A stretch of 40,700 nt of DNA from a virus. The DNA is taken from positions 1-40,700 of the IMG/VR virus record IMGVR_UViG_3300037487_000539. One strand, given 5' to 3'. Made by a program: the position numbers and the translations under genes. Of the stretch, positions 1 through 40,700 are shown piece after piece. The notes beneath the pieces were generated by a model. It did not search any database. It was not told where the DNA came from and saw only the letters and a list, made by a program, of their open reading frames with translations. How positions within the stretch are numbered: position 1 is the stretch's first letter; every line of letters starts with the position of its first letter.

Positions 1-1265
1 ACCTCGTCCATACCGATCTCGTGGACCCACAGCTTGTACCGGGAGACGTTGCTGTCCTCCGTCACGCGCAGGTTGCCTTCCTCGGTGATCCGCGCGTCCT
101 CGGCCTCCGTTATGCGGTAGGAGGTGGCGGTTATGGACGGCACCGAGCCCGTCATCAGGGGGCGGCGGAACACCGTAGGGAACTGAGCCGCAGAGCGGCC
201 CCCGTTGGCCAGCGCGGTGTCGTACCACGTGCCTTCGCGCACGTTGTATATCACGGCGTGATCAGGCTCGGTCGACGACCCCTTCGGGAAGCACCACCAG
301 ATTTCCCCGTACTTGGGAACCTTTAGGACAAACACCTTTTGGCGGCAGGAGTAGTTAAGATTGTCAAAGAAGAAGTTCAAATTGAACAGGTTAGGCACTT
401 CGCGAACGACGCCGTTGAACATCAGGAAGCGGTCCACGCCGCACCAATAGAACACGCCGTCGTACTCAATGACCGTGTTTGCGCCGAGGATGGAGGTTTG
501 AGCCGATATGGTGTCGAACTGAAACACTTCTGCGCCGCCGACAAAGGTGGCGCGGATCAGCGCATCCGCCGTCCAGAACAGCGCGGAGGGGGAGTTCCCC
601 GCGCCGCCGCGCACCGCATAGCCCCGCACGACTTTCTGCGAGGCGGCGTTTACGGAGCCCGAGCCCGCGCCGACAAAGTCCGTAGGGTCGCCCGCCACAG
701 AGAACGCGATGTACCCGTTGTCCCCGTAGAAGAAGGTGTACGGCTGGACGGATACGATGCCGCCGGTGGCACTGCCGCCGGTCGGTAGCGCTATGGGCAC
801 CAGCGGCGTCGTGGCGAACAAGTCCCCGTAGTACAGCTCCCCGCCGGTGCTGTTGCAGATGCAGTCCAGATTGGGCGCGACCTGCGCAATAAGGAGGGGC
901 GACGGGATGCCGCCGGACAGCAGGGTGGCCACGTCGAACTGCCACATGTTGCCGTCGTCAACAGTGAGCCCGGCAGGCGTGCGGTCGACGATGATGCTCG
1001 TGTTGTTTGTGTTGTCTATGTAGAAGCGCTCGACCAAGCTGGAAGACCCGGCGTGGACGTAGGTCAGGCTGTCCTGCGTGTACGCATTAAGCTCGCGCAC
1101 GAGGCCCTGAAGATACTTGTTAATGGAGCGATAGCCGCCGATCTTGCGCGGCAAGCCCCGCTGCCAGCGGACCCACTGCCCGTCGTTATAGCCCGTCCCC
1201 TCTAGGCGCGTACCGTCGCGCTTGATACCCGGTTCCGACTTTATCTGGATGAGTTTGGAGGCCAT
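1..1265 (-). CDS. P22 gp10-like tail/DNA-stabilisation protein (partial)
   Basis: This open frame starts with ATG at 1265 and runs off the left edge, so only about 421 N-terminal residues are visible. The start overlaps the stop of the preceding fibre gene (TAATG), which indicates translational coupling. The N-terminus has the pattern seen in podovirus packaged-DNA stabilisation or tail-nozzle proteins: a GxxRDGT stretch, then QWVRWQRGLPRKIGGYR, followed by repeated beta-strand segments rich in Trp, Tyr and Gly that suggest a propeller-like fold (for example GVFYWCGVDRFLMFNG and IWWCFPKG). In P22-type phages gp10 sits below the connector and helps close the tail after packaging. The assignment rests on recognising the family style and on the nearby connector genes; the C-terminus is not visible. 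Confidence 0.6.
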   Translation of the reverse strand, partial: MASKLIQIKSEPGIKRDGTRLEGTGYNDGQWVRWQRGLPRKIGGYRSINKYLQGLVRELNAYTQDSLTYVHAGSSSLVERFYIDNTNNTSIIVDRTPAGLTVDDGNMWQFDVATLLSGGIPSPLLIAQVAPNLDCICNSTGGELYYGDLFATTPLVPIALPTGGSATGGIVSVQPYTFFYGDNGYIAFSVAGDPTDFVGAGSGSVNAASQKVVRGYAVRGGAGNSPSALFWTADALIRATFVGGAEVFQFDTISAQTSILGANTVIEYDGVFYWCGVDRFLMFNGVVREVPNLFNLNFFFDNLNYSCRQKVFVLKVPKYGEIWWCFPKGSSTEPDHAVIYNVREGTWYDTALANGGRSAAQFPTVFRRPLMTGSVPSITATSYRITEAEDARITEEGNLRVTEDSNVSRYKLWVHEIGMDE

Positions 1266-3199
1266 TACACGAAGGGGGTGACAGAGGCGAGGACGGTGAA
1301 CGTGGCTGCTGCGGTTTTGATGACGGTGTAAGTGTAGACGTCAATACCCGAGGCATTGCCCGCCGTAGGCACCGCGCTCTGCCACTTTATCGTGACGCCG
1401 ACCGTTGTGCCGTCCACCTGCACGGCACTGTTGTAGTACGCGGTAGCCCCTTGGGTGACGAGGAAAGCCGCCGTGATACTCTCACCCGTTGCCATTGCCG
1501 TGTTCAGCGTCGTGCCGGAGGAGGCGCGCAGGTTCGTCGTCCAGTTAGCCGAGGCGTTGGTCGTGTAGTAGAGGACGCTCTGGGTTGTGATGTCGTAGTT
1601 AATGGTGCCCGTTGCCGCTATGGCACTGATCGTGGCGGTCTCTAGGGCGTTGACGAACTTAGCCGCCAAGACACTGGTCGAGCCGGTGAACGTCTGCTTG
1701 CCAGTCCACGGGCTGGCTGCAGTGTAGTCCAGCGCAATGGTGCCGGAGGTGGTGATCGCGCCGCCCGTCAGGCCCGTGCCCGCCGTAATGCTCGTAACCG
1801 TACCGCCAGCCCCCGGAGCCGCAATGGTAATAGAACCAGCGCCGGGCGTGATTGTTATGCCGCTGCCTGCCGTCAGAGACGTTTTGGTGAGCGTGTTGCC
1901 AGTGGTGTTGCCGATCAGCAGTTGGCCGTTTGTGAAGGAGGACTGACCACTGCCGCCCTGCGCCACAGACAACGCCGTCGTCAGACCCGTCAAAGAGGTG
2001 ATGTCACTATTGGCACCGTCAGCGGCACCGCCAATGGCCGTTCGCGCCGCCGCTGCACTCGCCGCCGTGAAGACCGCGATGCCCACGGACGTGCCGCCGA
2101 GGTTTACACGCGCCCCTGACGCGGTCGTAGACCCAGTACCACCGTCAGAGATGGAGATGGGGACGGCGATGGAGGCGGTGTCAGCCTTGAGGACGCTCGT
2201 CCCGTCGCAGTAGTAGATGCCGCGCGATCCGCGCGTGACGGTGAGTGGCGCGGCCTGCGTAGAGGTCGCGATGCTCAGCGTGAAGGAGCCGCCGGTCGTG
2301 TCGTTTGCGACCCAGTACTGCTGCGTTGTCGCGGGCACGTAGACGACCATGTTGGCGGTGAGGACGCCGACAAACTGGTACGCAATGCGGTTGAGTTCTG
2401 CGCCGCTGAGCGTGTACGGCGACGTTTGGCTGGTTATGCTGATCGACGTGTAGTCGAAGGCGAATACCGGGTCTTGCCCCAGTCCGATTGTCCAGAACGA
2501 GACGCCGTCGGTGACCACGGTGGCGCTGTCGGCGGGGCGTAGGACAAGGGTGGCCGCGCCGTTGATCAGGTCGCTGCCTGCGGCGGTAAGGGTCAGGTTT
2601 CCCGTGCCGTCGTTGCGCAGGGAGACGAACCAGTTATTGCCCGCCGTCGACGCGGCAGGCAGCGTAACCGTACCCAAGCCGCCGTCCCACACATACGCGC
2701 CCGCCCGGTCTGCCGCGCCAAACGTGTAGCTGGTGTTGAACACCGTGACCGGTTCCGACTGCGCCAACGTAGCGCCCTGCGCTACGAGACCGTATCCGGC
2801 CAGCGCGGCGGCTTGCGCGCTCGTCGTAGCCGCCCCGAACTGGAACGCGCGCCACGTCCCCGTCGTAGTGGTGTTGTCTGTCAGATACAGCTCCCACTGC
2901 GTGCCGCTGGGGATGCTGATGAGCGTGGTGCCGGTGTAGCTCTTCACCGTAAAGGTGGTGGCCGCGACGTTATTAAACAGGATGGTCTGGCCGACGCCCG
3001 CCTGCGTGGCGTTCGGCATGCTGATGGAAAACGCGCCGTTGGAGGTAACATCGAAGATGCGGGCGACGACATTGTTGCCCGTGCTGGCCTCAAGGGGCCA
3101 CTCCAGCGTGATGTTGGCGGTCAGCGTAAGCGAGAGATACGAGACGTCGGACGGGTAGATGGTGTTTCCGCCAAAAACCTGCGTGTAGGAATTAGGCAT
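1265..3199 (-). CDS. Tail fibre protein
   Basis: A 644-residue protein rich in Thr, Ala, Ser and Gly, with almost no Cys and regularly spaced short beta-strand motifs, as in phage tail fibres. Fibre-type motifs are visible: SDGGTGSTTASGAR and AQGGSGQSSFTNGQLLIGN in the middle, and a GTGLTGG segment after them. The last 130 residues or so form a separate module (ATGTINYDITTQSV ... GNASGIDVYTYTV) that recurs in the small gene at 10218-10673. The ATG at 3199 follows an AAGGAGG ribosome-binding site that lies inside the last codons of the upstream adaptor gene, so the two genes abut. Role inferred: part of the tail fibre or receptor-binding apparatus. No catalytic motif is seen. Confidence 0.75.
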   Translation of the reverse strand: MPNSYTQVFGGNTIYPSDVSYLSLTLTANITLEWPLEASTGNNVVARIFDVTSNGAFSISMPNATQAGVGQTILFNNVAATTFTVKSYTGTTLISIPSGTQWELYLTDNTTTTGTWRAFQFGAATTSAQAAALAGYGLVAQGATLAQSEPVTVFNTSYTFGAADRAGAYVWDGGLGTVTLPAASTAGNNWFVSLRNDGTGNLTLTAAGSDLINGAATLVLRPADSATVVTDGVSFWTIGLGQDPVFAFDYTSISITSQTSPYTLSGAELNRIAYQFVGVLTANMVVYVPATTQQYWVANDTTGGSFTLSIATSTQAAPLTVTRGSRGIYYCDGTSVLKADTASIAVPISISDGGTGSTTASGARVNLGGTSVGIAVFTAASAAAARTAIGGAADGANSDITSLTGLTTALSVAQGGSGQSSFTNGQLLIGNTTGNTLTKTSLTAGSGITITPGAGSITIAAPGAGGTVTSITAGTGLTGGAITTSGTIALDYTAASPWTGKQTFTGSTSVLAAKFVNALETATISAIAATGTINYDITTQSVLYYTTNASANWTTNLRASSGTTLNTAMATGESITAAFLVTQGATAYYNSAVQVDGTTVGVTIKWQSAVPTAGNASGIDVYTYTVIKTAAATFTVLASVTPFV

Positions 3200-3853
3200 C
3201 TATGCCTCCTTACGAACGGCGGAGCGATCAAGAATTTTGGCGAGGTCTTCGCCGTTCAGCATGGCTGCCGCGCGGTCGTACATCTGCTGCCACACCGGGA
3301 TGCGCTCGTCGTTCTTGAGAAATGGAGTGGCCTCCAGCAGCGTGGCGTACAGCAGTATCTGCGGCGCGTACTCGGTGAGCCAGTTCGTCTGGTTCTCCTC
3401 GTCCAGTAGGACGGGCAGCTCGTAGAACAGCACCTCGAAGGGGTAGGCGTCGTCCGGCGTCGGCACGACCAACCAGTTTCCGTAGTTGTAGTCCCCGTAG
3501 AACACCGGCTGCTCTTCTTGCGTGGCGTCGGGCCAGTACGTGCGCATGTACTCGTAGTCGCGGATGAACAGGAAGGTGCGGGTGTCGTTGGTGGTGCCCG
3601 TACCGATGTTGAAGCTGACGGTGTCGCGCCAGCGATCCGGCTTCGGGTAGACCGACTGCCCCGCCGCCATGGTGCCCGTGACGACGTTGATAAAGCCTTG
3701 GATTTTAAGCTCGCGCGCGATGCGGCGCTCGGCCAAATTAATGAGGCGCGGGAGCTGCTCAAAGAACACGGGGTCTGCCGCAAAGCTATCGCCGCGCTCT
3801 AAGTAGCGCTGCACGTCGTCTTTCAGCGTTGTAAAAGTCGTAGTGGTGGCCAT
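3200..3853 (-). CDS. Head-tail adaptor protein (SU10 adaptor-like)
   Basis: A 217-residue protein with the look of the podovirus adaptor that docks under the portal (T7 gp11, P22 gp4 and SU10 adaptor type). The N-terminal helix contains DDVQRYLERGD, then LPRLINLAERRIARELKIQGF, a hallmark helical segment of this family; a beta-rich middle (IRDYEYMRTYWPD, GNWLVVPTPDDAYPFEVLFYELP) and C-terminal helices (EYAPQILLYATLLEATPFLKND) follow. An AAAGGTG site precedes the ATG. It sits between a DUF5872-like gene and a fibre gene, next to a gp10-like protein, which fits a tail-assembly role. Upstream is an unusually long gap of 119 bp with a possible promoter. Confidence 0.8.
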   Translation of the reverse strand: MATTTTFTTLKDDVQRYLERGDSFAADPVFFEQLPRLINLAERRIARELKIQGFINVVTGTMAAGQSVYPKPDRWRDTVSFNIGTGTTNDTRTFLFIRDYEYMRTYWPDATQEEQPVFYGDYNYGNWLVVPTPDDAYPFEVLFYELPVLLDEENQTNWLTEYAPQILLYATLLEATPFLKNDERIPVWQQMYDRAAAMLNGEDLAKILDRSAVRKEA

Positions 3854-3920
3854 ACAGCACCTTTTAGAGGGCTATTTGGACGCCGCAGCTCTGGTCTAAG
3901 CCTCGACCGTCAAACGCAAT

Positions 3921-3949
3921 TTTGTAGCGCAATTAACGCAGGGTGTCAC
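3921..3949 (-). promoter_or_regulatory. Putative sigma70-type promoter before the adaptor gene
   Basis: Reading the minus strand, GTGACA (3949-3944) and TACAAA (3926-3921) are separated by exactly 17 bases, matching 5/6 and 4/6 of the -35 and -10 consensus. The site lies in the longest gap (3854-3972) of an otherwise overlapping late gene cluster, where an internal promoter would be expected. No other feature was seen in that gap. Confidence 0.4.
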
Positions 3950-3972
3950 CTGCTAGGGCCGTCAACGCGCAC

Positions 3973-4386
3973 TTACCGAAACTGGGCCGTTTTCTTAACG
4001 GCGAAGGCGGGCTGTCGAACGAACTGCTCTCCACGCGCTGTGCCCTCCCGCTTGGCCTTGGTCGTCGCCGCGTACTCTTTCGAAGATAGCGCGGCCAAAG
4101 CCTTCTTGGGCAGATACCGCTCGCCGGTGGCATTGGGGCCTTGCGTGGAAGGTTTGCCGGACTTGGTCCCCCAATCCTCCTTGCCCCACTTGGAAAGCGA
4201 CTTCTGCGCGGCGGTTTTAGGACCACGATAACCGCCGCCAGACGCCTTGTATTTTTGCGTGGAGAGCTGTGCCTTACGGGCAGACCACTGACCGGGGTTT
4301 CCCCCCTTACTGGACGCCTTTACGCTGGCAACAATGCGTTTCCACTTGCCCTCGTCTGTGCGGGACGATTTTTCGTGCTCGGCCAT
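3973..4386 (-). CDS. Small basic protein, DUF5872-like
   Basis: A 137-residue, strongly basic protein. The middle contains the phrase KGGNPGQWSARKAQL followed by YKASGGGYRG, which I recognise as the signature of the DUF5872 family; proteins with it occur in phages and bacteria and have no known function. The rest is rich in Lys, Ser and Gly (KRIVASVKASSKGG, KAALAALSSKEYAATTKAK). The charge suggests nucleic-acid or virion association, but that is inference. The ribosome-binding site before the ATG at 4386 is weak. The gene lies between the lysis cassette and the adaptor gene. Confidence 0.6.
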   Translation of the reverse strand: MAEHEKSSRTDEGKWKRIVASVKASSKGGNPGQWSARKAQLSTQKYKASGGGYRGPKTAAQKSLSKWGKEDWGTKSGKPSTQGPNATGERYLPKKALAALSSKEYAATTKAKREGTARGEQFVRQPAFAVKKTAQFR

Positions 4387-4395
4387 AGCGTTTTG

Positions 4396-4557
4396 CTATC
4401 GCATGCCGCTGCGCAGGGTCGCACCCAGAAGCGCCGTGACAGCCAGTTGCGCCGCCTGCATGGCAGTAGCGTCGCCCGTGGCATAACTTGCGCCTGCGCC
4501 GAGGATCGACATAGCCGCCACGACGTAGGTCTTCTTACCGCGTAGGATACCAAACAT
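4396..4557 (-). CDS. Small membrane protein, holin candidate
   Basis: A 53-residue protein beginning MFGILRGKKTYVVAA. I chose the ATG at 4557 because a good AAGGAG site lies 6 bases upstream; a longer frame reaching 4587 would overlap the previous gene and has no such site. There is a short basic N-terminus (RGKK), a hydrophobic stretch to about residue 24, a short polar turn (TGDAT), and a second hydrophobic stretch (AAQLAVTALLGATL), so two membrane segments are likely. Small proteins of this form next to endolysin genes are often holins. The stop codon of the upstream gene is part of the ribosome-binding site. Confidence 0.6.
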   Translation of the reverse strand: MFGILRGKKTYVVAAMSILGAGASYATGDATAMQAAQLAVTALLGATLRSGMR

Positions 4558-4567
4558 AGTCGTCTCC

Positions 4568-5131
4568 TTATTGGGGAATAGGACCACCCACCGGATAGGT
4601 TACGCCGACAGGGGCTTGGGTTACAACTTTCGTACCGGCGGGCACTGGGCCCCCGGCGACGTTCTCATGCACGGGGCCGTAGCACTTGGCGAGGCGCACA
4701 CCGTTTACACGCTTCGGCTCTAAGGTGCAGGCGAAGCTGAACATGTTGCTCAGGCCGTTGCCGGGGCTCGTGACAAACGTGCGGATGACGGCCTTGTCAT
4801 TGCGTGACCAGTTAGGGGCCTGCGGGAACTTATCCCGGTACTGGTAGAGGCTCCAGACTTGGTTAGGGCCGGGTTGATCGCAGGAGCCCGTCATATTGCC
4901 ACCAGCCACATCAGCAATGGCTGGGCCACGCAGGACGGGACAGACCGCAACCGCTTCAGCGTACCTAGCCGTGCCGCCACCCTCGACGTTCACGGTGATC
5001 ATCTTGCCCGTCAGCGTCGCCGGTGAGGCAGCGCAGAGCGCAAAGTCCTGATGGCAGATTTGGTAGCTGCTGGCGTGGGCCGGGGCCGACACGCAGACCG
5101 CGAGAGCGGCGAGGATAGCGATACGGTTCAT
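4568..5131 (-). CDS. Secreted protein of unknown function in the lysis cassette
   Basis: A 187-residue protein with a clear signal peptide: MNRIAILAALAVCVSAPAHA, with a likely signal peptidase I site after AHA. The mature part has six cysteines (CHQDFALC, CPVL, SCDQP, FACTL, AKCYG), suggesting disulfides in the periplasm. I do not recognise a family. The start overlaps the stop of the endolysin gene (ATGA), so it is translated together with the lysis genes. It could be a lysis accessory, a superinfection-exclusion protein or an envelope modifier; the sequence does not decide between these. Confidence 0.6.
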   Translation of the reverse strand: MNRIAILAALAVCVSAPAHASSYQICHQDFALCAASPATLTGKMITVNVEGGGTARYAEAVAVCPVLRGPAIADVAGGNMTGSCDQPGPNQVWSLYQYRDKFPQAPNWSRNDKAVIRTFVTSPGNGLSNMFSFACTLEPKRVNGVRLAKCYGPVHENVAGGPVPAGTKVVTQAPVGVTYPVGGPIPQ

Positions 5132-5547
5132 GGTGTTTTACCCGCCTGTAGTTCTGCCAGCGTCAAGCCGCCCGTCCATTGGAAGTGAGGAAACTCTTTG
5201 AAACGCTTCCAGTTGCCTGCCCACTCAAGCCCCTGCGCCACGCCTAGAGCGCCCACCTTCTGCCAGAGTGTAGCATCTTCGCCCGTCGTACCCCAAACTG
5301 GCTTGCCGTTGCGCAGTGGCACGACATCGTAGGCCAGTCGGTAGTTGTGCATCGACTTACCGGGCCTAGCCTTGGTGACGACCCTGCCGGGGGTGGTGCG
5401 GCCTTGAGCGTACAATACGGCCTGTTCCTCGGGGCTGCGGTAGGTCGAGGTGATGATCAAAGATATGCCCGCCTCCTCACACGCCGCGATGTGCGCACGG
5501 CACTTGGCCTGTAGGGTCGGATGCAGGTCTTCGATCTTCCGGCTCAT
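5128..5547 (-). CDS. Endolysin, M15-family L-alanyl-D-glutamate peptidase
   Basis: A 139-residue protein with the zinc-peptidase pattern of T5-type endolysins and CwlK: the helix before it ends in TSTYRSPEEQAVLYAQGR (residues 34-50), then SMHNYRLAYDV (His67 and Asp74 as zinc ligands), and a terminal HFQW (His121 as third ligand). It should cut the peptide side chain of peptidoglycan and lyse the host. No signal peptide is present, so it needs a holin. The ATG at 5547 overlaps the stop of the upstream small gene (ATGA); a GTG 18 bases further upstream is possible but less likely. Length is typical for the family. Confidence 0.9.
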   Translation of the reverse strand: MSRKIEDLHPTLQAKCRAHIAACEEAGISLIITSTYRSPEEQAVLYAQGRTTPGRVVTKARPGKSMHNYRLAYDVVPLRNGKPVWGTTGEDATLWQKVGALGVAQGLEWAGNWKRFKEFPHFQWTGGLTLAELQAGKTP

Positions 5548-5717
5548 GTCTGCGCCACCTGCCACGCTATAGCGCCCAGCGCGACGATGATGGACCCAGC
5601 CGCGGCTAGCAGAATACTCTCCAACCGTCTGAGGCGAGCGTTAATACTGCCGTAGCGTTCGGCGCAGACCGCCTCGTGCGTGGAGAGTTTACTGCCGACT
5701 TCGTTCGCTGTGGTCAT
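5544..5717 (-). CDS. Small membrane protein with one transmembrane segment, holin-like
   Basis: A 57-residue protein (MTTANEVGSKLSTHEAV...). The first half is soluble and charged, with a short helix (YGSINARLRRLESI), and the second half is a single hydrophobic segment (LLAAAGSIIVALGAIAW). This layout resembles XhlA-type or other small phage membrane proteins located directly before the endolysin. I start at ATG 5717; a GTG nine bases upstream would add three residues. Its stop codon overlaps the endolysin start. Together with the 53-residue membrane protein downstream it gives the cassette two holin or antiholin candidates. Confidence 0.6.
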   Translation of the reverse strand: MTTANEVGSKLSTHEAVCAERYGSINARLRRLESILLAAAGSIIVALGAIAWQVAQT

Positions 5718-5726
5718 GGGGGTCAC

Positions 5727-6881
5727 TTAGGTTTTAATGGCTAACGAAGCATAAAATCCTCCCGACACCGCAGACCACGTTGTCAATCCGCCGACTTGCT
5801 TGGGTGAGGAGTAGGAAGTCGTATTGCCGAGGCCAAGCTGACCTCTATTGTTATAACCCCACGCCCACAAAGCGCCGTTTGTAGTAGTGGCTAAAGAATG
5901 TGCGAGGCCGGAATTGGACGCTGCCGCCGTGGACCAATTTGTCAATGCGCCGACTTGCACAGGCGAAGATCGGGCAGTTGTATTTCCAAGGCCAAGCTGA
6001 CCTCTATTGTTATAACCCCAAGACCAGAGTGTACCATCTGTTTTAACGGCTAACGCAAAATTACCTGTTCCCGAAGACGCTTTAGACCATGTTGTCAGTG
6101 CGCCGACTTGTTTGGGTGAGGAGTAGGCGGTCAAATTACCGAGGCCTAGAACGCCGTTGGTGTTAGCCCCCCACGACCACAACGTGCCGTCTGTTTTAAC
6201 AGCCATCGTGCTGTTAGGTCCACCCGACACCGTAGCCCACGTTGTCAATGCACCGACTTGCATGGGCGAGGAGTAAGAGAAGGGGCCGTTAAGACCAAGC
6301 TGTCCGCTACCGTTCTCCCCCCACGCCCACAACGTGCCGTTTGTTTTGATGGCTAACGAGAAATTTTGGCCTGCCGACACCGTAGCCCACGCTGTCAATG
6401 CACCGACTTGTTTGGGTGACGAATAATTGGTTATGTTGCCAAGGCCAAGTTGGCCGGAGGCGTTACGCCCCCACGACCAAAGCGTGCCATCGGTTTTAAC
6501 GGCTAACGAATGTACATCAGCACCACCTCCCGCCGACACTTTAGACCAAGTTGTTAATGCGCCAATTTGTTTGGGTGACGAATAATTAACCGTGTTTCCC
6601 TGACCAAGTCTGCCTTGATAACCCCTTCCCCACGACCACATTGTGCCGTCTGTCTTGACGGCTAAAGCAAGAGAATTTCCGCCCGACACCGTAGCCCACG
6701 TTGTCAATGCACCGACTTGTTTGGGTGACGAATAATTGGTTATGTTGCCAAGGCCAAGTTGGCCAAAACCATTGTATCCCCACGACCACAAACCACCGGG
6801 ACCGGGAACAAAAGGACCTGCCGCACCAAACAGCCCAAAGCCTCTGGCAGACGCTGCGCCTCTGGTGAAAATCGTGGGCAT
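5727..6881 (-). CDS. RCC1-repeat beta-propeller protein, copy 1
   Basis: A 384-residue protein made of seven RCC1-type repeats of about 50 residues, each with the phrase LWSWG-x5-GQLGLGN, then YSSPKQVGALTTW, and ending in LAVKTDGT. Seven repeats are the number needed to close a seven-bladed propeller. The first 30 residues (RGAASARGFGLF, then PGPG) are shared with the copy at 6950-8095. There is no signal peptide or enzyme motif. RCC1 propellers bind protein partners or surfaces; in this tail-gene context a virion surface or receptor-binding role is likely but unproven. The start region repeats the sequence GTAAG-ATG-CCC found at the second copy. Confidence 0.85.
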   Translation of the reverse strand: MPTIFTRGAASARGFGLFGAAGPFVPGPGGLWSWGYNGFGQLGLGNITNYSSPKQVGALTTWATVSGGNSLALAVKTDGTMWSWGRGYQGRLGQGNTVNYSSPKQIGALTTWSKVSAGGGADVHSLAVKTDGTLWSWGRNASGQLGLGNITNYSSPKQVGALTAWATVSAGQNFSLAIKTNGTLWAWGENGSGQLGLNGPFSYSSPMQVGALTTWATVSGGPNSTMAVKTDGTLWSWGANTNGVLGLGNLTAYSSPKQVGALTTWSKASSGTGNFALAVKTDGTLWSWGYNNRGQLGLGNTTARSSPVQVGALTNWSTAAASNSGLAHSLATTTNGALWAWGYNNRGQLGLGNTTSYSSPKQVGGLTTWSAVSGGFYASLAIKT

Positions 6882-6882
6882 C

Positions 6883-6939
6883 TTACGGCACCGCGTCTAG
6901 GTTGCGGTGGGCCGCTGCAGCTTGGGTGGCGGTGATCAT
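6883..6939 (-). pseudogene. Remnant of the 3' end of the chaperone-like gene
   Basis: On the minus strand this short frame encodes 18 residues ending NLDAVP-stop, directly before the start of RCC1 copy 1. The intact chaperone-like gene at 8097-8468 ends DLDAVP-stop at the same distance from the start of RCC1 copy 2, and the bases around the stop (GACGC-G-GT-CCGTAAGATG) match. It is best read as the leftover of a tandem duplication of a chaperone-plus-RCC1 block in which most of one chaperone copy was lost. It might still be translated as a short leader peptide. Confidence 0.6.
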
Positions 6940-6949
6940 GGAGCAGCCC

Positions 6950-8095
6950 TTACGTGTAGATGCCTGCAGCAAAGAAGGAGCCCCCCGACGCCACAGACCA
7001 CGTTGTCAGAGCGCCGACCTGCTTTGGCGAACTATAGCTGGTCAAGTTGCCGAGGCCAAGCTGGCCAGAACCGCCGTTCCCCCACGACCACAATGTGCCA
7101 TCGGTCTTGATAGCTAATCCAAATTTGTAGCCGTCCCCCGCTATCTTAGACCACGTCGTTAGTGCGCCGATCTGCTTGGGTGAGGAGTAGTCGGTCGTGT
7201 TGCCGAGACCAAGCCGACCTAGAGAGCCCTGCCCCCACGCCCACATCGTGCCGTCTGTCTTGATGGCAAACGAGGCGTAGGCGTTTCCTCCCGACACCTT
7301 AGACCACGCTGTCAGTGCACCGACCTGCACGGGCGAGGAGTATGCCGTGGTGTTGCCAAGGCCGCACGAGCCCGAGAAGTTTGCTCCCCACGACCAGAGG
7401 GTGCCGTTGGTCTTGACGGCCAGTGCGTGGAAATTCCCGCCCGACACCGTAGCCCACGCTGTCAGTGCGCCAATCTGTTTGGGTGAAGAGTAGGAGGTTG
7501 TGTTGCCGAGGCCGAGTTTGCCGTAGGCGCCTTGCCCCCACGACCACAGTGTGCCGTCGGTCTTGACGGCTAACACAGCACCACCCATGTCTTCCACCGT
7601 AGCCCAGTTTGTCAGTGCGCCGACTTGCTTGGGTGATGAGTAGGAAGTCGTATTGCCGAGACCGAGTTTTCCGTAGGCATTGCTTCCCCACGACCACAGC
7701 GTGCCATCGGTCTTGATAGCTAACCCAAAATTTGACCCCGCCGTCACCTTAGACCACGCGGTCAGTGCGCCAACCTGCACGGGCGATGAACGGTTGGTGA
7801 CGTCGCCAAGGCCAAGTTGACCAAAAGCGTTATACCCCCACGACCAGAGCGTGCCGTCGGTTTTGACGGCGAGACCCGAAGATGCGCCCGCCGACACCGT
7901 AGCCCACGTCGTCAGCGCGCCAACATGCTTGGGCGAGGAGTACTGAGTTGTATTGCCAATACCAAGGTTGCCGCTGGCGTTGTTCCCCCACGACCACAGA
8001 CCGGGTCCGGGGACGGGAGGAGGCCCAGCAGCAGCGGCACGGAACAGCCCAAAGCCTCTGGCCGACGCTACGCCCCGTCTGCTGAGCGCGGGCAT
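6950..8095 (-). CDS. RCC1-repeat beta-propeller protein, copy 2
   Basis: A 381-residue protein with seven RCC1 repeats (LWSWGNNASGNLGIGN, LWSWGYNAFGQLGLGD, and so on). N-terminal sequence RGVASARGFGLFRAA and a Pro/Gly linker precede the first blade and are shared with copy 1. Blades differ mainly in the loop after WSWG and in the residues before LAVKTDGT, as expected if loop surfaces are under diversifying pressure while the propeller core is kept. The gene begins one base after the stop of the chaperone-like gene. It ends at 6950, and the sequence after it differs from the 3' flank shared by copies 1 and 3. Confidence 0.85.
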   Translation of the reverse strand: MPALSRRGVASARGFGLFRAAAAGPPPVPGPGLWSWGNNASGNLGIGNTTQYSSPKHVGALTTWATVSAGASSGLAVKTDGTLWSWGYNAFGQLGLGDVTNRSSPVQVGALTAWSKVTAGSNFGLAIKTDGTLWSWGSNAYGKLGLGNTTSYSSPKQVGALTNWATVEDMGGAVLAVKTDGTLWSWGQGAYGKLGLGNTTSYSSPKQIGALTAWATVSGGNFHALAVKTNGTLWSWGANFSGSCGLGNTTAYSSPVQVGALTAWSKVSGGNAYASFAIKTDGTMWAWGQGSLGRLGLGNTTDYSSPKQIGALTTWSKIAGDGYKFGLAIKTDGTLWSWGNGGSGQLGLGNLTSYSSPKQVGALTTWSVASGGSFFAAGIYT

Positions 8096-8096
8096 C

Positions 8097-8468
8097 TTAC
8101 GGGACTGCGTCTAGGTCGTCGTGCGTCTGTGCGGCTTCGATGGCGGCGACGCGGGTAAGATACAGTGCCTGTGCCGCGACCGGATCGAAGTCCGCCTCGT
8201 TGGTGCCGGGTTCGCCCTTCTTAGACAAGAACTCGGCATGAGCGAGCATACTGACTTTGCGGTCTTCAACCGAGACGGCCTCGACCGGCCAGACAATCTC
8301 AACGGGCGTCTTCGTCAGGTCAAAATAGTGTTGCCCATAGACCTCACGATAGGCCGTAACGGTAGGGCGGACCTCAATGGCGTCGCGCCAACCGTCTTCA
8401 CCGGCAGGGGGCGGCGTGTCCCAGCACTGAACGACGACATCGTTAGAAACCTTAACCCACATTGGCAT
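8097..8468 (-). CDS. Tail-fibre assembly chaperone-like protein
   Basis: A 123-residue protein with no sure family match. The C-terminus (ALYLTRVAAIEAAQTHDDLDAVP) has the look of the C-terminal helix of phage tail-fibre assembly chaperones, which commonly end in an AAxTxEELDAI-like phrase and are encoded next to fibre genes. The N-terminal half is rich in Trp, Val and Asp and likely forms strands. It overlaps the upstream sulfotransferase fusion gene by 17 bases; a GAGGAAG site precedes the ATG. Position directly before a propeller gene and the decayed copy before another propeller suggest that it serves the propeller proteins, for instance in folding or attachment. Confidence 0.5.
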   Translation of the reverse strand: MPMWVKVSNDVVVQCWDTPPPAGEDGWRDAIEVRPTVTAYREVYGQHYFDLTKTPVEIVWPVEAVSVEDRKVSMLAHAEFLSKKGEPGTNEADFDPVAAQALYLTRVAAIEAAQTHDDLDAVP

Positions 8469-10221
8469 GGGAAACTTCCTCTTGCTTCAAATCACGACGC
8501 ATAGCTTCGAACGGGGCAATCCAGTCAGCGAAGACCTCCTGCCTATATAGCCGCATTGTATCATAAAATGCAGTCTTGTCTCCCGGCCTTGCGTACAGGT
8601 AGTACGGCATGATCGGCTGGGCGACCCACGTCTCAACGCCCATTGCGGCAGCCAAGTGCGACACCGACGTGCAGGAGGTGATCACCAGATCACAGGAGGC
8701 GACGGCTTCCTGCGTCTTCAGCCAGTCATCCAGCGGCACCTGACGCACCCAGTCGGGGCAGACCTCCATGTCGTTGTCGCGCTGGAGGCACACGAAGTCA
8801 GCGTCCACACCCTTCACGGCGTCAAACATCAGCTCCGGTGGGAAAACGCGGTGCTGCTCATGTTCGAACCTAGGATTACCGGACCAGCGCAGCCCAATCC
8901 GCTTACGAGGTCCGCGCTCGACAAAGGGCTTGGGGATGTAGGCGCTGCCGCAGACGTTTCGGTACTCGTAGCCCAGCGGCACCAAGGCGCTCATCCCCGG
9001 CGTCCAGAAGTCGTGGTAGACCCCGAGAACCGAGTCATGGGTCACGATGGCCGACAAGCCCTTGACCTGATTGAGCATAAACACCAACGCATCCGAGCAG
9101 GCCACAACCACCTTGCAACCCCGTGCCGCGATGTTCTTGGCATAACGAACTTGGTGGATTTGGTCGCCTAGACCGCCTTCGAGGTACAGCAGCACGGTGC
9201 CTTGGGACTTGCCGTCCCACAGCGGCTGAGGCGTGCCGGGGTTCCGATTACCAAATACGCCTTCTTTGCGGCCACGATCCAGCAACGCAAAGCCCTGTTG
9301 CAGCTTGCCCTGCCGCAGCAGATACCAGCCTCGATTATAGGCGGCGCGGTCGTTCTCAGGCTCTTCCGCTGCGAGCTGCTCCGAGAGCTGCCACGCTTCG
9401 GCAAAGTTGCCTACTCTCGACGCTGCGAGTTGTAGGTCGAGGGTGTGTATCTCCGGCTGACCGGGATCAGCGCGCCAGAACGCGGGCTGTGCAAACTGGG
9501 CATAGCGCTTCCCCAGCACGTCGCGGGCGCTCTGGTTATGCTGCCGTTCGAGCTTGGGCTGCACGTCGTGTAGACCCGGCGCGTTCCATAAGGCCGCGTC
9601 GTCTTCCGCAACCGTGCTGCCGTCAATGTTCTCAAAGTTGTAAACAAAGGGCGGCAGGTCCAGAAAGGCGTGAACGCGGTCAAGCTGCGCCTGCGGCTCG
9701 GCCAGCAGGTCTTCGTACTCGACGAACAGGAACGCCTCTGGATACGCCGCATAGCCGTTCTGCAGGCTGACATACGAGCCTTGCAGGTGCTGGATAAAGC
9801 TGCTGTCCACTAGGAACGAGTTCAGGTCTTCTGGCTTGGCGATCCGCGCAAACGAGGCAGCGCAATCCGGCACGTCGCGCACAGTGGCGATGATCTTCAT
9901 GGGACGGCCCAGCACCATCGGCATGGACTGCATGATGTCCGGTCGCGGCCACTCCCGGCTCTTGTCGATGGCGACGGCGGGAGCGTCTTTGTACTCGGCA
10001 TTGATGACGCCGCGCATCACCTCGATCAGCCGCGTGCGCTCTGGGTCACGGATGCTGAGCGTGTGCGCCTTCGCCCAGAGGTTGGCTAAGACATCGAGGA
10101 TATTGACTAACTCGCTGGTGGAACTGACCTTCGCCGCCGGGTTTTGATTGAGAATGGCGGCGAGAAGGGTGGACCCCGAGCGGGGCAATCCAGCGAGAAA
10201 GTGCAGTTCCATGCGGCTCAA
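8452..10221 (-). CDS. Sulfotransferase-TPR-glycosyltransferase fusion protein
   Basis: A 589-residue protein with two enzyme-like halves. Residues 1-200 are a PAPS-dependent sulfotransferase: GLPRSGSTLL (11-20) is the 5'-phosphosulfate loop, TVRDVPDCAASF (113-124) the 3'-phosphate site with Arg115 and Ser123, and VEYEDLLAEP precedes a helix typical of the family. Residues 255-320 resemble tetratricopeptide helices (NRGWYLLRQGKLQQGFALLD). Residues 345-560 resemble a family 9/41-type glycosyltransferase: LEGGLGDQIHQVRYA (347-361), IGLRWSGNP (442-450) and CDLVITSCTSVSHLAAAMG (510-528). It may sulfate and glycosylate a virion protein or host surface glycan. It sits between a fibre fragment and a fibre chaperone-like gene and overlaps both neighbours. 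Confidence 0.8.
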   Translation of the reverse strand: MSRMELHFLAGLPRSGSTLLAAILNQNPAAKVSSTSELVNILDVLANLWAKAHTLSIRDPERTRLIEVMRGVINAEYKDAPAVAIDKSREWPRPDIMQSMPMVLGRPMKIIATVRDVPDCAASFARIAKPEDLNSFLVDSSFIQHLQGSYVSLQNGYAAYPEAFLFVEYEDLLAEPQAQLDRVHAFLDLPPFVYNFENIDGSTVAEDDAALWNAPGLHDVQPKLERQHNQSARDVLGKRYAQFAQPAFWRADPGQPEIHTLDLQLAASRVGNFAEAWQLSEQLAAEEPENDRAAYNRGWYLLRQGKLQQGFALLDRGRKEGVFGNRNPGTPQPLWDGKSQGTVLLYLEGGLGDQIHQVRYAKNIAARGCKVVVACSDALVFMLNQVKGLSAIVTHDSVLGVYHDFWTPGMSALVPLGYEYRNVCGSAYIPKPFVERGPRKRIGLRWSGNPRFEHEQHRVFPPELMFDAVKGVDADFVCLQRDNDMEVCPDWVRQVPLDDWLKTQEAVASCDLVITSCTSVSHLAAAMGVETWVAQPIMPYYLYARPGDKTAFYDTMRLYRQEVFADWIAPFEAMRRDLKQEEVSHANVG

Positions 10222-10673
10222 GCAAACTTTGTCTGCGACGTAAAGACCGTGTACGTCCGATCTGCCGTCTTGGTTACCGTGTATGTGTAAACGTCAATGC
10301 TGCTGGCATTGCCCGCAGCGTAAGCCGTCCCACCTTGGTATTTTGGCGTAACCGTCACGCCGTCAATTTGCAACACGTTGTTGTAGTAGGCCGTCGCGCC
10401 ATTCGTGACCATGTTGGCAATCGTCACGCTCTGGCCGATAGACAGGTACGCATTGAGCGGCATCGCCTTGGAATAGACGATATTCAGGGTCCAGTTGGCT
10501 GTGGCACTGGCTGTTGAGTACACCACCGACTGCGAGTTGACCTCGTAGATGATAGTCCCGGTCGCCGCCACAGTGGTTACCGTGGTCGGCTCGACAGCAT
10601 TTCTTAGCGTAGCCCCAACAAGGCTGGGGCTGGCAATCGTGTGATAATCAAAAGCCGCCGCCGCCGTGGTCAT
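10218..10673 (-). CDS. Small fibre-module protein
   Basis: A 151-residue protein. From about residue 30 it is a stand-alone version of the C-terminal module of the 644-residue fibre: compare ATGTIIYEVNSQSVVYST with ATGTINYDITTQSVLYYT, and GNASSIDVYTYTVTKTADRTYTV with GNASGIDVYTYTVIKTAAATFTV. The module is predicted to be all beta. Its ATG overlaps the stop of the upstream gene (TAATG), and its own stop overlaps the ATG of the sulfotransferase fusion (ATGA). It is probably a virion protein that decorates or caps a fibre. No enzyme motif is present. Confidence 0.65.
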   Translation of the reverse strand: MTTAAAAFDYHTIASPSLVGATLRNAVEPTTVTTVAATGTIIYEVNSQSVVYSTASATANWTLNIVYSKAMPLNAYLSIGQSVTIANMVTNGATAYYNNVLQIDGVTVTPKYQGGTAYAAGNASSIDVYTYTVTKTADRTYTVFTSQTKFA

Positions 10674-11119
10674 TAGTACGCCCCGCCGTAGGCCGTCACT
10701 TGCAGCGCCGTACCAGCCGCCGTGGTCGTAACCGTCGTACTGGCATACAGAGCAAACGCAGCAGGCAGGTTCAGCGGCTGCGGGAACGTGAAGGTCGTTG
10801 TGAACGCAGCGGCTGTCGTGCTGGGCGTCGTGGCAAGCACCGGGATTTCAGCGGTCAGGAACGCCGTCGTGCCGTCCCACAGCCAGATGCCGACTAAAGC
10901 GGCGGCGTTGGCGGTCGAGATGCCAGTGCCGCAGTTGTTGACTTGGATACTGTCGATCCGCAGGCCATTGGTCGAGATTGGCACAAAGGCTGTGATGTTA
11001 GCCCCCGCCAAACTCGCCGTAGCGGTGGGAGCGCGAGTGGTACACGCAGTCTGCGCAGCCAGCGTAAGTGACTTTGCATAAGGCGTCTGCGCAAAGATCG
11101 GGGTGGATGTGACGGCCAT
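10673..11119 (-). CDS. Putative virion protein
   Basis: A 148-residue, Ala/Thr-rich protein beginning MAVTSTPIFAQTPYAKSL. Alternating hydrophobic segments (ITAFVPISTNGLRIDSIQVNN, LVGIWLWDG, AEIPVLATTP, PAAFALYASTTVTT) suggest a beta-sandwich. I do not recognise a named family, though proteins of this type are common in phage tail regions. It is coupled to both neighbours by overlapping stop and start codons, which implies co-production with the fibre genes. Confidence 0.55.
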   Translation of the reverse strand: MAVTSTPIFAQTPYAKSLTLAAQTACTTRAPTATASLAGANITAFVPISTNGLRIDSIQVNNCGTGISTANAAALVGIWLWDGTTAFLTAEIPVLATTPSTTAAAFTTTFTFPQPLNLPAAFALYASTTVTTTAAGTALQVTAYGGAY

Positions 11120-11394
11120 CAGAAGCCTCCAAAGTTGTTAGCTGTGTAGATACTGGCACCAGCAGGTACTGTAGGGATGGCGGCGGGGGTCGTCGAGGCC
11201 CACGTTGTTCCGTTGGACGTTAGCACATTTCCCGAGGTGCTGGGAGCCACCACCTGTAGGGCGCTCGTGCCGTTACCCAACAGGACGTTGTTCGCCGTGA
11301 GGGTTGCCGCGCCCGTGCCGCCATTAGCCACACCCAGAACGCCAGTCGCGCTCGCACCTTCGGCCAGAAAGCTAAGATTGCGGGGTATGCTCAT
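11119..11394 (-). CDS. Short fibre-repeat protein
   Basis: A 91-residue protein (MSIPRNLSFLAEGASATGV...) built almost wholly from one fibre motif: VANGGTGAATLTANNVLLGN, then LQVVAP, then SGNVLTSNGTTW. A diverged copy of the same segment lies in the middle of the 590-residue fibre at 12551-14323 (around 13560-13690), and the two are also related in DNA sequence. It may be an excised fibre segment that now acts as a separate short fibre subunit, or the N-terminal anchor of a fibre formed with the next gene. An AAGGAG site precedes the ATG. The downstream gene overlaps its stop (TGATG). Confidence 0.6.
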   Translation of the reverse strand: MSIPRNLSFLAEGASATGVLGVANGGTGAATLTANNVLLGNGTSALQVVAPSTSGNVLTSNGTTWASTTPAAIPTVPAGASIYTANNFGGF

Positions 11395-11441
11395 GCTGCT
11401 AACTCCTTACCGATAGGTTGTTTTGGGGGTCATGGGGTCAC

Positions 11442-12551
11442 TTAGGTTATGATGGCTAACGTAGCGCCGTTGGATACGGCAGCAACCGTAGACCACGTTG
11501 TTAGTGCGCCAACTTGCACGGGCGAGGATCGGCCGGTTACATCGCCTAGACCAAGCTGACCTTTAGGATTATACCCCCACGCCCACAGTGTGCCGTTGGT
11601 CTTGATAGCAAACGCAAAAGCAGTGGCCCCCGATACCTTAGACCACGTTGTCAAAGCGCCGACCTGCTTGGGCGAGGAGTAGCTGGTCGTGTTGCCGAGG
11701 CCGAGTGCGCCAGCGTAGCCATTCCCCCACGTCCAGAGTGTGCCGTCAGTCTTGGTGGCTACCACGCCTTCTTGCCCCCCTGACACCTTAGACCAAGTTG
11801 TCAGAGCGCCCACCTGCTTTGGCGAGGAGTAGTGGTTTGGGTTACCGAGGCCAAGCTGACCGCTGCTGTTCAGTCCCCACGACCAGAGAGTGCCATCTGT
11901 CTTAATGGCTATCCCGGAATTTTGTGTTGCAGACACCTTAGACCACGTCGTTAGTGCGCCGACTTGCTTGGGTGAAGAGTAGTAGGTCGTGTTGCCAAGG
12001 CCAAGTTGGCCGATACTGTTAGTCCCCCACGACCACAACGTGCCGTCTGTCTTGATAGCCAATGAAAACGAATTTGTTCCCACCGTTTCAGACCACGTTG
12101 TCAGTGCGCCGACTTGCTTGGGCGAGGAGTAGTTGGTTATGTTGCCAAGGCCAAGTTGGCCGGAGGCGTTACCCCCCCACGACCAGAGAGTGCCGTTGGT
12201 TTTAATAGCTAACGCGCCAGCACGGGTTGCACCCGACGCTATTTTAGACCACGTTGTCAAAGCGCCAATTTGCACGGGCGAAGAGCGATCAACGGTGTCG
12301 CCTAGGCCAAGGTTTCCAGAACTGTTAGACCCCCACGACCAGAGCGTGCCGTCGGCCTTAATGGCAAATGAAGAAAGATTACCACCCGCTAGCGTAGCCC
12401 ACGTTGTTAGGGCACCAATTTGTTTAGGTGAGGAGTAATTGGTTGTGTTGCCGAGGCCCAAAGACCCCAGCGCGTTTTGCCCCCACGACCACAAACCAGC
12501 GTTACTGGGACCACCACCCGCACCCAAAAACATCTGTTGAAGCGCAGACAT
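11442..12551 (-). CDS. RCC1-repeat beta-propeller protein, copy 3
   Basis: A 369-residue protein with seven RCC1 repeats (LWSWGQNALGSLGLGN, LWSWGSNSSGNLGLGD, LWTWGNGYAGALGLGN, and so on). I start at ATG 12551 because it overlaps the stop of the upstream fibre gene (TAATG), as elsewhere in this cluster; an in-frame start at 12581 would add ten residues. Its N-terminus (MSALQQMFLGAGGG) differs from copies 1 and 2, but its end and the bases after the stop (TAAGTGACCCC-ATGAC) match those of copy 1. It is one of three candidates for a swappable surface or receptor-binding propeller. Confidence 0.85.
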   Translation of the reverse strand: MSALQQMFLGAGGGPSNAGLWSWGQNALGSLGLGNTTNYSSPKQIGALTTWATLAGGNLSSFAIKADGTLWSWGSNSSGNLGLGDTVDRSSPVQIGALTTWSKIASGATRAGALAIKTNGTLWSWGGNASGQLGLGNITNYSSPKQVGALTTWSETVGTNSFSLAIKTDGTLWSWGTNSIGQLGLGNTTYYSSPKQVGALTTWSKVSATQNSGIAIKTDGTLWSWGLNSSGQLGLGNPNHYSSPKQVGALTTWSKVSGGQEGVVATKTDGTLWTWGNGYAGALGLGNTTSYSSPKQVGALTTWSKVSGATAFAFAIKTNGTLWAWGYNPKGQLGLGDVTGRSSPVQVGALTTWSTVAAVSNGATLAIIT

Positions 12552-14323
12552 TAGGTCAGACCCGAGCCAGAGATGATCCACGTCGTGGAGGTCATCTTAG
12601 TGGCTGTCGCCACGCCGTAGAGCGCCAAGGTGCGCGACCCGGTTGTACCCGTACCCGCGAGGTAGAGGGTGTCCGTCGTAATGGAGATGGTCACGGCGTT
12701 TGCGGACATGTTGATGAACGTCACCGTGGTGCCTATCGGATAGGCCACAGTGCCATTAGCAGGGATGGTGTACGTCGCAACAGCAGCTGCAGCAGCGTGG
12801 AAGATCGACTTGCCGCTATCGGCCAAGACCAGCGTGTAGCTGCCCGTCTGGGCGTTCTGGGGGATCGTCAGGAAGCCAACAGTGTTGGTCCCGTCAGCCG
12901 TACAGTTAGCCAAGTTGCCCGAGGTCGGGGTGCCAAGGACCGGCGTCGTCAGCGACGGTGACGTGGCAAATACCAATAGACCAGAGCCCGTCTCATCGGT
13001 GACAGCCGCCGCCAAGTTGGCGCTGGATGGCGTGGCCAAGAACGTCGCGACGCCGGTGCCGAGGCCGCTTACACCGGTCGCAATGGGCAGGCCCGTGACA
13101 TTGGTCATTAGCCCGCTTGCGGGTGTTCCAAGTGCAGGTGTCGTCAGCGACGGGCTAATTGCTAGAACGACGTTTCCGCTACCCGTGGTCGAAGTCCACG
13201 TGGGCGAACCCGCACCGCCCGAGAGCAGCACTTGGCCGCTCGTACCCGCAGCGGAGAAGCCCGTCGTGTTCGCGCCTGTCTGGTAGACAATGTTACCCGC
13301 AGCGCCGCCAAGGAGGTTGGTGGCCGTCGGGTTAGAGACCGCGAGCGTGCTGTACGCGATGGTCTCGACAATGTCGTTGAGGACCGCCGCGACAGCCAGA
13401 ACGACGGTCGTGCCGTTGGACGCGGTGTAGTCTGTGTCGTTGAGCAGCACACCGTTCAAGAAGACTTCGACAAAGCCCACGGTGTAGGCGGCGCTAAATG
13501 TCGTCTGACCGCCGGTAGCCGTAAACGAGGTGCGGGTGTAGGCCGCGCCAAAGCCACCGGCAGTCGAGGTCCACGTCGTGCCGTTCGAGGTAAGGACGTT
13601 CCCCACAGTGCCGGGGGCCACGACCTGAAGTGCGCCTGTGCCATTGCCCAGCAGGACATTGTTGGCCGCAAGTGTTATCGCGCCCGTGCCGCCGTTGGCT
13701 ACAACAAGCGTCCCCGCCAACGTCAAGGTGCCCGAGGTCGTAATCGGGCTGCCGCTGAACGTCATCCCCGTCGTGCCGCCGCTGGCGGCGACGCTGGTTA
13801 CGCCGCTGGCGGCGGGCACGGTCCAAGTCGGCGTGCCTGCCCCGTTGGACGTAAGCACTTCCCCGATGGTGCCTACAGCGCTGAACGCCATCGCGCTCCC
13901 GGAAGAGTAGACAATGGCCCCAGCGACCGCCGTCAGCGAGCCGTTGGTGCCACCGCTACTCAAGGGGAGCACACCTTGAGTTTGTGTGGCGGATGTCAGA
14001 TCAACCGCCGGGTGTACGTGATCGCTGCGGGCAAGCGTCGAGGCCGAGCCGGGAGACGCCGTGGTGTTCCCGGCGGCGGGATTGCTGGCCGAGAAACTTG
14101 CCGACAGGGTGATGTCGCTGGATAGCGCGCCGCCGCCCGTTAGTCCGGCACCCGCCGTGACGGTACGCGTCGAGGGGACGTAAGCCGCGCCAAGAAGGGT
14201 GTTCAAGGCGACTTTGTACGTGACGCCGGTCAAGGCATAGGGTGTGTACCCCAAGGTGCTGGTTCCCGTGTACTCGGGAAGCTGCGTGATCCGGGTGGGG
14301 ATAAGATTTGACGGAACGCTCAT
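12551..14323 (-). CDS. Tail fibre protein
   Basis: A 590-residue protein low in charged residues and rich in Gly, Thr, Ala and Ser. Fibre signatures are visible in order: RITQLPEYTG near the N-terminus, GAGLTGGGALSSDITLS, the phrase SASTLARSDHVHP (common in phage fibre and fibre-neck proteins), several GGTG motifs (VANGGTGAITLAANNVLLGN), repeats of SLTTPALGTPASG, and a C-terminal domain rich in Val and Thr. Internal repeats of about 40-60 residues (VFATSPSLTTPVLGTPTSGN) point to growth by duplication. The start overlaps the stop of the zinc-ribbon-like gene (ATGA). Probably the main long fibre. Confidence 0.8.
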   Translation of the reverse strand: MSVPSNLIPTRITQLPEYTGTSTLGYTPYALTGVTYKVALNTLLGAAYVPSTRTVTAGAGLTGGGALSSDITLSASFSASNPAAGNTTASPGSASTLARSDHVHPAVDLTSATQTQGVLPLSSGGTNGSLTAVAGAIVYSSGSAMAFSAVGTIGEVLTSNGAGTPTWTVPAASGVTSVAASGGTTGMTFSGSPITTSGTLTLAGTLVVANGGTGAITLAANNVLLGNGTGALQVVAPGTVGNVLTSNGTTWTSTAGGFGAAYTRTSFTATGGQTTFSAAYTVGFVEVFLNGVLLNDTDYTASNGTTVVLAVAAVLNDIVETIAYSTLAVSNPTATNLLGGAAGNIVYQTGANTTGFSAAGTSGQVLLSGGAGSPTWTSTTGSGNVVLAISPSLTTPALGTPASGLMTNVTGLPIATGVSGLGTGVATFLATPSSANLAAAVTDETGSGLLVFATSPSLTTPVLGTPTSGNLANCTADGTNTVGFLTIPQNAQTGSYTLVLADSGKSIFHAAAAAVATYTIPANGTVAYPIGTTVTFINMSANAVTISITTDTLYLAGTGTTGSRTLALYGVATATKMTSTTWIISGSGLT

Positions 14324-14622
14324 GGCAGGAGGTAATCCTCTCCGTCTTCGGTAATCAGGAAATAGTTGTCATCTTCAGTGGGCAGACCCGCCGGGTTAGT
14401 CCCAATCGGCGTATCTGGCCGGGGGTAGCGCAGGGCGAGGGTCTCTGGTTGACGGGCCGGTAAACGGTAGGGGTCAAAATCATCCCGATCAACCGCGCAC
14501 ACGCGAAGGCCCGGCGAGTTGGGATCGGACCACAAATCGTCAAGCGAGAACTTACGGCTGCAGCGTCCGCAGATGCCGATGCCTAGGGTCGCGCGCCCGA
14601 GAGTGTTTAGGTAAACGCCCAT
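14320..14622 (-). CDS. Conserved phage protein with a zinc-ribbon-like motif
   Basis: A 100-residue protein. I start at ATG 14622, which overlaps the stop of the preceding gene (TAATG); a start 33 bases upstream is possible. After MGVYLNTLGRATLGIGI comes CGRCSRKFSLDDL and then LRVCAVDRDDFDPYRLPARQ, so three cysteines are placed like part of a zinc ribbon (CxxC...C). The phrase DPYRLPARQPE followed by YPRPD is one I associate with a widespread phage tail-region family of unknown function. The last 30 residues are acidic (TEDDNYFLITEDGEDY). Likely a minor virion or assembly protein. Confidence 0.55.
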   Translation of the reverse strand: MGVYLNTLGRATLGIGICGRCSRKFSLDDLWSDPNSPGLRVCAVDRDDFDPYRLPARQPETLALRYPRPDTPIGTNPAGLPTEDDNYFLITEDGEDYLLP

Positions 14623-15608
14623 TACCTTGTATACATACTGATGTTTGGCGACCACATGATCGGGCTGTTGTCGCGCTCTTCCGCCTGCGCCGTCGCCAAC
14701 GCCTGAGCGGCTTTCCCGTCAAGCAGAGGAATGAGCTGCGGATCGGCCTCCACCAGTTCCAGCGCCAGTTTAGCGGCCAGCAGCGCTACGATAGCCTCGT
14801 ACCAGCGCTGCGGAACCTCGATCTCTTGCGTAAGGGTGCCGACATCCATGATGTAGCGGTGGCACCACAGCGTAAGTTGGTACTCTGTCGCCGCCGTGTT
14901 TGGCACGGGCCACAGGTACATAACCGGCTGCGTTAGGGATCGGTCAAACCAGAACTGCAGGGGCCTGTTTGACTGAAACGCCTTGTTGGGCAGGTTGGTG
15001 TAGTCGTCCCTGTTTAAACGCGCCAGCGGGATTTCCGTGGGCGTATTGCCTAGATATATCTGGGAAAAGCCAAGCGTGCCGGAGCTGGCACTGACGCGGA
15101 AATATTCCGCCGCAACGCTGCTATCCAGATCGTACCACGTCCACTCTCCGCTCACGGCACTGGGCGTCTCGGTCTGGATGGTCGTGTACGTTATGTTGTC
15201 GTCAGACCGCGCAAAGATGACCGGAACCGAAGCCGCCGACCACCGGATGCCCACCGTAGAGACGAACACGGCGTCTCCGAAAGCCACTGTCCGAGACGTA
15301 GAGGTGTCGGTGTTCGTGCCGGTGACCTCCTGCAGATAGCGCAGGTTGGAGTTAAGCACGTCCACGATGCGGGCAGGCAGGGCCACCGTGCCCACACCGT
15401 CGTACAGCGGCATAATCAGCTTTTCGATGCACCACAGGGGCACGCCCTGATTGGCCAGATCAGATAGCAGCAGGTAAAGCGCGTCGTTGGCAATGCTGAC
15501 GTATTCAGCCGTAATTTGTTGAGACGTCAGTTTACAACGTCGAACAGCGTTATCAATCACCCTACGGGTGTTAAAGACGGTCTGCGAAACGGTGTTAGAA
15601 TAAGCCAT
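14622..15608 (-). CDS. Connector/tail adaptor-like virion protein
   Basis: A 328-residue protein. The N-terminal helical part (TRRVIDNAVRRCKLTSQQITAEYVSIANDALYLLLSDLANQG) and the C-terminal part (LWCHRYIMDVGTLTQEIEVPQRWYEAIVALLAAKLALELVEAD) match the style of podovirus connector proteins such as P22 gp4 and T7 gp11. Between them, from roughly residue 95 to 180, is an inserted beta domain (FGDAVFVSTVGIRWSAASVPVIFARS ... YFRVSASSGTLGFSQIYLG) resembling a discoidin-like carbohydrate-binding fold. This is the second adaptor-like protein of the window; the other is at 3200-3853. One may form the adaptor ring and the other a nozzle or fibre-docking ring. Confidence 0.6.
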   Translation of the reverse strand: MAYSNTVSQTVFNTRRVIDNAVRRCKLTSQQITAEYVSIANDALYLLLSDLANQGVPLWCIEKLIMPLYDGVGTVALPARIVDVLNSNLRYLQEVTGTNTDTSTSRTVAFGDAVFVSTVGIRWSAASVPVIFARSDDNITYTTIQTETPSAVSGEWTWYDLDSSVAAEYFRVSASSGTLGFSQIYLGNTPTEIPLARLNRDDYTNLPNKAFQSNRPLQFWFDRSLTQPVMYLWPVPNTAATEYQLTLWCHRYIMDVGTLTQEIEVPQRWYEAIVALLAAKLALELVEADPQLIPLLDGKAAQALATAQAEERDNSPIMWSPNISMYTR

Positions 15609-15669
15609 TAGACCTGCCCGCTGGGATTAGTCAGCAGCCCACTAGCTGGAGCGGACCTGTCTTTGTCGC

Positions 15670-15675
15670 ATTATA
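15670..15675 (-). promoter_or_regulatory. Possible -10 element in the gap before the connector gene
   Basis: The minus strand reads TATAAT here, in a 74-bp gap between two genes of a cluster where most neighbours overlap. No good -35 lies 16-18 bases upstream (TGGCAC at 17), so this is a weak promoter call. Confidence 0.25.
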
Positions 15676-15682
15676 GCTCAGA

Positions 15683-16429
15683 CTAACAGGGCGTGCCACC
15701 CTTGCGCATTTTCATGCCGGAGTAGCCGCCCTTACGCATGCCCATTGTGGGCGGAGCTTCGGGGGCCATGGCCATTTGACGGATAGCCGGGCCGAGCTGG
15801 TCGCCGCCCATATCTCCGCCGATCATGGGCTCGCGTCTGGGCCGCGACGCCATGGCAGCGCGATAGCGCTGCATGGTGCGCATCTCTTGCGCGTTCATGG
15901 TTGGCGTGGCCGTGCGCTTGGTAGCGACCATTTTCTCCGCCATGACTTTGGGGCCTTTGGCACGGCCACCTTTTTTGTAGCCTTCGCGCTTCTCGGCGGC
16001 GGTCATGCCCGCCTTGCCCGAGCGATCCATGGCGGCGGCGGCCTCGTCACCGAACATGGCGCGGGGCATCGGCTTCTTTGTAGAGGCCATCGGCGTGCGC
16101 GACGCCACCGGAACGGCTTTCTTGACAACCGGAGCGGGCTTCTTGGCAGCGCCAGCCGCCACAAAGTCGCCGTACTCGGGATCAGTCCGGGTGCCTGTCT
16201 TGCTGGCGACGGGACCACCGTCGGCCTTCTTCATCGGGGCCTTGCGCGCCTCCGACGCCGCAATGGCAAAGGCTTGCTTGGGGTTGGTTACTGCGGGGCC
16301 TTTCTTTGAGCCGCTGTGCAGCGTGCCTGCCTTGAACTCGCGCATGACCTTGCCGAACTTGGCCGATCCGCCTGTCGCGTAGCCGCCCATGGAGTACTGG
16401 GTCTTCGTGGTGTTCTTGAAACCGTCCAT
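15683..16429 (-). CDS. Basic protein with a DUF6496-like segment
   Basis: A 248-residue, very basic protein rich in Lys, Ala, Met and Gly. Residues 24-66 (KFGKVMREFKAGTLHSGS, then NPKQAFAIAASEARKA) match the DUF6496 pattern as I know it from phage and environmental proteins. The rest is low complexity, with Lys-rich runs (KKPAPVVKKAVPVASRTP) and Met/Gly/Arg repeats at the end (MGMRKGGYSGMKMRKGGTPC). No function is known. Charge and position next to structural genes suggest an internal virion or DNA-binding protein. The next gene upstream (16431-17087) ends one base before its start. Confidence 0.6.
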   Translation of the reverse strand: MDGFKNTTKTQYSMGGYATGGSAKFGKVMREFKAGTLHSGSKKGPAVTNPKQAFAIAASEARKAPMKKADGGPVASKTGTRTDPEYGDFVAAGAAKKPAPVVKKAVPVASRTPMASTKKPMPRAMFGDEAAAAMDRSGKAGMTAAEKREGYKKGGRAKGPKVMAEKMVATKRTATPTMNAQEMRTMQRYRAAMASRPRREPMIGGDMGGDQLGPAIRQMAMAPEAPPTMGMRKGGYSGMKMRKGGTPC

Positions 16430-16430
16430 G

Positions 16431-17087
16431 TTACCTGCACTCCCATTTGCGCAAAGAGAGGGCTTTGCGAGTTGGACGGCCCTTTTCGTCCTGCATTGGC
16501 CCCGGCATCCCGGTCATCCTAGCACAAAAGCTCTTGCGACGCGCAGCCGAAGTTGGCGACTTTGCCGCCTGCTTGGCCGTCACGGGCGGCTTTATATTTT
16601 GGCCCTGCGCCTTCAATGACGCGCGGCCCTTGGCGTTTAAACCGCCTTCGGGGTTCTGGCCTTCCTTGCGCGTCCACGCGCCGCCCTTGGCCATAGCGAG
16701 CCCGCCTCGGGCAAAGCCGACGGGCTTTGAGGTTTGCGCGAGTTGGCCTTTTGGACCCTGCAAGAACGCCGCCAGTGGCGGGGACTTAAACGAGGGCAGA
16801 CCCTGTAGTGGCGAGGGGGCTGGGCCTTGCGGCGGCATGGTCGGCGAGCGCGGCATGCCCGGCGGGGGCATACCCGGTGGCAATCCGGGCGGGCGCGGCA
16901 TACCCATTGGCGGGGGCATACCCATCGGCGGCATACCCATGGGCGGCATACCCATTGGAGGGGCTCCGCCCATGGGCGGTGCGCCTTCTGGCGGGAGCGC
17001 GCCTGCCGGAGGGGCAAACGGAGCGGTCGCCTCAGAGAGCTGCTCGGCGGCGTCTTTAATCCTGCTGGATAGCGAGAAGCCCAACAT
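16431..17087 (-). CDS. Pro/Met/Gly-repeat protein with a DUF6321-like C-terminus
   Basis: A 218-residue protein. The ATG at 17087 overlaps the previous stop (TGATG) and is preferred over a start 18 bases upstream. Residues 1-25 are helical (FSLSSRIKDAAEQLSEATAPF). Residues 30-95 are a low-complexity tract of PPMGMPPMGM and PPGMPPPGMP repeats, encoded by 15-bp tandem repeats around 16840-16990. The C-terminal 75 residues (GGLNAKGRASLKAQGQNIKP, then RRKSFCARMTGMPG, then TRKALSLRKWEC) match the DUF6321 pattern, a small basic domain of unknown function often found near phage structural genes. Confidence 0.6.
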   Translation of the reverse strand: MLGFSLSSRIKDAAEQLSEATAPFAPPAGALPPEGAPPMGGAPPMGMPPMGMPPMGMPPPMGMPRPPGLPPGMPPPGMPRSPTMPPQGPAPSPLQGLPSFKSPPLAAFLQGPKGQLAQTSKPVGFARGGLAMAKGGAWTRKEGQNPEGGLNAKGRASLKAQGQNIKPPVTAKQAAKSPTSAARRKSFCARMTGMPGPMQDEKGRPTRKALSLRKWECR

Positions 17088-17509
17088 CAGCCCACCCGGA
17101 ACCACTTGTTCTGCGCCGTCGAGTACAGGTACGCGACAAAGCCGTTGCCCGCCAGCGTGGTCACGGCGTTGGCAATGGTCTGCGTGCCGCTAGGCGTAAG
17201 GGTGAGGGTCGTGATGGTCTGCGTGGTGCTGATACGCACTTGATCGCCGTCCAGCGGCGCAACGGGAAGGATGACCGTTCCGGTGGCCAAAACGCCCGCC
17301 GGGTTTAGCACCAACACTTGAATGGCTGCGCCGATGGTCAGGCTGAAACCGGTAATGGGGACGTTGTACGTGTAGCCGGACTGGTTGCTGTACGCCTTGA
17401 TTTGAGGCGCAGTTAGCGACACCGTGGCGGCGGTCTGGACGCTTTCAAAAAGCTCTGCGCCTGTCAGCGCAGTTCCCGGCGTCATCCCCGAGATTTTTAC
17501 GTCAGCCAC
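17087..17509 (-). CDS. Putative virion protein
   Basis: A 140-residue protein: MADVKISGMTPGTALTGAEL at the N-terminus, a short helical section, then an all-beta C-terminal domain (GAAIQVLVLNPAGVLATGTV, LDGDQVRISTTQTITTLTL, GFVAYLYSTAQNKWFRVG). The ending resembles small beta-sandwich domains found in phage decoration and fibre proteins. No catalytic motif. It lies 25 bases from the upstream small virion-type gene and overlaps the downstream one by its stop. Confidence 0.55.
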   Translation of the reverse strand: MADVKISGMTPGTALTGAELFESVQTAATVSLTAPQIKAYSNQSGYTYNVPITGFSLTIGAAIQVLVLNPAGVLATGTVILPVAPLDGDQVRISTTQTITTLTLTPSGTQTIANAVTTLAGNGFVAYLYSTAQNKWFRVG

Positions 17510-17534
17510 TTACGTGTCTCCTAACTTAACGGTC

Positions 17535-17939
17535 TCAGGCGTAGGTCTTAACCATCTCAAGGGTCACGGTGTAGCTGTCGCCTGCGCTGGCGTCGGCAGT
17601 TGAAAACTGAATGATACCCGTGACACCGGCCCCGCCGTTATTCCACAGCCCGCTTATATCGCGATAATCTAAAGTCTGATTGGTGTTTTGCGGTATTGCC
17701 ATTATCAGCACGTCGGTGGTGGCGTCCCAGTACAGCAGCACCTGCATGCCGTGCGTGGTAACCCAGATTTTTGTAATGGTGACAGCGGAGCACGCCTTGC
17801 CACGGCTGTTAGCCGTTAGGCTGGATGGCGTTACTTTGCTGACTTTGGTTTCACCCGTGCCATCAGAAATATTGGTGAACTTCATGATGGCCAAACGCTC
17901 GCCATCAAAAAGCGTTTGAGAAGCAACTGCGTCGGCCAT
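17535..17939 (-). CDS. Small conserved phage protein, probable virion component
   Basis: A 134-residue protein (MADAVASQTLFDGERLAIMKFTN...). It has a beta-rich composition, with DGTGETKVSKV, then TITKIWVTTHGMQVLLYWD and GVTGIIQFSTADASAGDSYTVTLEM. I have the impression of a family commonly encoded beside phage capsid genes, but I cannot name it. Its end is followed by a short gap and the next virion-type gene. A stable hairpin (17958-17981) lies just upstream of its start. Confidence 0.5.
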   Translation of the reverse strand: MADAVASQTLFDGERLAIMKFTNISDGTGETKVSKVTPSSLTANSRGKACSAVTITKIWVTTHGMQVLLYWDATTDVLIMAIPQNTNQTLDYRDISGLWNNGGAGVTGIIQFSTADASAGDSYTVTLEMVKTYA

Positions 17940-17957
17940 GATACTTCCTCTGAAAGT

Positions 17958-17981
17958 GGGGACGATCCGAAGACCGTCCCC
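17958..17981 (-). other. Intercistronic hairpin with a cUUCGg loop
   Basis: On the minus strand, GGGGACGGTC and GATCGTCCCC pair over ten bases (one G-U) around a TTCG tetraloop closed by C-G. There is no T-run after it, so it is unlikely to be a strong terminator; an mRNA-stabilising or partly terminating element between virion genes is more plausible. Confidence 0.55.
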
Positions 17982-17987
17982 ATAACA

Positions 17988-18440
17988 TTAGTCTTGAGAA
18001 GTGGTCTGAACGTAGCGGAAAGTTACCCGAACCGAGCCCGCAGTCGGTGTACCGACGGAGGTTACGGTTGCCACGGCAGTACCCGATACGCTTGTCGTAC
18101 CAATGTTGGCCATAGCCAGCAGTTGGGCCGCTGTTAGTGTGGGAGCAATTCGACCCGCCACCTTGACGTTGACGCCGCTCATGTAGGTCGTCGCGCCCGT
18201 AGACGTTCCAACCGAAAGTGTGGCGCTAGTGGCGCTGTTATACGCCGTGAGCACGTCGACCAGAATGTCGGTAATCTGCGAACTAAGCGGCAGATATACG
18301 GTGGCGTTCTGAACAAGCGTGGCATCGAACGTAAGCAGCACGGTCTGCGAGAGAATTGCCTGACCGATATTTGGGCCTCCCGTAACCCCGGCGTTCTTGT
18401 CGCCGGAGGCTAGTGGGCCGCTCCAAGTGGTTTGTGCCAT
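17988..18440 (-). CDS. Putative virion protein downstream of the capsid gene
   Basis: A 150-residue protein starting MAQTTWSGPLASGDKNAGVTGGPNIGQA. The ATG at 18440 has an AAGGGGA site; a TTG 18 bases upstream would only add a short tail. The body is beta-rich and Thr/Ala/Ser-rich (QTVLLTFDATLVQNATVYLP, ILVDVLTAYNSATSATLSVG, GSVRVTFRYVQT). It looks like a capsid decoration or similar surface protein. It is separated from the capsid gene by a strong hairpin. Confidence 0.55.
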   Translation of the reverse strand: MAQTTWSGPLASGDKNAGVTGGPNIGQAILSQTVLLTFDATLVQNATVYLPLSSQITDILVDVLTAYNSATSATLSVGTSTGATTYMSGVNVKVAGRIAPTLTAAQLLAMANIGTTSVSGTAVATVTSVGTPTAGSVRVTFRYVQTTSQD

Positions 18441-18463
18441 TTGAGGTTCCCCTTTCAAGAGAG

Positions 18464-18488
18464 GGTTGGGGGCATAATGCCCCCAACC
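18464..18488 (-). other. Strong hairpin directly after the major capsid gene
   Basis: GGTTGGGGGCA and TGCCCCCAACC form a perfect 11-bp stem with a 3-base loop, starting 4 bases after the capsid stop. It lacks a following T-tract. Such a hairpin can protect the capsid message from 3' decay or reduce read-through into downstream genes, giving more capsid than other proteins. Confidence 0.6.
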
Positions 18489-18491
18489 ACG

Positions 18492-19406
18492 TTAGATACC
18501 GGGGGTGCCGTAAAGGCTGCGCCAGTCGGTCCAGCCGAACGCATAACGCTCGGTGGCCTTGTAACGCATGCTGTCCGTCTCAAAATCGCCTTCCATGGAC
18601 TTTTCAAGCCCACGACGCTTGGCGAGCTTGAGGCCCTCTGGCGCATCAGTCTGTATCCACCAAGCGGTGGTCGAGGTGATACGCGACAGGTTGGCTTGGC
18701 CATCTCCGAGCAATCCCATTGAATTTACAGGATTAATATCGTTATTTGCCGTGCCAGCCCGCAGGACGGACTTGAGCAGCACTTCACCTTGGAACACATT
18801 TGACGGACCCAGAACCAACTTCTTCGGGGTCAGGCGGATGCGCTTGCCGTTGTTGTCCGCCGCATTGCGGACCTGAATGAGCAGTTGCTCAAGCGAGGTC
18901 TGCGAGAGGTTGGCGGCGGTAGCCAGCACGTTGGACTGCGTACCACTGACAACCGGGTGCGTACTGACCACCAGTTGCACGCCGTCGCCGCCCGGATAGG
19001 CGGAGTTGAACGCGCGATTGATGACGTTGGCACCAAGGGTTTCCTTGGTCTCAATCAGCGACTGGGCGAGGTGACGCGAATAGGTCTGACCAATCCGAAT
19101 GTGATCGCCGTCTTCCACCAGCACTTTGGTCAGGGCGAAAGCCAGACCGTAGACGCGGTAGATGTAACGCTGGATGAACAGCACGCCACCTGAGTTGTAG
19201 GTGACGGGCATGCCGTCGGGCAGCTCGGGAGCAGCGCCGAAGCCGAACAGCACAGGCTCTTCGTGGTAGTTGCGCGGGATACCCGTGAACTCTTTGAAGA
19301 CCTGCGACCACTCGTCTGCACGCTGGTCATAGATACCGTTGAACTCTTCGTTCAAGATCGGTTCGACAATGGACCTGAAGTCCGTTGAACGCATAGGAGA
19401 AGCCAT
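18492..19406 (-). CDS. Major capsid protein
   Basis: A 304-residue protein following scaffold- and decoration-like genes, with features of HK97-fold coat proteins: an N-terminal helical arm (DFRSIVEPILNEEFNGIYDQRADEW), a strand-rich segment with GFGAAPELPDGMPVTYNSGG, a long spine-type helix (IRIGQTYSRHLAQSLIETKETLGANVINRAF), then a P-domain core (LEQLLIQVRNAADNNGKRI, KKLVLGPSNVFQGEVLLKSV), and a C-terminal WWIQTDAPEGLKL followed by RYAFGWTDWRSLYGTPG. The end is typical of Mu gpT-like and related coat proteins. Size and place in the order portal, scaffold, decoration, capsid support the call. There is no sign of a fused protease. Confidence 0.85.
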   Translation of the reverse strand: MASPMRSTDFRSIVEPILNEEFNGIYDQRADEWSQVFKEFTGIPRNYHEEPVLFGFGAAPELPDGMPVTYNSGGVLFIQRYIYRVYGLAFALTKVLVEDGDHIRIGQTYSRHLAQSLIETKETLGANVINRAFNSAYPGGDGVQLVVSTHPVVSGTQSNVLATAANLSQTSLEQLLIQVRNAADNNGKRIRLTPKKLVLGPSNVFQGEVLLKSVLRAGTANNDINPVNSMGLLGDGQANLSRITSTTAWWIQTDAPEGLKLAKRRGLEKSMEGDFETDSMRYKATERYAFGWTDWRSLYGTPGI

Positions 19407-19420
19407 GGTTCAAACCCTCC

Positions 19421-19975
19421 CTAGTAACCGGCCACATCGGCGACATTTTGGTGTTCGCTGATCTGGACCTGAACGATTGGGAATGCATCGCCAAAAGCGT
19501 TATCTGGACCGGGGGTGAGCCCGATCAGGCGCATACTGGCATTTGCGGCGGTGGTGGAGACACCCAACATCATGGCGCTAAGGCCCGTGGTGGAGTTTCC
19601 GGCAGTGATGGTCGTGAAGTCATACTGCGAACCAATATCGGTCACGGCCAAGGTAGCATCTGCTTGGATTTCGTAAACGATAGAGGGGTCCAGCGTGGCG
19701 TAGGCCACGATGTCCGTAGCCGACGTAGACGCCGTCCACTTGTTGGACACCCGACGACGACCATCGGTATCGGTGAACTCGACGCCTTGGAAGGTGCCGA
19801 TAAACCGATTGCCGACAGCGGCAGCCTCAAGCGTGCCGTTGGTGCCGATCTTGACCGGCTGGTTCTGGAAAATGTTCGACGCGTATCCCGTAAGGCAGGT
19901 GTAGGCGGTAGGGCGCACCACACCGCTTGGGCTGTAGTCGGGACGCAGGCCGAACGGGGCTGAAGACGCAGACAT
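19421..19975 (-). CDS. Capsid-associated (decoration-type) protein
   Basis: A 184-residue protein starting MSASSAPFGLRPDYSPSG. The ATG at 19975 has a GAGGTGAG site; the frame extends 29 codons further upstream but into the previous gene without a good start. FGLRPDYSPSGVVRPTAYT, then GYASNIFQNQPVKIGTNG and FQGVEFTDTDGRRRVSNKW are phrases I associate with a protein family encoded just before the capsid gene in many tailed phages. It is all-beta by pattern and resembles a capsid decoration or cement protein. No enzyme motif. Confidence 0.6.
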   Translation of the reverse strand: MSASSAPFGLRPDYSPSGVVRPTAYTCLTGYASNIFQNQPVKIGTNGTLEAAAVGNRFIGTFQGVEFTDTDGRRRVSNKWTASTSATDIVAYATLDPSIVYEIQADATLAVTDIGSQYDFTTITAGNSTTGLSAMMLGVSTTAANASMRLIGLTPGPDNAFGDAFPIVQVQISEHQNVADVAGY

Positions 19976-20006
19976 TGTCTCACCTCGAAAAGCTAAAGGA
20001 TGCGCG

Positions 20007-20543
20007 CTAGTCCGTGAAGACGCCACGCGCGGGGTTGGATTGACGCAGTTCCGACAGTCCATCGCCCTCGGTCACATTGCTTCCTGATCGCATCAGTTGC
20101 TCACGAATAGCATCTGACTGATCTGCGAGAGATTGCTCCTCGCGGAGGGGTGCATCGTGGTGAGCCTCCTGCATGAACCGCTGATAGAGGCTCATGGGCA
20201 GCTTAAACGCGAGCATCTCATTGACGGCAATAAACCCGCTCCATTCACCCGTTTTCAGCGTGGCGTACTGCATGCCCGGAACTTCTTCCGGTTTTACAGG
20301 TTCGTAGCCAAGCTGCATCCGACGGTGGATGGGGTCTCGCGTGTTCGTCGTCGTCAACCAACATAAGTGATAGCCGGGTAGATTTGGCAGATCGGGTAGT
20401 GCGTCGTTAAACAAGGCTTGTTGGAACATCTGCAGCCTATCGTCATCGCTTATATCCCGGCGTTCCGTGACAGCGCGGTCACTCATCGCACGGGAGCCTC
20501 GACCGGCACCCAGTTCCTTTTTAAGACGTTCGTCCATGTCCAT
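20007..20543 (-). CDS. Conserved phage head-module protein
   Basis: A 178-residue protein. The ATG at 20543 lies 8 bases after an AAGGAG site; a GTG at 20552 would overlap that site. The N-terminus is charged (DERLKKELGAGRGSRAMSD), followed by RRDISDDDRLQMFQQALFNDALPDLPNLPGYHLCWLTT, then a globular part with DPIHRRMQLGYEPVKPEEVPG and GEWSGFIAVNEMLAFKLPMSLYQRFMQEAHHDAP. The phrase PGYHLCWLTTTNTRDPIHRR recurs, to my knowledge, in head clusters of many phages without known function. It lies between scaffold and decoration-type genes, so an assembly role is likely. Confidence 0.55.
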   Translation of the reverse strand: MDMDERLKKELGAGRGSRAMSDRAVTERRDISDDDRLQMFQQALFNDALPDLPNLPGYHLCWLTTTNTRDPIHRRMQLGYEPVKPEEVPGMQYATLKTGEWSGFIAVNEMLAFKLPMSLYQRFMQEAHHDAPLREEQSLADQSDAIREQLMRSGSNVTEGDGLSELRQSNPARGVFTD

Positions 20544-20557
20544 AAGCTGCACTCCTT

Positions 20558-21493
20558 TCAGCGCGGCGGGTTACGGTCGTAGGCTTGATACGCCTTGAGC
20601 ATTTGAGCCCGGCGAACCGGATCATCCCAAACACCTGCGTCGATCATAGCCTGTTTTCTATCGGGTGTCACGAACACTGCTTTTTTAGTGCTCGGAGGCA
20701 CATGTTCGCGAGAAGTTCCCATGGGCGGAGCCCGTTTCCGATCTCTTGAGGGCGGCGTATCGTCCGTGTTGATGCGGGCCGAGACGCGCCGGGTCAGCTC
20801 CTCCCAGTACTCTACGGAGGCGGGGTTGTAACCCTCCGCCACCAACCGAGTGTCGATGGCATTGGTGACGGCGCTGTCCTCGTTTGACCCGCGAGGGTCG
20901 TACCAAGGGTTGGCCTCCATCCACTGCTGGCCGAGAGACGTGACGCGGGGGTCCACGGGCGCGGGTTGAGTGCGCGCCTGCTCAATCTGCGTCTTGGCAG
21001 AATAGAGTTGCGCTTCCCGAGCCATGGCCTCGTCGCGCATCCGCATGGCGACGGCGACGTCGTCACCGTTCCCCGCCTCAACGGCGCGGGCAATGATGGT
21101 CTCGGCTTGTTGCACCTCACGCTGGGTGTCCGACAGCCGCTGGTCAAGCTGGGCGTTGTTGTAGCTAAGGGCGTTGCCCTCGACCGCCGCAAGCCGCCGT
21201 ATCATGTCCTCGTTCTGCTGGCGCAGGAACTGCAGTTCCTGCAGCGTCTTCTCTTTTGCCTGCTTTACAACCTGTCGGCGCTTGATCCGCTTTTTGCGGT
21301 TTGGGTTGCCGTCGTCCTCGTCCTCTTCCTCTTCATCGGCGGAGACGAGGCGTTCATCCTCGTCACCTGCGTCAGTGCTGTCGTCGACATCAGTATCATC
21401 TTCAGCATTGATCTGCTCCGGGGGCGGGATCGTATCCGTCTCTACGATGATGAGTTCGTCGTCGTCCGTCTCAGAAAGTGTGTCTACTGCCAT
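20558..21493 (-). CDS. Capsid scaffolding protein
   Basis: A 311-residue protein with the composition of a scaffold: the first 70 residues are very acidic (EDDTDVDDSTDAGDEDERLV), followed by a basic patch (NRKKRIKRRQVVKQAKEK), a long coiled-coil from about residue 80 to 180 (LQELQFLRQQNEDMIRRLAA, QLDQRLSDTQREVQQAETII), a middle section with WMEANPWYDPRG, and a basic C-terminus. Scaffold proteins act inside the procapsid and leave or are degraded before packaging; their C-terminal basic helix usually contacts the coat. Position between the portal side and the capsid gene agrees with this. Confidence 0.75.
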   Translation of the reverse strand: MAVDTLSETDDDELIIVETDTIPPPEQINAEDDTDVDDSTDAGDEDERLVSADEEEEDEDDGNPNRKKRIKRRQVVKQAKEKTLQELQFLRQQNEDMIRRLAAVEGNALSYNNAQLDQRLSDTQREVQQAETIIARAVEAGNGDDVAVAMRMRDEAMAREAQLYSAKTQIEQARTQPAPVDPRVTSLGQQWMEANPWYDPRGSNEDSAVTNAIDTRLVAEGYNPASVEYWEELTRRVSARINTDDTPPSRDRKRAPPMGTSREHVPPSTKKAVFVTPDRKQAMIDAGVWDDPVRRAQMLKAYQAYDRNPPR

Positions 21494-21511
21494 GACCGGC
21501 TCCTTTCAGCC

Positions 21512-21937
21512 TTATAGGAAGGCTTTGATGGCCAGCGGATCGCCGGTCACCTTGCCCACTAGGTCGAGATCATTGAAAATTACGAAAAGGGCTTCGTCGC
21601 CGGTATCCGCCAAGACGGTCCAGCGATCCCCGCCGTATTTCGGTACGCGCACGTAGTCGCCCTCCACGGCCCACGAGCCTTCCGGCCACGAGGTCATGGT
21701 GTTGCGGTTCTTAAAGGCTAGCTCCCCGACGGCGACCACCTTGGCGACTTGGGTGTTGTACTTCTCCGTCTCGCGGACGTCGTCCGTGAGCAGGATGCCG
21801 CCCTTGGTCACTTTCTTGGGCGTCTTGAGCTGGATCAAAATGCGCGAGCCGAAGGGCATGACCCCCGGATCGCACGAGGGGAACGCCTCGTCCAAACTCT
21901 CGTATTTAAAGGTTACGTTGTTAGCAAACTCGTTCAT
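21512..21937 (-). CDS. GroES-like co-chaperonin
   Basis: A 141-residue protein with the Cpn10 fold pattern: MPFGSRILIQLKTPKK (27-42) is the first strand and turn, KKVTKGGILLTDDVRETEKY (41-60) corresponds to the mobile loop that docks on GroEL, with the hydrophobic GGILL tripod, and NTQVAKVVAVG (61-71) is the following strand. The C-terminal part (GDYVRVPKYGGDRWTVL, ALFVIFNDLDLVGKV) completes the barrel. The protein is longer than bacterial GroES (about 97) because of an N-terminal extension and a loop around 72-90. Like T4 gp31 it may help the host GroEL fold the capsid protein. It lies in the head module between portal and scaffold. Confidence 0.75.
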   Translation of the reverse strand: MNEFANNVTFKYESLDEAFPSCDPGVMPFGSRILIQLKTPKKVTKGGILLTDDVRETEKYNTQVAKVVAVGELAFKNRNTMTSWPEGSWAVEGDYVRVPKYGGDRWTVLADTGDEALFVIFNDLDLVGKVTGDPLAIKAFL

Positions 21938-21946
21938 TTGTGCTCC

Positions 21947-22141
21947 TCAGAAGTCGTATTCTTTCCGCTCCCTGTCAGCCACCATGTTTACGATGACGTC
22001 TTTGGCGTGCTCCAGCCCCGCGTACATCCCGACAGTGCGGCCATACTCGAAGGCATCGCGGTCTTGGGGCTGCTGGAGCGCATTTTTTGCAAGAGAGGCC
22101 TGCGCCTCCTCCAGCAGCCGCAAGATTTGATCAATCGTCAT
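21947..22141 (-). CDS. Small helical protein of unknown function
   Basis: A 64-residue protein (MTIDQILRLLEEAQASLAKNAL...) that appears entirely helical, with no Cys and no membrane segment. Its start overlaps the stop of a 47-codon gene (ATGA), and the gap to the GroES-like gene is nine bases. I do not recognise a family. Confidence 0.5.
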   Translation of the reverse strand: MTIDQILRLLEEAQASLAKNALQQPQDRDAFEYGRTVGMYAGLEHAKDVIVNMVADRERKEYDF

Positions 22142-22281
22142 GCGCAGTTTTTAGAGCCGCGCTTGCCCAGCGTTGACGTGTTAGACATCAGCATCTTGCG
22201 CGTGGCCTCGTACGTAGCGGGCACGGCCATCTGGTGGTGCAGCGGTACGGCTTGCGGGGGCAGTTTGGTCTTTCCGTGCAT
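22138..22281 (-). CDS. Small basic protein of unknown function
   Basis: A 47-residue frame from ATG 22281: MHGKTKLPPQAVPLHHQMAV..., ending GKRGSKNCA. A good AAGGAG site lies 7 bases upstream, and the stop overlaps the next start (ATGA), so it is probably translated in spite of its size. It is basic, with three His in the first 20 residues and one Cys near the end. No family recognised. Confidence 0.5.
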   Translation of the reverse strand: MHGKTKLPPQAVPLHHQMAVPATYEATRKMLMSNTSTLGKRGSKNCA

Positions 22282-22292
22282 AATCGTTCTCC

Positions 22293-25013
22293 TTAAGGGT
22301 TGGTGTTTGTAGAGACGTCGGCGTTTTGCAGTTCCATGAGCGCCAGCTCCTTGGCCGTCTGGTTGTCGGCGTTGTTCATGGCGACGCGGGCCTGAAGGTC
22401 GGCCAGCGTCCGCATCATCTCCGCCTGCTGCGCAAGACGCGCGGCCTCGGCGTCCGCCTGTATCTTGAGCTGCTCCATCTGCAGCTTGGCCTGCTCGGTC
22501 TGCGCCGACGTCGCCTGCGCGACCTGCGCCTGCTGCGCCGAGGTCTGGTCCTGCGTCTGCTGCAGTTGCAGCTTGGCCTGCTCTAGCTGGGCCTTGGTCT
22601 GACTATCGACCTGCTGCATCTGCAGCTTGGCCTGCTCGGTCTGCATCTGGAGCTGTAGGCGCTGCACGTCGAGTTGCGCCGCCTGAGCCGCCGTCTGCGC
22701 GCGGATTTGCGCGTCGGCCTGACCCGTCTGCGCCTCCAGTTGCAGGCGCTGCGTGGCAAGCTGCGCCTTCTGCTGCTCGACCTGCCCCCGCATCTGGATG
22801 TCGGCCATGGCGGCCTGTGCGGCGGGGTCCATCGGAGGCGGCGGCGTCAGCTTCTGCACCATCTCGATGATCTGCTTGATAACCGGCGGCAGTGACGCCA
22901 GCGCCGTGTCCGCCATCAGGACGACGTTCAGAGACGCCTCCGCCGAGACCCGATCCAGAGCCTGCTTCTCTTCGTCGGTCTTGGTTTCACGTAGCTGCTC
23001 GTCCAGCCTGCCGTCTGCCGCCTCGTTCGTCGTCTTGTACACCTCTTCAGCGTACCAGAAGGCGATGTGTTCCTTAAGATGCGTCAACAGAACGGGCAGC
23101 GTCGTGGGGGCCAGTAGCTGGCTCATGCCCAAGGCAGGCGACAGCATGAACGCCAAGTGCGTCTTCAGGTGCGCAATGTGATCCTGCTTCGGGAACGCCA
23201 ACACGGCGCGCCCCATGACCGCCTTGACGTTCTCCTGCACGGCGTCCTCTTCGACCGGCGTCATAGCCGGTTGAAGCAGCGACGCCGCGTCAGGAATTTT
23301 CAAGGTGGCCAAGATGCGCTCTTCGACCTTTCGCAGGTCGTACAGTTGCGGCAGCAACGAGGCGCGTTGCGCCACGGCCTGCACCTGCGCAAAGCGCTGC
23401 GCCTCACTGAAGATGTTCGGGTCGGAGACCGGCACGACGTCCATCGGCCCGTCAAAGTCTTTGCGGGACGCAATCTCGGTCCCGATCTCGGCCTCGACGT
23501 CCTCGTCGTCCAGATACATGCCGTTCAGGCGGTGCAGGATGCGCAGCATCCGGCCCATGGCGGCGTGCAGTCGGGCGTGGATGGCAGAGAACACCACCAT
23601 GCCCTGCTCGATCTTGGCCAGTGTCGTGCCGACGGGTACGTTCTGGTTCCCGTCCGACATGCTGTCCATGGTCGTGCGGACGACGCCCTTACCGGCGTCG
23701 ACCAAGAACCCTAGCAACTGGAACAGGACCGCCGACGGCTGATTGAACGGCAGCGGCATGGCGATCTTGCGCACGTCGTCGACGTTCAGACCGCCCTCGA
23801 TCTCCATCACCTGCGTCGGCTGGATGTCCAGCGACTGCCCGCCGCGCGAGCCGCCTTTCAGCTTGAGCATGGTCTGCGAGTTAGAGATATGCGCCGCGTC
23901 CAGCAGCGCCCGCAGTGACCCGGTCGCGGCGGCAGAGATGCCGCCCAGCATGTGGATAATGCCGATGGGATACGCGCCGCGCCACGGCACAAACGGGAAC
24001 TCTACCAGCCACTGCAGCTCTTCGTGGCTCTCGTCGTCCTCGTCCCAGTTGCGATAGATCGCCAGCACCTGCGAGGAGGACTTGTCCACCGTGATGATGT
24101 ACGGCGCGGCCCCGACGTCGTCCTCGACCTCCGCCGTAGCGTAAATCTCGAACACTGTTCGCAGGCCGTCCTCATTGTAGGACGTGCTGTCGCGCCCCTC
24201 GATCTTGTTGTTCGCCTGTTCGGCGCTCGACCCTTCTGGCGCTTCACCCGGCGACGTCAGGTCCACGTCTCGGTACATGCCGCTCGCGACGCGCTCGGCA
24301 TAGTCCAGCGCCGTCAGGTACTGGACGTGGGTCTTGCGTTGCGCGGTGTAGAAGTTGGTCGCCGCATACGGCAGGTAGATGTCGTCTATCGCCACGAACA
24401 GGAAGTTGGGCCGGTTGCGGCTCTCGTTCCACGTCACCTTCATGTACTGCGCGCCGCCCAGCGGCACCTGCGTCAGCAACTGCTCCAGCTCGGAGCGGAA
24501 CTCCTGCGACTGCGTCGTCAGTTGCCAGTTCATGTAGTCGGTCTTGCGCATCGCCTTGGCGGCGCGCTCTTTTGTCAGCTCCCCAACGATCTTGCTCTTG
24601 ACCGGCCCGTCTGCCGGGAACAGCTCCTTGATCGCCCGAGACGAGAAGTCCACGCAGACTTCCGTCAGCATCGGATGCACGACCCGCGACGCGCCTTGGA
24701 ACTGCGCGCCGCCCGGCGCGTCGTCCCCTAGCCCCGTCCGACGGATGCCCTCCTCGTACTGCTCGTCGCGCTTCTTGCGCGCCTCGCGGTCGCGGCCAAT
24801 CAGGTCCAGATAGGTCGACGCCAGCGCTTTTAAGTCGCTCTCGGGCAGCGTCTCGGCAAGATTAGCCAAAAACTCGCTGTCTGAGGCGCGCTCGTCGTCG
24901 TCCAGCGTGACTATCGCGCCGCCGTCCTCAGTGTCGATGACATCCGGCGTCTCTTCGTCGTCCATTTCGACGTATTCGCCTTCGGGCAGCTCTTCGTCTT
25001 CCATCAGGCGCAC
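22293..25013 (-). CDS. Portal protein
   Basis: A 906-residue protein. The N-terminal 50 residues are acidic; residues 60-600 form the portal core of the SU10/P22 type, with LDLIGRDREARKKRDEQYEEG, GAQFQGASRVVHPMLTEVCVDF, the phrase IKELFPADGPVKSKIVG, VPLGGAQYMKVTWNES, and a long crown/stem region (GKGVVRTTMDSMSDGNQNVP). From about residue 720 to 880 it carries a Gln/Ala-rich helix with repeats such as QTEQAKLQMQQVDSQTKAQL and QAKLQLQQTQDQTSAQQAQV; in P22 the C-terminal helix forms a barrel inside the head. Length (906) is large for a portal because of this tail. It forms the dodecameric ring through which the terminase packages DNA. Confidence 0.85.
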   Translation of the reverse strand: MRLMEDEELPEGEYVEMDDEETPDVIDTEDGGAIVTLDDDERASDSEFLANLAETLPESDLKALASTYLDLIGRDREARKKRDEQYEEGIRRTGLGDDAPGGAQFQGASRVVHPMLTEVCVDFSSRAIKELFPADGPVKSKIVGELTKERAAKAMRKTDYMNWQLTTQSQEFRSELEQLLTQVPLGGAQYMKVTWNESRNRPNFLFVAIDDIYLPYAATNFYTAQRKTHVQYLTALDYAERVASGMYRDVDLTSPGEAPEGSSAEQANNKIEGRDSTSYNEDGLRTVFEIYATAEVEDDVGAAPYIITVDKSSSQVLAIYRNWDEDDESHEELQWLVEFPFVPWRGAYPIGIIHMLGGISAAATGSLRALLDAAHISNSQTMLKLKGGSRGGQSLDIQPTQVMEIEGGLNVDDVRKIAMPLPFNQPSAVLFQLLGFLVDAGKGVVRTTMDSMSDGNQNVPVGTTLAKIEQGMVVFSAIHARLHAAMGRMLRILHRLNGMYLDDEDVEAEIGTEIASRKDFDGPMDVVPVSDPNIFSEAQRFAQVQAVAQRASLLPQLYDLRKVEERILATLKIPDAASLLQPAMTPVEEDAVQENVKAVMGRAVLAFPKQDHIAHLKTHLAFMLSPALGMSQLLAPTTLPVLLTHLKEHIAFWYAEEVYKTTNEAADGRLDEQLRETKTDEEKQALDRVSAEASLNVVLMADTALASLPPVIKQIIEMVQKLTPPPPMDPAAQAAMADIQMRGQVEQQKAQLATQRLQLEAQTGQADAQIRAQTAAQAAQLDVQRLQLQMQTEQAKLQMQQVDSQTKAQLEQAKLQLQQTQDQTSAQQAQVAQATSAQTEQAKLQMEQLKIQADAEAARLAQQAEMMRTLADLQARVAMNNADNQTAKELALMELQNADVSTNTNP

Positions 25014-25053
25014 ATCCTACGGAGCAAGGCGGGGTACAAGTTCTAACACTCGT

Positions 25054-25062
25054 CGTGTAAAC
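25054..25062 (-). repeat. Dispersed 9-mer GTTTACACG / CGTGTAAAC
   Basis: This word occurs at least 11 times in the window: 2102, 4703, 25054, 29100, 29806, 30350, 30754, 31476, 32073, 33485 and 35592 (start positions, either strand). About 0.3 copies would be expected by chance for one 9-mer. Six copies lie between genes, and most are framed as GCGTGTAAACGC, which has dyad symmetry at its ends. This copy sits in the gap between terminase and portal, inside a possible minus-strand promoter (TTGCCC, 17 bases, TAGAAC). It may be an operator or other protein-binding site. Confidence 0.6.
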
Positions 25063-25070
25063 GGGCAAAT

Positions 25071-26696
25071 TCACGCCGCATAGGGATTAACACGGGGCCG
25101 TCGCTCTTCGCGCTCGTCCTCTTGTGCCCCCCGTTTTGGCATCGGCGTATTATGCAGCAGGTTCTTGTCCATCATCAGCCGCATGGCCTGCGTGGTGCTG
25201 TCCACATAGTCGTCATGCCGGATGGACCCGCTCCCGGTGAACGAACAAAGCTGCGCCAGCACCGGCTCGATCCACGTTTTCGGCTTCCCGGCGTTTTTCT
25301 CGCTCTCCGGCAGCCACACCTGACCCCGCGCAAAGATGTGCGACACCATATGCAGCCGCGTCAGCTTGTCCGCTCGGCCCGGATTGTAGGCGTAGGCCGT
25401 AATGCCCTCACGATCCAGCATCTGCCGCAGCGAGATGCCGCTACCCTTGTCCTCGATCAGCAAAATGTCCGGTTTCCGGCCACTCGTCGCCATTTTGGCC
25501 GAGCCGATCATGGGTTTTATGAGCGCATTGTCCTGATCGTCGCCATACGCGACGGTCAGCTCCTTCTTGACCCGTTTCATCAGGTCCGGCAGGCCATATT
25601 GCTCCGCCCAGCAGTCCAGCAGCAGCACTTGCCGCTTGTCATCATGCCAAAATACGCCCCAGACCGTGCAGGCGGAGCTGTCCGCGTCATAGGTCCGCTT
25701 ATTCAGCGTCTTTTCGGTGAACGCCGTGTCCAGCGACATGATAATCCAGTCGAAGGACGGCAGGGCTTTGGCGCTTGGCCACAGCTTGAACCAGTTTCGC
25801 GCAATAATGCCGCCCTCTTCCGCGTCAATCAGCTCGCCCATCAGCTCCTGACGCCCGAGTTGCGTGCCCTCGTACTGCGTCAACTGCTCAAAGAACGACT
25901 TCGGGAGGTGGTCCTTGTTCTCGTAGGTCGAGCCGGTCGTAATGACCCGCCCGTTCTTCTCGCTCACCAGTTTGCGCACCAAGTCCTTGGGCTTGGGCGT
26001 CGTCGTCCACACGACCTTCGGCAGCGGACCAAGACGCAGGCCCATCATGGCCATGTCCCACGTCTCTTCGCCCTTTGTCCACGCCGCCAGCTCGTCGCCC
26101 CACAGCCGAGCGAACTGTGGCCCTCGCAGACGCTCCGGCTCCTCGGCGCTGAACCCGCGAATAATGGCAGGCTTCCCGTTCTCGGTCAGGATCGTAATGA
26201 TCAGGTTGGTCTTGTTGTAGTCCACCACCAGTTCCGGCGGCACGATGCTCAGCAGCCCTGCCGGTCCCTCGAAGCACGTGTGCCGCACGTCGTTTAGCGT
26301 AGGCGCAATGACCGCCGACGGGAACGCCAGCGGATCGAAGTAGGCATCGGAGGCCAGCCAGTGCGAGCCGGTTAACGTCTTGCCGAACCCACGTCCCGCG
26401 AGCAGGCCCCACTCCGTCCAGTCGCCGTCCGGCGGTTCCTGCTTTTCCCGAGCCGTAGCCGCCCACTCAATTTGCCACTTGATTGCTGCCACCTTCTCAA
26501 GGGGGAGCTTTCCGCTGGCAACAGCATCGAACAGCACAGCGCGCTGTTCCGGGGTTAGGCGTTTGAACGGCAGCATGCGATCCAGCGCATCCTTTTCGAC
26601 GTAGCTGCCTCTGTAGCCGCGAGCGCCGTGCATTGCAACACGTTGCCGGTGTTGCTCGTGTTGCGCGGTCTTTTGCAAAACTTTGCACATACGCAC
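25071..26696 (-). CDS. terL: Terminase large subunit
   Basis: A protein of up to 541 residues that packages DNA. ATPase: AGRGFGKT (100-107) is Walker A, RLWGDE (197-202) Walker B with the catalytic Glu, and TTTPKPKDL (231-239) the coupling motif. Nuclease: SLDTAF (Asp323), LLIEDKGSG (Glu415/Asp416) and RHDDYVD (493-499) supply the acidic triad of the RNase H-like fold. The start is unsure: the frame opens at a GTG at 26696, with ATGs at 26690, 26633 and 26576; the residues before MLPFKRLTPEQ (26576) are unlike other terminases, and the DNA there is rich in GCAAC/GTTGC words seen in the intergenic regions. The true start could therefore be 26576. The small subunit is not adjacent. Confidence 0.93.
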   Translation of the reverse strand: MRMCKVLQKTAQHEQHRQRVAMHGARGYRGSYVEKDALDRMLPFKRLTPEQRAVLFDAVASGKLPLEKVAAIKWQIEWAATAREKQEPPDGDWTEWGLLAGRGFGKTLTGSHWLASDAYFDPLAFPSAVIAPTLNDVRHTCFEGPAGLLSIVPPELVVDYNKTNLIITILTENGKPAIIRGFSAEEPERLRGPQFARLWGDELAAWTKGEETWDMAMMGLRLGPLPKVVWTTTPKPKDLVRKLVSEKNGRVITTGSTYENKDHLPKSFFEQLTQYEGTQLGRQELMGELIDAEEGGIIARNWFKLWPSAKALPSFDWIIMSLDTAFTEKTLNKRTYDADSSACTVWGVFWHDDKRQVLLLDCWAEQYGLPDLMKRVKKELTVAYGDDQDNALIKPMIGSAKMATSGRKPDILLIEDKGSGISLRQMLDREGITAYAYNPGRADKLTRLHMVSHIFARGQVWLPESEKNAGKPKTWIEPVLAQLCSFTGSGSIRHDDYVDSTTQAMRLMMDKNLLHNTPMPKRGAQEDEREERRPRVNPYAA

Positions 26697-26797
26697 CGGT
26701 CAGGGTGCATCTGCATTTGAAATCTGCAAAAAATTGGGGTGTGTGCATACCACAGTTACAGCCGGGGCGGCGGCGCGGGGGTAGGGTGGGGGTCGCA

Positions 26798-26853
26798 TAA
26801 CGCCGTTCGCCTAACGCCGTTCGCCTAACGCCGTTCGCCTAACGCTGTTCACT
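26798..26853 (+). repeat. Four tandem 14-bp repeats
   Basis: The unit TAACGCCGTTCGCC is repeated at 26798, 26812, 26826 and, with changes (TAACGCTGTTCACT), at 26840. Spaced direct repeats in a divergent intergenic region are typical of binding sites for a replication initiator or a regulator. Six bases after the last copy is TATACT. Confidence 0.75.
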
Positions 26854-26947
26854 TCACGTATACTGTAGAGCGCAAGCAACGCACCTAGCAACGTGCAAGC
26901 AACGCTAAGGTTAGATGCGTGCGCAAGGCCTTGCGTCAAGGGCGTAG

Positions 26948-26976
26948 AGTATTCAACCAGTATACATTACTTGCAA
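26948..26976 (-). promoter_or_regulatory. Putative minus-strand promoter for the late genes
   Basis: On the minus strand TTGCAA (26976-26971) and AATACT (26953-26948) are 17 bases apart, each matching 4 of 6 consensus positions. It points toward the terminase gene, about 250-370 bases ahead depending on its start. This is a weak-to-moderate match and the late genes may instead need a phage-encoded activator. Confidence 0.3.
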
Positions 26977-27202
26977 ACGGGCCATCTATACTTAGTGTGG
27001 CAGATATAGCACATGGCCCTAGAAGGGCCTAGAACCGCACCCACGCGGGCGCAAGGCCCCTAGCACATGCAAGAGTGCCCAAACCCGGGCAAGGCTGTGC
27101 GGGCTTTAAAACGGCCCTAGCGTTGATCTAGTAATCGCTCGCAAGTACAACCTAGAGGGTGCAGGATATGCTTGGCACAACCTACCGCGCGGGCGCGTGC
27201 AT

Positions 27203-27208
27203 TATAAT
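27203..27208 (+). promoter_or_regulatory. Possible -10 element upstream of the plus-strand block
   Basis: A perfect TATAAT about 210 bases before the first plus-strand gene. No good -35 lies at 16-18 bases, so if used it would depend on an activator or on upstream contacts. Confidence 0.25.
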
Positions 27209-27380
27209 GAGTGGTCAGCCGCTCGCGCGCGAGGGAGGGCCGTCGGGCTTGGGGCTTGGCGGGGCACTGTCGCCCGTCCGCCCCTGCCCGGCCCCTCGCC
27301 GCGCCGGGCTGGCGGCCCCTCGATCCAGTCCTACACCCGAAGGGTTGCATACGACGGTTAAACGTGTCAGAACACTTGAA

Positions 27381-27415
27381 CCGGGGGCGAGGTGCCCCCG
27401 GCAAGGAGACCTGAC
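27381..27415 (+). promoter_or_regulatory. Hairpin plus extended Shine-Dalgarno leader
   Basis: CCGGGGGC (27381-27388) and GCCCCCGG (27394-27401) form a perfect 8-bp hairpin with a 5-base loop. It ends three bases before GGAGACCTGAC (27405-27415), and ATG follows at 27418. A hairpin this close to the ribosome-binding site could tune translation or protect the 5' end of a processed mRNA. Confidence 0.6.
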
Positions 27416-27417
27416 AA

Positions 27418-27615
27418 ATGACCGCCCGCCGCTCATGGACCTACAAGACCCACAAGGCCCTTTGTGCCGAAACGCCTTCCGAATTGATGGCGCTGGCAAA
27501 AAGCCACGGCTACGCCGCTGCCCAATGGTCGCAGCTCGAATACGCTCACTCGCTCCACGCCTTTGTCATGTTCAACGTCAAGGGGTCCAAAATGCTGGCG
27601 GACCCGAACGCCTGA
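27418..27615 (+). CDS. Small protein of unknown function
   Basis: A 65-residue protein (MTARRSWTYKTHKALCAETP...). It has a basic N-terminus, a helix (PSELMALAKSHGYAAAQWSQLEYAHSLH cut here by a turn) and a short C-terminal strand (FVMFNVKGSKML). No family recognised. It is the first gene of the plus-strand block and has the hairpin-plus-leader arrangement directly upstream. Confidence 0.6.
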   Translation: MTARRSWTYKTHKALCAETPSELMALAKSHGYAAAQWSQLEYAHSLHAFVMFNVKGSKMLADPNA

Positions 27616-27679
27616 CCTGCCCAGCACCGGAGACAACCTCCCGCCCCGGCCCCGGCTCTTAGAGTGCGGGGCCTTCGGC

Positions 27680-27709
27680 GTGCGGGGTTGGCCCGCACTG
27701 GAGACCCTG
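27680..27709 (+). promoter_or_regulatory. GTGCGGG hairpin leader before the SprT-like gene
   Basis: GTGCGGG and CCCGCAC pair over seven bases around GTTGG (27680-27698) and are followed at once by GGAGACCCTGAC and ATG 27712. The same hairpin stands before the genes at 28683, 29207 and 29581. Confidence 0.6.
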
Positions 27710-27711
27710 AC

Positions 27712-28581
27712 ATGACCACCTTTGCCACCCGCGAGGAATACCTCGCCGCCTTTGTCATCGCCGCCCGGCCCGTGTTCGTCGCCGTCGGGCTCACGATCCC
27801 CGACGCGGTTCGCGTCGGCGTCGGCTGGACCTCGAAAGGGTCCCGCGCCAGAGCTATCGGCGAGTGTTGGAGCACCGCCTGCAGCGCAGACGGGACGTGG
27901 GAGATCATCCTATCCCCCGGCCTCGCCGACGGGGCGCGCGTCGCCGACGTGCTGACCCACGAACTAATACACGCCGCCGTGGGGCTGGCCTGTGGCCACC
28001 GTGGCGCGTTCTTGCGGGCAATGCGAGCCCTCGGGCTCGAGGGTAAGGCCACCGCCACGACCGCCGGGCCCGGCTGGCACGACCTCTTTGACACCATCGT
28101 CGAGGGCCTTGGGGCTTACCCCCATGCCCGCCTCGATGGGGCTCAATCGAGCGGGCCCAAAAAGCAAGGCACTCGCCAACTGAAAGTTGAGTGCCCTTGC
28201 GGGGTAATTTACCGGATGTCGCGGAAAATCGCCGAGATGGGCCTCCCGCTTTGCGGGGCCTGTGGCGGGCCCATGACCTGTGACGCCCTCGACGACAGCG
28301 AGGGCGAAGCGGAGGGCCTCGACGAATACGACATGGCCGCTAACGCCCCCGCCCCCGCCGCCATCGATCACGCCGCCGCCCTTGTCGCCGCCGTCCGCGC
28401 CCATGCCCTCGCGAACTACGACAGGGGTGGGTGGGACTACGTCGTCGAATGCTGGAGCGACGAGGAGATCGCCGAAGAGATGGGCGCCGCCCGCACCGCC
28501 GCCGGGGCCATCAAGGCCGTGTCGCGGGTTGTCAAACTGCTAGGCGACCACCGGGCGGAGATCGTCGCCACCGAGTGGTAA
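27712..28581 (+). CDS. SprT-like zinc metallopeptidase
   Basis: A 289-residue protein; the ATG at 27712 follows the shared leader, although the frame opens 48 bases earlier. HELIHAAVG (83-91) with His96 in ACGHRGAF gives the zinc-peptidase site of the SprT/Spartan family. A zinc ribbon follows: CPCGVIY (161-167) and CGACGGPM (181-188). This HELxH-plus-ribbon order is standard for SprT proteins. The C-terminal third is Asp/Glu/Ala-rich with an added helical domain (DYVVECWSDEEIAEEMGAARTAAGAIKAVSR in part) that may be a small HTH. SprT proteins act on DNA-protein crosslinks; the phage use is unknown. Note the different neighbours: no replication gene adjoins it. Confidence 0.75.
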   Translation: MTTFATREEYLAAFVIAARPVFVAVGLTIPDAVRVGVGWTSKGSRARAIGECWSTACSADGTWEIILSPGLADGARVADVLTHELIHAAVGLACGHRGAFLRAMRALGLEGKATATTAGPGWHDLFDTIVEGLGAYPHARLDGAQSSGPKKQGTRQLKVECPCGVIYRMSRKIAEMGLPLCGACGGPMTCDALDDSEGEAEGLDEYDMAANAPAPAAIDHAAALVAAVRAHALANYDRGGWDYVVECWSDEEIAEEMGAARTAAGAIKAVSRVVKLLGDHRAEIVATEW

Positions 28582-28615
28582 GCGCGTTTAACCGCCGCGC
28601 ATAACGCGCGCCAAA

Positions 28616-28680
28616 GGGACCCACGGCCAAGGCCGGGCGGGTCCCCAAGGCGTGCGGGATTGGCCCGCAATGGAGACCTG
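28616..28680 (+). promoter_or_regulatory. Double-hairpin leader before gene 28683
   Basis: A first hairpin GGGACCC/GGGTCCC (28616-28645, with GGCC-AA-GGCC inside the loop) is followed by AAGGC, then TGCGGG/CCCGCA (28653-28669, loop ATTGG), then GGAGACCTGAC. The first hairpin could end transcripts from upstream, while the second leads into the ribosome-binding site. Confidence 0.55.
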
Positions 28681-28682
28681 AC

Positions 28683-29096
28683 ATGCTCACCCCTGAAATC
28701 GGCGTCCAGAAATTTGCCGGAACTACCGACGCGGAAATCGCCGCCAGCCAAGCGGCCTATGCCGCGGCCTTCGCCGCCGCCGCTAAGGCCGCCGACCTTG
28801 CCACCGCCGCCATGCCAAAAAGCCACGACCACAAAGCACGCCACCGGGCATGGACCGCCGCCTTTGGCAAGGCCGCGACCCTCAACGCCGCCCGCGCCGA
28901 GGTGGGCCCGCTCTATCGCACGGGCGCGGGGCAATACACGTTCCGCACCTATGACCGCGACCGCGACGCATGGCGGGAGGGGGCATCGCAGCCCTACGCC
29001 GCCGCGCGGCGGTCGCGCGCCGACGCCGTGGCCCTGCGCATCCTAACAGGGCAGGGCATGGCCTATGACGACGCATGGCGGGAGGTATACGCCTAG
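28683..29096 (+). CDS. Ala-rich protein of unknown function
   Basis: A 137-residue protein. Residues 15-50 are a long Ala-rich helix (DAEIAASQAAYAAAFAAAAK), then a basic part (KSHDHKARHRAWTAAFGKAA), and a C-terminal region with GAGQYTFRTYDRDRDAWREG and RADAVALRILTGQGMAYDDAWREVYA. No family recognised. The stop codon is followed after three bases by the GTTTACACG word. Confidence 0.55.
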   Translation: MLTPEIGVQKFAGTTDAEIAASQAAYAAAFAAAAKAADLATAAMPKSHDHKARHRAWTAAFGKAATLNAARAEVGPLYRTGAGQYTFRTYDRDRDAWREGASQPYAAARRSRADAVALRILTGQGMAYDDAWREVYA

Positions 29097-29116
29097 CACG
29101 TTTACACGCGCCCCCT

Positions 29117-29187
29117 TGCCGCCCCTAGCGGCCCATGCCGGGAGCCCTAACGGGTGGCCCGGCTAAGGCCGTGCGGGATTGGCCCGC
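29117..29187 (+). repeat. 71-bp intergenic direct repeat, copy 1
   Basis: This stretch is repeated at 29491-29561 with 69 of 71 bases identical. It contains GCCGGG/CCCGGC (outer hairpin arms around AGCCCTAACGGGTGG) and the GTGCGGGATTGGCCCGCA hairpin, and it ends just before GGAGACCTGAC. It opens no likely gene of its own, although an ATG inside it is in frame with the downstream gene. It seems to be a mobile or duplicated leader cassette. Confidence 0.8.
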
Positions 29188-29206
29188 ACAATGGAGACCT
29201 GACATC

Positions 29207-29473
29207 ATGACTTTGCAGCAGATCAAAACCGCCCTGCGCGCTGGCCCGTATGCTTGGCCGGGCGGGTATCCGACGTATTTCGTGACGGCGGACGGCGCGG
29301 CCCTGTCGCACGACGCCGTGCGGGAACAATGGCCGGAAATCGTCGGCGCGGCCTTCAGCGGCGACCGGCGCGGCGGCTGGTACGTCGCGGGACACGCCAT
29401 CAATTGGGAAGACGGTGATCTGACGTGCGACCACACCGGCGAGCGCATCCCGTCGGCCTACGCCGACGAGTAA
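29207..29473 (+). CDS. Small protein of unknown function
   Basis: An 88-residue protein: MTLQQIKTALRAGPYAWPGGYPTYF... with the phrases GGYPTYFVTADGAALSHDAVR, WYVAGHAINWEDGDLTCDHTG and ERIPSAYADE. ATG 29207 is preferred because it follows the leader motif; the frame is open 24 codons upstream through the repeat. I have the impression of a family common in phages and plasmids of alphaproteobacteria (DGAALSHDAVR... EEDGL.C.HTGE.I), but I cannot name it. Confidence 0.6.
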   Translation: MTLQQIKTALRAGPYAWPGGYPTYFVTADGAALSHDAVREQWPEIVGAAFSGDRRGGWYVAGHAINWEDGDLTCDHTGERIPSAYADE

Positions 29474-29490
29474 AGACCGCCGCGCCCCAC

Positions 29491-29561
29491 TGCCGCCCCT
29501 AGCGGCCCATGCCGGGAGCCCTAACGGGTGGCCCGGCTAGGGCCGTGCGGGACTGGCCCGC
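29491..29561 (+). repeat. 71-bp intergenic direct repeat, copy 2
   Basis: Second copy of the repeat at 29117-29187. The two differences are A to G in CTAAGGCC/CTAGGGCC and T to C in GGGATT/GGGACT, neither of which breaks the hairpins. The copy is followed by GGAGACCCTGAC and ATG 29581. Confidence 0.8.
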
Positions 29562-29580
29562 GCCCTTTGGAGACCCTGAC

Positions 29581-29802
29581 ATGAGCACCTACAACGGCCA
29601 CCGCAGCTGGAACGCTTGGAATGTATCGCTTTGGATCAATAACGACGAATGCCTGTATCGGTTCGCCGTGTCGCTCGCGAAGCAATACGGGCTGGGCATG
29701 GGCGCGGTAAAACTGACGAACGCGCTACGCGGCGAAAAAACACCGGACGGCGCGACGTACAACCTGACATGCGTGCGCGACGCCATGCGCGGCATAGTAT
29801 AG
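29581..29802 (+). CDS. Small protein with a WNVxLWINND motif
   Basis: A 73-residue protein starting MSTYNGHRSWNAWNVSLWINNDE. The motif WNVSLWINND, followed by a helix (CLYRFAVSLAKQYG) and then NLTCVRDAMRGIV, is one I associate with a widespread small phage and plasmid family of unknown function. The start follows the leader. The sequence after the stop has AGCACGTTTACACG, the same as after the gene at 28683-29096, so the pair of gene ends may also be copies of a cassette. A strong terminator follows. Confidence 0.6.
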   Translation: MSTYNGHRSWNAWNVSLWINNDECLYRFAVSLAKQYGLGMGAVKLTNALRGEKTPDGATYNLTCVRDAMRGIV

Positions 29803-29826
29803 CACGTTTACACGTCCCCAACGGCC

Positions 29827-29858
29827 AAGGGCCGCGCGGCTTACCGCGCGGCCCTTTT
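29827..29858 (+). terminator. Intrinsic terminator
   Basis: GGGCCGCGCGG (29829-29839) and CCGCGCGGCCC (29844-29854) form an 11-bp stem with a 4-base loop, followed by TTTT. It ends the plus-strand block and faces the convergent terminase small subunit gene, so it should stop the plus-strand transcript before it runs antisense through that gene. On the minus strand the T-run is only two bases. Confidence 0.85.
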
Positions 29859-29878
29859 GCTATGCCGGGAACAAGCCT

Positions 29879-30379
29879 CTAGGAAGGCGCAGGAGGGCCC
29901 TTTGCCCCTTCCGGGTAGGTAGGTAGCGCGACCATGGCCGGAGCCGCCTCTAGCGCCGTCTGGGGCCGCAGCAGGGCCATCACCTCTAAGACTAGGGGGC
30001 TCGCCTCCAACTTGGACCCGTCCGCCGCCGAATGTTGGAGGCGTTCGCCCCACACGGCTGGGGAATAACGTGCGAGGATTTTGAACCTTGCATCCGCGCG
30101 GGCTTTATCTCTGGACGCCTCAGAGGGGACGCCGGGCACTGGCGCCAAACCGTCTACGATGTCCAAGATACTGGCCCCGATAAAATCGAAGCCTGCCGCC
30201 CGTGCGTCTTCCACCGCCTCGTCGAGGTCGGGCCTGTTTAAACGCCAATCTTTGAAAGTGCTGGGTGGCACGTCAATGTCCGGCATCCGCAGCACCTTCG
30301 CCAGCAAGACCCCTGACGTGAGGCGTTCGAGAATTAAATCACAAAGCTCGTTTACACGCTCTGGGGCATAAGGTGGCAT
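29879..30379 (-). CDS. terS: Terminase small subunit, Sf6-type
   Basis: A 166-residue protein. It follows the phage Sf6 TerS pattern: MPPYAPERVNELCDLILERLTSG, then LAKVLRMPDIDVPPSTFKDWRLNRPDLDEAVEDARA (the DNA-binding helical part), AAGFDFIGASILDIVDG, KARADARFKILARYSPAVWGERLQ, and a C-terminal section. TerS selects phage DNA for packaging and recruits the large subunit. The ATG at 30379 follows an AGGAG site. It lies about 3.2 kb upstream of the large subunit on the same strand, with five opposite-strand genes in between, an unusual split for this pair. A copy of GTTTACACG lies inside the 5' end of the gene. Confidence 0.8.
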   Translation of the reverse strand: MPPYAPERVNELCDLILERLTSGVLLAKVLRMPDIDVPPSTFKDWRLNRPDLDEAVEDARAAGFDFIGASILDIVDGLAPVPGVPSEASRDKARADARFKILARYSPAVWGERLQHSAADGSKLEASPLVLEVMALLRPQTALEAAPAMVALPTYPEGAKGPPAPS

Positions 30380-30621
30380 TGAGGGCTCGCTCCTGCGGAC
30401 TGTGGGCGACCAGTCTATCAGATCGAGCCTACCCGCGCCACGTCTCCCCCCGGCCCCGGCTAAGGGCTACCGGAACGACGTACGAGGGGGTCCGCTAGAG
30501 CCTGCACCCTCCAGGGCTAATTGCGCCATCGCCGCCCACCCTGCACCCTCAAGGGCGGCAGCACGCAACGCCACTTGCAACGCAGCACCAACGCAACGCA
30601 GCGCCGTGCAACACGCAACAC

Positions 30622-30659
30622 CACGAGGGCCCCTACTACGTAGGGGGAGGCCCCTCGTG
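30622..30659. other. Long imperfect hairpin
   Basis: CACGAGGG pairs with the CCCTCGTG end (30622-30629 with 30652-30659), and CCCCTAC pairs with GTAGGGG inside it (30630-30636 with 30640-30646) around a 3-base loop, with a small bulge on the right arm. The flanks GCAACAC and GTTGTTGC extend the dyad with one bulge. Confidence 0.6.
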
Positions 30660-30687
30660 TTGTTGCCCGTGTTGCAGCAGGGGGCGC

Positions 30688-30729
30688 TGCAACATCTGCA
30701 ACACGTTGCATCACGTTGCAGATGTTGCA
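30688..30729. other. Perfect 15-bp inverted repeat with GCAAC/GTTGC arms
   Basis: TGCAACATCTGCAAC (30688-30702) and GTTGCAGATGTTGCA (30715-30729) are exact reverse complements separated by 12 bases. Each arm contains two GCAAC words. A protein binding GCAAC as a dimer could use this site; an RNA hairpin is the other reading. Confidence 0.75.
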
Positions 30730-30778
30730 CGTTGCCCACCATCAAGGTGCAGCGTTTACACGCCCCAACTTATCCCCA

Positions 30779-30808
30779 TTGCACCCGACTGGTCCCTGTG
30801 TGTATAAC
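30779..30808 (+). promoter_or_regulatory. Putative promoter for the early gene run
   Basis: TTGCAC (30779-30784) and TATAAC (30803-30808) with an 18-base spacer. The -10 is strong (5/6) and the -35 weak (3/6). It lies about 45 bases before ATG 30855, downstream of the inverted repeat, which could act as an operator. Confidence 0.4.
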
Positions 30809-30854
30809 CCTCGAACGGTGGCCAACGCGGCCCCCGCAAAGGAGACCTGAGACC

Positions 30855-31022
30855 ATGACCACGATCTACCGAGGCTTCGACATCACCCCCGTCGCCGGGG
30901 GCTTCACGATCCACAGCGGCGGCGGCTACCCCGTCGTGACGGAAGTCTTCGCGAGCGAAGAGGCCGCGATGAACCGGATTGATCAAATGCGCAAAGCCGC
31001 CAACCTCGCCAAGGAGACCTGA
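30855..31022 (+). CDS. Small protein of unknown function
   Basis: A 55-residue protein: MTTIYRGFDITPVAGGFTIH..., a beta hairpin followed by a helix (SEEAAMNRIDQMRKAANLAKE). This is a pattern known from small phage proteins (YRGxDI...GGxxI), but the function is unknown to me. The stop codon TGA lies inside the leader GGAGACCTGAC of the next gene, so the last residues (KET) are encoded by that ribosome-binding site. Confidence 0.65.
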   Translation: MTTIYRGFDITPVAGGFTIHSGGGYPVVTEVFASEEAAMNRIDQMRKAANLAKET

Positions 31023-31023
31023 C

Positions 31024-31407
31024 ATGCTGAAATTCAATGCCCGCGACCGCGCCCGCCTTGCCAGCGCCCTCGACGAGGCCGAGACCATCCATGCCGAGTT
31101 CGAGATGGCATCGGCGGACTATAACAACCTGATCGCCCACCTCTCCGAGAGGTTCGCCGAGGCCAGTGAGGTCGCGCGCGGCATCGTCGAAGACGCCGCG
31201 TTCGCCGCCGACGAGTACCACGACCTGAAGTCAGAGGCGTGGCAAGAGGGCGACCGCGGACAGGCCTACGCCGAATGGCGTGACCGCCTCCAGCAAGTCG
31301 CCGAGGCCGTCAGCGACGTGCTGGAGGCCGAAGAGACCACCTCGCCCGACCGGCCCGACTGGTTCGACGATCTGGCCGACGACGAGCTGTTGCAGTTCAA
31401 TTTCTAG
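31024..31407 (+). CDS. Acidic helical protein of unknown function
   Basis: A 127-residue, acidic, apparently all-helical protein (MLKFNARDRARLASALDEAETIHAEF...), with coiled-coil-like stretches (RGIVEDAAFAADEYHDLKSE, RLQQVAEAVSDVLEAEE). The C-terminus ends WFDDLADDELLQFNF, an acidic-hydrophobic tail of the sort that binds SSB-like or helicase partners, though this is only a resemblance. It has a leader start and sits one gene before the helicase. Confidence 0.6.
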   Translation: MLKFNARDRARLASALDEAETIHAEFEMASADYNNLIAHLSERFAEASEVARGIVEDAAFAADEYHDLKSEAWQEGDRGQAYAEWRDRLQQVAEAVSDVLEAEETTSPDRPDWFDDLADDELLQFNF

Positions 31408-31438
31408 ACCCTCGACCTAACGGGCTCAACGCCCCCGC

Positions 31439-31484
31439 GCCCCGGAGCCGCAGAACGCGGTGGCCGGGGCCAAGGCGTGTAAAC
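31439..31484 (+). promoter_or_regulatory. CCCCGGAGCC hairpin leader with a GTGTAAACG word, copy 1
   Basis: GCCCCGG (31439-31445) pairs with CCGGGGC (31464-31470), with a nested CCGC/GCGG hairpin. CAAGGCGTGTAAACGC follows directly. A related element stands at 33450-33493. Confidence 0.6.
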
Positions 31485-31535
31485 GCGCAGGGCCGATCAT
31501 GGCCGACGCGCCTCTGACACTGGAGACCAACGATC

Positions 31536-33038
31536 ATGGCATTTACCCCCACCGCCCAGCAGCAGGCGTTCCTCGCCGCCCTGACCGACACCACCGAGAA
31601 CCTCGCCCTTGAGGCCCGCGCCGGGTGCGGCAAGACCTCGACCATCATGCTCGGGGTTGACGCCCTGCGCGCAGCGAACGAGCGCACGCGCATATTGGTG
31701 TGCGCCTTCAATGCCGCCATCGTGAAGGAGATCGACGGCAAGCTACGGGACGCCGGGCACGGCTTTCCTGCCGTGCAGGCCAAGACCGCCCACGGGCTGG
31801 GCACTAGCCTCCTGAAAGACGCCTACGGGTTCGACACGAAGCGCGACCTCAATGCCCACAAAGTGCGCGACTTGATACAGGCCGCAGCGGGCTCGAACGC
31901 CCTCTACGGGGCCTACACCCAGCAGATCACCAAGTTGGTGCAGATGGGCAAGCAGGCCGCGATAGGGGTGTTCGGACGGGTGGACGACCACACGATCTGG
32001 TACGGGCTGGCGGCGCACCACAACATCGAACTGGACGACAACCACGCCCTGATCGTCGCCGCCGCGCAGGACGTTTACACGCGCAGCAGTGAAGACCTCT
32101 CGACCTTCGACTTCGACGACATGATCCTGATCCCTCTGCTGCGCCGCCTGACGACCAAGTGGCCCGCCGACGTGGTGTTCGTGGACGAGGCGCAAGACCT
32201 GTCCCCCGCCCGGCAGGCGCTCATCGGCAAGTTTGTCAAACCCCGCTACGGGCGGCTGGTCATCGTCGGCGACCCCGCACAGGCCATCTACGGCTTCGCG
32301 GGGGCTGACGCACAGTCGCTCTCGAACCTGATCCGTGAGTATGACGCGACCGTGCTGCCGCTCTCGGTGACGTGGCGCTGCCCCAAGGCCGTCGTGCGGG
32401 CCGCGCAGGCCTATGTGCCCGACATCACCGCTGCCGACAGCGCGCCCGAGGGCAGTGTCTCGGAGATGATGCTGCTGCCGGAGACGCTGGAGCCGGGCCG
32501 CGATGCGGTCCTCTGCCGCAACACCGCGCCCCTGATCTCGACCGCCTACGCCCTGATCCGGGGCGGCACGCCCGCCCGCGTCGAGGGCCGGGACATCGGC
32601 GAGGGTCTGGCGGCACTGGCGCGCCGCTGGAAGGTGCGGACCTGCGCCGAGTTGATGGCGAAGCTGGCGGTCCACGAGACACGCGAACTGGCCAAGCTGG
32701 ACGGCACGCCCGACGAGCTGGAGCAGGCCGAAAAGCTGCGCGACCGCCTCGACACCCTGCGCGAGATCATCCTCGCCTGTCAGTCGCGCGACGAGCATCT
32801 GGTGACCGACGTGGTGTCGGCCATCGCCGCCCTGTTCGGTGACGACGTGAAGGGGGCCGTGGTGCTGGCGACCTACCACAAGTCCAAGGGCCGGGAGTGG
32901 CGGCGGGTGTTCTTGTTCGAACACTTCACCCGCTGCCCCTCTAAGGCCGCGCGCCAGCCGTGGCAGTTGGAGCAAGAGGCCAACCTCGCCTACGTCGCCA
33001 TCACCCGCGCACAAGAGGAGCTTGTGTACATCGGCTAA
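31536..33038 (+). CDS. UvrD/Rep-type superfamily 1 DNA helicase
   Basis: A 500-residue protein with the helicase motifs in order: ARAGCGKT (27-34, Walker A), FVDEAQDL (215-222, Walker B), GDPAQAIYGFAGA (245-257, motif III), LSVTWRCP (motif IV), TYHKSKGREWRRVFL (motif V) and YVAITRAQEEL (motif VI, with the arginine finger). It lacks the large 1B/2B insertions of full-length UvrD, which makes it shorter than cellular UvrD. It should unwind DNA 3' to 5' during phage replication or recombination. Start: ATG at 31536 with the variant leader GGAGACCAACGATC. It follows a hairpin element. Confidence 0.9.
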   Translation: MAFTPTAQQQAFLAALTDTTENLALEARAGCGKTSTIMLGVDALRAANERTRILVCAFNAAIVKEIDGKLRDAGHGFPAVQAKTAHGLGTSLLKDAYGFDTKRDLNAHKVRDLIQAAAGSNALYGAYTQQITKLVQMGKQAAIGVFGRVDDHTIWYGLAAHHNIELDDNHALIVAAAQDVYTRSSEDLSTFDFDDMILIPLLRRLTTKWPADVVFVDEAQDLSPARQALIGKFVKPRYGRLVIVGDPAQAIYGFAGADAQSLSNLIREYDATVLPLSVTWRCPKAVVRAAQAYVPDITAADSAPEGSVSEMMLLPETLEPGRDAVLCRNTAPLISTAYALIRGGTPARVEGRDIGEGLAALARRWKVRTCAELMAKLAVHETRELAKLDGTPDELEQAEKLRDRLDTLREIILACQSRDEHLVTDVVSAIAALFGDDVKGAVVLATYHKSKGREWRRVFLFEHFTRCPSKAARQPWQLEQEANLAYVAITRAQEELVYIG

Positions 33039-33083
33039 ATAGGCCCCTTGCACCCCCCAGGGTGCGGTGCTAGGTATCGTTTC

Positions 33084-33109
33084 GCCGGGGGGCAATCACG
33101 CCCCCCGGC
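33084..33109 (+). promoter_or_regulatory. Perfect 10-bp hairpin before gene 33131
   Basis: GCCGGGGGGC (33084-33093) and GCCCCCCGGC (33100-33109) form a perfect stem with a 6-base loop, just before GGAGACCTGAC. It is also preceded by a short GCACCC/GGGTGC hairpin after the helicase stop. Confidence 0.65.
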
Positions 33110-33130
33110 CCCTCTACCGGAGACCTGACT

Positions 33131-33418
33131 ATGACCACCTATCCCAAGTTCCGCCTGACCATCGGCTACCGCTCTTGGCTGATCGACGCCGCCTCCGCCG
33201 CCAAGGTGATGGACGTGCTCGCCGCCGCCATCCCCGTCGGCACCAACTGGGTGGGCGACGAGACCGTCCACCACGTCCTCGAAAAGGACGAGAGCCTGTC
33301 GCTCGAGCAGGTCACCCGCAAGGTGATGACCTCCGTCGAGTACGACATCGCCTACGACGCCGCCGAAGCGGCCAAGGTGGCCAAGAAGGCCAAGGAGGCG
33401 GCAGAACAGGAGGCCTGA
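33131..33418 (+). CDS. Small protein of unknown function
   Basis: A 95-residue protein (MTTYPKFRLTIGYRSWLIDAASAAKVMDVLAAAIPVG...). An N-terminal strand-rich part is followed by a C-terminal Ala/Lys-rich helix (EAAKVAKKAKEAAEQEA). No family recognised. It stands after a strong hairpin and has the leader motif. Confidence 0.6.
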   Translation: MTTYPKFRLTIGYRSWLIDAASAAKVMDVLAAAIPVGTNWVGDETVHHVLEKDESLSLEQVTRKVMTSVEYDIAYDAAEAAKVAKKAKEAAEQEA

Positions 33419-33449
33419 GCCCCTCACCCCAGCGGACGACCCGCCCGAG

Positions 33450-33493
33450 CCCCGGAGCCTCGAAAGAGGTGGCCGGGGTCAAGGCGTGTAAAC
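33450..33493 (+). promoter_or_regulatory. CCCCGGAGCC hairpin leader with a GTGTAAACG word, copy 2
   Basis: CCCCGG (33450-33455) pairs with CCGGGG (33473-33478), and inside it CCTC-GAAA-GAGG forms a GNRA tetraloop hairpin. CAAGGCGTGTAAACGC follows, then GGAGAACCTGAGACC and ATG 33514. The outer sequence (CCCCGGAGCC ... GGTGGCCGGGG) matches copy 1, whereas the inner loop differs but stays paired. Confidence 0.6.
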
Positions 33494-33513
33494 GCAACGG
33501 AGAACCTGAGACC

Positions 33514-33819
33514 ATGCCCAACACCACCTTTTTCCGCAACACCCCGTGGGGCGCTGCCGACCACGTCGAGTGCATCGCGCCCGGCGTCTTTGCCGTCTCG
33601 ACGCCCTCGCACGGGGGCCTGTACCTCGACGACGTGGCACTGGACGCCATCCCCGCCGCCCACCGCGCCTACGCCGCGCGCTGGTCCCACGGCTACGGCG
33701 ACGCATGGTTCGAGGAGGACTGCGCCGCCGCCTGCGTCGTCGCCGCCATGCCCCAACACTTCGCCGCCGACGAGGTCGAGCGCGCCCGCGCCACCGTCGC
33801 CCGCTTCATCGGAGCCTGA
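33514..33819 (+). CDS. Small protein, DUF7007-like
   Basis: A 101-residue protein: MPNTTFFRNTPWGAADHVEC..., with TPWGAADHVECIAPGVFAVS, then TPSHGGLYLDDVALDAIP, and RWSHGYGDAWFEEDCAAACV. The order TPWG ... SHGGxxL ... WFEED resembles the DUF7007 family of phage and plasmid proteins, whose function is unknown. The ATG at 33514 is chosen for its leader; the frame opens much earlier without support. Confidence 0.55.
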   Translation: MPNTTFFRNTPWGAADHVECIAPGVFAVSTPSHGGLYLDDVALDAIPAAHRAYAARWSHGYGDAWFEEDCAAACVVAAMPQHFAADEVERARATVARFIGA

Positions 33820-33823
33820 GACC

Positions 33824-34078
33824 ATGACCCCCGAAGACGCCACGTCGTATCTTGTCATTCTGTTTGGCGTCCTGTGGATTGCCATCGCGATCAAGGAGTA
33901 CCGCAGCGGGTTCGGCAGCGGCTACATGAACGTGGCCATTGCGATAGCGGTGGGCCTGTGCGGTGCCTGCCTCGCCCTGTTCGTTCTGGCCTTCGCCGCA
34001 ATGTTTGTCGTCTCGATCATTGAAATCGCACCGGCCCTCAATCGCCTCATCTCGCAGGCCTGCCTGAACGAGCACTGA
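33824..34078 (+). CDS. Small membrane protein with two or three transmembrane segments
   Basis: An 84-residue protein: YLVILFGVLWIAIAI (9-23) and then NVAIAIAVGLCGACLALFVLAFAAMFVVSII (36-66) are hydrophobic, leaving a short charged loop (KEYRSGFGSGY) between. No signal-peptidase site. It may sit in the inner membrane; superinfection exclusion is one known role for such small early membrane proteins, but nothing in the sequence shows it. The start follows GGAGCCTGAGACC, overlapping the end of the previous gene's leader region. Confidence 0.6.
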   Translation: MTPEDATSYLVILFGVLWIAIAIKEYRSGFGSGYMNVAIAIAVGLCGACLALFVLAFAAMFVVSIIEIAPALNRLISQACLNEH

Positions 34079-34106
34079 TCCCCCTGTCCCACGGAGACCT
34101 GAGACC

Positions 34107-34454
34107 ATGTACCCCAAGAACCTGAGCGACATCACCGACCCCGGCGTCCGCGAGCGCGTGGCCATCGAGCGCCGGATCGTCACCGCCCTGATCGACCACG
34201 CGCTGGCCGAGGGCTACGAACTGAGCGTCGATGACGGCGCGTTCGAGCACCTGTGGACGACCGACCGGGCCAAGGTGATTGACAACATCATGGAGGCCGA
34301 CGAGGACCGGCTCTACCTCCGCAAGGACGGCCACACCGCGTGGGTGTACCTCGTCTACGGCAACAGCGGCTGGGACGTCATCTGTGACTACCACACCCGC
34401 CTTGAGGCCCTGCTGGAGCCCATCAACGTGCTTACCGACAATCTGGAGGGCTAG
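34107..34454 (+). CDS. Acidic protein of unknown function
   Basis: A 115-residue, acidic protein (MYPKNLSDITDPGVRERVAIERRIV...). Alternating helix and strand (LIDHALAEGYELSVDDGAFEH, then DRLYLRKDGHTAWVYLVYGNSGWDVICDYH) suggests a compact alpha/beta fold. No named family. The start has the leader GGAGACCTGAGACC. Confidence 0.6.
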   Translation: MYPKNLSDITDPGVRERVAIERRIVTALIDHALAEGYELSVDDGAFEHLWTTDRAKVIDNIMEADEDRLYLRKDGHTAWVYLVYGNSGWDVICDYHTRLEALLEPINVLTDNLEG

Positions 34455-34459
34455 GGGCC

Positions 34460-34525
34460 TTGGCTATCTTCGCCCTGCTGCTGCTCGTTATTTTCGCCGC
34501 CCTCGTCAAACTCGACGATTGTTGA
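34460..34525 (+). CDS. Possible 21-residue membrane peptide
   Basis: A TTG start after an AGGGG stretch could encode a very hydrophobic peptide, [21 protein letters not shown]. It is small and uses a rare start; only the single membrane-spanning pattern supports it. Confidence 0.2.
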
Positions 34526-34549
34526 CAACCTGCACCGACCTAGTACGGT
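34522..34549 (+). promoter_or_regulatory. Possible promoter before the pentapeptide gene
   Basis: A perfect -35, TTGACA (34522-34527), is followed after 16 bases by TACGGT (34544-34549), a weak -10. A similar pair with an 18-base spacer (TTGACT, TACCGT) precedes the regulator at 37297. Confidence 0.3.
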
Positions 34550-34574
34550 GCGCCTCAAAGGAGACCTGAAGACC

Positions 34575-34985
34575 ATGATTGAGATCAAGCACGAAGAAAC
34601 CGGCGCGGTCCTGCATACCGTTGACGCTGCCGACCTGCGTGGGGCCGACCTGAGCATGGCCGACCTGAGCATGGCCGACCTGTGCTGGGCCGACCTACGC
34701 GGGGCCGACCTGAGCAGGGCCGACCTGAGCGGGGCCAACCTGCGCGGGGCCGACCTGCGCTGGGCCGACCTGAGCGGGGCCGACCTGAGCATGGCCGACC
34801 TGCGCGCTGCCAACCTGCGCGGGGCCGACCTGCTCAGGTCGGCTGAAAATACCGCCCACGCCGATAGCTGCTGGTCTTGGGGGCCGACGCACTACGAGTG
34901 CGCCCTGCGCGAGATCGCTAGGCAACGAGAGGTCATTGAGACGTGGCGCGCGGCCCACATCGAAGCGACGGGGGCAGACCAATGA
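34575..34985 (+). CDS. Pentapeptide-repeat protein
   Basis: A 136-residue protein. From about residue 18 to 85 it has some 14 pentapeptides of the form [20 protein letters not shown], the signature of a right-handed square beta-helix (as in Qnr and MfpA). At the DNA level this is a run of 15- and 30-bp repeats with GGGGCCGACCTG. The N-terminus ([19 protein letters not shown]) is a short cap and the C-terminus an added helix ([19 protein letters not shown]). Such proteins may mimic DNA and bind gyrase, but many have other roles. Start: ATG 34575 by the leader. A short gene overlaps its stop. Confidence 0.85.
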
Positions 34986-35074
34986 CCAGACTATCAGCGC
35001 TATTGATAGCCTTCGGCCTAGCCCTGCTCTGCTGGGCACCCATCCTCGCATTCATATGGAGCGTCACGTCATGA
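34982..35074 (+). CDS. Small membrane peptide
   Basis: A 30-residue frame starting [20 protein letters not shown], one hydrophobic segment with a basic N-terminus. Its start overlaps the stop of the pentapeptide gene (ATGA), and its stop overlaps the next start (ATGA), so it is likely translated by coupling. It could be a single-span membrane peptide or a lipoprotein-free signal anchor. No family recognised. Confidence 0.4.
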
Positions 35075-35166
35075 CTAACGAGGACAAAGCCGCGCACATC
35101 ATCGCCCCGCCGAGCACTTTGCAGAAAGTGCAAATTGCTCCCCTGCCAGCCGGTGAGGATAAGTGA
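35071..35166 (+). CDS. Small protein of unknown function
   Basis: A 31-residue frame ([20 protein letters not shown]...), acidic and then Pro-rich. It is part of a chain of overlapping stop/start codons (ATGA at 35071, TGATG at 35166), which is the only support for its being a gene. Confidence 0.4.
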   Translation: MTNEDKAAHIIAPPSTLQKVQIAPLPAGEDK

Positions 35167-35372
35167 TGAACCCGGTTGATCTTCGCCGCTTTCGCGACCC
35201 AACCCCCGCCATGCTTAAAGCCGCATGGTCCGCCATGCACGCCACACCGTCGGGCGAGTGGAAGCGCCTGAAGGCATCCGGCGCATCTCCGCGCGAACTG
35301 TTCGACGCCAAGATGCTTCCGCGTTGGCAGGCGATGGTGGATCATATCTTGAAGTCAGAGGATAAGCCGTGA
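35166..35372 (+). CDS. Small basic protein of unknown function
   Basis: A 68-residue protein: MNPVDLRRFRDPTPAMLKAAWSAMHATPSGEWKRLKASG... It is basic and helical and resembles the short proteins encoded near phage replication genes, with no family I can name. Start overlap (TGATG) with the previous frame and GTG/TGA overlap with the next give tight coupling. Confidence 0.5.
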   Translation: MNPVDLRRFRDPTPAMLKAAWSAMHATPSGEWKRLKASGASPRELFDAKMLPRWQAMVDHILKSEDKP

Positions 35373-35623
35373 GCGCGCCCACCATGGCCTCCATCGTGGC
35401 CGACGTGGCCGCAGCGCACCGTCTGCCGGTCTCCGTCCTGATGGGCCGCAGCCGGTACAAGCAAGACGTGCGGGCTCGGCAGGAGGCCATCTGGCGCTGC
35501 CGGGAGGTCCGGCAGGACGACGGCAGGCACCGCTACGCCCTGCAACAGATCGGCCAGTTTTTTAAGCGCCACCACACCACCATCATCCATGCGTGTAAAC
35601 GCCACCTAGAGAGGACGACCTGA
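35369..35623 (+). CDS. DnaA domain IV-like DNA-binding protein
   Basis: An 84-residue protein starting at GTG 35369 (overlapping the previous stop). It matches the C-terminal DNA-binding domain of DnaA: IVADVAAAHRLPVSVLMGRSRY (8-29) with the SR...Q basic loop, RARQEAIWRCREV (35-47), and the signature YALQQIGQFFKRHHTTIIHA (56-75), which corresponds to the xxIGxxFxxRxHTTVxHA helix of DnaA. The AAA+ part is missing, so it cannot by itself melt an origin. Such stand-alone proteins may bind DnaA boxes in the phage or host origin and steer replication. The gene precedes the Tas-like gene by one base. Confidence 0.75.
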   Translation: MSAPTMASIVADVAAAHRLPVSVLMGRSRYKQDVRARQEAIWRCREVRQDDGRHRYALQQIGQFFKRHHTTIIHACKRHLERTT

Positions 35624-35624
35624 C

Positions 35625-36473
35625 ATGACTGACGCCATTAACACCCACGACGTTGACGCCCCGAGCCTCGGTGTAATCCAAGAGGCCATTCGTAAACTCA
35701 CCAAGGACGAAAAGTTCGCCGGGATTGTTCTCGGCAAGGACGAGGCACGCTTCCTCGTGGACGCCTACTATCAACTGCAGGACAACCGCATCCGCAACGA
35801 CGCGCAGGTCCGCTCAATGGCCAAGGACGGCGAGCCCCACGCGGTCATTCAATGGTTGGCCGACATGAACCGCACCCTAGAGGACCAGATCAAGGCGGCG
35901 CTGGATGTCTACAGTGCCAACGATCCGGTAGGTAAATGGTTGCGGGCGCAGGTCGGTATCGGTCCTGTCATCGCGGCGGGTCTGCTGGCCCACCTCGACA
36001 TCACCAAGGCCGAGACGGCGGGCGCGTTCTGGAGCTTCGCTGGGATGGAGCCTAGCAAGGTCTGGAACAAGGGCGAGAAGCGCCCGTGGAACGCGGCGCT
36101 GAAGGTGCTGTGCTGGAAGGCAGGCGAGAGCTTCGTCAAGGTCTCTGGTAACGAGCGGGCGACCTACAGCAAGTTTTATAAGGCGCGTAAGCTGCAGGAG
36201 ATCGAGAAGAACGAGCGCGGCGACTTTGCAGCGCAGGCGGCGGACATCCTGACCAAGAAGAAGATCGGCAAGGATACGGACGCCTACAAGGCGTACATCC
36301 AAGGCAAGCTGCCACCGGCCCACATCCATGCACGGGCGACCCGGTACGCTGTTAAGCTGCTGTTGGCCCACCTGCACGAGGTCATGTACGTCCAACACCA
36401 CGGACGCCAGCCGCCTCTGCCCTACGCGATTGGCATTCTAGGCCACGCGCATAAGATCAGCCCGATAAGTTAG
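35625..36473 (+). CDS. Tas-like protein with a Nop/IS110-type core (TasA candidate)
   Basis: A 282-residue protein. Residues 40-100 are helical (EARFLVDAYYQLQDNRIRND). Residues 104-120 (KWLRAQVGIGPVIAAGL) and the following segment (FWSFAGMEPSKVW, KRPWNAALKVLCWK) match the helix-hairpin-helix core shared by IS110-type transposases (the Transposase_20 domain) and the Nop domain of box C/D RNPs. It lacks the IS110 RuvC-like DEDD domain and any HNH. Residues 232-252 (AHIHARATRYAVKLLLAHLHE) are a further conserved helix. Directly downstream is a 36-bp dual-repeat array. This protein-plus-array pair is the TIGR-Tas layout; a Tas with no nuclease is TasA-type, expected to bind DNA with its RNA without cutting. 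The start is ATG 35625 with leader GAGGACGACCTGAC. Confidence 0.75.
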   Translation: MTDAINTHDVDAPSLGVIQEAIRKLTKDEKFAGIVLGKDEARFLVDAYYQLQDNRIRNDAQVRSMAKDGEPHAVIQWLADMNRTLEDQIKAALDVYSANDPVGKWLRAQVGIGPVIAAGLLAHLDITKAETAGAFWSFAGMEPSKVWNKGEKRPWNAALKVLCWKAGESFVKVSGNERATYSKFYKARKLQEIEKNERGDFAAQAADILTKKKIGKDTDAYKAYIQGKLPPAHIHARATRYAVKLLLAHLHEVMYVQHHGRQPPLPYAIGILGHAHKISPIS

Positions 36474-36477
36474 GGCT

Positions 36478-37233
36478 GAGCGAGCCAAAGTCCGAGACAG
36501 AACCCTCACCATGGAGCGAGCCATGATCGCCGACAGAACCAGAGCTGAAGAGCGAGCCAAAATGCCTGACAGAACCGAGACGTGCGAGCGAGCCAAGGCG
36601 TCGGACAGAACCAAGTCATGAGAGCGAGCCATGCACTCTGACAGAACCAAGCTGCTGGAGCGAGCCATTGGCGACGACAGAACCATCACGTTCGAGCGAG
36701 CCAGAATACGAGACAGCACTATAGAGGGAGAGCGAGCCAATACCGCTGACAGAACCACCTTTTGCGAGCGAGCCAGGAGGCTTGACAGAACCATCACGAC
36801 GGAGCGAGCCATGAAGTTTGACAGAACCATGTTCGACGAGCGAGCCAATTCCGCTGACAGAACCACTTTTTGGGAGCGAGCCATGACGGATGACAGAACC
36901 CTTTGATCGGAGCGAGCCATTACTGGCGACAGCACCAGAATTCAAGAGCGAGCCATACGAGGTGACAGAACCAGCCGAGCGGAGCGAGCCATGATGGGAG
37001 ACAGAACCCTTTTATCGGAGCGAGCCACCAAGTGAGACAGAACCAAAACTGGGGAGCGAGCCATGTTCACGGACAGAACCACCGCCGCTGAGCGAGCCAC
37101 GATTTCGGACAGCACCAACCCCCCTGAGCGAGCCACGACCTTCGACAGAACCACAGTTCCAGAGCGAGCCACTACCCCCGACAGAACCAGCTTTCGCGAG
37201 CGAGCCAAAGATCGAGACTGAACCCTGCGACAA
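36478..37233 (+). repeat. TIGR-like dual-repeat guide array (21 units of 36 bp)
   Basis: Twenty-one perfect-length 36-bp units start 4 bases after the stop of the Tas-like gene. Each reads GAGCGAGCC + 9 variable bases + GACAGAACC + 9 variable bases. For unit n the first variable segment starts at 36487+36(n-1), the second at 36505+36(n-1). The first word is intact in all 21 units; the second varies only in unit 7 (GACAGCACT), 13 and 18 (GACAGCACC) and 21 (GACTGAACC). A decayed GAGCGCGGG follows. The first base after GAGCGAGCC is always A; after GACAGAACC it is A in 16 units. No reading frame is open through the array. It should yield 36-nt dual-guide RNAs with two 9-nt spacers each. Confidence 0.85.
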
Positions 37234-37237
37234 GAGC

Positions 37238-37276
37238 GCGGGGGCGTTGACTTCACCCCCGCCGTTGCACTACCGT
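37238..37276 (+). promoter_or_regulatory. Hairpin and possible promoter after the array
   Basis: GCGGGGG (37238-37244) and CCCCCGC (37256-37262) form a 7-bp hairpin around a loop that contains TTGACT (37247-37252); 18 bases later is TACCGT (37271-37276). It could end the array transcript or act as a promoter/operator for the regulator at 37297; the -10 is weak. Confidence 0.3.
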
Positions 37277-37296
37277 CACCCGATCAGGAGCACACC

Positions 37297-37518
37297 ATGA
37301 CCAAATCAACCGGCATTGACCTCGCCATTAAGCAGGCGGGGTCCATTTCGGCCCTCGCCCGTAAACTAAATATCAGCCATCAGGTTGTGAACCGCTGGCA
37401 CAAGCGCGGCTATGTCCCCGCCAAGCGGGCGCTGGAGATTGAGCTGCACTACGGCGTCCCCGCCCGTGATCTGGTCGAGCCCTCCCTGCTGCACATCGCC
37501 TCGCTCCTGACCTCGTGA
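37297..37518 (+). CDS. YdaS/Cro-like DNA-binding regulator
   Basis: A 73-residue helix-turn-helix protein: IDLAIKQAGSISALARKLNIS (8-28) and HQVVNRWHKRGYVPAKRALE (29-48) form the HTH and wing-like segment of the YdaS/Cro antitoxin-like family, followed by IELHYGVPARDLVEP. Typical length is 65-75. It should bind DNA as a dimer and repress or switch an early promoter, perhaps its own (TTGACT ... TACCGT) or that of the array. AGGAG lies upstream of the ATG; it lacks the common leader. The primase-helicase gene follows after eight bases. Confidence 0.75.
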   Translation: MTKSTGIDLAIKQAGSISALARKLNISHQVVNRWHKRGYVPAKRALEIELHYGVPARDLVEPSLLHIASLLTS

Positions 37519-37526
37519 CTTAGGTC

Positions 37527-39608
37527 ATGGCCAGCAACGTGTCCCCTATCTCGCCCCACGTCCGCCGCGTCGAGGCCCCCTCAGAGCTGCGGGAGTTACA
37601 GGGCTGGCTATGCTGGCGCAATGAACACCACCCCGGCGAGGCCAAGGCCCGCAAGGTGCCGTACTACGTCACCGGCCAACGTCGCTATGGCAAGCAGGGT
37701 GCGCCCGAGGACCGGGCCAAGATGACCACCTTCGCGGCAGCGCGAGACGCGGCAGCGCGCCTCGGCTTTGACGGCGTTGGGCTGGCGCTCATGCCCGAAT
37801 GGGGCATCACCGCGCTGGACTTTGACCACTGCGTAGACAGTGACGGCAGACTACCTCCCGAGGTCGAGGACATCGTCAGTCGGACCTATGCCGAGTACAG
37901 CCCCAGCGGCAACGGGGTGCGGGCCTTCGTTCGCGGCGTGCTGGGCAACCACAAGAGCCACAAGGACGCCAACAACGACTACGGTTTTGAATTGTTCAGT
38001 AGCTCAGGTTTTGTGACCTTTACGGGCAACATCCTGCCCTACACCGAGGCTCTGGGGCTGGAGGACTTCGTCGCGCCGGTTGACGAGCGCGTCATCAACC
38101 TCTCGCAGCAGCGCTTTGGGCCGACGCACGCCGCGCCCACCGGTTCCGACGACTTCCTTGACAACTACGAGCCGCCCCTCGGCCTGCGGGCGGCTGACAT
38201 CGAGGCCCTGCTCTCGGACCTCGACCCCGGCATGGGCCGCGAGGGCTGGATACAGGTCGGCATGGCCCTCCACCACGAGCTGGGCTCCGAGGGTCTGGAC
38301 GTGTGGGACGACTGGTCGAGCGGCGGGGCGCAGTACCCCGGCTCCGACGGCCTGCGCGCGCAGTGGGACAGCTTCGACCGGCGAGACCCGAACGGGCGTC
38401 GCATCACGATGCGGACGGTCAAGAAGATGAGCGCCGACGTCAGAGCGCAACGGGGGGAACAGCCAAGGTCTTTTGACCAGATCAACCGCGCCGCCGAAGA
38501 AGCGCGGGCCGAGACGGCGGGTCGAGAACACGACCCCGACCGCTTCGCCTCATCCACTGACTGGGCGGGCCGCTTCCACGTCTACTCCGGTGACGAGTTC
38601 TCGCAGCGCCCGCCGGTCGAGTTTATGATCAAGGGCGTCCTGCCCGAGCAGGCCGACTTGATCGTCGTCTACGGGGCCAGCGGCTCCGGCAAATCGTTCA
38701 TGGTGCTGGACATGGCCATGGCCCTCGTTCGAGACGTGCCGTGGCGCGAACGGAAGGTCCGACGTAAAAGGGTGCTTTACATAGCCGCCGAGGGCGGCGG
38801 CGGCGTCGCCCAGCGGCTGCGGGCCTACAGTCAGCACCACGGGGTCAGTCTTAAGGACATTCCGCTGGGGGTCATCCACGACGCGCCCAACCTCATGGTC
38901 GAGGACGACGTGACGGCGCTCGTGCAGGCGATCATTGACGCAGGCGGCGCGGACCTGATCATCATCGACACGCTGGCGCAGGCCACGCCGGGGGCCAACG
39001 AGAACAGCGGCGAGGACATGGGGCTGGCGCTGAAGCACACCCGCGCCATCCGCAAGGCCACCGGCGCGGTGATCATGCTGGTCGCCCATACGGGCAAGGA
39101 CCAAGCCAAGGGCATACGCGGCTGGTCTGGTTTAAACGCTGCGTCGGACACGTCCATTGAGGTCTTCCGGCCCGAGGACAGTGACGCGCGCCTGCTGAAG
39201 GTGACCAAGCAGAAGGACGGTCGCGACGACCTGTCGTGGGGCTTCAAGCTGGAGAGCGTGCTTATCGGTCTGGACAGTGACGGCGAGGAGATCACGTCGC
39301 TGGTCGTGACGGAGGCCGAGGTGCCGGTGGCCGCGCCGAAGGAGCCCAAGGGCGTGCGCAAGATGGGCGGCTGGGAGCGGGCCGTCATGGACTACATCCA
39401 GACGCTGGGTGTTGGGTTCACGGGCGCGCCGCTGCAGGAACTGATCGACGGCGTCGCGGCAGGCGTGCCGGGGCCAGAGGGCAGCGAGCGCGACTTGCGC
39501 AAGCAGAACACCCTGCGCGCCATCAAGTCCCTGACCAAGGGCCTGAACGCGCCCCTGTTCCTTGAGAACGGCTACGTTTCTTTTGGAGAGCTGCTCTTTC
39601 CCGATTGA
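37527..39608 (+). CDS. Primase-helicase fusion protein
   Basis: A 693-residue protein. Residues 20-180 form a primase-polymerase-like N-terminus with GWLCWRNE, ITALDFDHC (94-102, Asp98/Asp100), and YSPSGNGVRAFVRG (124-137), as in archaeo-eukaryotic type phage primases. Residues 222-300 match a PriCT-2 domain (DIEALLSDLDPGMGREGWIQ, VGMALHHELG, LRAQWDSFDRR). Residues 365-560 are a RecA-like helicase: VYGASGSGKS (381-390) is Walker A and LIIIDTLAQ (477-485) Walker B, then VIMLVAHTGKDQAKGIRG. The C-terminal 130 residues appear to be a winged-helix partner domain. It likely starts and drives phage DNA replication. No polymerase is seen in the window. Confidence 0.85.
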   Translation: MASNVSPISPHVRRVEAPSELRELQGWLCWRNEHHPGEAKARKVPYYVTGQRRYGKQGAPEDRAKMTTFAAARDAAARLGFDGVGLALMPEWGITALDFDHCVDSDGRLPPEVEDIVSRTYAEYSPSGNGVRAFVRGVLGNHKSHKDANNDYGFELFSSSGFVTFTGNILPYTEALGLEDFVAPVDERVINLSQQRFGPTHAAPTGSDDFLDNYEPPLGLRAADIEALLSDLDPGMGREGWIQVGMALHHELGSEGLDVWDDWSSGGAQYPGSDGLRAQWDSFDRRDPNGRRITMRTVKKMSADVRAQRGEQPRSFDQINRAAEEARAETAGREHDPDRFASSTDWAGRFHVYSGDEFSQRPPVEFMIKGVLPEQADLIVVYGASGSGKSFMVLDMAMALVRDVPWRERKVRRKRVLYIAAEGGGGVAQRLRAYSQHHGVSLKDIPLGVIHDAPNLMVEDDVTALVQAIIDAGGADLIIIDTLAQATPGANENSGEDMGLALKHTRAIRKATGAVIMLVAHTGKDQAKGIRGWSGLNAASDTSIEVFRPEDSDARLLKVTKQKDGRDDLSWGFKLESVLIGLDSDGEEITSLVVTEAEVPVAAPKEPKGVRKMGGWERAVMDYIQTLGVGFTGAPLQELIDGVAAGVPGPEGSERDLRKQNTLRAIKSLTKGLNAPLFLENGYVSFGELLFPD

Positions 39609-39656
39609 CCCCTTCAACGCAATGGGTGCATGGTATTTTCAACAAGGAGACCTGAC

Positions 39657-39932
39657 GTGAGAAGCCCAGATTATTACCGGATGCTGTCCGACGAGGAGCT
39701 GCTGCTCCACGGCAAGGAGGCCACGACCTACACCGACGAGTTCGTCGTGGCGCTGATCGAGCGCTTTGAGGACATGGTGGAGTTGGCGTCGTCGTCGGCC
39801 TACCGCGAGGACACACTGCAAGATCGCGTCGAAGACCTCGACGGCCAGATTGAAGACCTTGAGTGCCGCATCGCGGACCTTGAGCAGGAGGTCGTCGCTA
39901 TGGCGGCGCAAATCAAAGAGCAGGAGACCTGA
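39657..39932 (+). CDS. Coiled-coil protein of unknown function
   Basis: A 91-residue protein starting at GTG 39657, chosen because AAGGAGACCTGAC lies directly upstream. The C-terminal half is a strong coiled coil (LQDRVEDLDGQIEDLECRIA, DLEQEVVAMAAQIKEQE). The N-terminal half (SPDYYRMLSDEELLLHGKEA) is helical and acidic. The stop codon lies within the leader of the next gene. No family recognised. Confidence 0.6.
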   Translation: MRSPDYYRMLSDEELLLHGKEATTYTDEFVVALIERFEDMVELASSSAYREDTLQDRVEDLDGQIEDLECRIADLEQEVVAMAAQIKEQET

Positions 39933-39934
39933 CC

Positions 39935-40342
39935 ATGTATGAAATTAAGATTGCCGCCGCGAGCGTTAGCGAGTTGCGAGGCCGACTTCTGGCTCTTGTC
40001 GCCCAGATGACATTGGAGGCCAGCGTTGCGCCTAAGCCCGTGGCCGTTGCGCCTAAGCCCGTGGCCGTTGCGCCTAAGCCCGTGGCCGTTGCGCCTAAGC
40101 CCGTGGCCGTTGTGCCTGAGCCGGTGGTGGTTGTGCCTGAGCCGGTCGCCGAGGAGCCGGTCGCCGAGGAGATCACCTACGAGCAGGTGCGCACCGCGAT
40201 CCTGCAAGTGTCGGTCGGCGTGGGCCGCGAGGCCGTCGGCACCATCCTGCAGCACTTTGGCGCGACCCGGAACGCGCAGGAGATCGATCCCTCCCGCTAT
40301 CCCGAAGTGCTGGCGATGGCCAAGAAGACGCTGGAGGGTTGA
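39935..40342 (+). CDS. VAPKPVA-repeat protein
   Basis: A 135-residue protein. Residues 31-58 are four perfect heptapeptides VAPKPVA encoded by 21-bp tandem repeats (about 40025-40108), followed by two VVPEPVV-like units, a rigid Pro-rich linker. The C-terminal 55 residues (ITYEQVRTAILQVSVGVGRE, then AVGTILQHFGATRNAQEIDP and YPEVLAMAKKTLEG) form a small helical domain of a type often found near phage recombination genes; I cannot assign a function. The N-terminus (MYEIKIAAASVSELRGRLLALV) is helical. It could tether two partner proteins. Confidence 0.6.
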   Translation: MYEIKIAAASVSELRGRLLALVAQMTLEASVAPKPVAVAPKPVAVAPKPVAVAPKPVAVVPEPVVVVPEPVAEEPVAEEITYEQVRTAILQVSVGVGREAVGTILQHFGATRNAQEIDPSRYPEVLAMAKKTLEG

Positions 40343-40344
40343 CG

Positions 40345-40614
40345 ATGTGGCCCTTCAAAGACGCAAAGATGCTGCAGCGTGAGCTGGCCGAGCATCGGAC
40401 CTACCGGGAGGCGCAGCAGGCGGCAGCGCGCCACCTTGAAGAACGGCTGGCCGACGCCCGCTCCGCGCTGGCAATGGTGACCGTCAAGCGCGACGTTCTC
40501 GTGTTGCAGACGGAAATGCAGCGGCGTGAGATCGACAGGTTGAAGGCCACGCTGGCGGGGGCCTCTGTCCGAAACCCGAAGACGGGCCGATACGGGAGGG
40601 CGACCAATGTCTGA
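40345..40614 (+). CDS. Coiled-coil protein of unknown function
   Basis: An 89-residue protein (MWPFKDAKMLQRELAEHRTYREAQQAAARH...). Nearly all of it is a basic-acidic coiled coil, ending RNPKTGRYGRATNV. The ATG at 40345 follows GGAGG by 8 bases. It overlaps the next start by 8 bases. No family recognised. Confidence 0.55.
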   Translation: MWPFKDAKMLQRELAEHRTYREAQQAAARHLEERLADARSALAMVTVKRDVLVLQTEMQRREIDRLKATLAGASVRNPKTGRYGRATNV

Positions 40615-40700
40615 GGCCAATCATGCTAAGATGAGCCCCTCCGGCGCGCACCGCTGGATGCGCTGCCCGGCGTCCCTGCTCCTTGAGCAGACGCTGCCCG
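40607..40700 (+). CDS. DUF2800/RecB-like nuclease (partial)
   Basis: Only 31 residues lie in the window, but MSPSGAHRWMRCPASLLLEQ (9-28) is the typical N-terminal phrase of the DUF2800 family of phage RecB/Cas4-like exonucleases, in which the Cys and the following Glu are part of the conserved pattern. The catalytic core would be outside the window. An AGGGCG stretch precedes the ATG at 40607, and the gene overlaps the previous one, consistent with one early operon. Confidence 0.65.
   Translation, partial: MSEANHAKMSPSGAHRWMRCPASLLLEQTLP

What the first reader, a model, noticed from the sequence alone, without database searches (positions are those of the whole stretch)
35625..37233. A TIGR-Tas system in a phage early region
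Seen: 21 units of exactly 36 bp, with two alternating 9-nt words and two 9-nt variable segments, immediately after a 282-residue protein with an IS110/Nop-type core. Known: published TIGR-Tas systems (2025) have tandem arrays processed into 36-nt RNAs with two spacers, and Tas proteins with a Nop domain related to box C/D RNPs and IS110 transposases. Inferred: this is one of them, cotranscribed with its protein. The words, spacer count and phage context are specific to this locus.
Basis: partly seen in the sequence, partly recalled or inferred. Interest (0 to 1): 0.97.

Follow-up and report, generated by a model that had tools for sequence, protein, structure and literature searches.

The report
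A phage TIGR-TasA guide-RNA array system
This uncultivated phage carries a genuine member of the RNA-guided DNA-binding system TIGR-Tas, published in 2025, in its nuclease-free form (TasA) with 21 two-part guides; it is a new member of a known family, and comparing it with over a hundred related arrays suggests that the guides turn over by recombination inside the repeats rather than by CRISPR-like acquisition at one end.

Summary
Twenty-one units of exactly 36 bp (36478-37233) start 4 nt after the stop codon of a 282-aa gene (35625-36473). The protein passes NCBI's curated TIGR-Tas model (NF052498, 214.9 bits against a cut-off of 100). Its AlphaFold model matches TasH and TasR structures first and IS110 recombinases only weakly. 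It has no N-terminal nuclease, so it is a TasA. The alternating words are best read as a 10-nt edge (GAGCGAGCCA), 8-nt spacer, 10-nt loop (GACAGAACCA), 8-nt spacer. Nearly all relatives examined carry such an array next to the gene. Edge positions 3-8 and 4-7 covary across arrays and the loop does not, as expected for a closing stem of the processed 36-nt RNA.

Beyond membership: guides turn over far faster than the gene, shared guides lie anywhere in the array (no end polarity), and chimeric units show recombination inside the repeats. A hint that near-duplicate guides differ at codon third positions is weak once the discovery pairs are removed. No target was found in the phage, in about 2.5 Mb of relatives, in limited host searches, or in four IMG/VR scans.

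The parts
35625..36473 (+). tasA: 282-aa solo-Nop TIGR-associated protein
   Evidence: NF052498 214.9 bits (cut-off 100); phrog_4285 1.2e-54; PDB TasH 7e-10 and TasR 2.5e-9; AF2 pLDDT 88, Foldseek top 11 hits all TasH/TasR
36478..37233 (+). TIGR dual-repeat array, 21 units of 36 bp: edge GAGCGAGCCA, 8-nt spacer A, loop GACAGAACCA, 8-nt spacer B
   Evidence: exact spacing; repeat variants; register of 10+8+10+8 from relatives
37234..37238 (+). 3'-truncated edge repeat GAGCG that closes the array
   Evidence: sequence; published arrays end in a truncated edge
37237..37263 (+). GC-rich hairpin after the array (GCGGGGG...CCCCCGC), possible terminator but without a T-run
   Evidence: fold (z = -1.4, not significant); no terminator-like site called on this strand
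36730..36765 (+). unit 8, near-duplicate of unit 11 (36838-36873): target strings ATACCGCTGCAAAAGG and ATTCCGCTCCAAAAAG
36838..36873 (+). unit 11, near-duplicate of unit 8
36874..36909 (+). unit 12, near-duplicate of unit 15 (36982-37017): TGACGGATCGATCAAA and TGATGGGACGATAAAA; both carry the rare loop ending CCC
36982..37017 (+). unit 15, near-duplicate of unit 12
37198..37233 (+). unit 21: spacer A AAGATCGA is identical to spacer A of unit 15 of relative L007 while spacer B is unrelated (chimeric unit)

Best explanation
This is a TIGR-TasA operon in an uncultivated tailed phage. Inferred from published relatives: tasA and the array are transcribed together; the transcript is cut in the middle of each edge repeat into 36-nt tigRNAs; a TasA dimer holds one tigRNA through its edge and loop motifs; spacer A pairs with one strand and spacer B with the other strand of a contiguous site reading A + reverse complement of B (16 bp here). 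Because TasA has no nuclease, the complex most likely acts as a programmable, strongly bending DNA-binding roadblock that represses transcription or replication of a competing element or of a host gene. Shown here: membership, anatomy, a covarying closing stem in the edge, and the way guides change: fast turnover, no end polarity, shared blocks largely in the same order, and chimeric units whose breakpoints lie in the 10-nt repeats. So guides appear to be reassorted between arrays by recombination at the repeats and then altered by substitution, with no sign of an acquisition machine. The identity of the targets is not known.
For: Curated family match; TasR/TasH sequence and fold matches; solo Nop fold with no N-terminal nuclease; 21 regular units. 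Of the 80 IMG/VR relatives fetched, all but a handful (e.g. L019, L024, L027) show a detectable 36-nt-type array beside tas, and most GTDB-contig relatives too. Edge 3-8 pairs in 85 of 91 guide-sharing groups (65 GC, 11 AT, 5 TA, 4 GT) and 4-7 in 89 of 91 (65 CG, 17 TA, 5 AT, 2 TG), whereas loop 4-7 is AA in 74. Caveat: edge and loop were told apart partly by these pairs, but the edge so chosen also agrees with the truncated repeat at the array ends. Guide sharing falls from 100% at identical tasA to about half at 98-99.9% nucleotide identity and under 1% at 80-85%. Shared units are even along the array (0.30, 0.30, 0.28, 0.31, 0.29 by fifths), with 26 chimeric units against about 0.4 expected from unrelated arrays. 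TasA binding of 36-nt RNA and the two-strand rule are published (PMC12045711).
Against: No RNA, binding or phenotype data for this locus. No target found: none in the phage itself, no excess over shuffled partners in about 2.5 Mb of relatives and of the two cultured phages, no host match for the two Halomonas guides tried, no common gene among exact IMG/VR hits. DNA binding by a nuclease-free TasA has not been shown in the paper read. The recombination reading rests on 39 related array pairs that are not all independent.
Confidence: 0.85

Rival explanations
1. The guides are aimed at protein-coding genes of rival phages or hosts, and near-duplicate guides follow silent (codon third position) changes in the target gene.
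For: In the window both near-duplicate pairs differ in codon-like steps when written as A + rc(B): ATACCGCTGCAAAAGG/ATTCCGCTCCAAAAAG (I-P-L-Q-K, three silent changes) and TGACGGATCGATCAAA/TGATGGGACGATAAAA. Over 64 within-array pairs with 2-5 differences the same-phase excess has p = 0.004 and there are fewer amino-acid changes than random (p = 0.003). 472 pairs from unrelated arrays show no excess. The arrays themselves are not open reading frames.
Against: Without the discovery pairs (window and L086) the excess is not significant at 3 or 4 differences (p = 0.28, 0.15) and remains only when 5-difference pairs are included (p = 0.006), and some of those are chance pairs. Guides shared between related arrays show no phase bias (p = 0.5-0.9). 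Composition tests are at most weak. No target gene found.
Confidence: 0.25
2. A CRISPR-like adaptive memory that takes in new spacers at one end of the array.
For: Spacers are almost all different between related phages.
Against: Shared guides are spread evenly over the array, both ends included, and replacements occur internally. Chimeric units point to exchange at repeats. The genes examined around tasA in this phage are replication and regulatory genes, with no adaptation gene among them.
Confidence: 0.05
3. The protein is an IS110-type transposase or its remnant and the repeats are unrelated to it.
For: Sub-threshold Pfam Transposase_20 match over 36 residues and the PHROG label 'transposase'.
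Against: IS110 model 21.5 bits against a cut-off of 140 while the TIGR-Tas model scores 214.9; IS621/ISCro4 rank far below TasH/TasR; no DEDD domain match; the array accompanies nearly all relatives.
Confidence: 0.01
4. The guides steer the phage's own gene expression or genome packaging (self-targets).
For: The locus sits among early/replication genes with a Cro/YdaS-like repressor next to it.
Against: No guide matches the rest of the 40.7-kb record better than shuffled A/B partners for gaps 0-2. The record may be incomplete.
Confidence: 0.08

Closest known systems
TIGR-TasA with dual-repeat arrays (e.g. FpTIGR of Flavonifractor plautii; Faure et al. 2025, PMC12045711)
   Same: Solo Nop protein, array of alternating edge and loop repeats with two spacers per unit, unit length 36, array beside the gene, closing truncated edge, phage location
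   Different: 21 units here against the usual 5-15 quoted; repeats begin GA rather than the UG of TasR; 8+8-nt spacers (FpTIGR 9+9); two covarying positions in the edge rather than the one extra pair described for TasR
SpTasH of Salicola phage CGphi29 (HQ634153, PDB 21kl/9w04)
   Same: Homologous Nop core (27% identity); array with edge AAGCGAGCCA and 8+8 spacers
   Different: TasH carries an N-terminal HNH nuclease, absent here
TaTasR (PDB 9mty)
   Same: Homologous Nop core and fold, edge/loop logic
   Different: TasR carries an N-terminal RuvC nuclease and uses UG/CCA motifs with 9+9 spacers
IS110-family RNA-guided recombinases (IS621, ISCro4)
   Same: Distant Nop-like RNA-binding core
   Different: No DEDD domain, no bridge RNA, long guide array instead; curated model not met

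Membership tests
TIGR-Tas (TasA type) | Tas protein recognised by the curated family model | tested here: met
   NF052498 TIGR_Tas_endo 214.9 bits, cut-off 100
TIGR-Tas (TasA type) | Nop-domain fold related to TasR/TasH | tested here: met
   AF2 pLDDT 88.2, pTM 0.83; Foldseek top 11 are TasH/TasR
TIGR-Tas (TasA type) | Adjacent dual-repeat array, two distinct 8-12-nt repeats with 8-12-nt spacers | tested here: met
   21 units of 10+8+10+8 nt, 4 nt after the stop codon
TIGR-Tas (TasA type) | Shared motifs in edge and loop; edge holds a covarying pair | tested here: met
   Both repeats begin GA and end CCA; edge 3-8 and 4-7 covary over 91 guide-sharing groups, loop 4-7 does not pair
TIGR-Tas (TasA type) | No HNH or RuvC nuclease domain (TasA rather than TasH/TasR) | tested here: met
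   282 aa; no such domain in Pfam; residues 84-199 align to TasR 152-270, so the room for an N-terminal nuclease is missing; model is helical from residue 15
TIGR-Tas (TasA type) | Truncated edge and terminator at the end of the array | tested here: inconclusive
   Truncated edge present; GC hairpin without T-run
TIGR-Tas (TasA type) | Processing into 36-nt tigRNAs bound by the protein | not testable with these tools
   Needs small-RNA sequencing
TIGR-Tas (TasA type) | tigRNA-directed binding of both DNA strands | not testable with these tools
   Needs binding assay; no natural target found
IS110 transposase | Curated IS110 model and DEDD N-terminal domain | tested here: not met
   21.5 bits against a cut-off of 140; no DEDD domain match
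CRISPR array | Single repeat of about 25-36 nt, cas genes, end-polarised acquisition | tested here: not met
   Two alternating 10-nt repeats; no polarity in relatives; no Rfam CRISPR repeat match at 35-38 kb

The most novel reading that the evidence does not exclude
TIGR-TasA guide repertoires of phages form a shared, reassorting pool: arrays exchange whole and half guides by recombination at the 10-nt edge and loop repeats, duplicate units, and let the copies drift to follow silent variation in conserved genes of rivals or hosts. That would be a heritable guide-learning route without any acquisition machinery.
Probability: 0.2. Interest if true: 0.8.

Novelty: new member of a known kind. Interest (0 to 1): 0.45.

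Why it matters
The discovery paper calls the origin and expansion of TIGR arrays and the targets of TasA open questions. This locus and its relatives supply many natural arrays in which guide change can be measured: fast, without polarity, with chimeric units at the repeats. If it holds up, it separates TIGR arrays from CRISPR arrays in how they learn, and the two near-duplicate guide pairs in this array give concrete target strings to look for.

Tried and rejected
Self-targets in the window: none above shuffled partners. Targets in relatives and the two cultured phages, about 2.5 Mb, both strand layouts, gaps 0-4: no excess. Four exact IMG/VR scans: window guides 8/11, 48 hits without a common gene; the guide most retained in the L031-L036 group, 1 hit; two guides retained between diverged arrays, 38 and 11 hits. 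In the third scan both alleles hit one T4-like (family B) DNA polymerase gene at the same codon in homologues of 45% identity, but other hit clusters are unrelated genes and I judge this most likely chance; kept as a lead. Host search: one Halomonas prophage guide against its own host with up to 2 mismatches and another against 90 genomes of the genus: none. Palindromic targets: A and B no more alike than shuffled. Array as an ORF: 4-9 in-frame stops per frame in the window. Plasmids: no relative. PADLOC: no match.

Full report
Observation. Searches confirm the array: GAGCGAGCC occurs 21 times at exact 36-bp spacing from 36478 to 37198, each followed 18 bp later by GACAGAACC or a close variant. 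The base after the edge word is A in 21 of 21 units and after the loop word A in 16 of 21. In relatives that A is part of the repeat, so I read edge GAGCGAGCCA, spacer A 8 nt, loop GACAGAACCA, spacer B 8 nt. The array starts 4 nt after the tasA stop codon and ends in a truncated edge (GAGCG, 37234-37238) and a GC hairpin that is not a clear terminator.

Protein. The 282-aa product of 35625-36473 matches NCBI's TIGR-Tas equivalog model at 214.9 bits (cut-off 100) and IS110 at 21.5 bits (cut-off 140). In PDB sequences it finds TasH (7e-10) and TasR (2.5e-9) directly, and with a 38-sequence profile TasR 1.9e-22, TasH 2.8e-14, IS621 3e-5. The AlphaFold2 model (pLDDT 88.2) has TasH and TasR structures as its 11 best Foldseek matches, then IS621 and ISCro4. 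It has no nuclease domain: a TasA in the nomenclature of Faure et al. 2025 (PMC12045711).

Context. The record is a 40.7-kb virus record. Structural genes (portal, terminase, head proteins) lie on the minus strand at 18-27 kb. The plus-strand region from about 30 kb holds a UvrD-family helicase (31536-33038), a DnaA-domain-IV-like protein (35369-35623), tasA, the array, a YdaS/Cro-like repressor (37297-37518) and a primase-helicase (37527-39608). 'Early region' is therefore a fair inference. A portal-region stretch is 74% identical to Caulobacter phages RW and KcrB, a weak host hint.

Relatives. Three close relatives were found with the protein alone, 80 with an alignment, more with a distant one, and 17 in GTDB contigs including one on a 301-kb Halomonas contig and one on a 6.7-Mb Acidobacteriaceae scaffold, presumably prophages. 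Cultured-phage relatives are Salicola phage CGphi29, the source of SpTasH, and Microcystis phage Mvi-JY20. Nearly all carry a dual-repeat array of period 36 (34, 35 or 38 in a few) beside the gene. Across one locus per guide-sharing group, edge positions 3-8 pair in 85 of 91 (GC, AT, TA, GT) and 4-7 in 89 of 91 (CG, TA, AT, TG); in the loop 4-7 is A-A in 74. My parser used these pairs to tell edge from loop, so the percentage is biased upward, but the change of both partners together is not made by that choice. It is what a closing stem between the two ends of a processed tigRNA predicts, and it extends by one pair what the paper reports for TasR.

Guide evolution. 112 non-redundant arrays hold 1534 distinct guides (median 13.5 units, maximum 46; 21 arrays have at least 21 units). 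Guides shared between two arrays drop from all at identical tasA to 51% at 98-99.9% nucleotide identity, 30% at 95-98%, 14% at 90-95% and 0.6% at 80-85%. The window shares no guide with L007 although tasA is 88% identical at the nucleotide level; one spacer A is shared with an unrelated spacer B. Among 39 related pairs, shared guides are even along the array, and 26 distinct chimeric units share one spacer exactly with an unrelated partner, against 2 in a five-fold larger control of unrelated arrays. Several flank shared blocks: L031 unit 20 and L035 unit 35 share only spacer B and the next two units are identical. This places breakpoints in the loop repeat. Within arrays, near-duplicate guides exceed chance: about 25 pairs with 1-4 differences outside L033 (exact copies and overlapping calls left aside) against about 2 expected.

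Codon-phase idea. In the window, units 8/11 and 12/15, written as A + rc(B), differ mostly at three-base steps and mostly silently. Over all within-array pairs the same-phase excess is p = 0.004-0.013 and nonsynonymous change is lower than random (p = 0.003 for up to 4 or 5 differences). Removing the pairs that suggested the idea leaves p = 0.28, 0.15 and 0.006 for at most 3, 4 and 5 differences. Guides shared between related arrays show nothing. I therefore report it as an unproven lead.

Targets. None found. A 16-mer is short: patterns with one or two two-letter positions give 11-48 exact hits in the viral collection, most of which must be chance, so only several guides hitting one genome would be convincing.

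Mechanism. From the published work: 36-nt tigRNAs bound by TasA, TasR and TasH; spacer A on one strand, spacer B on the other; contiguous target; strong DNA bend in TasR. The published 8-nt 3' overhang fits target layout A + rc(B) (my derivation from the text). For a TasA without nuclease I infer a guide-programmed roadblock or repressor; the paper proposes this as a possibility and does not show it.

Verdict. New member of a known kind, with the population behaviour of its arrays as the interesting part.

Noticed in passing
35369-35623 +: 84-aa protein matching DnaA domain IV (PF08299, 3.2e-13) directly upstream of tasA; a phage-borne DnaA-box reader by similarity.
   Followed up: partly
37297-37518 +: 73-aa YdaS/Cro/CI-like helix-turn-helix protein directly downstream of the array (PF15943 5e-12).
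   Followed up: partly
6167-12196: Several 150-bp tandem repeat blocks (TRF) inside minus-strand ORFs; they look like RCC1-type repeats, perhaps tail or adhesion proteins (not tested).
   Followed up: no
34548-34985 +: Pentapeptide-repeat protein (PF00805, 6e-23) from a 15-bp tandem repeat shortly upstream of tasA.
   Followed up: partly
40024-40151: 21-bp tandem repeat, 6 copies, near the end of the record.
   Followed up: no
L073:13261-13621, L044, L080, L097, L098: Some relatives carry two separate TIGR arrays around one tas gene, or arrays upstream of it.
   Followed up: no
L026, L029, L099 (period 34), L044 (35), L058, L059 (38): Unit length varies; the 34-nt forms L026 and L029 have a shortened loop (GAACATCA) while the edge stays GAGCGAGCCA.
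   Followed up: no
L277, L282, L283, L299, L307: Both alleles of a guide of relatives L023/L030 match the same codon of T4-like DNA polymerase genes; probably chance.
   Followed up: partly
PHROGs family phrog_4285: Labelled 'transposase, integration and excision' but its model matches this TasA at 1e-54; probably a mislabelled Tas family.
   Followed up: partly
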